From: a virus
Reading direction: 5' to 3' (one strand)
Virus record (IMG/VR): IMGVR_UViG_3300020439_000026
Span: 1-37,718 of that record
DNA: 37,718 bases
Positions within the stretch are counted from its first letter, which is position 1; the number at the start of each line of letters is the position of its first letter. The notes beneath the pieces are model-generated. The model had not been told where the DNA came from and ran no database searches. It was given only the letters and a program-made list of their open reading frames with translations. Below, one piece after another: positions 1-37,718 of the stretch. A program made the position numbers and the translations under genes.

Positions 1-3000
1 AGGACTGGTTGTGCCGATACCCAAACCTGTAGAGTTAAGTCGCATCTTTTCAGCAAAGCTACTACCTATTCCGAACAGAATGTCACTTGTGCCATCTAAC
101 CTTAATTGATTTTCATTAAAACCAATCCTTGAGTTAAGGTCTGAGTTGTTAGATTTACGGAATTGGATAGCATCAAAATTAGCATTTGTGCCTGTCCTGA
201 AAATAGCGATACCTTGGTCTGAGCCTGTATCTATATTTAATTTAGAAGTTGGGCTGCTTGTATTTATACCTACTGCAACTTCTGAAACATCTATATGTAA
301 ATTAGTTGTGCCATTATTATTAAAATTAAAATCTCTGCCGAAAGTTACAAATCTAAATTGACTGGCTTGTTGTCCGATTGTGCCATAAGCATCTAAATTA
401 CTACTTGTGCCAAACTCTAATATCGGCCCTGCACCACTTGAAGAATCTAATCTTATTCCGTATGTACTTCCTACTGTTCTTATATTACCAACTACATGAA
501 GCTTATCTGCTGGTGATATAGTGCCTAGTCCTGTACGGCCTGAATTGTCTATTCTTAAAGGAGTAGATGTAGTTGAACCATCATATTGTTTTAATGATAT
601 TGTTCCTCTGGAACTGCCATTTTGTGAAACTATACCAAAATCACCATTAGCAGAATCTAAGAAAGTTATTTGGTTTGTACCATCTGAATCTTTTAGTGCA
701 ACTCTGGCAAAATTACTAGAAGCACCAACAATTTGTAAATCTGCTGATGAATGTATAGAACTTGTAGTGCCTATTAAAACACGGCCTGAAGCATCAATTC
801 TTAGTCTTTCTGCTGAGTTTGTGAAAAATCCAATAGCACCTGCTGAACTATCATTAGACTTGAGGGCCAACATATTTGGAGTTGAAGAATGAGTAGAACC
901 ATAAGCTATTAAAAACTTTTCAGAACCACCATCTTTGCCATCCATAATAAGTTGTGCAAAGTCTGAAGCATTATTTGTAACAAAGGTGAATTTAAGATCA
1001 TTATCAGTTGAGTTTCTAATAAAACTACTGGTATCACTTGTTACACTTAAAGCACCACTTGATATAGTTCCATCTACTGTAAGTCCTGTAGTATTAAAAA
1101 AAGCATTATAATTTTCTTGTGCTATGGTTGTTCCTGCTGTAGCAGAGCCATTACCCCCACAATAAATTGCTACTGCTCCTGCTCCTAATGTGTGACCATT
1201 ACCTGTATAAACTAAAGCAGAACCTTTTATAGAGCTATGATTTTGTATAGTTACTAAATCGTGACTACCATCTATTTTTAAGTTATTACCTACAACTAAA
1301 TCAGCATGATTATTGTTGCTAAATAAACCGAACACATTACTTTCTATACCTGTGTAGTACCCCACTTGCATTTTTACACCTGCAGCTACATGTAACCCCT
1401 CTGATGAGGTTGTTGTTATTTGTCCTGTTCCTGTTATAGCACCAATATTAGTCAGGTTTCTGCTCTGATCTAATATTTGTGTAGAACCTAAATCTATATT
1501 TCCACTAGAATCAATAACCAAATAGTTTGATGTATTACCTGCACCTAAACTCAAACTTCCAGAAGATTCTCTGTTGTAAACAAAAGCATTATTGCCTGAT
1601 TTTTGCAGTAAGAATCCATCTGTATTTGATGTGCCATTATCACTATCAAAAATATACAGAAAACCAGATGAACCAGAAGCACCTAAGATTTCCATATTAG
1701 AGCCTTTTACTTTTCCGCTTGAGGTAATATCACCTGCAAAGGTGGCGTTTCCACCTGCACTCATATCTAAGGAAAGTGCTGTAATTGCAGAACCGCCATC
1801 ATCACCATGAAATGTAATATCTCCATCTTGGATAGAAGCCATGAGTTGTAGATTGTTTCCATTCTTTCTAATAGAACCAAATTGTGTTCCTGCATCTTTG
1901 AATAAAATATCTTGTCCATCAGCATCAAGAGTAATATCACCACCTGCATCAATTGTTAAATTACCTGCATGAATTAAATTACCACCAATAGTTACTTGAT
2001 CATTGAAAGTTGCCGCACCAGAAGCCGACATATCAAGGCTAAGTGCAGTGAATACACTTCCACCATCATTACCTTTAAATCTTATATCTGTATCTTGTCC
2101 AACAGCTTTTATTGCAAAATTGCCACTTTCATTTGCTAAATTTCCGTAAATAGTGCCACCATCTACAAATCTTACATCTCCACCATCTGCATCTAAAGAA
2201 ATATCTCCTGCTGAATCTATGGTGAAGTTTCCAGTTGCATTATTAATTTCACCATTTGCTCCATTATGGAAAATCTGCATATCATTATCTGCACCAAACT
2301 GAAGCTGTCCTGAATCTGAATTAACATCAATATTTCCTGAAGAGGTAATTGTGCCACTTGAGATAGTACCGATATTGGTTAGGTTTCTTGACTGATCAAT
2401 TATGGTTGTGTCTATTACTTTGAAGTTACCTGAACCATCTATTTTGTATCTGATATTATTGCCATTAGTTTTGAAAACAATAGGGTCAGTATTTTGTGTT
2501 CTTATTTGTAAACCATCTACTGAATGATCACCAATAATTTTTGTACTGCTATCAAAATTAATATTCCGATCATCTCCTGAAACTACAATAGAGCCATCTG
2601 AAGTAATCCCATCTGTTACAGTTGTACCAGTAACATCTATTCCTGATGAATTGAAAGTAGCATAAGTTGAGCCTGTACCTGAAGAAGAACCACCTATTTG
2701 AACAGTACCAAAACCAGAAGTACCGACAGAAGTAATACTACTTGTACTGCTATTATGACTTACTTGTAATCTACCAGTAGTATTGTCACTATCTACAATT
2801 TGTAGTTGTGGTGCTAATCCTGCACCTGTAGCTGTTATTGCACCACTACTGATAGAGCCTATATTTAAAAGGTTTCTTGTTGAGGCATCTATGATCTTTG
2901 TACTAATTGCATAGAAACCATCTGTTCCAACATAAAATTTTGTAGAACCATCTACCTGAAAACCTAATACTGTATTGGCAACCTCATTATTAGTATCGGC

Positions 3001-6000
3001 AGATAAGAATAAAGAACCATTTGAAGAACTACCAGATATATCAGAATCAGCACCAGTATCAGAATCAGTCAATCTCAGTTTTGGTGAGGTATCGGTAATT
3101 GTAATATCACCACTTGAGATAGTGCCAAAAGAACTATTACCAAAAGTATTTGAATTACCTGATGCTGTAATACTTGCTGACAGACTTAATGATGTTCCAG
3201 AAACAGCAGAAGTAAAAGTTGTGCCACCAAGACTATTAGAATTACTGGTACTAGTAATTGCCGCTGAAGATGTTAAGCCATCAACAACTGCTACTCCAGT
3301 AACATCTATTCCTGTACTTGTTGTTTTTAATTTCGCATTACCATAATGACCAAGTATGACTTCACCTGTTGAGCCTTTCAAAATTATGTAATTTGCTACC
3401 CCACCAGAGCCATCATCTGCTCTTAGCAGGAAGTTAGCATCATCAGTATTTTGTGTGATATAGAAAATACCTGTATTGTTAGCCATAAAGGTATTTGTGC
3501 CATTATGTGATAGAGAAAAATCACCACTAGCACCCACAGTAAAACTTTGGGCATCTGCATTTATCCTCAGACCATGACTGAAATCAAATCTGTCAGCACT
3601 TGCATTCCATAAAATTGTGGCATCAGTAGAAGCATCAACTGCATCTTGGATTGTGATACCTGCACCATCAGCATTTGAAGAAGTGTCGCCACTACCGAAA
3701 TTAAGGGTTATATTCTTATCTTTGACATCTAAATTAGTGGTATCAATAGTTGTGGTTGTACCTGAAACTGTAAGGTTGCCTGAGATCGTCTGATTCCCTG
3801 TTAGAGCTAAAGTTGTACCATCAAAGGTAAGATTAGCTTCCCCATTCAAAGAATTGCTTCCTGAAGCTGTTATGACCCTGTTATCTGACATATTGGTAAC
3901 AGAGTTGATAGCCCCTACACCAACCTGATTACCATTCCAAAATAGTGTGCCTGAGTTTTGATAAAGTCTGTTTGTGGTTGAACTTGGAGTATGATCTGCA
4001 ATCAAGACATTTTTGAAAGCCTTACTTGCATCAATAACAGTAGTATCACCAATATGTAAATATCCATTACTATCTGCATCATCAATATTTAAACTTGAAT
4101 CTAGTTGCGAACCATTGTGTCTATCAAGGGTTAATAAATCCACCAAATTGTAAGAGCCACCTGATGTTGTTGGAGCTTGTACAACTTTAAATTTTATTTT
4201 TGCAGATGGATTAGCTGAACCTAAACCGAACCCAGCAGTTCTGCTAGTCATATCAATAAACATTCCAGCAATATCTTGTTCAGTCGCTAAGTTTGCTCCT
4301 GTACCTGAATCTCTTAAATTCGTTGAAAATTTAACACTTCCTGCATTAAGACCTGTATCAAGTGTTGCTCCTACTTTTCTTTGATTGAATAGGACAAGTT
4401 GTGGCAAGTTATTTGATGATGCTTCGTAGTTCGGAAATGTTGTTAATTTTGTTGTATGTTTGTTAAAGGTAATGCTACCTTGATTACCAGTTGTGGTATT
4501 TGACAAAATGTCTTGAACACCTTCACCCTCTAAACCAATCAGATCACCAGTTAATAAAATACCTGTGCTTGAAAATGAACCACCACCACCCTCACTATTA
4601 GCTGTTTGATTTGAATATTTATAGGAAACACTTTGATTATTTGTTGTATTTCTACTTATAACAATATCTTCGTTTCTTGGTTTTCTACCCTCTTGAGCAT
4701 TGAATGCAGTATCGCTTGGAGCATTATTGTTTCCTGCTTGATTAAAGAAGAAGATACCACCACCGACACCCTGAAAATCATCATCTCTAATTCTGACAAA
4801 GTTACCTGAAACAGAACTTGATAAAGCAGATTCATTACCTGAATAATCTACTGCTCTTACCCAAAAGAAATAATTTGTGCCATAAACCAAACCATCTTCT
4901 ACACCTGTAAAAATGGTAGATGCTTTACTTGGTTCTCCTGAAATAGTTGCTATAACAGTAGAATCATCTGTGGGGTTTGAATCAACAGTTTTTCTATATA
5001 CTTTAACTGCTCTTAAATCTGTATCACTTGGATTAGTCCAAGTAACTTTAATTGTTGATGGCAGACCTGTAGAAGCAGAAAGATTTGTCGGCACACTTGG
5101 AGCAGTTGTGTCACCAGCAATTGTTATATTTCTTACAGTTGAAAAAGCACTTGAAACAGTTGATGCACTTTTGTGTCTTACCCTGACATAATACTGTGCA
5201 CCTCTTACAGCATTTTCTATTCTGAATGTAGTTTGATCTGGTTCAACTAATGCACTTGATGTTGGTGTTCCAAATGTTCCACCCACTCGCCATTGAATCT
5301 CAGTTTGGAAAATAGATGATGAACTTGCATTTGTCCATGTAACATCAACATGACTTTTGATCGTACCATTGTCATTTGTATTTCCTTGCGATAGACCATC
5401 AGAAGCAAGTGTTGGTGGTGAAATAACAATTAGACCATCATCAGATTGAGAATTTTCCGTTGTTCCAATGTAGTCATTGTTGGTATCAAAAGCAAAAACA
5501 CTATTATCTATTTCTTTTAAACCAAGTTTGCAAAATACAACAGGGTTTTCCCCACTTGTAGTTTCTGTAGTCACAGAAAGAACTTCAAATGTTTTTGCAC
5601 TAAAGCCTAATCTTTCGTTTGTAACATTGACAAAGTTTCCGGGTACTAATTCAAGAAACTTCAGAGTTGTACTTACTTCCAATAATTTTGTTCTTCTTTG
5701 GTAATTTAAATTTAATTGACCCAACCTTTCTGCTTGAGATTCATTTGTAACAAAAGGCATTTTGACTTCCATTTCTTTTTTGTAATTACTTGATGTTTCA
5801 CCAGTAGGTGTATCTATATTTAGATAATTAACAGCATTACCACTTGAATCTTTTCCTGTATTTCTTACAGCAGAATCCGTTGTTGTAAATTTATTTTCTG
5901 CATCAACAAAAATTGGTTTGACAGTATTTTGTAATTTTCCCAATGCTGTGGAATTTGTCATTTGAATTTCTGAAACTAAATCATCGTCTGTAATGGTCAG

Positions 6001-7044
6001 ACTTGCTGTTTGAGCTACACCGACAAAGATATTGAATTGTCCATTGACATAAGTAACTTTACCTGCACAACTTGACAAAATACCATTCAAGGCTTCTGAA
6101 CCTGCTGTACTTGCATTTAAAAAACCATTAGCTGTATATCTATTATGGTCTGTACCTGAAATATCAGCAATTTGCACTTCACAAGCATTCGCCGCACTTA
6201 CAAAGTTTCCAGCAGAAGAAGTGTCATCATTTATCTCATTCAGTGAATCGTTGCTTGAAATAGCTTTTAAACCATATCTTGTATCAGTGAGGTAATCTCT
6301 TACAATCAAAGCTGGATTATTTGTCCATGCTGTTTGTGAGTTTCTTGGGTCAAATACTTTTTTACCTTTAACTTGAAAACTTATTTCTGGCAAACTTGTA
6401 AGTTTTTGTTGATCAAAAACCATCTTAAAATGCACATAAGCAATTCCTTTTAAATCGTGTTGATCTGTGAAATCTGTTTGAGCAATCGTATATGGGTTCA
6501 TTTCTTGGTTGTCAGCACCAAGACCTGATATAAACTGAATCAATCTTCCATTGACATCTAAAGCATTTGGATTATCTGTATTTGTATATTTAACATTTGT
6601 GACTGTGCTAACTGTTGCTCCGTTTATACTTGATGTACTTGCTGTTACTTCTTCTTTATTTATGAATATTTTTTCAATGCTCTGTATTTCATGTCCAGCA
6701 ATTGCCACAATAATATTTAAATTTGCATTATCAATACCACTTGCTTTTGCATAGATAATTGTTCCACCAACTTTTGTTTCTCCATAGATTATTTGTCTTG
6801 GAGCTATCCCACTTATTTTTGAAAGTTTAGAACCAAAATTATCTGCTAATGGATTTTCTTGTTTTTTAGATAATGAAACACTTATCATTGTAAGAACACC
6901 AACAGAAACAATTTGTCCGAGTAATGCTCTTGTAAAAAATGGTTGGGTAAAAAATGCGGCACCGCTTGTTACAAGTCCACTTATTGCTAAACCAAGTGTT
7001 GCGAATAATGCGGCTTTTATTCCTGTTTCAAGTGCCTTACCCAT
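1..7044 (-). CDS. Giant tail-tip / central fibre protein (gpJ/TipJ-like N-terminus), 3' end cut by window
   Basis: Read on the minus strand from the ATG at 7044-7042, the frame has no stop down to base 1, giving at least 2,348 codons. The first ~540 residues resemble the tail-tip attachment proteins (gpJ/TipJ) that close the tail and contact the host; a hydrophobic Gly/Ala-rich stretch sits near the start. Two fibronectin type III-like domains follow (about residues 540-745, ...WTNPSDTDLRAVKVYR...). The rest is a long low-complexity beta fibre with recurring modules: DQSRNLTNIG occurs intact twice with a third diverged copy, LDADG-D--F twice, and fibre motifs of the GIGTTSP type near the left edge. 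The start overlaps the end of the upstream gene by 8 bases (ATGGGTAA). The C-terminus, where fibres often carry a chaperone or peptidase domain, is outside the window. The many long plus-strand frames here are shadows of its biased codons. Role in host recognition is inferred from the family. Confidence 0.9.
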   Translation of the reverse strand, partial: MGKALETGIKAALFATLGLAISGLVTSGAAFFTQPFFTRALLGQIVSVGVLTMISVSLSKKQENPLADNFGSKLSKISGIAPRQIIYGETKVGGTIIYAKASGIDNANLNIIVAIAGHEIQSIEKIFINKEEVTASTSSINGATVSTVTNVKYTNTDNPNALDVNGRLIQFISGLGADNQEMNPYTIAQTDFTDQHDLKGIAYVHFKMVFDQQKLTSLPEISFQVKGKKVFDPRNSQTAWTNNPALIVRDYLTDTRYGLKAISSNDSLNEINDDTSSAGNFVSAANACEVQIADISGTDHNRYTANGFLNASTAGSEALNGILSSCAGKVTYVNGQFNIFVGVAQTASLTITDDDLVSEIQMTNSTALGKLQNTVKPIFVDAENKFTTTDSAVRNTGKDSSGNAVNYLNIDTPTGETSSNYKKEMEVKMPFVTNESQAERLGQLNLNYQRRTKLLEVSTTLKFLELVPGNFVNVTNERLGFSAKTFEVLSVTTETTSGENPVVFCKLGLKEIDNSVFAFDTNNDYIGTTENSQSDDGLIVISPPTLASDGLSQGNTNDNGTIKSHVDVTWTNASSSSIFQTEIQWRVGGTFGTPTSSALVEPDQTTFRIENAVRGAQYYVRVRHKSASTVSSAFSTVRNITIAGDTTAPSVPTNLSASTGLPSTIKVTWTNPSDTDLRAVKVYRKTVDSNPTDDSTVIATISGEPSKASTIFTGVEDGLVYGTNYFFWVRAVDYSGNESALSSSVSGNFVRIRDDDFQGVGGGIFFFNQAGNNNAPSDTAFNAQEGRKPRNEDIVISRNTTNNQSVSYKYSNQTANSEGGGGSFSSTGILLTGDLIGLEGEGVQDILSNTTTGNQGSITFNKHTTKLTTFPNYEASSNNLPQLVLFNQRKVGATLDTGLNAGSVKFSTNLRDSGTGANLATEQDIAGMFIDMTSRTAGFGLGSANPSAKIKFKVVQAPTTSGGSYNLVDLLTLDRHNGSQLDSSLNIDDADSNGYLHIGDTTVIDASKAFKNVLIADHTPSSTTNRLYQNSGTLFWNGNQVGVGAINSVTNMSDNRVITASGSNSLNGEANLTFDGTTLALTGNQTISGNLTVSGTTTTIDTTNLDVKDKNITLNFGSGDTSSNADGAGITIQDAVDASTDATILWNASADRFDFSHGLRINADAQSFTVGASGDFSLSHNGTNTFMANNTGIFYITQNTDDANFLLRADDGSGGVANYIILKGSTGEVILGHYGNAKLKTTSTGIDVTGVAVVDGLTSSAAITSTSNSNSLGGTTFTSAVSGTSLSLSASITASGNSNTFGNSSFGTISSGDITITDTSPKLRLTDSDTGADSDISGSSSNGSLFLSADTNNEVANTVLGFQVDGSTKFYVGTDGFYAISTKIIDASTRNLLNIGSISSGAITATGAGLAPQLQIVDSDNTTGRLQVSHNSSTSSITSVGTSGFGTVQIGGSSSGTGSTYATFNSSGIDVTGTTVTDGITSDGSIVVSGDDRNINFDSSTKIIGDHSVDGLQIRTQNTDPIVFKTNGNNIRYKIDGSGNFKVIDTTIIDQSRNLTNIGTISSGTITSSGNIDVNSDSGQLQFGADNDMQIFHNGANGEINNATGNFTIDSAGDISLDADGGDVRFVDGGTIYGNLANESGNFAIKAVGQDTDIRFKGNDGGSVFTALSLDMSASGAATFNDQVTIGGNLIHAGNLTIDAGGDITLDADGQDILFKDAGTQFGSIRKNGNNLQLMASIQDGDITFHGDDGGSAITALSLDMSAGGNATFAGDITSSGKVKGSNMEILGASGSSGFLYIFDSDNGTSNTDGFLLQKSGNNAFVYNRESSGSLSLGAGNTSNYLVIDSSGNIDLGSTQILDQSRNLTNIGAITGTGQITTTSSEGLHVAAGVKMQVGYYTGIESNVFGLFSNNNHADLVVGNNLKIDGSHDLVTIQNHSSIKGSALVYTGNGHTLGAGAVAIYCGGNGSATAGTTIAQENYNAFFNTTGLTVDGTISSGALSVTSDTSSFIRNSTDNDLKFTFVTNNASDFAQLIMDGKDGGSEKFLIAYGSTHSSTPNMLALKSNDSSAGAIGFFTNSAERLRIDASGRVLIGTTSSIHSSADLQIVGASSNFARVALKDSDGTNQITFLDSANGDFGIVSQNGSSRGTISLKQYDGSTTSTPLRIDNSGRTGLGTISPADKLHVVGNIRTVGSTYGIRLDSSSGAGPILEFGTSSNLDAYGTIGQQASQFRFVTFGRDFNFNNNGTTNLHIDVSEVAVGINTSSPTSKLNIDTGSDQGIAIFRTGTNANFDAIQFRKSNNSDLNSRIGFNENQLRLDGTSDILFGIGSSFAEKMRLNSTGLGIGTTSP

Positions 7045-7447
7045 TTATTCTCCAAATTTGTTTTGCAAGATGTACTGGTTTTGGAATCAATCCTGAATCA
7101 GAGATTGCTTGAATATGTGTGCCATCAAAGATACCAAGTAAATGTTCTTCTTCTTTAAAAAGAACAATATCACCAACAGTTATATATGGTAATTTGATCT
7201 CCTTATATTTCAGTTTTTTTAAAACATTGTTGATTGTTTGAGGGAAATTATCACCAAGCTCTGAAATCGCTTCTAAGGCACTCTTTTCATCAGACCAGCT
7301 TATCCCCTTGGGTATTGCTGTTTGATCAGTTACAGCTTCAATATATCCGTTTACAAAGCGAACACAATCCCATTTTCCCCATGCAAATCCTTGATCTTGC
7401 ACTTTTTTGAAATAATTGAATAAAATTGTTTCCCAGTCATTTTTCAT
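7037..7447 (-). CDS. Tail assembly protein, DUF6950-like (NlpC/P60-fold relative)
   Basis: 136 residues. The pattern W-x-K-W-D-C (residues ~22-27), a mid-protein GD-V-LF segment (GDIVLF) and a C-terminal aromatic IWRING end match the small cysteine-containing proteins (DUF6950 type, similar in position to lambda gpK-like peptidase modules) encoded just before the tail-tip protein in siphoviruses and GTAs. The cysteine of WDC would be the nucleophile if it is an active peptidase. Its stop overlaps the start of the giant tail protein and its own start abuts the stop of the upstream minor tail gene, so the genes are translationally coupled. Family assignment is from motif memory; enzyme activity is not shown. 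Confidence 0.7.
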   Translation of the reverse strand: MKNDWETILFNYFKKVQDQGFAWGKWDCVRFVNGYIEAVTDQTAIPKGISWSDEKSALEAISELGDNFPQTINNVLKKLKYKEIKLPYITVGDIVLFKEEEHLLGIFDGTHIQAISDSGLIPKPVHLAKQIWRING

Positions 7448-8097
7448 TATTCTAATATTTGTCTTGTTTCTAATGGGTCATCACCACCAGAAGGCCCACC
7501 GCCTGAACCTCTTCCTGCTCTTGTTGGCCCCCAATTTATCACTGCTTCTTGTAGAGCTTGAACAAAATCTAAACCTTTGTCACCAGCAAATAAGTTTTGC
7601 TGACTTGCTCTCGTATATCTCAGGTTTGTAGGTCTTGAAAAATCTATTAATCTATTTTCAAGCTCAACTGAAATTGTATTGGTTGATGGGCCGTCTGAAA
7701 TTGACATATTCATAATCCTGCCTTTAAAAAGAATAAAAGAACTTGCTACTTCATTGTTTCCTGAAAGGAAGCCCATGTGGATAATAACATGTCTGTTTTG
7801 ATAATTTTCTGCTAAAGCTAGATCAATAATTTCTTCATTCATGCCTGATAAGGCAAGTGACATACCAGCACTTGAAAGCTCACTTGTGTCCTCAGTTGAA
7901 CTGATACTCAAAAGATCACCAGCACCAAGATAGGTTTGACCACCCAAAGATAAATCTTGTGTACCATTCCAAATACGAATTGTGTCTGTATCAAACAAAA
8001 GTTGTACTGCAAAAAACAAAGAAGTTTTATCAGCTTGAATATTCTTTTGAATTTTGAGTTTGTCTGTTGCCGATAAATTGTCAAATCTACTAGCCAT
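7447..8097 (-). CDS. Minor tail protein, DUF2163/gpL-like tail-tip adaptor
   Basis: 216 residues. The order of elements fits the minor tail proteins that join the distal tail to the tip: an early IRIWNGT segment, a G-QTYLGAGDLLSI stretch, a central region on allowed values (FKGRIMNMSISDG) and RLIDFSRPTNLRYT near residue 160, followed by a QQ-containing stretch and a Trp-Gly (WGP). It ends in a glycine-rich tail. It lies between the distal tail gene and the DUF6950-like gene, and shares a TAATG junction with the former. The GTA-like order of the cluster supports the call. Alternative: another gpL-type iron-sulfur adaptor, but no cysteine cluster is present. Confidence 0.65.
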   Translation of the reverse strand: MASRFDNLSATDKLKIQKNIQADKTSLFFAVQLLFDTDTIRIWNGTQDLSLGGQTYLGAGDLLSISSTEDTSELSSAGMSLALSGMNEEIIDLALAENYQNRHVIIHMGFLSGNNEVASSFILFKGRIMNMSISDGPSTNTISVELENRLIDFSRPTNLRYTRASQQNLFAGDKGLDFVQALQEAVINWGPTRAGRGSGGGPSGGDDPLETRQILE

Positions 8098-8978
8098 TAG
8101 ACCACCTCAATACATGAAAAACTTATACCATAATTTGATACTTTGTCTGCTGACCAACCAACTTCAGGGCTTACCAATCTAAATAAACCTTTAGGATTTG
8201 TAAACACAGCAAAACTTCCATCTGCAAAATCTGCTCTCAATTTTGGTTCAATTCTAACTGAAAAATGATTTAAAGCACTTCCACCTTGTGATGTTTCTGT
8301 CGCATCTTCTACTACTTGTACCAGTTGAACTGGATTTGTGGTTGTAGAACTTGTACCTTGAATTTGTAAATAATCGCCAACTTTAATTGTACCTGTACCA
8401 CTATTTGAACTTGCTTCTAAAGATAAAGCTTCTGCTCCTTTTACATTTTGCCTTACTTTGCAACTAGCTGTACTACTCTCTGTCACTAAAGTTTTATCTG
8501 ATGTAAATTGTGTATTAGTTCCTGCAATGTTAGTAATTTTATGTGTTCCATTATTTTCAGGATTGACAGCTCCTGTAATATGAAAAAAATCACCCACAGC
8601 TAAACCTGTTAAAGCTGTACCAGCAGTTATAACTGAAGTGGTGGCATTGAAACTAAGAGTGACATTTGTATTATTAACTCTTGGGTCTGCTATTAAATGT
8701 GTTGTACTGTAAGTGCCTTTGTTGGCTAAAGCATCAGGGTCTGCAAATTTAAAATAATTTTCTTGTCCTTTTAATTGCATTAAAAAAGATTGCCAATTAA
8801 CTGCTGTTGATCTTCGCATTGGCGGTAAGGAAACATCTGCTGTCCAATATACCCCATCAAATTCTTGAACTTTATATTTAAAACTAAAGGGTGAGCTTGT
8901 TATACCTTGTGCCCTAACAATTCTGAAACTACTTGTAACAAAGTTTGGGGTTGTTGGCATTGCTATTGTTCTAGGCAT
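8097..8978 (-). CDS. Minor/distal tail protein
   Basis: 293 residues. The N-terminal ~95 residues (SPFSFKYKVQEFDG..., then WTADVSLPPM, NWQSFLMQLKGQENYF, FADPDA) look like the common siphovirus minor tail family in which a beta domain with an SPF motif is followed by a LPPM segment. Residues ~95-230 are a Thr/Ser/Gly-rich beta insertion with two G-D-Y/F-phi-x-I-x-G units (VGDFFHITGA and VGDYLQIQGT), and the final ~50 residues close the fold (FRLVSPEVGWSADK). It directly follows the tape measure gene in transcription order, where distal tail proteins normally sit. I cannot name a specific family with certainty. Confidence 0.6.
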   Translation of the reverse strand: MPRTIAMPTTPNFVTSSFRIVRAQGITSSPFSFKYKVQEFDGVYWTADVSLPPMRRSTAVNWQSFLMQLKGQENYFKFADPDALANKGTYSTTHLIADPRVNNTNVTLSFNATTSVITAGTALTGLAVGDFFHITGAVNPENNGTHKITNIAGTNTQFTSDKTLVTESSTASCKVRQNVKGAEALSLEASSNSGTGTIKVGDYLQIQGTSSTTTNPVQLVQVVEDATETSQGGSALNHFSVRIEPKLRADFADGSFAVFTNPKGLFRLVSPEVGWSADKVSNYGISFSCIEVV

Positions 8979-8992
8979 TTTGTAAAACTCCT

Positions 8993-11245
8993 TTAAGCAC
9001 CTTGTAAAGCTCCTCTAAATCTTAAATTTCTTTCAGCACTTTCAGATACAGCAGATTTTGTTGCATCAGCTATTTGTGGCATAAGTTCTAAAACCTCATT
9101 TCTTACAGTAGCTTGAACACCAGTAGCGAAGTTTACAGACTGATTGACAACAACTGTTTGTCCCCCACCAAGTGCATTTCTTGTATTCATGTTATTCAGC
9201 AATGTTCCACTGGCATGAGGTACAAATAATTCAGGCCCTCTTTCTCCTACAAGTTTTGGCATTCTTGAGTGCATTGCTCCACCCCCTGCTAGTCCTACTC
9301 CCATAGGCCCTGTGCTTGGTGTTTCAGGTGCTGGTGTATCTGTATTAAAACCATCAAATATACCATCTATGATAGGTTGAATAATTGACATTTGTATGAA
9401 CGCCGCAACAACTTGATCAACTATCCGTAAAGCTAAATTTTTAAATGATTCCATTGCATCTTCACCACCTCTTAATGCTTGAACAAATTCATCAGCTATA
9501 GCCAAGCTTGATGCTGTAAGAGCATCTTCAAGTGATTCGCTAAATACAAAAGCATCTTTTTCACCTTCACCAAAAAAGTTTGAAAGTTTTTCTGCTGCTT
9601 CATCAACTGTTAAACCAAACTCTTCTCTCAAAAAGTCTGCCATATCCTCTAATTGTTCTTTAAAAAATTCAGGACTTTGATCTTTGAATTCTTCATTTAA
9701 TATTTTTGTTTTGTCGGTAATTTGTGTTAATGAATCAAAAAGTAATTTTCCTTCAACTGGCAACAACTCAATTGTCATTTGTCTTTGGAAATCTGATTCC
9801 GTCATATTAAAAACTTTATTGAAAAATTCTTCTCTGAAGGTATCAAAATCAATTGGTTGTTTTACCTGCAATAATTTTTCGCCAGACATTGTAGGCCCTG
9901 CTAATTCTACCTCTGGTTGTTCTGAAACTTTCTGTTCAAAGAATTTTCTATAATCCTTTTCTAATGTTTTGAAAACTTCATCTAATCCACCTGCTCGTCC
10001 AACAATATCAGCAACTGAAAGTTTTGGTTGTTTTATGGATTTAAATGCAACATTGAGTTCTTTTACAGAGCCTGTAAGTCTTTTGATGGGGTCAATAGTT
10101 ACCTGAACATTCTCTTCAACTGCTTTACTTTTTTCTGCTAATGTATCTCCTTCTTCTGCTGTATCTTTAAATGCGAGACCAAGTGCGGCATAAGCGGCAC
10201 CAGAAGCCGCAATTATAGTTGCTGTATTAGTCGCTATTGCAACACCTCTTGTTTGAATTGCTTGTAAAATTGATTGAGCTACTGTCAAGTTTTGTATTGT
10301 TTTTGCTAATGTTTTAAATGCGGTTGTAATTGTTGTGATATTTGATATTACAAGGGCAACACTTGCACCGATAAGTAGCGATAAAAATATTCTTAAATTT
10401 TCTATAACAAGAAGTATAGGTTCTGTTAATAATCTAAAAGCACCTGTTAAAACTCCACCAATTACATTTGCAAGACCTTGTGCATTATTTAAAATTGCCG
10501 AAAGTCTCCTTGAAACATCAGTGAGAGCTTGAGCAAAACCACCCTCACCGATTGCAACAAAGAACTCTGAGATAGCATCTTTTAAGTTTGATATAGCACC
10601 TGATAAGGTATTTGCTCTTTCAGCAATAGCTGTTGGAAATTTTTCTCTTCCAATGCTACGAAGAAAATCAATGATAGCATCACCTGATCTATCTATTGTT
10701 TTTGTTACTCCATCAAAAGTAACAGTAATTTTATCGCCCTGTTGTCTTGCAATAACACCAAACTGTTTAAGCATTTCCATCTCACCAGTAGTAGCATTAA
10801 AAGCCGCTTGAGCAAGATCAGTAACAGATTTTCCCATACCAGCGGCGAAGTTACCAAAATCTTGTAATACCCCTGCTGTTGGGACTACCCCAGCTTGTTT
10901 TAAAGTAATAAATGCTCTTGCTACTTCATCAATTTGGAATGTGGTTCTGCTTGTAAATTCTCTTATAAGATCAAAACTTAATGCGGCATTTTTTGCACTT
11001 CCAGTTACTGCTCGTAATGTTGCTTCTAAATCTTCAAATGTTCTTATCGTATTTATAATATTTCCGAGAACAACACCTGCACCTAAAGTTGCAAGAACTG
11101 CTCCTACTTGTTTTAAACTATCACCGACAGTTTTAGATTTTTGTTTTGTTTGATCTAACTTTTTATTAACATCTGCAAGACCTGCTTTAAGTTTTGCGGT
11201 TTCTGCTTTAATCTCAATTAAGAGTGTATCAACAGTTTTAGCCAT
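8993..11245 (-). CDS. Tail tape measure protein
   Basis: 750 residues. The first ~60 residues form a coiled-coil (KLKAGLADVNKKLDQTKQKS) followed by a Gly/Ala hydrophobic stretch (VLATLGAGVVLG) and the conserved tape-measure N-terminal region with FEDLEATLRAVTGSA and FQIDEVARAF. Two further hydrophobic segments lie around residues 265-360. The C-terminus has the GERGPELFVPHASG motif typical of lambda gpH-type tape measures. The protein sets tail length and is ejected or threads DNA into the cell. At roughly 1.5 Angstrom per residue, 750 residues would predict a tail of about 110 nm (inference). It starts at the TAATG junction with the frameshift product of the tail-assembly chaperone. Confidence 0.93.
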   Translation of the reverse strand: MAKTVDTLLIEIKAETAKLKAGLADVNKKLDQTKQKSKTVGDSLKQVGAVLATLGAGVVLGNIINTIRTFEDLEATLRAVTGSAKNAALSFDLIREFTSRTTFQIDEVARAFITLKQAGVVPTAGVLQDFGNFAAGMGKSVTDLAQAAFNATTGEMEMLKQFGVIARQQGDKITVTFDGVTKTIDRSGDAIIDFLRSIGREKFPTAIAERANTLSGAISNLKDAISEFFVAIGEGGFAQALTDVSRRLSAILNNAQGLANVIGGVLTGAFRLLTEPILLVIENLRIFLSLLIGASVALVISNITTITTAFKTLAKTIQNLTVAQSILQAIQTRGVAIATNTATIIAASGAAYAALGLAFKDTAEEGDTLAEKSKAVEENVQVTIDPIKRLTGSVKELNVAFKSIKQPKLSVADIVGRAGGLDEVFKTLEKDYRKFFEQKVSEQPEVELAGPTMSGEKLLQVKQPIDFDTFREEFFNKVFNMTESDFQRQMTIELLPVEGKLLFDSLTQITDKTKILNEEFKDQSPEFFKEQLEDMADFLREEFGLTVDEAAEKLSNFFGEGEKDAFVFSESLEDALTASSLAIADEFVQALRGGEDAMESFKNLALRIVDQVVAAFIQMSIIQPIIDGIFDGFNTDTPAPETPSTGPMGVGLAGGGAMHSRMPKLVGERGPELFVPHASGTLLNNMNTRNALGGGQTVVVNQSVNFATGVQATVRNEVLELMPQIADATKSAVSESAERNLRFRGALQGA

Positions 11246-11789
11246 TAGTCAGGGTATAACTCCTGTAATTCGGCAAGTCTATCTTTTGTCATTGATTCGG
11301 TTTTTTCTGAACTTGAGTTGAACTCAATAAAACCATTGACAGCTTTGTAGATTTCTTTTGGACTAGAATTCCAAAAATCTTTGGGTCGCATACCTATCAT
11401 ACCAAAACAAATTTCCATGTATCTTTTGATAGGTAAACTATCTACTTTCCCTCTGCTTTCCCACCCCCTGATTCTTCGCCTGAATCATCAGATAATGTTG
11501 TCGCTAGTAAGGTTGCTACAACTTTTGTTGATTCAACAATACCTGCATCTTGCACAATCTTATTGATTTCTGTTTGTTGTAAATCATTTCCACCACCCCT
11601 AAGTGCTGGTAACAAAACAGTAACGAGGTCTCTGATTCTCACATCACCCTCGCCCATTCTTTGTGCAACTTTTATAATACCTTGTCCTAATGCATCTTCT
11701 ATCTGCATTAGTGCATCTATCGTAAGCCTTGCCTTATATTCTTTATTATTAAGACTTAGCTTTATTTCGCCCTTTAATGGATTCGCCAT
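11245..11789 (-). CDS. Tail assembly chaperone, -1 frameshift fusion product (gpGT-like)
   Basis: A second product of the chaperone gene. The zero-frame ORF reaches G-GGA-AAG directly followed by TAG. Slipping back one base at this heptamer opens a frame of 66 more codons (VDSLPIKRYM... to ...LQELYPD) that ends in a TAA sharing its last A with the tape-measure ATG. The extension has no good ATG/RBS of its own, is open throughout, and contains RPKDFWNSSPKEIYKAV, resembling the W/F-rich second chaperone of GTA-type tails. The fusion would be about 181 residues, with 115 from the zero frame. In lambda the equivalent gpG/gpGT pair coats the tape measure and recruits tail-tube subunits. Functional frameshifting is inferred from the heptamer and the conserved open frame. 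Confidence 0.85.
11442..11789 (-). CDS. Tail assembly chaperone, GTA-gp10 family (short product)
   Basis: 115 residues from the ATG at 11789, chosen because AAAGGAG lies 7 bases upstream; an in-frame upstream ATG at 11822 has no such site. NPLKGEIKLSLNNKEYKARLTIDALMQIEDALG and a Gly/Ser-rich acidic end match GTA gp10-type chaperones, which bind the tape measure during tail assembly. It overlaps the 3' end of the upstream gene by 41 bases and ends at a TAG immediately after a lambda-type slippery heptamer, so it is the abundant short form of a two-product gene. Confidence 0.88.
   Translation of the reverse strand: MANPLKGEIKLSLNNKEYKARLTIDALMQIEDALGQGIIKVAQRMGEGDVRIRDLVTVLLPALRGGGNDLQQTEINKIVQDAGIVESTKVVATLLATTLSDDSGEESGGGKAEGK
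11445..11451 (-). promoter_or_regulatory. Programmed -1 ribosomal frameshift site GGGAAAG
   Basis: The minus strand reads G GGA AAG in the X XXY YYZ phase of the chaperone ORF, followed immediately by the zero-frame TAG. This is the same heptamer used by lambda G-GT. The -1 frame is open for 66 codons downstream and the 0 frame stops at once. No strong stimulatory hairpin is obvious directly downstream. Confidence 0.85.
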
Positions 11790-12009
11790 TCTTAGCTCCT
11801 TTTTCAAGACTTGCAACTGCAAGTTTTATATTTAATAAATTGTCTATATTATTTATTGTTGTTGATAAAACATTGTAAGTTTTTTTACCAACTTTGATTG
11901 AATCACCAACTTCAATTACATTTGTAATCTCAAGTTCTGATTCATCATGCTTCAACATTGCAGGAATGCTTTCACCATCAACGGAAACTTTTACACTATT
12001 CCAAGCCAT
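11749..12009 (-). CDS. Small tail-region protein, unknown
   Basis: 86 residues, MAWNSVKVSVDGESIPAM at the start. I do not recognise a family. It is predicted to be mostly beta in the first half (GDSIKVGKKTYNVLS) with a helical, Lys-rich end. It starts at the stop of the tail-tube gene and its last 41 bases overlap the tail-assembly chaperone, so it belongs to the tail operon, perhaps as a tube-associated or second chaperone protein. No catalytic motif is visible. Confidence 0.6.
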   Translation of the reverse strand: MAWNSVKVSVDGESIPAMLKHDESELEITNVIEVGDSIKVGKKTYNVLSTTINNIDNLLNIKLAVASLEKGAKNGESIKGRNKAKS

Positions 12010-12458
12010 TATGCATCAAAAGCTGTAATTAGTATTATTCCACTTGATTCAAAAGACATTGAGTAAGTAGCTTCTCCATTGTACTCACCTGCATATTCAA
12101 GTGATGAAATCATAAACTTTCCTCTGAATTTAAAAAACTGAGGAATGAAAAACTCTAAGTTTCTGAAAGCCGCTGTCTGTGCGGTTGAACCATCAACTTG
12201 TAAGTTTTGTTGTGCCAAATACATATCTTTGAGCAAACCCTCTGTAGCTGAATCAGTGAAAACACCACTTCCAGAAATGGAAATTGAATTAACCCCACCA
12301 CCTGCAAGAAGCTCTCTATATCCGTTAGAACTCTTATTTGTAATATCTACTGCTTCATCATTTAGAGTAATTGAACTTGATCTAAGACCACCGATTGTTT
12401 GGTAAGTACCTGAATTATCAACCTTGATCAAGACATCTTTACCTTTTTGTGCTGCCAT
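12009..12458 (-). CDS. Major tail (tube) protein, TP901-1/GTA type
   Basis: 149 residues. KGKDVLIKVDNSGTYQTIGGLRS at the start, then DEAVDITNKSS-GYRELLAGGGVNSISISGSGVF, is the hallmark of TP901-1-type major tail proteins. It polymerises as hexameric rings into the tube through which DNA passes. The C-terminal part (SSLEYAGEYNGEATYSMSFESSG) carries the usual final beta strands. It sits between the DUF3168 tail completion gene and the chaperone pair, as in GTAs. An RBS-like AGGAGAAAA precedes the start. Confidence 0.9.
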   Translation of the reverse strand: MAAQKGKDVLIKVDNSGTYQTIGGLRSSSITLNDEAVDITNKSSNGYRELLAGGGVNSISISGSGVFTDSATEGLLKDMYLAQQNLQVDGSTAQTAAFRNLEFFIPQFFKFRGKFMISSLEYAGEYNGEATYSMSFESSGIILITAFDA

Positions 12459-12472
12459 ATTTTTCTCCTATA

Positions 12473-12874
12473 TTATCCTAATATTATTGCACGGAATCGC
12501 ATGACACCATGTCTTGTAACACCATCTGGGTCTATAAGTATGTCAGAAAATTCAAATCTTAAATTTATCAGATTGAACCCTGAAACACTTAAACTATGAT
12601 TATGCAGTAATGTATGAACTCTGTCCATTATTTGCTTACATTCTTTTGCTCCTTTATATTCAGACCAAATATCAAAAGTAACAGTAAACTCACCACCATC
12701 TAAATCTTTTGTACCATATTCAATTGCTGTTCCATATCCCATTGAGATAAAAGGTGTAGCTTGATTCTGTGTAACTTCGTCAAAAACACCAACACCCAAG
12801 GTATTAGTTAAAGTATTGTCTGAACTTAGTCTTGAATATAGAGCTTCTTGTAATTCAAATAAACCTATACTCAT
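12473..12874 (-). CDS. Tail completion / tail terminator protein, DUF3168-like
   Basis: 133 residues. ELQEALYSRLSSDNTL at the N-terminus, VFDEVTQNQATPFISMGYGTAIEYGT in the middle and a C-terminal MRFRAIILG end are typical of DUF3168 (GTA gp8-like) proteins, which cap the tail tube at the head-proximal end. The gene overlaps the HK97 gp10-like gene by 4 bases (ATGA) and precedes the tail-tube gene, the usual order. Confidence 0.82.
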   Translation of the reverse strand: MSIGLFELQEALYSRLSSDNTLTNTLGVGVFDEVTQNQATPFISMGYGTAIEYGTKDLDGGEFTVTFDIWSEYKGAKECKQIMDRVHTLLHNHSLSVSGFNLINLRFEFSDILIDPDGVTRHGVMRFRAIILG

Positions 12875-13299
12875 TTTATGAATCCACCCTTGGCAAATTT
12901 GCCTTTAATTTTATTTCTGTTTTTTTCTAGTGCTGGTTGTAAAAAAGGTCTTGCTGACATTTTTCTTGTGCCAAACTCAAGAAATTTTGAATATGGAGCT
13001 TTACTTTCTACGGAAATTGAAAGCTCTGTCCCTGATTTTTCAACAGCAGTTTTGGTAATATTAGAAACAAGAAAACCAGTATCTGATGCTGGTGGTTCAC
13101 CGGGAGCTGATGCTTGATGAACAATTGATCGTCTTTTGTAAACTCTTCCTGATTTTACTCCTCTCTGTATTGATTGTTTTGCTTCAGCTTCAACTAAATT
13201 TGCGGAACTAAATAGTCTTACTTTGATTTCGTTTTCTGCTTCAGTAGTTAGTCTTTTTGCAATTTGTTTTTTAAGAGCATCTGTATTTCTGAAAATCAC
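12871..13299 (-). CDS. HK97 gp10-like head-tail joining / tail protein
   Basis: 142 residues, basic. The signature is SKAPYSKFLEFGTRKMSARPFLQPALEKN (residues ~100-130), the Y-x-x-x-L-E-F-GT-x-x-M-x-A-x-P-F-x-x-P core of the HK97 gp10 family. These proteins act at the head-tail interface. It overlaps both neighbours by 4 bases, consistent with coupled translation in the connector cluster. Confidence 0.88.
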   Translation of the reverse strand: MIFRNTDALKKQIAKRLTTEAENEIKVRLFSSANLVEAEAKQSIQRGVKSGRVYKRRSIVHQASAPGEPPASDTGFLVSNITKTAVEKSGTELSISVESKAPYSKFLEFGTRKMSARPFLQPALEKNRNKIKGKFAKGGFIK

Positions 13300-13625
13300 G
13301 ATGCTACACCTTCTTCAGCTAGTATTTTCATATATCTACTTCTTTCGTTTACATTTAAGACAGAACGAATATTAAAAATTCTTGAACCTAGTTTTATTCT
13401 ATTCTTAGCAGTTACACTTGCATTGTAACGAATCATAATTTCGTGTGTAACACGATCTTGTAGTTTTCCTTGTGCATATACCTCTTTTCCATTTACAGGC
13501 TTTACAGAGGCTTGTATGGTCTCAGAATCGCTATAATTTGATGATATTCCCCCACCAGTGTCTCTTGTACTGCCGATGGTTTGAATTGTAATTTGCTCTC
13601 GCATTGAGCCTATTGAAACACCCAT
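13296..13625 (-). CDS. Head closure (head-tail adaptor) protein
   Basis: 109 residues. SMREQITIQTIGSTRDTGGG and later VKPVNGKEVYAQGKLQDRVTHEIMIRYN match the SPP1 gp16 / phage head-tail joining family, a small beta barrel that seals the connector after DNA packaging. It lies between the gp6-like connector and gp10-like gene, the usual order, with a 4-base overlap on one side and a TAATG-type junction on the other. Confidence 0.87.
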   Translation of the reverse strand: MGVSIGSMREQITIQTIGSTRDTGGGISSNYSDSETIQASVKPVNGKEVYAQGKLQDRVTHEIMIRYNASVTAKNRIKLGSRIFNIRSVLNVNERSRYMKILAEEGVAS

Positions 13626-14287
13626 TATCCAATTGCCATTAACTCACTTGTACCTAAACCTTTGTGAATTCTGTAGGGTGCTAATAATTTTATAATCATT
13701 GGTGGGAATTCTCTTTCTTGTAGATAGTCACCCATATCACCTCTTTGTTCATACATGTTTGCAACAAGTTTAGACATTGCTTGTTTTATTGGATAGGGGA
13801 CACTAGTTGCATTGGCATAACCGACAACATAGGTGACTTTTATTGAACTCGCAACTCTTAATGCGGTGGGCCATGTTGAGCCTGTTCTTAGTACAATTCT
13901 TGCAGGTTCTCTTGTAGATTCAACAAAATAATTTGCTGTAGAAAAAGTAGTTTGTGTATCATCATCATCAAATGTAACAATACTTGTAACTGATTGAACT
14001 GGTGCTCTTGGCAAATCAATATAGTTCTTATAAAAATTTAAATAAGGCCCTGTCCTAAAACCCTCAAATAAAGGGTCTTCATCTTCTCTAAAACCATCAA
14101 GAAAAAGATTAAGGGTCTGGGGCATTAAAGCTCGTCCAGTATGCTCCTCAACAAATTGACGAGAAGCTATAATTAGGCTAGTAATTAAGGCATCGTCATT
14201 TGAATGATCAACCCTCAGAAACGATTTTGTCTCTGAAAGAGTAAGGGGTTCTGATGAAGGAGCAACACTGACAACGAGACTTCCCAT
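13625..14287 (-). CDS. Head-tail connector, HK97 gp6 / phiE125 gp8-like
   Basis: 220 residues. LTLSETKSFLRVDHSNDDALITSLI near the start and ASRQFVEEHTGRALMPQTLNLFLDGF are the defining helices of the gp6-like connector family. It also has the usual P-x-x-PVQSVTSIVTF strand and a C-terminal helical region (IKQAMSKLVANMYEQRGDM). It forms the ring docked beneath the portal. It follows the two small proteins after the MT-A70 gene. Confidence 0.9.
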   Translation of the reverse strand: MGSLVVSVAPSSEPLTLSETKSFLRVDHSNDDALITSLIIASRQFVEEHTGRALMPQTLNLFLDGFREDEDPLFEGFRTGPYLNFYKNYIDLPRAPVQSVTSIVTFDDDDTQTTFSTANYFVESTREPARIVLRTGSTWPTALRVASSIKVTYVVGYANATSVPYPIKQAMSKLVANMYEQRGDMGDYLQEREFPPMIIKLLAPYRIHKGLGTSELMAIG

Positions 14288-14288
14288 T

Positions 14289-14492
14289 TTAGTTTACTGT
14301 TTCTCCCTCAACTACTTGTGGCACTGGTGCATTATCTTGTTGTGCCATTTCTTTGTTCATCAACATTAGCTGTTGTTCTAACTGAACTTTTTGATTCATA
14401 TACTGTCCCAACAAGAAGTTTGTATCATCTAGTTGTTTTTTTAGTTTTTCGTTTTCAGCTTCTAGCTGTTTAACTTTATCGGCATTACTCAT
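14289..14492 (-). CDS. Small coiled-coil protein
   Basis: 67 residues. Residues ~6-50 form a nearly uninterrupted heptad coiled coil (VKQLEAENEKLKKQLDDTN..., QLEQQLMLMNKEM), followed by a short acidic, Pro-containing tail. No family recognised. It stops two bases before the connector gene start and has an AGGAGAAAA RBS. A structural or assembly-scaffold role is possible but unsupported beyond location. Confidence 0.75.
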   Translation of the reverse strand: MSNADKVKQLEAENEKLKKQLDDTNFLLGQYMNQKVQLEQQLMLMNKEMAQQDNAPVPQVVEGETVN

Positions 14493-14503
14493 ATTTTTTT
14501 CTC

Positions 14504-14686
14504 CTATAAAAGTTTATCAATACCTATTGATGCTACTAGCAAACCATAAAGACCCCAAACCATAGCATCAAGTTTATTAAAACGATGATGTCCTTTTTCT
14601 AATCTTTCTTCTATGTTTTTATACCTGATTGCACATTCTCTTTCATGTGCTTCAAGCCTAGAGATACTGTCTGATTTACTAGCCAT
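14504..14686 (-). CDS. Small membrane-anchored protein with coiled coil
   Basis: 60 residues. The N-terminal part (ISRLEAHERECAIRYKNIEERLEKG) is charged and helical; the C-terminal ~20 residues (MVWGLYGLLVASIGIDKLL) form a hydrophobic helix. Similar small RLEAHE-ECA proteins are common in marine phage head/tail regions, but I know of no assigned function. It could be a holin-like or virion-associated membrane protein. It is the first gene after the terminator at 14713-14741. Confidence 0.7.
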   Translation of the reverse strand: MASKSDSISRLEAHERECAIRYKNIEERLEKGHHRFNKLDAMVWGLYGLLVASIGIDKLL

Positions 14687-14712
14687 ATTGCTAGTCTAAT
14701 GGAAATTAAGAA

Positions 14713-14741
14713 TAAAAAAAAGGGGCTTGTTTAAAACCCCT
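14713..14741 (-). terminator. Rho-independent terminator after the MT-A70 gene
   Basis: On the minus strand AGGGG...CCCCT (14741-14737 with 14725-14721) closes an 11-base loop and is followed by eight T residues. It lies 12 bases past the MT-A70 stop, between that gene and the connector cluster. Confidence 0.75.
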
Positions 14742-14752
14742 CGCAACCCTTT

Positions 14753-15292
14753 CTAATCACAATTTACTTCATTACCCCACACATCCCAACCTGTTCTTTT
14801 GTTCCTTGCAAACATTTCTAAATAATTACTTGGTGACATTTCTTCAACTAAATCAAAAAATTCTTGTGGTTTTGTAGAATGTTTTCTAGGTGCATTTGTA
14901 TTTATCCAATTCAGCTTCCCACATTTTTTAAATTTTTGCATAGGTTTTTTATAAAAACCAAGTAAACAAAATTCTGTGGCAAACTTGTAAGCGAAGTTAG
15001 GTGTCATTCCATTGTGTTTTGTCCAGACAAGAGTTAAATGATAATTCACACCCCAAGTTTTTAAAACATCAAATGTATAAGGCAACATTTTATTTGTTGT
15101 CCATGTATATACATGACATCCTAAATTAGCTACATCTGATATTGGTAATGCCTTGATTTGATCAAGTGTCATAGTCGGATAATCTAACTTAGTGGCTTGT
15201 TTTTTTCTTCTAATGTTTTTGCCAGACATGGTTATGTCCCAAGGTGGGTCAAGAACTATTGTGTTGTATTTTTTGTTCGGTAATTTAATCAT
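14753..15292 (-). CDS. MT-A70 family DNA N6-adenine methyltransferase
   Basis: 179 residues. The catalytic DPPW motif lies at residues ~16-19 (VLDPPWDI), followed by the usual YPTMTLDQIKALP segment, a HVYTWTTNKMLP strand and a C-terminal SPSNYLEMFARNKRTGWDVWGNE block, all typical of MT-A70 enzymes. These methylate adenine N6 in DNA using SAM. No restriction endonuclease is next to it, so it is an orphan, most simply protecting phage DNA from host restriction. It is embedded among virion genes rather than next to the C5 methyltransferase. An inverted repeat ATGGGT/ACCCAT (15291-15296 and 15324-15329) overlaps its start codon and could form a hairpin in the leader. Confidence 0.9.
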   Translation of the reverse strand: MIKLPNKKYNTIVLDPPWDITMSGKNIRRKKQATKLDYPTMTLDQIKALPISDVANLGCHVYTWTTNKMLPYTFDVLKTWGVNYHLTLVWTKHNGMTPNFAYKFATEFCLLGFYKKPMQKFKKCGKLNWINTNAPRKHSTKPQEFFDLVEEMSPSNYLEMFARNKRTGWDVWGNEVNCD

Positions 15293-15351
15293 GGGTTCTG
15301 AGTAATGATAATACTAGATGATGACCCATCTGAATAATATTTACTATTTTA

Positions 15352-15516
15352 TTAAGTTATTGAAGATACTCGCTTTTCTAAGGCTTCTAAGCGATCAAGG
15401 AGTTCTTGAAATCCTGTCATATCTGCTAGACCTTTAGGGGTATGTGCTACTGCTTCTAGTTTTTCTAACCTTTCTTCAATTGAAAGAGAAGGGGCGGTAT
15501 TTGAGGAAATCTTCAT
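15352..15516 (-). CDS. Small coiled-coil protein, unknown
   Basis: 54 residues from ATG at 15516: MKISSNTAPSLSIEERL at the start, then KLEAVAHTPKGLADM and LLDRLEALEKRVSS. It is Glu/Leu/Lys-rich and probably forms a short coiled coil. Not recognised. It lies alone between the 107-residue gene and the MT-A70 gene, with its start inside a long inverted repeat (15491-15551). Confidence 0.65.
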   Translation of the reverse strand: MKISSNTAPSLSIEERLEKLEAVAHTPKGLADMTGFQELLDRLEALEKRVSSIT

Positions 15517-15551
15517 TATATACACTTATAGAAATTATTTTGAACCGCCCC
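15491..15551 (-). repeat. Inverted repeat GGGGCGGT / ACCGCCCC flanking a start codon
   Basis: GGGGCGGT at 15491-15498 is exactly complementary to ACCGCCCC at 15544-15551. In the minus-strand transcript the arms enclose 45 bases holding the leader and start codon (15516) of the 54-residue protein. GC-rich arms in an AT-rich setting suggest an RNA hairpin that could control translation. There is no T-run, so it is not a standard terminator. Confidence 0.5.
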
Positions 15552-15556
15552 AAGAC

Positions 15557-15880
15557 TTATTTTTTCTTAGTAGTTTTCTTTTTTGTAGATTTTTTAGCAG
15601 GAGCTTTGCCACCGACATAGGCTTCATTTACATCAGGGGTATTTGGGTCATCTGCTACATAATGACCTTTTTCATCTCTAGCTCTTACTGGTTCACCTTC
15701 TTCTGCTTTTGCATCTACTTTGACTTCCATAGCCCAACCATTAGCAACGAATTGATTCATCAAATCTTCTTGCCAATCCTCTTGAGCTTCTACAATTTCA
15801 TCATGGACATATAATTTTTGTGTCAATCCATGTTCATCATTGCTACCAGCTTTCGGTATAAGTATTTTGAATTGTTTCAT
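15557..15880 (-). CDS. Conserved small head-region protein with basic tail
   Basis: 107 residues. N-terminal domain MKQFKILIPKAGSNDEHG..., ending DLMNQFVANGWAMEVK, then an acidic/polar linker (EGEPVRARDEKGHYVADD) and a strongly basic C-terminal tail of Lys/Thr/Ala (KKSTKKKTTKKK). Proteins of this layout occur next to capsid genes in marine siphoviruses. The tail suggests contact with packaged DNA (inference). It starts at the TAATG junction with the Lys/Pro repeat gene. Confidence 0.7.
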   Translation of the reverse strand: MKQFKILIPKAGSNDEHGLTQKLYVHDEIVEAQEDWQEDLMNQFVANGWAMEVKVDAKAEEGEPVRARDEKGHYVADDPNTPDVNEAYVGGKAPAKKSTKKKTTKKK

Positions 15881-16068
15881 TATTTACCTCTTAAATAATT
15901 ACTAAAACCTTTCATTGGTTTTTTTGGCTTACTGCCATGTCCCATTTTCATAGGTTTCTTTGGCTTTTCTTCATGACCCATTTTCATAGGTTTTTTTGGT
16001 TTTTCGTTTTCTAAATGTCCACCTTTCTTTTTAGGTTTCTTTTTGTCTTTGTCCATGTGATAAGGCAT
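15880..16068 (-). CDS. Lys/Pro/Met/His repeat protein
   Basis: 62 residues, made almost entirely of a 12-residue repeat: one diverged unit, two clear copies of KPKKPMKMGH followed by two variable residues, and a last KPKKPMKGF copy before a SNYLRGK end. It is very basic and has no hydrophobic core, so it is probably disordered. Location just downstream of the capsid/decoration genes suggests a minor, possibly DNA-binding virion component (inference). An AGGAGAAAA-like RBS precedes the ATG. Confidence 0.75.
   Translation of the reverse strand: MPYHMDKDKKKPKKKGGHLENEKPKKPMKMGHEEKPKKPMKMGHGSKPKKPMKGFSNYLRGK
15901..16045 (-). repeat. 36-base tandem repeat encoding KPKKPMKMGH units
   Basis: The clearest pair (plus-strand CCCATTTTCATAGGTTT at 15941-15957 and 15977-15993) is spaced exactly 36 bases, i.e. 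12 codons. Flanking units are diverged. The repeat is in frame with the Lys/Pro protein, suggesting growth by in-frame duplication. Confidence 0.75.
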
Positions 16069-16082
16069 TGTTTTCTCCTATT

Positions 16083-16108
16083 AAAAAAGAGGGGTGTTGC
16101 CACCCCTC
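16083..16108 (-). terminator. Strong rho-independent terminator after the decoration gene
   Basis: Perfect 8-bp stem (GAGGGGTG with CACCCCTC; 16089-16096 / 16101-16108), 4-base loop, then six T residues on the minus strand. It sits just past the stop of the 154-residue gene and before the Lys/Pro repeat gene, so capsid-region transcripts can end here. Confidence 0.88.
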
Positions 16109-16120
16109 AAACATACATTG

Positions 16121-16585
16121 TTATGCATTGTGTGGTGTAAATGCATTGTCAGTAGAATGTCTAGCATGTCCTTTGACAATCATAACACCTAAAGGTGTAC
16201 CATTTGAATGTGTACCAGTTTTTGCTAATACAGCTCTCAAATATCTTTTACCACCAACATAGCCTACTCTGAAAATGCCACCAGCAGAATCAGGGTCGCC
16301 ACCAGCAGTTCCATCTAACTTCAAGAATATTCCACCTGAAGCGATAGTTCCGTCAATGATGTCAGCTTGTGCTACATCTGTATATGTTGAATCATCATCA
16401 GAATGCTCTAATGAAACTTCAAAGAAAACAGTTGAAGATAAAGTATCTCCTTCTGCTCCAACATCTACTAAAGCAGTAGCTGATTCATAACCTTGTAAAT
16501 CAACTCCTGTTCCGTTAGCCGCCGCTGATCTAACAGCTACCGCTAAACTGACAGCAGGAACTATGTTATTGCTTAAATCTTTCAT
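16121..16585 (-). CDS. Head decoration-like / minor capsid protein
   Basis: 154 residues. VDLQGYESATALVDVGAEGDTLSST and FFEVSLEHSDDDSTYTDV, ending YLRAVLAKTGTHSNGTPLGVMIVKGHARHS, match a family of small beta-rich proteins encoded directly after the capsid gene in many siphoviruses, thought to be decoration or structural proteins. It is read right after the capsid gene (17 bases apart, RBS AGGAGTAAA) and before a strong terminator, consistent with high co-expression with the capsid. Confidence 0.75.
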   Translation of the reverse strand: MKDLSNNIVPAVSLAVAVRSAAANGTGVDLQGYESATALVDVGAEGDTLSSTVFFEVSLEHSDDDSTYTDVAQADIIDGTIASGGIFLKLDGTAGGDPDSAGGIFRVGYVGGKRYLRAVLAKTGTHSNGTPLGVMIVKGHARHSTDNAFTPHNA

Positions 16586-16602
16586 ATTAATTTACTCCTT
16601 TA

Positions 16603-17823
16603 TTAAGCTGAAACTTTTTGTTTAACAATTGCTTCAGGAAGTATTACCTGACCACCAACTCTTCTTCTTGCAATGTATCTGACATTACCTGAAGTAGCTT
16701 GTGTGAATGGGTCTCTAAGGACTGCCATCGCAATTCTATCTACGATCATATATCCTCTGCTGAAATCACCAAAGGCAATAGGGAAGTTACCAGCACCAAC
16801 ACTAGGCATATCTGTTGCTTGAATGTATGGGAAGCCTAATACTGAATTAGGAACACCACTTGTAAGCATCATACCTGCTTGGAATACATACTGACCAGCA
16901 GTATCTTTTAGCTTTCTAATTTCTGCTAATGTGCTTCTATTGAAAACAAAAGTAGCATTTCTGCTGTATTCTGATTTGATACTGTGAACCAAAGAAATAA
17001 GACCATCACCAGTAAGGGCCGCACCTGCACCTGAGACTACTTCACTAACACTGCTGTTAGTCATAAAGCCTTCAGGTTTACCAACTGCATTACCACTTAC
17101 AAAAGCTGTGCCTTCAGCTTTAGCGAACTGTTCTGCAAACTCTGATTGCATTTCTGCTTCAAGATTGAACACTGAATCCTCTAAGTCTTGCTCAGAAATA
17201 TCAACCATCGCATAGTATTCGTGTGCTGGTATTTCTTCTAGCCCAACTTGATAACCAGTTGTTTCTGATCTTGTGCCACTTTCAGCTACCCATTGTGCTG
17301 AAAATTGTCCAGTTCTTTTTGGTATTTGAATTGATCTTTGACCTGTTGATCTCACTCTAGCAATTGATCTGATAGGTGATATTTCGGTCACATCTTTGAT
17401 TAATTCTCTTACATATTCTGGTGGAGCTAAATATCCACCTGTTGAATCGTTAGATACTGTTAATGCTTTTTTCTCTGCTTCAGAAAGAGCATCAAATCCT
17501 TTTCTGCAATATGCATCAAAGGCTTGTAGAGTTTCATCAATTTGCTTAGTTTCTAATCCTGCATTTGGTCTTTTTAAGACTGTCTCAAGATTTGATACTT
17601 GCTCTTTGAGATTCTCTTGATTTAGATTGGCTTGTGTTATTTTTTGGTTTACATCTTCAAATGCATCTAGCTTAGATTCAATCTTTGCTAATTTATCGTC
17701 CAGTAAACCATCATAACTTTCACCCTTTTCAAGTGCATCTAATCTTTCATCATTTGCTTTTTTGAATTCCTCAAAAGCATTTCCGATATTATCAACTGCA
17801 CTCTTAATTTCGTTATTTTCCAT
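16603..17823 (-). CDS. Major capsid protein, HK97 fold, with N-terminal scaffold domain
   Basis: 406 residues. The first ~110 residues form an acidic/helical delta-domain coiled coil (KLAKIESKLDAFEDVNQKITQ) that acts as scaffold and is normally removed by the prohead protease. The mature domain begins near the SNDSTGGYLAPPEYVRELI segment and shows the HK97 pattern: IQIPKRTGQFSAQWVAESG (E-loop/N-arm region), FAEQFAKAEGTAFVSGN, and a C-terminal FGDFSRGYMIVDRIAMAVLRDPFT. The gene overlaps the protease by 11 bases and has a GGAGAAAAG RBS. Confidence 0.96.
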   Translation of the reverse strand: MENNEIKSAVDNIGNAFEEFKKANDERLDALEKGESYDGLLDDKLAKIESKLDAFEDVNQKITQANLNQENLKEQVSNLETVLKRPNAGLETKQIDETLQAFDAYCRKGFDALSEAEKKALTVSNDSTGGYLAPPEYVRELIKDVTEISPIRSIARVRSTGQRSIQIPKRTGQFSAQWVAESGTRSETTGYQVGLEEIPAHEYYAMVDISEQDLEDSVFNLEAEMQSEFAEQFAKAEGTAFVSGNAVGKPEGFMTNSSVSEVVSGAGAALTGDGLISLVHSIKSEYSRNATFVFNRSTLAEIRKLKDTAGQYVFQAGMMLTSGVPNSVLGFPYIQATDMPSVGAGNFPIAFGDFSRGYMIVDRIAMAVLRDPFTQATSGNVRYIARRRVGGQVILPEAIVKQKVSA

Positions 17824-18835
17824 CTTTTCTCCAAGAGTTAAATTTATTATTAAGGTTGTTTAAGGCATCTGCCAATTCAGCATTCCTATCAACATCTCGT
17901 TGTATAAATACCTGATGTACAGCTTTTGCCGCCATCTTTGCTTCTGAACGAGAAAGATTGAAAGCATCTCGCATTCCATTTTCCCACTCTCTTATAGAAA
18001 AATCTTCACCCTTTACACTACGAATTCTAGCCGATTGATTCATAGGAAAAGTTACTAAAGATATTTCCATTAATTCCACTTCTTCAAGAATCCTCTTGTT
18101 TGAGGTCTTGTCATAGTGAGTAGCTTTCGGATTCGGCTTAAATCCTATGCTAAGTCCGTCTAATGCACCCATTTTCATTAACTCAAAAGCATCTCTCCCA
18201 GCTTGAGTTTTTAGTGCTAATCTGCCTTTTACTCTCAGTCCATGCTGATCTTCTTTGATTTCATCAAATACTCCGATTGGCATATCTGATTTATGTTGAT
18301 ACAAGAGCTTGACCCCTTTTGCTCCTTTTTTCTTTAATGATTTTTTGAATGCTCCATACTTGACAACATCATTGCCTAAGTCAGCTTTATTGAAAACAGA
18401 ACCATAACCTTCAAAAACTCCCTCTTCTTTGTTCTCTTCTTCATGGTAGGCTTTTATTTCTGTCTTGAATTCAAGGTGTTCAGTTTCGTGAAACTCTAAA
18501 GGTTCATCGTTTTTGACATCTTCGCCAGTTGCTCTCACATAATCTGTATGTGTTTCGCATGGCATATACACTTTTCTTCCATCTTCATCGTGTTCATGGA
18601 AACCTACACAACCAATTTCTTCAGCTCTTTCTTCAGCTTCTTCTTGTGTAGTAAAAACATCTTTTCTTATTTCTTCTTTAGCTTCTTCGGAATCTTCCTT
18701 TTTTGAATTGTACGAACTTGCACAGACAGCTAACCTTTGATCATTTTCATATTCTGAGGTCATCGTCTTATCTCCCATACATCTCTGCATAAAATTTTGC
18801 CTACTCTCTCCTGTTTTCGGTTTTGGTATCGGCAT
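17813..18835 (-). CDS. Prohead protease (HK97 U35-type) with N-terminal extension
   Basis: 340 residues, longer than the usual ~200. Residues 1-45 form a short Cys-containing module (MPIPKPKTGESRQNFMQRC and VCASSYNSK) known from phage head genes; then a Glu-rich linker and a FHEHDEDGRKVYMPC segment. The protease core starts near residue 128: FEGYGSVFNKADLGNDVVKYGAF, catalytic His in LLYQHKSDMPIG, catalytic Ser in GALDGLSIGFKP, then EVELMEISLVTFPMN. It cleaves the capsid delta domain during maturation. The C-terminal ~60 residues are helical. It is translated just ahead of the capsid. Confidence 0.93.
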   Translation of the reverse strand: MPIPKPKTGESRQNFMQRCMGDKTMTSEYENDQRLAVCASSYNSKKEDSEEAKEEIRKDVFTTQEEAEERAEEIGCVGFHEHDEDGRKVYMPCETHTDYVRATGEDVKNDEPLEFHETEHLEFKTEIKAYHEEENKEEGVFEGYGSVFNKADLGNDVVKYGAFKKSLKKKGAKGVKLLYQHKSDMPIGVFDEIKEDQHGLRVKGRLALKTQAGRDAFELMKMGALDGLSIGFKPNPKATHYDKTSNKRILEEVELMEISLVTFPMNQSARIRSVKGEDFSIREWENGMRDAFNLSRSEAKMAAKAVHQVFIQRDVDRNAELADALNNLNNKFNSWRKDGK

Positions 18836-18844
18836 ACACTATAT

Positions 18845-18873
18845 ATAGTAGTTAAATTCGTAGTCTAGCACAA
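18845..18873 (-). promoter_or_regulatory. Possible promoter upstream of protease-capsid
   Basis: In the 44-base gap before the protease gene the minus strand reads TTGTGC, 17 bases, TACTAT. Matches to consensus are weak (3/6 and 4/6), but this is one of few real gaps in the late block and precedes the most highly needed genes. Confidence 0.3.
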
Positions 18874-18879
18874 GATATA

Positions 18880-19701
18880 TTATTCTATCAAACTCAAATC
18901 TTCTTCATCTACATAGACAACAACACACCGACAATTTACAACATTTTTTGCACCACCCCTAGGGTCACCGGGATATTTCATTCTTGCTCCATTTATTGAG
19001 AAGTCCTCGTCCATTTGTCTTACTTGACCATTTGCTCTAGCATGGGAATCTCTTGTTCTGCCATCACCAACCGCAACCCACCTTTTATAAAGGGTTTGAC
19101 CAAGTTGTTCGCTGATCTTTTTATTGTATTCTTGCGATGCAAAACTCGCCGCACTATGGGTTTCAGTTCTCGCAATTCTTGCTGATCTAAATAAACTGAA
19201 TCCTCTTATAGCTTGTTTAACCTCTCTAGCTAATTGTGGCAAAGTAAGGTTTTCATTTCTTTTATTTCTAATCGTTCTCATTATTTGTCTTGACTGATTT
19301 GCCGACAAAGTTTCAAAAATAATATTTCTTTCTCGTAGATATTCTTTAAATATTTGTTCAAAAGTGACTGCTGTACCAAAGGTTGTAAACTCTAAATTCT
19401 TAGTATCTGGGTCATAAAGTTCAATATTGTATTTGATAAATGCTTCAAATATTTTTCTTAGATTCTTTTCTATCACAGGAAACAGACTATTGAAAAGTCT
19501 TATTGTGTTTACATCTGGGTCATAATCAACTGCATAAAGTAGTTCATCGGCAACTCTATCAGCATTTTTATTTAGCACAGTTCTTATATTTCTGTGAAAT
19601 GCTTTTTCTAAATTATTTCTTAATCTAAGCTGTGTTCTTATTTCAAAACGAGTGTTAAACCTTCTCTTGCGGTATGCCTTTGTTTGGATAGCATGTCGCA
19701 T
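18880..19701 (-). CDS. Minor head protein, SPP1 gp7 / Mu gpF-like
   Basis: 273 residues. The C-terminal third carries the family signature: FRSARIARTETHSAASFASQ, then KRWVAVGDGRTRDSHARANGQ, MKYPGDPRGGAKNVVNCRC. This domain (Phage_Mu_F) is found in minor head proteins bound at the portal and needed for head morphogenesis or ejection. The N-terminal ~170 residues are helical and basic. It starts at the portal stop (TAATG type). Confidence 0.93.
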   Translation of the reverse strand: MRHAIQTKAYRKRRFNTRFEIRTQLRLRNNLEKAFHRNIRTVLNKNADRVADELLYAVDYDPDVNTIRLFNSLFPVIEKNLRKIFEAFIKYNIELYDPDTKNLEFTTFGTAVTFEQIFKEYLRERNIIFETLSANQSRQIMRTIRNKRNENLTLPQLAREVKQAIRGFSLFRSARIARTETHSAASFASQEYNKKISEQLGQTLYKRWVAVGDGRTRDSHARANGQVRQMDEDFSINGARMKYPGDPRGGAKNVVNCRCVVVYVDEEDLSLIE

Positions 19702-21839
19702 TATTTTTTAGGTCTGCCTTGCGAATCAGTAGGCCCTTTAGACTTTAGGGGGTGTCCTTCAGGGAATAAATCCGTATCATGCTTTCCGCCTTGAAATCTA
19801 CCAGTCCTCAAGGCAAATAAAAATGAATTCGTTCTGGCAAAGGCCCAGCGATCAGCACCACCTTGTCTCATAACTCCAGGCCTTACCGAACTTGGATTTG
19901 TATTAAAGGCCCCAACACCACGAAGAAATACTTTTTCCAACATTCCTAAAGTCACTCTTTTGGTTTTGTTATCTCCATATTTTTCGTTATGTTCATCAAC
20001 TTTATTTTTGAGAGCTTCTTTTACTTTCGCTGAAACTTGTTTTTCTTCTACTTCAATTGGAATGTGAGAATCGCTTTCTAAGGGCTTTATTTTTTCATCT
20101 GGCTCTTTCCTACCCTCTAGCTTTTTTGTGAGCTCTAGGATTACATCTTTCATTCCTTGAGCCTTTAATTTAGGGTTTATTACTCCCCATTTCATTAAGG
20201 CGACCACACCTGAAACATTTGATAAGTTTGGTTCTAAGTCTCCCCCTACAAATTGGTTTCCGTCATTTACACTATGTCTAGCCGCCCATGCTTCTCTTTC
20301 CTTAATCCATTTCAGAACAGCAGGACTTTCATCTCCTTCTCTTGCTCTACCCCATAAATTAAATGCTTCATTACCCCTAATGTTTCCACCAGCTTTCCAT
20401 ATATCTTTCCCCACACTTCCACCATCTTCTTTTACATTCAAGGCAAAATCATAATCAAATTGTGGATAGTTACTATTTCTTAAAGATATTTTTTTATCAT
20501 CTCCTCTTTTTGGAAAATCTGTTGCTTTAGTTTCATTCTTAAATTCATCATCAAGGTCATCAAAATCTTCAAAGTCTTTTTCATTATCAGGCGGTGGTAA
20601 TGGTTCAGACCCCAACGGAAACAAGTTAGCTGAGATATAAAGCTCATTACCACCTTCAACTGGGGAAAGTCCAAGCCTTTCTCTAGCTTCATTTCTAGTA
20701 ATGATTCCTTGTGCCACAGCATTAGTTACATTTGCATAAATCAATCTTCTCCTTTCAGAAAGAGCAGGAATGTCATCAATATTAAATTCAAAATCTATAT
20801 TTTCTCCAAACATAGGTATTAACCATTCGTTTAGATCGGAAGCGACTTTTCTTAAATATGGAATGATTGTTTCTTCATATAAAGCAAGTCTAGCTTCTGC
20901 AACATTTGAATAAGTTTGCGAATCAGGAACACCAACAAGTTGGGACGGAACTCCAAAGCAAAGTGCTATGTCCGTAGCACTCATGTGCTTTAAGTTGATA
21001 AAATCCATGTCTTTAGGGCTCAGTCCCATCTCTTTCCAGTCAAAGTCTCCCTCTAAGAGTAGGGGACGACCTGCATTACTGGCCCCTGAAAATCTATTAT
21101 TTAAATCTGTTAATAGTTGTTGTCTTTGTGTTTCTGTTAAATTTACTGACATTCCAGTTTCGTCTTGTGGTTTAAATACCACAGCACCACTTGGTCTTGC
21201 TCCATTGTTTAATAAATTGACATTGTGTTTACTTGCTAAATTGTGTTGATCTATTTCCATCGCCGCGGCGGTTAATGGACTGCACCCATAATAGTCATCA
21301 AGCGGATTCCAAAGTTTTATATGTTTGACCTCACTAAAACCATTCTCTTGATCAACAGGGTAAACTTTATCAATCCTACCATTCACCATATATTCATACG
21401 AATCAGGAATGTAATTACTTCCACCTTTAATAACTATTCGGTCAGGTCTGAGTAAGTGTAATTCTTTTGGAGCTTGACCCTCTGCACCTACTTTTAAGAT
21501 GTAAGCATTTCCTGATAAAAGTAAAAAACCAAATAAGCTATTGAAAAACTCTGTGTAGGATTGTTGTGGATTTGGTCTATCTATTAGATTATGTAAATCT
21601 GTATTTTCTAAAATTGAATCTTCTGCCTTGATTCTATATGGTACAGCACTTGCACCTTTTGATATTTCATTTACACAACGATATACGATAGCATTTTTCA
21701 TATATCCTTCTTTTGCCAAATCTTGATACTTATACATTTTTTCTTGTGTACCAACATTGAAGTAACCCATGACTGAGCCTTTTTGTTTTTTCTCAGTGTT
21801 CAGACCGAACACTTTTCTTATGTCATCAAATATAGCCAT
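19701..21839 (-). CDS. Portal protein (HK97 family) fused to a ~290-residue C-terminal extension
   Basis: 712 residues; HK97-type portals are usually 400-450. Residues ~1-420 are the portal: IVYRCVNEISKGASAVPYRI, NPQQSYTEFFNSLFGFLLLSGNAYI, the MSATDIALCFGVPSQLVGVPDSQTYSN core and NAVAQGIITRNEARERLGLSP. After an acidic linker (~430-460) come two further modules: SVGKDIWKAGGNIRGNEAFNLWGRAREG...KEREAWAARH...LMKWGVINPKLKAQGMKDVI (~485-580), and a terminal block RVTLGMLEKVFLRGVGAFNTNPSS...DRWAFARTNSFL (~635-690) resembling a small phage domain (DUF5824-like, from memory). No frameshift is seen at the junction, so the fusion looks real. The added modules may contact DNA or internal head proteins (inference). 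Confidence 0.9.
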   Translation of the reverse strand: MAIFDDIRKVFGLNTEKKQKGSVMGYFNVGTQEKMYKYQDLAKEGYMKNAIVYRCVNEISKGASAVPYRIKAEDSILENTDLHNLIDRPNPQQSYTEFFNSLFGFLLLSGNAYILKVGAEGQAPKELHLLRPDRIVIKGGSNYIPDSYEYMVNGRIDKVYPVDQENGFSEVKHIKLWNPLDDYYGCSPLTAAAMEIDQHNLASKHNVNLLNNGARPSGAVVFKPQDETGMSVNLTETQRQQLLTDLNNRFSGASNAGRPLLLEGDFDWKEMGLSPKDMDFINLKHMSATDIALCFGVPSQLVGVPDSQTYSNVAEARLALYEETIIPYLRKVASDLNEWLIPMFGENIDFEFNIDDIPALSERRRLIYANVTNAVAQGIITRNEARERLGLSPVEGGNELYISANLFPLGSEPLPPPDNEKDFEDFDDLDDEFKNETKATDFPKRGDDKKISLRNSNYPQFDYDFALNVKEDGGSVGKDIWKAGGNIRGNEAFNLWGRAREGDESPAVLKWIKEREAWAARHSVNDGNQFVGGDLEPNLSNVSGVVALMKWGVINPKLKAQGMKDVILELTKKLEGRKEPDEKIKPLESDSHIPIEVEEKQVSAKVKEALKNKVDEHNEKYGDNKTKRVTLGMLEKVFLRGVGAFNTNPSSVRPGVMRQGGADRWAFARTNSFLFALRTGRFQGGKHDTDLFPEGHPLKSKGPTDSQGRPKK

Positions 21840-23140
21840 TAGCTTATTCTCCAGTTTACATTACCTGATGATTTACTCAACTCGCTTAGACCCCAAACTA
21901 GAGCATCTAATCTATCAGGACTGTTTTGTTTATCTCCTGTATATGAACACATTTGTGATTCTAGTTCAGGGAATATTCCCAAATGAAATACTTTGCCTTG
22001 TTCATAAAGAGCAGATATAGGTTCTGCCCTAGTTATTTTACCCCTTGTAGCTCTGACTGATCTATAAGGAATATTGGTATCGTGTGTTCTAATTAGCCTT
22101 TCCACTAAATCACCACCATTATTTACTTCAGCAACAATACGATCAGCACCCCAATCATAAAAAGCATTTATCGCTATTCTAGCCCATTTATCAGCACTAT
22201 ATCTACCTGATAAGTCCTCTAATACATAATAATAATTGTTGAAATCTTTGCCAACAACCACAATACCAGTTTCATCACTTGTCTCATTTGCTGTTACAGC
22301 AGGGTCAATTGCCACAATAATTTGTTTCAAATCTCGTTCTTCTTCAAGATTAATCCGTGTTTTTTCAATCATTTTATTGTTCCACAATGCTCCCTCAACA
22401 TCATCTAACAGTTCAGCAAAGAGTTCTTGTCTGCCTAAATTTGTACCTTCGTATCTTTCTTTCAGCATACTCAAAGCTGAACCAGAGAGATTTTCTTCGT
22501 TCTCAAAGGTATTACCAGTGGTCAAATGAACATCTTTTCTTTGCATAAGTTGTTTAATTATTTCTGTAGGTTTTGGTGTAGTTGTGATGACACACTTCGG
22601 ATTTTCTCCTAAACGAAGTCCAAACATCAATTGATCAAATGCTTCTGGGTATCTCCAAGCCGCAAGTTCGTCACACCATGCCCTGTGAAACTGAGGCCCT
22701 CTCAATCTATCAGGATTGATAGCCGCGTAACCGATAATTTTAGAACCATTAAAAAGAGTGATTTCTTCCCCTCTATAACTTGAATATCCAGATACTTCTT
22801 TAGATAAACATTCTTCTGGGATAATTGACATCAAGCCTGAAGGGCCATTGAAACAAACTCTTCGCAAATCTCCATGAGTAGGTGCAACAACCGCACATAT
22901 TGAATTAGGATTTCTGAGTGCATATAAGGCAATATCTTGAGCTCCTGTTCTTGTTTTACCCCAACCTCTACCTGCAAGGATTAACCAAACATTCGCATCA
23001 TTATCAGGAATGATTTGTTTAGGTCTAGCAGTTTTCAACCACTTAGTGTACAGAGCTATCGTTGCTTGTTCTTCGTTGCTCTGCAACTGTGTCAAGCAAT
23101 TCCATAGCTTCTCTGAATGCTGTGTTTTGGACATTTCCAT
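21839..23140 (-). CDS. terL: Terminase large subunit
   Basis: 433 residues. Walker A is AGRGWGKT (residues ~53-60), Walker B is RAWCDELAAW with its catalytic Glu, followed by the coupling motif ITTTPKP. The C-terminal nuclease domain shows the metal-binding Asp in VAIDPAVT, then DRIVAEVNNGGD and DRLDALVWGLSEL. It translocates DNA into the prohead with ATP and cuts concatemers. The start overlaps the small subunit by 98 bases, unusually long but with no better internal start. The AGRGWGKT type is common in GTA-like terminases. Confidence 0.96.
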   Translation of the reverse strand: MEMSKTQHSEKLWNCLTQLQSNEEQATIALYTKWLKTARPKQIIPDNDANVWLILAGRGWGKTRTGAQDIALYALRNPNSICAVVAPTHGDLRRVCFNGPSGLMSIIPEECLSKEVSGYSSYRGEEITLFNGSKIIGYAAINPDRLRGPQFHRAWCDELAAWRYPEAFDQLMFGLRLGENPKCVITTTPKPTEIIKQLMQRKDVHLTTGNTFENEENLSGSALSMLKERYEGTNLGRQELFAELLDDVEGALWNNKMIEKTRINLEEERDLKQIIVAIDPAVTANETSDETGIVVVGKDFNNYYYVLEDLSGRYSADKWARIAINAFYDWGADRIVAEVNNGGDLVERLIRTHDTNIPYRSVRATRGKITRAEPISALYEQGKVFHLGIFPELESQMCSYTGDKQNSPDRLDALVWGLSELSKSSGNVNWRIS

Positions 23141-23609
23141 TTATCTCAACATTTTCTGTTGTTTCTCCTAATGCAAGTTTGCCTATTTTTTGAGCAGTCA
23201 ATGCCGCGTTTGCTAAAGCATTTATTTGAGTTGGCATCAAACTATTTTTGCCTTCTTCTATATTTTGCAAGTTCTGCACAATTGCTTTTTCAATTGTTGT
23301 CATCAAAGTTTTTGCTACTCCGATACTTCTGGTGTCTAAAGTTTTGCCTTCTTTGACCAAAGCATTTGTTCTTTGTTTGTCAATTTTTTCTTTGTATTGG
23401 ATTTGTAGTTGTTCTCTTTCTACTTTCCACTGTTCTTTATTAGCTACTCTGTAGAGAGTTGATTTGGCTACTTTATATTCTTTGTGCAGTTCCTCAAGTG
23501 TCGGAAAGTTCTTCAGACCTTCATCATCACTTACACCTTGGACAAAATCATTTCTGATTTTTAACTTTACTGTTTCTGTAAGCTTTTGTGTTGTGGATTT
23601 TTTGTTCAT
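23043..23609 (-). CDS. terS: Terminase small subunit
   Basis: 188 residues. The N-terminal half has a helix-turn-helix (TLEELHKEYKVAKSTLYRVANKEQWKVER), then a long helical region and an Ala-rich oligomerisation segment (QINALANAALTAQKIGKLALGE). Position directly before the large subunit, with a long overlap, supports a DNA-recognising small terminase. It is the first gene of the late block. Confidence 0.85.
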   Translation of the reverse strand: MNKKSTTQKLTETVKLKIRNDFVQGVSDDEGLKNFPTLEELHKEYKVAKSTLYRVANKEQWKVEREQLQIQYKEKIDKQRTNALVKEGKTLDTRSIGVAKTLMTTIEKAIVQNLQNIEEGKNSLMPTQINALANAALTAQKIGKLALGETTENVEINGNVQNTAFREAMELLDTVAEQRRTSNDSSVH

Positions 23610-23631
23610 AAATTCTTAGTTATTCTCACAA

Positions 23632-23661
23632 ATAATACTGCAACTTTTATGCAAATGTAAA
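23632..23661 (-). promoter_or_regulatory. Likely late promoter upstream of terminase
   Basis: In the 54-base gap between the CmoA-like gene and the small terminase the minus strand has TTTACA, 18 bases, TATTAT (23656-23661 and 23632-23637). It lacks the operator found at the early promoters, consistent with different control of the late genes. Confidence 0.45.
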
Positions 23662-23663
23662 AA

Positions 23664-24338
23664 TTATTTTTTTATGACATATCCCATAAAATTATAACTT
23701 TGCCAAACTTTTGTCGCTTGACCGATATAATTTATTTCATCTTGGAGTTCACTTTCCGTTTTGCAGAACATGCTTATACTAAGTTGTAAGTCTTTCTCCA
23801 ATATCTCTTTATCTGTGAAGTTTTTCCTTTTTTCTTGTATGTGAAGTCTGTGTAATGATTGTTGAATTTTTGCATCATCTAAATGTACTTTTTCTGCCAA
23901 TAAAACTACACCACCTTCATCAACAACATTTTTCATTATCTCAACTACTCTTCCCCTTTTCTTTTGTCCAAGAAATTGAAGAAAAAACATTGAGACTAAA
24001 ACTGAAATAAAATCTTTATGAGTATGTGGTTTATAAGAAATATTTGTTTTACCTAAAAAATAATCTTCTTCTACATCACCCTTGATAAATTCAAAATCCT
24101 GCTTTCTGTTTTTCATATCTACTTCATCAATACCAATATATCTACAATCAGGAATCTTGCTTAGATTTGAAAGAAATCTTCCAGTAGAACAACCCATATC
24201 TAAAACAATAGATTCAGGTTGTGCATTTTCGTGTGTAATATTTTTGAATATCTGATCTAAGGTATTCAAATTCGGAATTGATAATTCTATGTGCTTATCA
24301 AAATCCGACAAATTTTTAAAGTTAAATCGCTTTATCAT
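23664..24338 (-). CDS. CmoA-like SAM-dependent enzyme (carboxy-SAM synthase relative)
   Basis: 224 residues, Rossmann methyltransferase fold. Motif I is LDMGCSTG (residues 46-53), the acidic SAM-ribose residue is in IGIDE (D71), and FIKGDVEED follows. The second half matches CmoA in order: LQFLGQKKRGRVVEIM, GGVVLLAEKVHLDD, LHRLHIQEKRKNFTDKEILEK, KVWQSYNFMGYVI. CmoA makes carboxy-SAM from SAM and prephenate. By my hand alignment two E. coli cofactor contacts are changed (Arg199 position is Asp183; Asn132 position is Met), so carboxy-SAM synthesis is not assured. The ATG overlaps the stop of the C5 methyltransferase (ATGA), so the two are coupled and probably work together. Alternative: a small-molecule or tRNA methyltransferase. 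Confidence 0.75.
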   Translation of the reverse strand: MIKRFNFKNLSDFDKHIELSIPNLNTLDQIFKNITHENAQPESIVLDMGCSTGRFLSNLSKIPDCRYIGIDEVDMKNRKQDFEFIKGDVEEDYFLGKTNISYKPHTHKDFISVLVSMFFLQFLGQKKRGRVVEIMKNVVDEGGVVLLAEKVHLDDAKIQQSLHRLHIQEKRKNFTDKEILEKDLQLSISMFCKTESELQDEINYIGQATKVWQSYNFMGYVIKK

Positions 24339-25489
24339 ATTTCTCCTTTTTCTACTTTTTGAATTCTAGTTCCTAACCACTCCATAACATTTACAGACAT
24401 TGCCCTTCCACATGCTTCATATCTTTTTGAGATAGGTGCTTCTTCTTTTGGCTTTCCTCTGTATGGAATTTGTGTCCAATTGTCAGGTAAACCCTGAAGT
24501 CTTTCAGTTTCAAGCGGTGTCAATCTTCTTAAAATGTCTTGTTTTAAAATACATGGTTGCCTGTTTCCACCTGTCATTGCTGTAAGTGTTGGAGATATTT
24601 CTTCTTTGTGTATTCTTGGTGTACCATCTTTTGACCTTTGTTCAAAACATAATGTTTCATTTTCTTCATAATGAATTGAAGGTATTTCTGTAGCTGTCAA
24701 TGTGTAACTAGCACCATCTTTTTTATATCCCTTGCCATTGACCCTTGAATGATTTCCATGAATTATTGTTAAATCTTTTTCTACTATTAAGTCAGTTGGA
24801 GATTTGTAATCTCTAGCACGAACTGTACTTGCTACTTCGTCTTGGACATATTTATCACTTCTGACAATGCGGTGTGTAGATTTTTTGGTAATGTTTTCTT
24901 CTTTTTTTCTGCTCGGTGGAGAATTCCCTCGCAATGCTTCTTCGTCAAAAAGAACCTTTGCTGGATTTTTCCAGTCTCCAAGATGTCCGATAACGAAGAT
25001 ACGCCGCCTTCTTTGGGGGAGTGCTCTAGGGAATCGCTGTGTTCTGATATATTGAGTGTCAAGAACCCTGTAGGCGAACCCATACCTGCATTCTGCCATT
25101 GCTCCGAGGAAGGTTGCAAAGTCTTGTCCTTCATTAGATGACAGCAGACCGGGGACATTTTCCCAGACAAACCATTTCGGTTTAATCCGATCAACAAGTT
25201 TAATAAACTCAAGTGCGAGGTTTCCTCTATCTTCTGCAAGTCCTTTACGAAGTCCTGATATACTGAAGGTTGCACATGGTGTTCCCCCAACGATGATAGA
25301 AGGTCTTTCTGGTAAGTCATCTAACTGAATTTTTGTAAAATCCCCATGATTTTTTATTTGCGGAAAATGGTATTTTAACACAGCAGAACGAAACTGATCT
25401 ATTTCTGCTAGACCTAAACATTGAAATCCAAGTTTTTCCCATGCTACTCCTGCTGATTCTATCCCACTACATATTGACAAATATTTCAT
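24335..25489 (-). CDS. C5-cytosine DNA methyltransferase with altered motif X
   Basis: 384 residues. Motif I SICSGIESAGVAW (5-17), catalytic Cys72 in GGTPCATFS (motif IV), WENVPG (motif VI, 109-114), PQRRRRIF (motif VIII, ~158-165), a ~170-residue target-recognition region, and RRLTPLETERLQGLPDNWT (motif IX). Motif X normally reads G-N-S/A; here it is YEACGRAMSVNVMEWLG, with Arg362 in place of the Asn. All core catalytic residues remain, so the enzyme should flip and attack cytosine. The change falls where the cofactor binds. It lies between the primase-helicase and the CmoA-like gene, coupled to both. No partner endonuclease is seen. Target sequence cannot be read from the protein. Confidence 0.93.
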   Translation of the reverse strand: MKYLSICSGIESAGVAWEKLGFQCLGLAEIDQFRSAVLKYHFPQIKNHGDFTKIQLDDLPERPSIIVGGTPCATFSISGLRKGLAEDRGNLALEFIKLVDRIKPKWFVWENVPGLLSSNEGQDFATFLGAMAECRYGFAYRVLDTQYIRTQRFPRALPQRRRRIFVIGHLGDWKNPAKVLFDEEALRGNSPPSRKKEENITKKSTHRIVRSDKYVQDEVASTVRARDYKSPTDLIVEKDLTIIHGNHSRVNGKGYKKDGASYTLTATEIPSIHYEENETLCFEQRSKDGTPRIHKEEISPTLTAMTGGNRQPCILKQDILRRLTPLETERLQGLPDNWTQIPYRGKPKEEAPISKRYEACGRAMSVNVMEWLGTRIQKVEKGEI

Positions 25490-25491
25490 AT

Positions 25492-27189
25492 TTATTCATT
25501 CCAATCTTCCCATGATGAACCTTTTTCATCAAGTTCAAAGTTTTTGGTTCGGTAATTGTAAAAGAAAGTTTTTTCTCCAATCTTTCCATATAAATCTTGT
25601 TCTCTGATTTTTCTGGTAATAACTTTTGTGGTGTTATCTTCAAAATCTCTGTGAATTGTTAAAACTGCATCACTTTGATTATGCCAATGACTAGCTCCTG
25701 AAATATCGTAAGCAGTTGGTGGAGCATAACTTCCATCTGTAGATTTTGGCAATTTTGTTGGGTGAGCAACTACCCAAAGAATACATTCATGTACTCTGAT
25801 AAACCTTTTACACAGCGATATAAAGTCTCGGATATGTTCATCTTCTCGCTTCTGAGACGATCTGGTGGCATTGATTTCGTTATAAGGGTCTATGATTAAA
25901 CCTTTTACACCAAATTTAAAGATAGCTGATTTGGCAATACTCAAAATTAATTCAATGCTTGGAACAGCTTCTCTAGTTTCAATGAAGTAAAAATGATCGT
26001 TGATAAAATCTAAACCTTTTTCTAAATCTTCTTTTGTCATTCTTTCATCAAAATTTTCATCAAAGTTTTTTTGTAAATACATTTGCAACAATCTTCTTAT
26101 GTGCATTTGAGTAGAATGTTCTGGAGAAAATATAGCGAATTTCCAATTTTTTGTTTTTGCTAAAGACAATAATATTTGATCTAAAAATAAAGATTTACCA
26201 TGATTGGGTATGCCTGTAATAGTATGGAATGTTCCAGTCATAATTTTGTAAATATCGTCTAAGCCCTGTATGCCAATCTCCACAGGTTTTATGTAATTTC
26301 CATCATAAAGTTCCTGTATTTCTTTTGAATAGTCATAGGCGGTATATAAGCCCTCTACAGGATATGGTTTAGCATTGTTTATTAGTTCTTTGAGTTTTTC
26401 TTTTCCATGTTTCATTAGAACTTCATTGGCATCTTTGCAACCTGAAGGTGTCTCTACAAACCAACATGAATCTTTCCCAAACCGATGTAACAATTCTTTG
26501 TGTAATGCTTTACCGCTTTCATCGTTATCTAAAAATAAAATAATCTTTTTTGCTAAAAGTTTATTCTGTTTGAGTGCCTGAAATCTTGCATCATTATCAT
26601 TGAATTTAGCTTCTTTTGGTGCTCCGTTTTGTAATGTTGTGCCATTAGAAAAACCTGCTTCTGCAAGAGATAAAACATCAATTTCACCCTCACAGAAAAT
26701 AACTGTATCTGATCTATAAATATTATCGTAGTTATACAAACTTGGTTTTGAGTTTGTTGTCTGTTTGAACATTTTATTAGTTTTACGATACTTGATGTTT
26801 GTCACTTCTGATTTTTCATTGTAGTAGGGAAAACAAATCCAATCTTGATCAGTGAATATTTTGAATTCTTTTACTACAGATTTTGATATTCCTCTTGCTT
26901 CAAAAAACTCATACATAAAATCAGAGTAACTTTGATTGTTTACTATTGGTTTTTCATAAGTTTTTTGTTTTGGCTCTTTGAAATATCGGTATCTGTCTTG
27001 TTCAAATTTACTACCACTAAACCCACAATGATGGCAATTCCAAACAACTACAGAACCGCTTTCTTTGATCGTGACTGAAAGGGGATTGTCAGACATCTTA
27101 TGGGGTGGTTGGCATTGAGGACATTTTGTTTTCTGAGTTCCATCTTGAAAGTTTTTTAGTTTTATATTTTCTTCAGTTAAATCAATCAT
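25492..27189 (-). CDS. Primase-helicase (TOPRIM + DnaB/RecA-type helicase, T7 gp4-like)
   Basis: 565 residues. An N-terminal zinc ribbon (CPQC...CHHC, residues ~19-57) is followed by a TOPRIM domain with FCEGEIDVLSLAEAG and the LFLDNDESGK motif (~164-225), then a RecA-like helicase with Walker A GIPNHGKS (~325), LIIDPYNEIN (Walker B) and a VVAHPTK segment, ending with an Arg-containing ITRKIREQD block. It unwinds DNA at the fork and may prime. The arrangement matches T7 gp4-type proteins. It is read after the HTH replication protein and is the only replicative enzyme in the window, so polymerase must come from the host or lie outside. Confidence 0.93.
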   Translation of the reverse strand: MIDLTEENIKLKNFQDGTQKTKCPQCQPPHKMSDNPLSVTIKESGSVVVWNCHHCGFSGSKFEQDRYRYFKEPKQKTYEKPIVNNQSYSDFMYEFFEARGISKSVVKEFKIFTDQDWICFPYYNEKSEVTNIKYRKTNKMFKQTTNSKPSLYNYDNIYRSDTVIFCEGEIDVLSLAEAGFSNGTTLQNGAPKEAKFNDNDARFQALKQNKLLAKKIILFLDNDESGKALHKELLHRFGKDSCWFVETPSGCKDANEVLMKHGKEKLKELINNAKPYPVEGLYTAYDYSKEIQELYDGNYIKPVEIGIQGLDDIYKIMTGTFHTITGIPNHGKSLFLDQILLSLAKTKNWKFAIFSPEHSTQMHIRRLLQMYLQKNFDENFDERMTKEDLEKGLDFINDHFYFIETREAVPSIELILSIAKSAIFKFGVKGLIIDPYNEINATRSSQKREDEHIRDFISLCKRFIRVHECILWVVAHPTKLPKSTDGSYAPPTAYDISGASHWHNQSDAVLTIHRDFEDNTTKVITRKIREQDLYGKIGEKTFFYNYRTKNFELDEKGSSWEDWNE

Positions 27190-27191
27190 TT

Positions 27192-27791
27192 TTATCCAGC
27201 TAAAGTATTTAAGTTTTTCTTCGGTTCTATATATTCATCTTTCCATCTTTCTTGATTTAACCATGCAGAAAAATGTGGAATGAATTTTATTTGAGTATTT
27301 TTGTTATGGGTTACAAATATTTGCAATGCTTTTTTTATCACATCAAATTCTTCAATATCTATTTTTTTAAAGACTGAAAGAGCTGTTTTTTTTGCAACTT
27401 TTCTTGGATATATTTTCCACAAAATCTCAAAGTTATTTATTATTTCTTTAGTATCTTCTTTAGTATTGTGAGGTTCTGACACCCTCTCCCTCTTGGTTCT
27501 CACACCCATAGGGTTTTGGATTCCAATATTTAAAATATATCTGTTAGAAGTGAATCCACCATCTTCATTCTTTCTTTTTTGTTTGACCAAAAAACCATCT
27601 TTTTCAAATTCATTTATGTATTTGGCAACCCCTTTTGTATCTTTGAGACCGATAATATCTGCAATATGTCTATGCGATGGATAGCAACAACCAAACTCGT
27701 CTGCATAATTAGCTAGGATTATTAAAACGAATTTTGCTGTAGGGGTATATCCCTCAACTTTCAATGCATTGTTCAGCAGTTCTATACTCAT
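27192..27791 (-). CDS. HTH replication initiation / helicase-loader protein
   Basis: 199 residues. The first ~100 residues are a winged helix of the HTH_36 type (TPTAKFVLIILANYADEFGCCYPSHRHIADIIG). The C-terminal ~80 residues (FEILWKIYPRKVAKKTALSVFKKI, and HFSAWLNQERWKDE) match the C-terminal domain of phage O/DnaT-like replication proteins. It is the first gene of the leftward operon and precedes the helicase, so it probably recognises the phage origin and loads the helicase (inference). Its promoter carries the shared operator. Confidence 0.85.
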   Translation of the reverse strand: MSIELLNNALKVEGYTPTAKFVLIILANYADEFGCCYPSHRHIADIIGLKDTKGVAKYINEFEKDGFLVKQKRKNEDGGFTSNRYILNIGIQNPMGVRTKRERVSEPHNTKEDTKEIINNFEILWKIYPRKVAKKTALSVFKKIDIEEFDVIKKALQIFVTHNKNTQIKFIPHFSAWLNQERWKDEYIEPKKNLNTLAG

Positions 27792-27812
27792 AAATTTCTA
27801 AAGTGTTTCTAA

Positions 27813-27854
27813 AATTTAGAATATATCATTTAGAAAAACAACCTTTTTTGGAAT
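27813..27854 (-). promoter_or_regulatory. Operator + leftward early promoter
   Basis: Minus-strand ATTCCAAAAAAGGTTG (27854-27839) merges into a -35 TTGTTT (27841-27836), 17 bases, then TAAATT (27818-27813). It drives the replication/modification operon starting at 27791. Identical 16-base core at two other promoters. The adjacent TTTAGAA repeats (27808-27838) may add a second site. Confidence 0.75.
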
Positions 27855-27864
27855 TTAAATATAT

Positions 27865-28068
27865 TTAATTGTAAAAATCGTTTGGCTCTACAAGACCTTC
27901 AGTAGCTTCTTTGATAATTAATATTTCTTCTTTTCTTGGAACTCTTATTCCAGAAATCCATTTTGCTAAAGTAGATTGAGGAATTTTTTTTCCTGTTGTT
28001 TTGTAAATTCTTTCTAAAAATTCATTTTGTCTGAGACCAAAAAGAGTTAGGTATTTTTTTAGTTTCAT
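27865..28068 (-). CDS. Small HTH repressor (Cro/XRE-like)
   Basis: 67 residues. MKLKKYLTLFGLRQNEFLERIY then IPQSTLAKWISGIRVPRKEEIL is a lambda-repressor-type helix-turn-helix with the recognition helix at about residues 30-42. No protease or dimerisation domain is present, so it resembles Cro or a small XRE regulator. It lies between the leftward and rightward early operons with operator copies on both sides, so it very likely binds them and represses itself. Its promoter (TTTCAA, 17 bases, TATAAT) is immediately followed by operator sequence. Confidence 0.88.
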   Translation of the reverse strand: MKLKKYLTLFGLRQNEFLERIYKTTGKKIPQSTLAKWISGIRVPRKEEILIIKEATEGLVEPNDFYN

Positions 28069-28080
28069 TATTGCTTTTTT

Positions 28081-28120
28081 CCTTTTTTGGAATTATATTT
28101 TAATTTTGAATAAATTGAAA
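28081..28120. promoter_or_regulatory. Operator with divergent promoters for repressor and recombination genes
   Basis: CCTTTTTTGGAAT at 28081-28093 is the operator core in inverted orientation. Leftward: TTTCAA (28120-28115), 17 bases, TATAAT (28097-28092), so the operator covers the repressor start site. Rightward: TTGGAA (28087-28092) inside the operator may be the -35 of the 28129 operon, with a weaker ATAAAT at 28110-28115. Confidence 0.75.
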
Positions 28121-28128
28121 GGAAAAAA

Positions 28129-28923
28129 ATGAAAAATGTATTTGAACATCATGGAGTTTCACATTTATCTCCATCGTCTATTAACAAATTCAGATCAGAC
28201 CCTGCAAAGTGGTTAGTGAATATTGCTGGTTACAGAGATAAAGCATATAGCCCTGCAATGACTTTTGGTAACATCGTGGAGCTTGGAATTACTCATGCTT
28301 GTATGAAGCCTGAATCTGATATTGAAGAAGCTATCCTCATTTGTATGGATAGATACGAAGTTGTCCATAAAGAAATCACAGATGCTGGTCATGCAAAAGA
28401 TTATGACTTTTATATGTGTGCAAAAAAACAAGCACAGATACCTGAAACTTTAAGATTAGCTATACCATGTTACAGGAGTTTTGGTGAGCTTGAAAAACCA
28501 CAACACAAGGTTGAATATAAGTTTGATGATTTGCCTATTCCGATAACTGGTTATATAGACATGGAATATAATGATTGTGTTAGAGATATTAAAACAACAG
28601 GCACAGCAGTTAAAGAAAGAAGCGATCATTTGAGACAAGTTTCTTTTTACAGTTTGGCTACAGGCAAAATTGCAATGTTAGATTACATTTATGTTACCCA
28701 AACAAAGAAAGAATTTATAACCAGACATGTTCACGATGTTGAAAAACACATCAAGGACATTCACAGAATTGCTAAAAAAATGATGCAGATGTTGTCATTT
28801 TCTAGTGATATACATGAAGTGGCTCGTATGTCTTGCCTAGTGCCTGATACTACGAATGAAAACTTTATGAAACAATGGGGGCCCACTGAAATAAAAGGGG
28901 CAAACATTTTATTTAAGGAGTAA
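28129..28923 (+). CDS. PD-(D/E)XK exonuclease (RecB/Exo VIII-like)
   Basis: 264 residues. An N-terminal LSPSSINKFRSDPAKWL helix typical of Cas4/RecB-like phage nucleases, FGNIVELGITHAC, and the active-site core ITGYIDMEYNDCVRDIKTTGT (Asp and the D-x-K pair), followed by the QVSFYSLATGK helix. It would resect double-stranded ends to give the single strand bound by the ERF protein encoded next. First gene of the rightward operon; GAAAGGAAAAAA RBS. A four-Cys cluster as in Cas4 is not seen. Confidence 0.85.
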   Translation: MKNVFEHHGVSHLSPSSINKFRSDPAKWLVNIAGYRDKAYSPAMTFGNIVELGITHACMKPESDIEEAILICMDRYEVVHKEITDAGHAKDYDFYMCAKKQAQIPETLRLAIPCYRSFGELEKPQHKVEYKFDDLPIPITGYIDMEYNDCVRDIKTTGTAVKERSDHLRQVSFYSLATGKIAMLDYIYVTQTKKEFITRHVHDVEKHIKDIHRIAKKMMQMLSFSSDIHEVARMSCLVPDTTNENFMKQWGPTEIKGANILFKE

Positions 28924-28926
28924 AAA

Positions 28927-29376
28927 ATGAAAAGAAAAGATTATTTGATTAATGCTTTGATAAAAGCTCAATCTGAGATTGAGAATGTAGTAAAAGATGG
29001 AACTAACCCTTACTTTAATAGTGGTTATGCAACATTAGAATCTGTGCTCGGTACAGTAAAAAAACCATTAAATGATAATGGTATTTACTTTCAACAAGTC
29101 GCACATGAAAGACAAGGGGGTGTTGGAATAGAAACTGTTTTATATGGACATGGTTCATCTTTAAGTAGTGGTGTTTTATTTATACCTGCTGTGAAGAATG
29201 ACCCTCATGCTTATGGCAGTGCGATTTCGTATGGCAAGAGGTATTCTTTGCTGATGGCTTGTGGGCTTGGTAGCAAAGATGATGACGATGGAAATAAAGC
29301 TGTTGAAGCTATCAAAAGACAAGCGGAAGCAAGTAAAACCATAAAACCAAAAACTACTGTAAGAAGTGATTTTTGA
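28927..29376 (+). CDS. erf: ERF-family single-strand annealing protein
   Basis: 149 residues. NPYFNSGYATLESVLGTVKKPLNDNGIYFQQ is the ERF N-terminal signature, and AYGSAISYGKRYSLLMACGLGSKDDDDGN its second conserved block. ERF proteins anneal complementary strands during recombination and genome circularisation. The pairing with the exonuclease three bases upstream is a complete two-component recombination system. It is shorter than many ERF proteins, ending soon after the acidic DDDDGN loop with a basic tail. Confidence 0.93.
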   Translation: MKRKDYLINALIKAQSEIENVVKDGTNPYFNSGYATLESVLGTVKKPLNDNGIYFQQVAHERQGGVGIETVLYGHGSSLSSGVLFIPAVKNDPHAYGSAISYGKRYSLLMACGLGSKDDDDGNKAVEAIKRQAEASKTIKPKTTVRSDF

Positions 29377-29636
29377 TGAAAAATAAACTTTCAATAAATG
29401 ATTGTATTTACCTGTGTATGAGAGATGGTAGGTGGTGGACATTTTGGGAGCTCCAAGATGTCATAAAACAAAAAGCAAATAAGTTTTATGGTGAACCATC
29501 TATCTCAGCAGGAATACGAGATTTGAGAAAACACCCTTGCCGAGTAAAATATAATTTACCCATGACTGGAGAGATTGTTGTGAGGAAAAGAATTGATGGC
29601 GGTAAGGGTTATAAATATAGATTAATAAAGGAGTAA
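29376..29636 (+). CDS. Small protein with winged-helix-like pattern
   Basis: 86 residues from the ATG at 29376, whose A is the last base of the ERF stop (TGATG). A TTG three bases earlier is less likely. RWWTFWELQDVIKQKANKFYGEPSISAGIRDLRKHPCRVKYNL resembles a small winged-helix fold with a conserved RKHPCRV, as in phage proteins near recombination genes. Function unknown. Confidence 0.75.
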   Translation: MKNKLSINDCIYLCMRDGRWWTFWELQDVIKQKANKFYGEPSISAGIRDLRKHPCRVKYNLPMTGEIVVRKRIDGGKGYKYRLIKE

Positions 29637-29638
29637 AA

Positions 29639-29938
29639 ATGTTACCGATAGGAAACGATAAAGACGGAAATTTTTTGTTTGTCAAAGATGGGGCAACAGA
29701 AAAAGATTACAAAGAAGTAAAAAAAATGAACATCAACATGATTGATCAGGCTTATGCAAGTGGTGATATAAATGAAGATGTGAGGAATTTGTTTTATGAG
29801 GTTTGGGATAATGAACCCATAATTCAAGATAATGAAATAAGAGTTATGATGACACAAGAACAATATTTCAGGTTCTTGGAACTTATGCCTACTATTTCAG
29901 AAGATATGAAAAACGATAAATTATTCACTAAACATTAA
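29639..29938 (+). CDS. Hypothetical protein
   Basis: 99 residues, acidic. MLPIGNDKDGNFLFVKDG at the start and two helical segments (AYASGDINEDVRNLFYEV; TQEQYFRFLELMPTISEDM). Not recognised. AAGGAG RBS; sits within the recombination operon with 2-10 base gaps. Confidence 0.75.
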   Translation: MLPIGNDKDGNFLFVKDGATEKDYKEVKKMNINMIDQAYASGDINEDVRNLFYEVWDNEPIIQDNEIRVMMTQEQYFRFLELMPTISEDMKNDKLFTKH

Positions 29939-29947
29939 GGAGAAAAA

Positions 29948-30346
29948 ATGGAAAAGAAAAAATTTATACCAAAAGAAAATACAGGAAATTTATTTCATGG
30001 TTCAGATGTGGTAGTTGTAAGAAAGGGTTTGATAAATATTGGTGGTGAAGAAAAGTATGCACAAATATTAAAATACTCTAGCAAAGATCAACCAGATAAA
30101 TTTGAACTGAGCATTTCAGCAGGGTTGCTTAAAAAAGTATCTGAGGAAGATAGACAAGAAGCACCGAATCCTGAAACTTGTCCTGATATAAAAGGACTTG
30201 TAAATTTCAATAAAACAGCTTTTGATTTTGCTGGTTGGAGAAATGTTTCAGAAATGGGAACAGAATATACTAAAGTAAAATTGAAAAAAGCTGAGTTTAA
30301 AGTTGATAAGAAAATATCCAAAGAAGAAGAAAAAGCTCCCTTCTAA
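29948..30346 (+). CDS. Possible phage ssDNA-binding protein
   Basis: 132 residues. Beta-rich centre (DVVVVRKGLINIGGEEKYAQILKY) and FDFAGWRNVSEMGTEYTKVKLKKAEF, resembling DUF736-like OB-type proteins. It ends in an acidic tip with a final Pro-Phe (KEEEKAPF), the layout of the SSB C-terminal peptide that recruits DNA-repair partners. Location after the exonuclease and ERF genes supports an SSB role. No sequence match to classical SSB is claimed; the call rests on the tail, size and context. Confidence 0.5.
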   Translation: MEKKKFIPKENTGNLFHGSDVVVVRKGLINIGGEEKYAQILKYSSKDQPDKFELSISAGLLKKVSEEDRQEAPNPETCPDIKGLVNFNKTAFDFAGWRNVSEMGTEYTKVKLKKAEFKVDKKISKEEEKAPF

Positions 30347-30680
30347 AAAAAGATTTGAAGATAAAGTGCATTTGCACTTTGTGGCAAGTATGCAATGCTG
30401 TTTCAAAACAATGAAGATCAGTCAAAATTGTAAAGGCCCAACACAAGCACATCATCTTTTAAGACCTTGGGACGGAGTTAGAGGAATGGGAATGAAGTCA
30501 TCAGATAGAAATGTCATTCCTCTTTGTATGTATCATCATGGTCTTTTACATACAAAGTATGGTTCAGAGAAAGCATTCTTTGAAGCCTATGGTCTAACAG
30601 AGAATATAGGCAAAATTTTAGCAAGAAATTTGTGGGAAGATCATAACCCTGAAGATATTGATTCTGATATACCCTTTTAA
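30303..30680 (+). CDS. HNH endonuclease-like protein
   Basis: 125 residues from a TTG at 30303 (an ATG at 30390 is an alternative start). Basic N-terminus, then QCCFKTMKISQNCKGPTQAHHLL with paired Cys and His-His, and RNVIPLCMYHHGLLH: the HNH/zinc pattern C...C...HH...N...C..HH of DUF968-like phage nucleases. These often act as recombination or junction nucleases near annealing proteins. The C-terminus is DIDSDIPF, strikingly like the E. coli SSB tip. It overlaps the preceding gene by 44 bases. Confidence 0.82.
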   Translation: MIRKYPKKKKKLPSKKRFEDKVHLHFVASMQCCFKTMKISQNCKGPTQAHHLLRPWDGVRGMGMKSSDRNVIPLCMYHHGLLHTKYGSEKAFFEAYGLTENIGKILARNLWEDHNPEDIDSDIPF

Positions 30681-30693
30681 AAAAGTATAAAAA

Positions 30694-30736
30694 TATTCCA
30701 AAAAAGGTTGCATTTTATTTTTTTTGCCCTTATTAT
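30694..30736 (+). promoter_or_regulatory. Operator + promoter for the large ncRNA
   Basis: TATTCCAAAAAAGGTTGCA (30694-30712) overlaps the -35 TTGCAT (30708-30713); after exactly 17 bases comes TATTAT (30731-30736). Predicted start about 30742-30744. The same layout recurs at 33127-33169. Confidence 0.82.
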
Positions 30737-30741
30737 ATTTA

Positions 30742-31595
30742 TATCGGCTTGAGAGTTAAACGATAAAAAACTAGAAGATAACTCTACTGAGACAAGATTC
30801 AGACCACATTGTCACCGAAAGGGTTCTTGTTTCTTAAACTAACTAAATGATATGTTTTGAATACCATTTATTGATGGTTTCCGAAAATTAAAACTATATC
30901 AAGTGTAAACAGACATAGGTGAAAAGACATCTTCATATCTGAGGACTTGAGCAGTCTTAGGACAGCAGAGAGGGTAGGGTATGTGATAATGTTTTGTAGG
31001 GTCGCAGAAGTACAACTCGCCATAAATGAGAAGATGACAAGTTCCAGAACTCATGGATTGGTTGAAGGGACAGTTGGAACTCAGGGCTTATACCCCTGAA
31101 GGGTTGAATTCCCTGCTGGACACATGGAGATGAGCCAAAGGTAATACTAGGTGATGTGTTAATGAAAACTACAATATCGTTGCTGTGAAGGCACTAGGTG
31201 AACTTGACTTAACAAAGCTAACAACGAGCTTTAACTGGGATAAATGTGTTCCAACTTTTGATGTTAAGGGTGGGGTGACTAGAGATAACTGTTGAGAAAG
31301 TATAGGTACAAGGTTGAAATGCCTGACGGATTAGTAGGAAATTGGCTAGGTCATATAGGATTCTTGGAGAATAAGAGAGTTGTTTCGTCCTATATTGAAA
31401 TAATGGTGGATAGCTTCCAACAAAACATATTAGACCTGTTGCAAAAGGTGTAATGCAACACTAACAAAAAGGTTTAGGAGATCGTGGGTTCAAATCCCAC
31501 CACTACTAAGGGTAGTGTAGAGAAGCGGTAACTCACCTAGACTGGGGAGAATATTTGGATTGCAACTGAATATTTTCCCATGTTACACCCTTAAT
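30742..31595 (+). ncRNA. Large structured non-coding RNA (GOLLD/ROOL-class candidate)
   Basis: No convincing ORF spans this ~850-base interval, although it has its own promoter, and its centre is far richer in G+C (31 of 60 bases in 31081-31140) than nearby genes. Many local helices can be paired by eye: 30752-30758/30779-30785; 30789-30797/30825-30833 enclosing a CC-GAAA-GG tetraloop; 30863-30867/30874-30878; 30942-30947/30953-30958; tandem hairpins 31082-31098 and 31100-31114; 31214-31219/31227-31232; 31353-31360/31388-31395; 31438-31443/31454-31459; and a 14-bp hairpin at 31545-31579. A tRNA-shaped domain lies at 31471-31543. Size, ornate folding, phage location and tRNA association match the GOLLD and ROOL classes of giant phage RNAs; exact family membership is unproven. 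Confidence 0.82.
31471..31543 (+). ncRNA. Permuted, closed tRNA-like domain inside the large RNA
   Basis: A canonical T-arm (GTGGG-TTCAAAT-CCCAC, 31484-31500) is followed by CACTACT (31501-31507), a 3-base loop, and GGTAGTG (31511-31517): an acceptor stem read 3' strand first. Then TA, a D-arm GAG-AAGCGGTAA-CTC with the conserved GG, and A26. The place of the anticodon stem is taken by an 8-bp entry helix GGTTTAGG/CCTAGACT (31471-31478 with 31536-31543). There is no anticodon loop, no CCA and no free acceptor end, so it mimics tRNA shape but cannot be a normal tRNA. A competing pairing AAGGGT/ACCCTT (31508-31513 with 31587-31592) could disrupt the acceptor stem. Confidence 0.75.
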
Positions 31596-31626
31596 TGTTC
31601 TACATAGAACATTTGATAGGAGAAAA

Positions 31627-31986
31627 ATGAAAAAAGAAATATATACTGACTATGTAATATGTCTTGATAATTCAGATAATATTATCAAGGAATATTCTAA
31701 TTATGCTGAGATGATTATTCATCTCTTCCAACTTCATTCTGAAAACCATAGAGCTGACTACTTTGTTAGATGGTTTAAATACGAGAAAACTTCATATACA
31801 AAAGAAGATATTAGAAAAGCTGGGTATTGTTTAGAAGGTGAGGAAGAATCTTATGATGGACACCCAGTCTGGGGACAATACCCTCGTTTAGAAGATAGTG
31901 TGACTGAATTAGACAGAGGTGCTTACGAACTTGATATTTTAGGTAAGTATCAAAACAAATATGCGAAACATTTTTCGGTGGTCTGA
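31627..31986 (+). CDS. Hypothetical protein
   Basis: 119 residues, rich in Tyr, Glu and Asp (YFVRWFKYEKTSYTKEDIRK; ESYDGHPVWGQYPRLED). No motif recognised. It is the first ORF after the large RNA, with a clear GATAGGAG RBS and probably transcribed from the ncRNA promoter by read-through. It shares the start MKKE- and leader with the gene at 33203. Confidence 0.8.
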   Translation: MKKEIYTDYVICLDNSDNIIKEYSNYAEMIIHLFQLHSENHRADYFVRWFKYEKTSYTKEDIRKAGYCLEGEEESYDGHPVWGQYPRLEDSVTELDRGAYELDILGKYQNKYAKHFSVV

Positions 31987-31987
31987 T

Positions 31988-33106
31988 ATGAATAATCTAG
32001 TATTACAAAAACTAATTCACAGTTATCAATTGATTAAACCAATGGAAATTGACTTTGATCAAATGAATAGAAAACAACTCGGTGTGTCAGAATATTTTGA
32101 TCTTAAAGAAGAGAATAAAATTACAAGTGCTTTTGATAAAAAATGGAAAGAGCAATTTCATATTGTTCGTCATGTAAATGATGGCACTAAAAAAAATCCA
32201 AATGGAGCACATTGGTTTAGAAATGATATACCTCTTGATGATGGTGGTGTTAAAGAAAGAATTAGTATTTGTCCAAAATTGCTTCACAATATCACAAAGA
32301 AATATTCTCAAGCTGTTACACAATCTGGCAAATTTTATATAAATGAAAGTGCTAACAACTGTGTCACGGAAGAAGAAACAAAATCTTTATTAGAAGAAAT
32401 AAAGTTTTTTGCACCCTACCCAAGTACCTTTTTACAAATGGAAAATGAACATACAGTTGCAAATATTCTTGTCACTGATGAATTTGAAGGAAAGGGAATA
32501 CTGAGAAAAGAAAATTCAGAGGGTGAATTCTATGATGAAGAAAAAGAAACTTTGCACATGACAATGAATCTTTGGTATAAGAAATCAAACATGATGATCA
32601 TTGATTTTAACATTTATGAAATTGCTTTTGCTGATGGCAAGTATGGGTTCAAGGTAATCAATTCTAAGTTCAGTGATATGACTGATATTGAAAAGAATGA
32701 GGAAGATGATTATGTCAATGAATCACTAAAAGATTGGGTTTTCACTATCGTAGATTCTTATTTTAAATTTATGGTTTACTTACAGTTCCCACAAATCTGT
32801 GATGTCAAAAGTGTCAAAGGTCGGAACAGTGAAAGCTGGTTTGATATACCAACAAAATTCACAACAAATAATCTCAGACAGAAACCAAAGTTTGAACACA
32901 AAGAACTTGTGATCAATATGTTTGGAGATTCAAGCACAGAAAAAAGTGGTGATTTGCAAGGGGTAAGAGCAGGGGGCACAGCACTTCATAGTGTTAGAAA
33001 GCATTTAAGAAGGTTGCCAAATGGAAAATTTACTTGGGTCAAGGCACATTTTCGTGGAACTAAACAAGCAGGAATTATCACAAAAGACTACAGAGTAGAA
33101 GAATAG
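31988..33106 (+). CDS. Unknown protein with conserved-looking C-terminal WVKAHFRG motif
   Basis: 372 residues from the ATG at 31988, one base after the preceding stop; an in-frame ATG at 31961 would add 9 residues overlapping that gene. No enzyme motif recognised. The C-terminal ~45 residues (VRKHLRRLPNGKFTWVKAHFRGTKQAGIITKDYRV) match a short basic motif I recall at the end of various phage and plasmid proteins. The middle is acidic with alternating strands. It is the largest unknown in the early region. A role cannot be assigned. Confidence 0.8.
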   Translation: MNNLVLQKLIHSYQLIKPMEIDFDQMNRKQLGVSEYFDLKEENKITSAFDKKWKEQFHIVRHVNDGTKKNPNGAHWFRNDIPLDDGGVKERISICPKLLHNITKKYSQAVTQSGKFYINESANNCVTEEETKSLLEEIKFFAPYPSTFLQMENEHTVANILVTDEFEGKGILRKENSEGEFYDEEKETLHMTMNLWYKKSNMMIIDFNIYEIAFADGKYGFKVINSKFSDMTDIEKNEEDDYVNESLKDWVFTIVDSYFKFMVYLQFPQICDVKSVKGRNSESWFDIPTKFTTNNLRQKPKFEHKELVINMFGDSSTEKSGDLQGVRAGGTALHSVRKHLRRLPNGKFTWVKAHFRGTKQAGIITKDYRVEE

Positions 33107-33126
33107 TGTATAAAAATGTATATAAA

Positions 33127-33169
33127 TATTCCAAAAAAGGTTGCAATCTTATAATTTATTTTAGATAAT
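33127..33169 (+). promoter_or_regulatory. Operator + promoter for the small-gene cluster
   Basis: TATTCCAAAAAAGGTTGCA (33127-33145), identical over 19 bases to the ncRNA promoter copy, overlaps -35 TTGCAA (33141-33146); 17 bases later GATAAT (33164-33169). It drives 33203 onward. Confidence 0.82.
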
Positions 33170-33202
33170 ATTTATATAAACTTTTTTTGATAGGAGAAAA
33201 AA

Positions 33203-33415
33203 ATGAAAAAAGAAAAAATAAAATTCAGCTTGTTGAACTATATGATTGATATAGCTGATAATTTTTGGAGTAACAATCCAAACTTGAAACCTGTTTGTAT
33301 GCTAGAAAGTATTGAAACAGGAAATTATGAAACCAAAGAACAATATCTATTCATGCATAGATATATAGAGATTTGGGATAAAGTGCAAGAAAGATCACTA
33401 AGGGGTATGTGTTAA
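33203..33415 (+). CDS. Small hypothetical protein
   Basis: 70 residues, MKKEKIKFSLLNYMIDIADNFW... No family recognised; mixed charge and helical (KEQYLFMHRYIEIWDKVQERS). GATAGGAG RBS; first gene behind the repressor-controlled promoter. Confidence 0.8.
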   Translation: MKKEKIKFSLLNYMIDIADNFWSNNPNLKPVCMLESIETGNYETKEQYLFMHRYIEIWDKVQERSLRGMC

Positions 33416-33523
33416 ATGAAGTTCAGATACAGAAATAGAAACCATAATCTTGTCTTTAAGAAAAGGTTGAGAAATTACTTTGTATTCTTAGTGCTTGGAT
33501 TTTTGATAGGAGTTGTAATATGA
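33416..33523 (+). CDS. Tiny membrane protein
   Basis: 35 residues, starting at the base after the preceding stop. A basic N-terminus (MKFRYRNRNHNLVFKKRLR) and one hydrophobic helix (YFVFLVLGFLIGVVI). Single-pass membrane peptide of unknown role. Its stop overlaps the next ATG. Confidence 0.6.
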   Translation: MKFRYRNRNHNLVFKKRLRNYFVFLVLGFLIGVVI

Positions 33524-33693
33524 AAGATAACACAGAATTTTATTTCACTGTTTTAGATTACATCAAAGGCACAGACTTTATGGATATGAGAGCAGTGCCA
33601 AATTATCTTCGTGAAACTTTCAATCTAAGAAAAGATGAAGCAAATAACATTTACGAAAAATGGTCAAAATTCAAGGGGGAAAAAAATGACTAA
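33520..33693 (+). CDS. Small hypothetical protein
   Basis: 57 residues from ATG at 33520 (ATGA overlap; GATAGGAG 12 bases upstream). MKDNTEFYFTVLDYIKGTDF then YLRETFNLRKDEANNIYEKW, mostly helical. Not recognised. It overlaps the next gene by 8 bases. Confidence 0.7.
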   Translation: MKDNTEFYFTVLDYIKGTDFMDMRAVPNYLRETFNLRKDEANNIYEKWSKFKGEKND

Positions 33694-33877
33694 AAAAGTA
33701 AGATTTAATAATTGGACAATATCCAAATGGAGAAGTGGCAGAATGGTTTGCGATGTCAGATCAATAGGTCACAAATGGGTTTGGTTAAAACAAATTAATA
33801 AAAAACAATACACCAAGATTTCAAGATTGGAATGGAATCAGATCACAGCATCAAAATATTTTGAGGTGATTGAATGA
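33686..33877 (+). CDS. Small basic protein
   Basis: 63 residues from the ATG at 33686, chosen for its AAGGGGG site; an upstream in-frame ATG at 33635 lies inside the previous gene. Rich in Trp, Lys and Arg (WTISKWRSGRMVCDVRSIGHKWVWLK), probably a small beta fold and possibly nucleic-acid binding. Unknown. Confidence 0.7.
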   Translation: MTKKVRFNNWTISKWRSGRMVCDVRSIGHKWVWLKQINKKQYTKISRLEWNQITASKYFEVIE

Positions 33878-33963
33878 GTAAACAAGATTTATATGAACTT
33901 GTACTTTGCATATTTACAGTTGCAATGTGGTCTTGGGTTTTTGTAGAAGTGGCAAATTTTTAA
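33874..33963 (+). CDS. Tiny membrane peptide
   Basis: 29 residues, ATG overlapping the previous stop (ATGA). MSKQDL followed by one hydrophobic helix (YELVLCIFTVAMWSWVFVEV). Small size makes it uncertain; coupling and a clean end before the next RBS support it. Confidence 0.5.
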   Translation: MSKQDLYELVLCIFTVAMWSWVFVEVANF

Positions 33964-33973
33964 GGGAGAGAAA

Positions 33974-34171
33974 ATGATTGATGAAAGTTTACATAACGAT
34001 TGGATAAAAGATACGATTATTCAAGATGTTGATAGTCTATCCAAAAAACAAATTGAAGAAGAATTGAAATGCTCTAATTACTATGACGAATCTTATATCA
34101 AACTTGTGAAGTCAGTTGATGATTTGAAATCTTTACTCATTGATCTAAGATTTGAAAAGGAGTGTAGATAA
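33974..34171 (+). CDS. Small acidic protein
   Basis: 65 residues, MIDESLHNDWIKDTIIQD, helical and acidic (KKQIEEELKCSNYYDES). GGGAGAG RBS. Its stop shares a base with the next ATG (TAATG). Unknown. Confidence 0.75.
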   Translation: MIDESLHNDWIKDTIIQDVDSLSKKQIEEELKCSNYYDESYIKLVKSVDDLKSLLIDLRFEKECR

Positions 34172-34329
34172 TGTTTCATATTGAATTTAAAGAAAATGGT
34201 CAGTATCACAAAACCAGAATTATTTTCAAAACAAAAGAACAAGCAAAACTTTATGCTGAAAAAAATTTAAAAACCGAATATATTATTTATGAAACAGGAG
34301 ATACCGATGTCAAAAAAAGAATGGGTTAA
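34171..34329 (+). CDS. Small hypothetical protein
   Basis: 52 residues: MFHIEFKENGQYHKTRIIF, KTKEQAKLYAEKNLK, IIYETGDTD. The beta-beta-helix-beta pattern resembles small single-domain phage proteins. AAGGAG RBS inside the previous gene; overlaps the next gene by 23 bases. Confidence 0.65.
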   Translation: MFHIEFKENGQYHKTRIIFKTKEQAKLYAEKNLKTEYIIYETGDTDVKKRMG

Positions 34330-34546
34330 ACCTGAAATAAATCAAATGTTTACTCATATTTATTTGTGTCCAATTTACAATAATCACGAAGAACCTAAGA
34401 TATTCAAAATGCCAGTTGAAGAATTTATCCATGCTTTTAATAAAGATGAATTTACTGGAACAAATTCTATACTTTCTAAGGATTTGAAAACTATGAGAGA
34501 AATCCTTGGGGTGAATGAGGACTATAAACTGGATATTTATGAGTAA
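34307..34546 (+). CDS. Small hypothetical protein
   Basis: 79 residues from ATG at 34307, preferred over an in-frame ATG at 34289 because CAGGAG lies just upstream of 34307. MSKKEWVKPEINQMFTHIYL, then EEFIHAFNKDEFTG. Unknown; overlaps both neighbours. Confidence 0.7.
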   Translation: MSKKEWVKPEINQMFTHIYLCPIYNNHEEPKIFKMPVEEFIHAFNKDEFTGTNSILSKDLKTMREILGVNEDYKLDIYE

Positions 34547-34667
34547 ATTATTTAGAGATTATTTTGATAATATACAAGATAACTGGAACAACTTATCTGA
34601 AAAAGAAAAAAAAGACTTTCAAGATTTTTTAGATAAGTCGGAAGAAGAGGAGAGATATGATAAGTAA
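34539..34667 (+). CDS. Tiny acidic protein
   Basis: 42 residues: MSKLFRDYFDNIQDNW, LSEKEKKDFQDFLDKSEEEE. Highly charged and helical. ATG overlaps the previous stop region by 8 bases, stop overlaps the next start. Unknown; short acidic peptides of this kind can be host-takeover factors, but there is no direct evidence. Confidence 0.55.
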   Translation: MSKLFRDYFDNIQDNWNNLSEKEKKDFQDFLDKSEEEERYDK

Positions 34668-34836
34668 AGTTTTTCAATACGATATTAAATGTTCTTATGA
34701 ACAAAATAAAAATGATTTCATTAATCAGGCATACTTTGAAAGATGTGATGCAGTCAAGCAAGGTTTTTTAGAGCCTGAATTTGATGCAAAGAGAGTAGAG
34801 CTTAGATTTGATGATCTATTCGGTCATAAGAAATAA
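34657..34836 (+). CDS. Small hypothetical protein, last of the rightward block
   Basis: 59 residues from ATG at 34657 with GAGGAGAG just upstream. MISKVFQYDIKCSYEQ, FINQAYFERCDAVKQGFL, ending RFDDLFGHKK. Unknown. It converges on the minus-strand gene at 34860 with only 23 bases between, in which I see no terminator hairpin. Confidence 0.65.
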   Translation: MISKVFQYDIKCSYEQNKNDFINQAYFERCDAVKQGFLEPEFDAKRVELRFDDLFGHKK

Positions 34837-34859
34837 GCTATAGTAACCCCTTGCTAATA

Positions 34860-35120
34860 TCATTTCTTTTCGTTAGAAGCGATCTGAGGGCTTCCATTTT
34901 TATCTTTTTCGCTTTGATACATAATATTTAAACCTGCAAGAGTACATAACCTGTTTTTTTCGGACAGACCCTTTTCAGTCAAAATATATTTAGTGCCTTT
35001 TAGTTTTGCAAAATCTTCGTCTAATAATTCTTTTAATATTGGTTCTGGCAGTTTGCCATCTTCAAACATTATAGAAAGTAAGCTACCTAATCGTTTGGTT
35101 TGTGTTTTGCTCAGAGCCAT
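34860..35120 (-). CDS. Small hypothetical protein
   Basis: 86 residues, MALSKTQTKRLGSLLSIMF; helical N-terminal half and a KGTKYILTEKGLSEKNRL segment that resembles a winged-helix wing. Last gene of the lysis-side leftward block. Its start lies inside the 3' end of the 46-residue gene. Unknown. Confidence 0.65.
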   Translation of the reverse strand: MALSKTQTKRLGSLLSIMFEDGKLPEPILKELLDEDFAKLKGTKYILTEKGLSEKNRLCTLAGLNIMYQSEKDKNGSPQIASNEKK

Positions 35121-35223
35121 GTTTATTTTTATTCTTAAAAATTTTATCCCAATTTTGGTTTATTTTTCTAGTATCTTCTTTTCGCCTTTTACTTCCTTTG
35201 CCACCATGCCATCTTTCTGACAT
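35083..35223 (-). CDS. Small basic GGKGSKRR protein
   Basis: 46 residues from an ATG at 35223 sharing its A with the lysozyme TAA. MSERWHGGKGSKRRKEDTRK then NQNWDKIFKN. The GGKGS-R ... NWDKIF layout matches a very small protein I recall as widespread in marine phages, function unknown. It overlaps the 86-residue gene by 38 bases in another frame. Confidence 0.65.
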   Translation of the reverse strand: MSERWHGGKGSKRRKEDTRKINQNWDKIFKNKNKHGSEQNTNQTIR

Positions 35224-35666
35224 TACACTTTGCTCCAGTCCTCTCCAGACCAGAGGAGACTTTCTGCCAATCTTCTTCTGACTAACCCCTCACTAATTTC
35301 ACCATTTACTTTATTCCATCTTTTTATCTCATGTGGAATTTCATCGTATAGCCCCTTGTTCAGTTTAGAAAGCAGGGTACTCTGAACAAGGTTTGTAGGG
35401 CCTAAATTGTAGCACCATGAAACGAGACTTGAGAATTGATTTTCATTTAAGGGCACATCAACCAAGTCATTGACATATTCTTCATATTCTTCTAATTCAA
35501 TTTCTAACATTTCTTCTGCATGAGATTGAGACCAGACATCACCTTCTTGAACTCCTTTCGTGAACCCAAATCCAATTGTCCAAACTCCTGCCTGACACTT
35601 ATAGGCTTCTAATTTACAACCTTCAAACTTTTTTATAAGGGCTTTACCCTCTTCTGATATTTTCAT
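35223..35666 (-). CDS. Endolysin, GH24 lysozyme
   Basis: 147 residues from ATG at 35666, chosen because TGGAG lies 6 bases upstream and it directly follows the SNase stop; in-frame ATGs at 35708 and 35699 would overlap that gene. KKFEGCKLEAYKCQAGVWTIGFGFTKG holds the catalytic Glu and Thr of the lambdoid (R21/P22-like) family, with Cys at the usual Asp/Cys position. NENQFSSLVSWCYNLG is the second signature. It cuts peptidoglycan glycan strands. No signal peptide, so release depends on the holin genes upstream. Confidence 0.93.
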   Translation of the reverse strand: MKISEEGKALIKKFEGCKLEAYKCQAGVWTIGFGFTKGVQEGDVWSQSHAEEMLEIELEEYEEYVNDLVDVPLNENQFSSLVSWCYNLGPTNLVQSTLLSKLNKGLYDEIPHEIKRWNKVNGEISEGLVRRRLAESLLWSGEDWSKV

Positions 35667-35667
35667 T

Positions 35668-36060
35668 TTAACTCCATACTTTTGTTTTTTTGCCACCATC
35701 GTAATCAACAGCTAAAGGCGGTTCGTGGTTTTTTAGTAAATCTGCAATGTTTCCTTTTTCACAAAAAACATCAGCTAGAATTCTTCCATATTTGTCAGGC
35801 CCATAGCTTTTTATTGTTATATCACCTACCAACCATTCTTTTAATTTTGCTTTGGCAAGTAGTCCTAATTCTTTTTCTTTTGTTCTTTCAGGATATTTCT
35901 TAATATTTATTCGGCTTTCAGGTGTATCAATTTGTGCAATTCGTATTGATCTATTTTGTAAAGATACACTGAACCCTAAGTCTATGCTTGAAACCTTGAT
36001 TGTATCGCCATCTATGACACGATCTAAAACAACATTGTAAACAAAGGGTTCAGCAGACAT
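35668..36060 (-). CDS. Staphylococcal-nuclease-like (SNase) protein
   Basis: 130 residues from ATG at 36060, preferred over 36087 because AAGGA sits 9 bases upstream and it begins right after the small membrane gene. VLDRVIDGDTIKV carries the metal-binding Asp, IRIAQIDTPES the first catalytic Arg, and a Glu follows in the KEKELG segment; YGPDKYGRILADVFC has the second Arg. It degrades DNA/RNA non-specifically. No signal peptide. Between holin and lysin, it may digest host nucleic acid or free DNA at lysis (inference). Confidence 0.88.
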   Translation of the reverse strand: MSAEPFVYNVVLDRVIDGDTIKVSSIDLGFSVSLQNRSIRIAQIDTPESRINIKKYPERTKEKELGLLAKAKLKEWLVGDITIKSYGPDKYGRILADVFCEKGNIADLLKNHEPPLAVDYDGGKKTKVWS

Positions 36061-36061
36061 T

Positions 36062-36229
36062 TTATTTATCCTTGGCTTTGTAAACATTTAAAGCTAACAA
36101 ATCTATTAAGCCATAAATTTTACCTAAGAATTCATTGTCCTTTGGTGTTGGTGTAACCATAGCAATAAAACTTGCGATAAAAACAACCATAGAAACAATG
36201 CCGAATATATCTATTAATATTGCGAACAT
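36062..36229 (-). CDS. Small membrane protein, holin-like
   Basis: 55 residues with a GAGGAG RBS. One strong transmembrane helix (IFGIVSMVVFIASFIAMV), then TPTPKDNEFLGKIYGLIDLLALNV and a basic end (YKAKDK). The TPTPKD...KIY...LALN pattern recurs, from memory, in small membrane proteins near lysis genes of marine phages. With a 3TM holin upstream and lysozyme downstream, it may be a second holin or holin regulator. Confidence 0.75.
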   Translation of the reverse strand: MFAILIDIFGIVSMVVFIASFIAMVTPTPKDNEFLGKIYGLIDLLALNVYKAKDK

Positions 36230-36273
36230 AAATACTCCTCGTTATTAGTTCAACCTAAGACTAGCAAATAAAA

Positions 36274-36747
36274 TTAGTCTTTGGAAGAATTAGATGCTCC
36301 AAAGTAAAACGAGATAATAGCACTAGCAAGACCACCTAAATAACCAAGGACAAGGTTTATGAGTGCTTCTGAATTCTGTTCTGGTGGTTGCAGGGTTACT
36401 AAAAATATATAACCAAGGAAGCCACCGATTGTTGCAATACCAATTATTCTTGCTGTCCAATCTTTTGAAAAATGTTTTCTAGCATCTTGCTTTTCTTGTG
36501 CTTCAAGAGCAAAAACATCAACATCAAGTTTTTTCATTTCAGCTTCAAATTCAAGTTCTGCTTTTTTAATTTTTGCTAGTTCTTCAGGTGAAGCATTTTG
36601 CATTGCTTGTTCAATTGATTTTTTATTATTTGGCACACCTAAAGTTTCGGAAATGATTTTAGCCGCCATTCCACCCATAGGCCCACCAAGTGCAGTGCCT
36701 AGAGTTGGTGCGACAGCACCTAAAAGATTTTTTAAGATAGCTTTCAT
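36274..36747 (-). CDS. Holin of 3TM GTA type
   Basis: 157 residues. N-terminal Gly/Ala-rich hydrophobic region (LLGAVAPTLGTALGGPMGGMAAKIISETLG), a charged helix (EELAKIKKAELEFEAEM), then ARKHFSKDWTARIIGIATIGGFLGYIF and a last transmembrane segment ending in IISFYFGASNSSKD. This matches the GTA holin 3TM family, which permeabilises the inner membrane for lysozyme. The start overlaps the cyclase stop (ATGA), coupling the two. Confidence 0.88.
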   Translation of the reverse strand: MKAILKNLLGAVAPTLGTALGGPMGGMAAKIISETLGVPNNKKSIEQAMQNASPEELAKIKKAELEFEAEMKKLDVDVFALEAQEKQDARKHFSKDWTARIIGIATIGGFLGYIFLVTLQPPEQNSEALINLVLGYLGGLASAIISFYFGASNSSKD

Positions 36748-37718
36748 TTTTTAAATGTATAAACTTTTAGTTTATCTTTTTTACCTTTGACCACTATATC
36801 ATCTAATTCAACCAAATCAAAAGAACAATTCTTTGCAGTTTCTTCGCCTATTAAAACATCTTCACCAACAACCTTTGTATTTGATTCAAGCCTAGCGGCG
36901 ACATTGCATGGGTCTCCAATTAAACTAAAAGCGAACCTGTCAGATGCACCGAAATTTCCCGCCAAAACTACACCAGATTGAACACCTTGTCCTATCGCTA
37001 TTTTTGGTATGTTTTCTTTTTCAAACTTTTTGTTAAGTTCAGCTATATTCTTTTGGATTTCTTTCACAGCTTTGAGAGCTAAATCGTGGTGATCTGGTTG
37101 AGGAATAATTGTATTGAAATGAAACATACCTGCATCACCAATAAATTTATCTGTTACACCGAAGAATTTATTGACTGCTTTGACTTGAACATCTAAAACA
37201 TTATTCATAATATAACTGACTTTTTCAGGTTCTATAGATTCTGATAATTTTGTAAACCCTCGTAAGTCTGTAAAAATTATTGAGCAATCTACTCTCTTAC
37301 CATTGACCTGACAAAGATCAGGATTATCTTGTAATTTCTTTACCATTCTTTTATCTAAATATTTACCGAATTGGTTCTTGATTTGTTCTCTCAGTTTCCA
37401 TTGTTTTCTAAAGGCAAAATAATAAGAGGTACTTGCTACAATAAATTGTCCAATCAAACTCCAAGTTACATCAATTAAAACTCCATTTTGAATCGTCCAA
37501 AAGCCATAGGAAGCAGTAGAAAGAAAGACTAAAACACTGAGGGTAAGACTAAGGGTAATACCAAAAGAACTCGTTAGAAGCCAAATAAGAAGCCCAGAAA
37601 AGATAAAAATAGCTAGTTCTAGGGTTAAATGCCAGTTTGGTATGTAAGGACTGTTCTCTAAAAGAATCGTTTCTGCTAGTGCAGTTTGGATTTTGTGTGG
37701 CTCTAAAAGTCCAGCAGG
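36744..37718 (-). CDS. Membrane adenylate cyclase (class III) with CHASE2-type N-terminus, 5' end cut by window
   Basis: 324 codons visible, open to the right edge. The visible part begins in what looks like the end of a CHASE2 sensor (PAGLLEPHKIQTALAETIL, SPYIPNW), then three transmembrane helices (about residues 31-48, 53-74, 80-103), the KLREQIKNQFGKYLDKRMV linker and a class III catalytic domain. Metal Asp residues are in FTDLRGF (151) and FIGDAG (195); the ATP-selecting Lys is 191 in DKFIGD; the transition-state Asn and Arg are in NVAARLE (272, 276). The usual adenine-contacting Thr is Ser (FSLIGD). All catalytic residues are present, so it should make cAMP. A TTG at 37457 is an unlikely internal start. 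It sits directly before the holin. Confidence 0.88.
   Translation of the reverse strand, partial: PAGLLEPHKIQTALAETILLENSPYIPNWHLTLELAIFIFSGLLIWLLTSSFGITLSLTLSVLVFLSTASYGFWTIQNGVLIDVTWSLIGQFIVASTSYYFAFRKQWKLREQIKNQFGKYLDKRMVKKLQDNPDLCQVNGKRVDCSIIFTDLRGFTKLSESIEPEKVSYIMNNVLDVQVKAVNKFFGVTDKFIGDAGMFHFNTIIPQPDHHDLALKAVKEIQKNIAELNKKFEKENIPKIAIGQGVQSGVVLAGNFGASDRFAFSLIGDPCNVAARLESNTKVVGEDVLIGEETAKNCSFDLVELDDIVVKGKKDKLKVYTFKK

Follow-up and report, generated by a model that had tools for sequence, protein, structure and literature searches.

A probable CmoA-linked cytosine carboxymethyltransferase, outside the published SPPC group, in a phage record from IMG/VR

Among the terminase, portal, capsid and tail-type genes of a 37,718-base IMG/VR virus record (the whole stretch analysed here, hereafter the window; G+C 34.6%) lie two minus-strand genes that raise the question of whether this phage carboxymethylates the cytosines of its DNA. 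The first encodes a C5 cytosine DNA methyltransferase of 384 residues (24335..25489, -), which is a putative carboxymethyltransferase of the CmoX type and belongs to the GGTPC, P1 Dmt-like family; the second encodes a CmoA-like protein of 224 residues (23664..24338, -), a predicted carboxy-SAM (Cx-SAM) synthase of a phage CmoA lineage. The genes are in the order CmoX-CmoA and are coupled by an ATGA stop/start overlap (24335..24338, -) which, like the extents of both genes, is confirmed by the sequence as the initial annotation described it.

Until December 2025, 5-carboxymethylcytosine (5cxmC) was considered an unnatural base; in that month its natural occurrence was reported for Synechococcus phage S-B43 (Yang et al., Nat Commun; PMC12783734). 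In that system a phage CmoA makes Cx-SAM, CmoX makes 5cxmC, and CmoY adds glycine, with Arg350 of CmoX, at the place of HhaI Asn304, binding the carboxylate; the wild-type CmoX uses only Cx-SAM and not SAM, while an R350N mutant uses neither cofactor (PMC12783734). The window pair resembles this system in having a CmoA homologue beside a C5 methyltransferase with arginine for the motif X asparagine, a glutamate four residues before the arginine, a small residue after the catalytic cysteine, and, in several relatives of the window, a CmoY-like ligase. We consider it highly probable, from these sequence features and by analogy with S-B43, that the pair makes Cx-SAM and 5cxmC and acts as a DNA carboxymethylation cassette. 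The initial annotation had proposed just such a natural system from the CmoA relative and the motif X arginine, and it was right in kind: the pair fits the CmoA-CmoX type by its gene neighbourhood, by its residues and by the ligases resembling CmoY that its relatives carry, and the S-B43 precedent, with its own motif X arginine, is already published (PMC12783734). What is new here is a convergent methyltransferase lineage outside the published SPPC signature, the system itself being known.

We infer the activity, target sequence and purpose of the pair in the window phage by analogy, taking chemistry and structure from the S-B43 homologues. From SAM and prephenate of the host, the CmoA-like enzyme would make carboxy-SAM. 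The methyltransferase would act as a carboxymethyltransferase: it would flip out a cytosine, attack C6 through Cys72 and transfer the carboxymethyl group to C5, and Arg362 would hold the carboxylate at the site of the motif X asparagine, perhaps with Glu358 keeping it in position. Phage DNA would then contain 5-carboxymethylcytosine, which presumably protects it from host restriction; several relatives have a CmoY-like ligase that would go on to attach an amine such as glycine to the carboxymethyl group.

Motif X and the residues linked to it

The window methyltransferase matches PF00145 (Pfam, E=2e-50), and a letter-by-letter check upholds the reading that it keeps the Cys72 nucleophile, ENV (residues 110-112) and QRRRR (159-163) yet has GRAM at 361-364, the motif X Gly-Asn having become Gly361-Arg362 (codons GGA AGG, 24404..24409, -). 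The substitution claimed for motif X is real, as Arg362 aligns with an asparagine that is present in all 28 of the closest relatives and, in the same column, with Arg350 of S-B43 CmoX. A structural model of the methyltransferase is good only in its core (pLDDT 63.6, and weak elsewhere, which we count against the carboxymethylation reading); it matches HhaI with a Z of 23.9 (rmsd 2.7 over 233) and the S-B43 CmoX structure 8YF3 with a Z of 21.7 (rmsd 2.5 over 224), the latter being a fold-level alignment.

Arginine at 362 is fixed in the window clade (26/26 in the tree; 61 distinct sequences), and because of this fixation and the residues linked to it, a chance substitution is ruled out. Seventeen positions separate the GGTPC enzymes with arginine from those with asparagine. 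At position 358, glutamate is found in both the GGTPC-Arg and the SPPC-Arg enzymes and lysine or arginine in the GGTPC-Asn group; the window clade and the published CmoX group both pair Glu358 with Arg362, a pairing absent from the non-Arg relatives of either group, and Glu358 may position Arg362. Position 73, immediately after the catalytic cysteine, is a glutamine in the GGTPC-Asn enzymes, an alanine (Ala73) in the window clade and a serine or alanine in the SPPC-Arg enzymes, although some non-Arg SPPC relatives also carry serine there. When distinct sequences are scored at positions 73, 358 and 362, 45 are Ala-Glu-Arg, two are Val-Glu-Arg, and 45 are Gln-Lys/Arg-Asn.

These patterns bear on a more conventional explanation, namely that the window enzyme is an ordinary 5-methylcytosine enzyme with a neutral change in motif X, and that the CmoA-like gene, adjacent by coincidence, encodes a methyltransferase of small molecules or tRNA with no connection to it. 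We regard this as very unlikely, since no group other than the CmoA-linked clade has fixed the combination of Arg362, Glu358 and Ala73 (replaced by Val in 2 of 47), several relatives have CmoY-like ligases, and wild-type S-B43 CmoX, with the same arginine, cannot use SAM (PMC12783734); the features of the CmoA-like protein that speak for it are considered below. The engineered M.MpeI N374K offers a further parallel to the carboxymethyltransferase reading in that replacing the motif X asparagine by a positively charged residue gives use of Cx-SAM, as cited in PMC12783734; it is a laboratory mutant with a lysine and prefers CG, whereas the window enzyme is natural and has an arginine.

A separate observation concerns another locus (L200, 2059-3339), which encodes a GGFPC C5 methyltransferase with an aspartate at motif X (G-D-A-M); a CmoA gene was not found at that locus.

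Probable independent origin and association with CmoA

With GGTPC as its catalytic loop, the window enzyme has its relatives among phage enzymes resembling P1 Dmt. Both sequence and tree assign it to the family of P1 Dmt and its phage C5 methyltransferase relatives (phrog_116), but those enzymes differ in having asparagine at motif X, glutamine after the catalytic cysteine and lysine or arginine at 358, with no CmoA beside any of those fetched. The initial annotation had suggested a family tree of the motif X arginine enzymes together with a count of their CmoA-like neighbours. In a tree of 72 rows a single clade (26 rows, 100/100 support) unites the GGTPC-Arg enzymes and joins the asparagine-bearing GGTPC enzymes in a larger group (54 rows, 100/99 support), and the SPPC group, including S-B43 CmoX, is distant from them. 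Forcing the GGTPC-Arg and SPPC-Arg enzymes into one clade costs 238 log-likelihood units (delta lnL 238) and is rejected with a p-AU of 1e-55. This test also rejects a shared origin of the window enzyme and the published SPPC-Arg enzymes, so that the motif X arginine most likely arose independently in the GGTPC and SPPC groups. The published survey lists 5,615 sequences with both SPPC and R350 (PMC12783734). The SPPC catalytic motif that defines the published CmoX set is absent from the window enzyme, which has GGTPC instead, and on this ground and that of the rejected common clade it lies outside that set, although it very probably functions like CmoX. It differs further from the S-B43 arrangement in its gene order of CmoX-CmoA with no CmoY found, and in an aspartate, rather than the glutamate of S-B43, at the Arg199 place of CmoA; the target of S-B43 CmoX is GC.

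No cultured phage or bacterial genome with a close relative was found: the phage collection had none at least 60% identical, the genome contigs gave only an asparagine-bearing match at 45% identity, and a megablast of one related contig against phages returned no match.

The neighbour count follows the tree. Among loci fetched by the methyltransferase alone, a CmoA-like gene is adjacent to 21 of 21 arginine enzymes and to 0 of 41 asparagine enzymes, a count from which 18 further loci that failed the motif pattern are left out and in which some records may be redundant. A scan of IMG/VR DNA in which the motif X residue was left free recovered 70 stretches, of which 68 have arginine, one is unreadable and one has aspartate, and a CmoA is present in the stretch for 63 of the 68. 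It had been argued that motif X arginine being common without a CmoA-like neighbour would speak against the proposal; that 63/68 have CmoA adjacent speaks the other way. One of the five exceptions (L159) is cut by the contig end. The other four (L148, L162, L171 and L194) have flanking DNA and we count them against the carboxymethylation reading: searches of the records of L148, L162 and L194 found no CmoA, and that of L171 gave only a marginal match (E=0.008) inside an unrelated frame of 1507 residues. Such loci could be served by a host CmoA, as E. coli CmoA serves S-B43 CmoX. L171 and L194 do carry a CmoY-like ligase after the GGTPC-Arg CmoX-type enzyme; neither record yielded a convincing CmoA, and the source of Cx-SAM in these two may be the host. 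The association of arginine with CmoA within the GGTPC family is a single evolutionary event, so that the individual counts are not independent of one another; the SPPC group is a second, independent case.

We think it likely that phages have at least twice made 5cxmC-forming enzymes out of unrelated C5 methyltransferase families, through one set of substitutions (motif X asparagine to arginine, a glutamate four residues earlier and a small residue after the catalytic cysteine), each beside a CmoA of one phage lineage, and that further CmoA-linked families, with glycine (Staphylococcus phages) or asparagine (L051) at motif X, may recognise the carboxylate otherwise. If so, this modification would have arisen independently in two methyltransferase families and would be carried by a phage group known here only from metagenomes, which a search keyed to SPPC would miss. 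The shared substitutions would amount to a testable recipe for converting a methyltransferase into a carboxymethyltransferase, and the GGTPC enzymes would offer a second protein family for DNA labelling, possibly with other target sequences.

Several loci show that arginine is not the sole arrangement, because CmoA is also linked to enzymes with glycine or asparagine at motif X, which we count against the reading. In two Staphylococcus phages, vB-SscS-F1 and an SPbeta-like phage (L003 and L005), a CmoA homologue lies near a GSPC C5 methyltransferase with glycine at motif X, and vB-SscS-F1 has, between the two, a CmoY-like gene with 35% identity to S-B43 CmoY; this pair of phages possibly represents another carboxymethyltransferase lineage without the arginine. 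At L051 (4015-5642) a CmoA-like gene, 45% identical to that of the window, overlaps a C5 methyltransferase gene of the GGFPC type; with C-N-G-M at motif X, this enzyme apparently keeps the asparagine and is CmoA-linked yet lacks arginine. Moraxella phage Mcat8 (L004, 2920-4627) carries an unannotated pair of the published type, an SPPC-Arg methyltransferase with a CmoA-like gene, each listed as a hypothetical protein. The record OR851014.1, 'Salmonella phage S.Kent 1-2-1' (L006), contains an apparent bacterial cmoA and cmoB side by side, and because of this adjacency it is probably host DNA within a phage record.

The CmoA-like protein

The identification of the neighbouring gene as a CmoA relative is well founded: TIGR00740 matches the protein (E=5.5e-15, below the curated cut-off), and the nearest solved structures are the E. 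coli and Haemophilus CmoAs. The best structural match to its AlphaFold model (pLDDT 89.0) is E. coli CmoA (Z 23.5, rmsd 2.3 over 208 residues); the sequences are 23% identical, and the two proteins share the fold, the SAM-binding residues Asp62, Gly64, Ser66, Asp89 and Asp117, and the conserved Glu164. They differ in neighbour, which in the window is a DNA methyltransferase and in E. coli, where CmoA serves the tRNA cmo5U pathway, is CmoB.

The initial annotation doubted that this protein makes Cx-SAM because the two E. coli residues it took to contact the carboxylate, Arg199 and Asn132, appeared to be replaced by Asp183 and a methionine. The alignment agrees with these replacements, with aspartate at the Arg199 place in 43 of 43 members of the window CmoA group, which we count against the carboxymethylation reading, and methionine at the Asn132 place. 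The contacts themselves stand only in part, as Arg199 alone contacts the carboxylate and Asn132 contacts the methionine part (PMC3663124, PMC4482062). The doubt does not survive comparison with S-B43. The SPPC-linked CmoAs have glutamate at the 199 place (7/7), and the S-B43 CmoA, identical to the S-B05 protein that was aligned, has glutamate and leucine at the 199 and 132 places; this proven Cx-SAM synthase has a kcat ten times that of the E. coli enzyme (PMC12783734). Because of these residues in a proven enzyme, Asp183 and the methionine are not disqualifying and Arg199 defines the bacterial and not the phage CmoAs, and we reject its absence as evidence against Cx-SAM synthesis. In the CmoA tree the proteins of both arginine groups and of L051 lie on one side of a branch with 100/98 support, and across a long branch on the opposite side are the bacterial, Moraxella and Staphylococcus phage CmoAs; the window protein thus falls, with 100/98 support, in a phage lineage that includes the proven S-B43 enzyme.

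The notion of an ordinary 5-methylcytosine enzyme beside an unrelated methyltransferase draws on the score below the curated CmoA cut-off, on the missing Arg199, and on PHROG 4752, which names the protein a tRNA methyltransferase; the second of these is countered by the proven S-B43 CmoA, which also lacks Arg199. Alternatively, the CmoA-like enzyme could make another SAM analogue, with another carboxyalkyl or related group, so that the DNA would bear a different C5 substituent. The aspartate at 199 (43/43) and the methionine at 132 are consistent with this, being unlike the bacterial residues and, in detail, unlike those of S-B43, but we judge it highly improbable, as S-B43 CmoA, with an acidic residue (glutamate) at 199, makes Cx-SAM (PMC12783734), and the CmoY-like ligases of the relatives are close homologues of a ligase that acts on 5cxmC. 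Synthesis of Cx-SAM remains our preferred reading.

Ligases, end product and other genes of the window

CmoY-like ligases, 46-53% identical over approximately 260 residues to S-B43 CmoY, adjoin GGTPC-Arg enzymes in three gene orders: CmoY-CmoX-CmoA, CmoY-CmoA-CmoX (L150, a partial ligase, 40%) and CmoX-CmoY. They are present in the relatives L019, L024, L027, L149, L152, L154, L179 and others, and none was found beside the asparagine enzymes among those fetched. These ligases raise the possibility that the carboxymethyl group is always modified further, to an amide or otherwise, by a ligase elsewhere in the phage or host, so that 5cxmC would never persist in free form; such an alternative touches only the end product and agrees with the first step proposed here. 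S-B43 sets a precedent, its DNA containing 5gcxmC and no free 5cxmC (PMC12783734), as do the ligases of the window relatives, but we consider obligatory further modification rather unlikely for the window phage: phmmer found no CmoY homologue among the window ORFs, Pfam found no ligase in the 10 window proteins scanned (a set covering part of the ORFs of at least 250 residues), and the close relatives fetched, on partial contigs, show no ligase either. Because CmoY was not found in the window, we expect its end product to be probably bare, unamidated 5cxmC.

A different type of cluster is seen in Streptomyces phage TurkishDelight (L210), where an SPPC-Arg methyltransferase lies beside two ParB-like genes and a gene with a glutamine amidotransferase domain, an arrangement that fits the glutamine-type ligase cluster (PMC12783734).

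Two other window genes deserve mention. An MT-A70 family methyltransferase (14753-15292, -; PF05063, E=1.5e-27) is a second nucleic acid methyltransferase in this phage and is probably an N6-adenine methyltransferase. At 36744-37718 (-), an ORF that runs past the window end encodes an adenylate/guanylate cyclase catalytic domain (PF00211, E=2e-16) and a hydrophobic N-terminal part; such a gene is unusual in a phage, and it may be an auxiliary gene, or the site may be a junction with host DNA.
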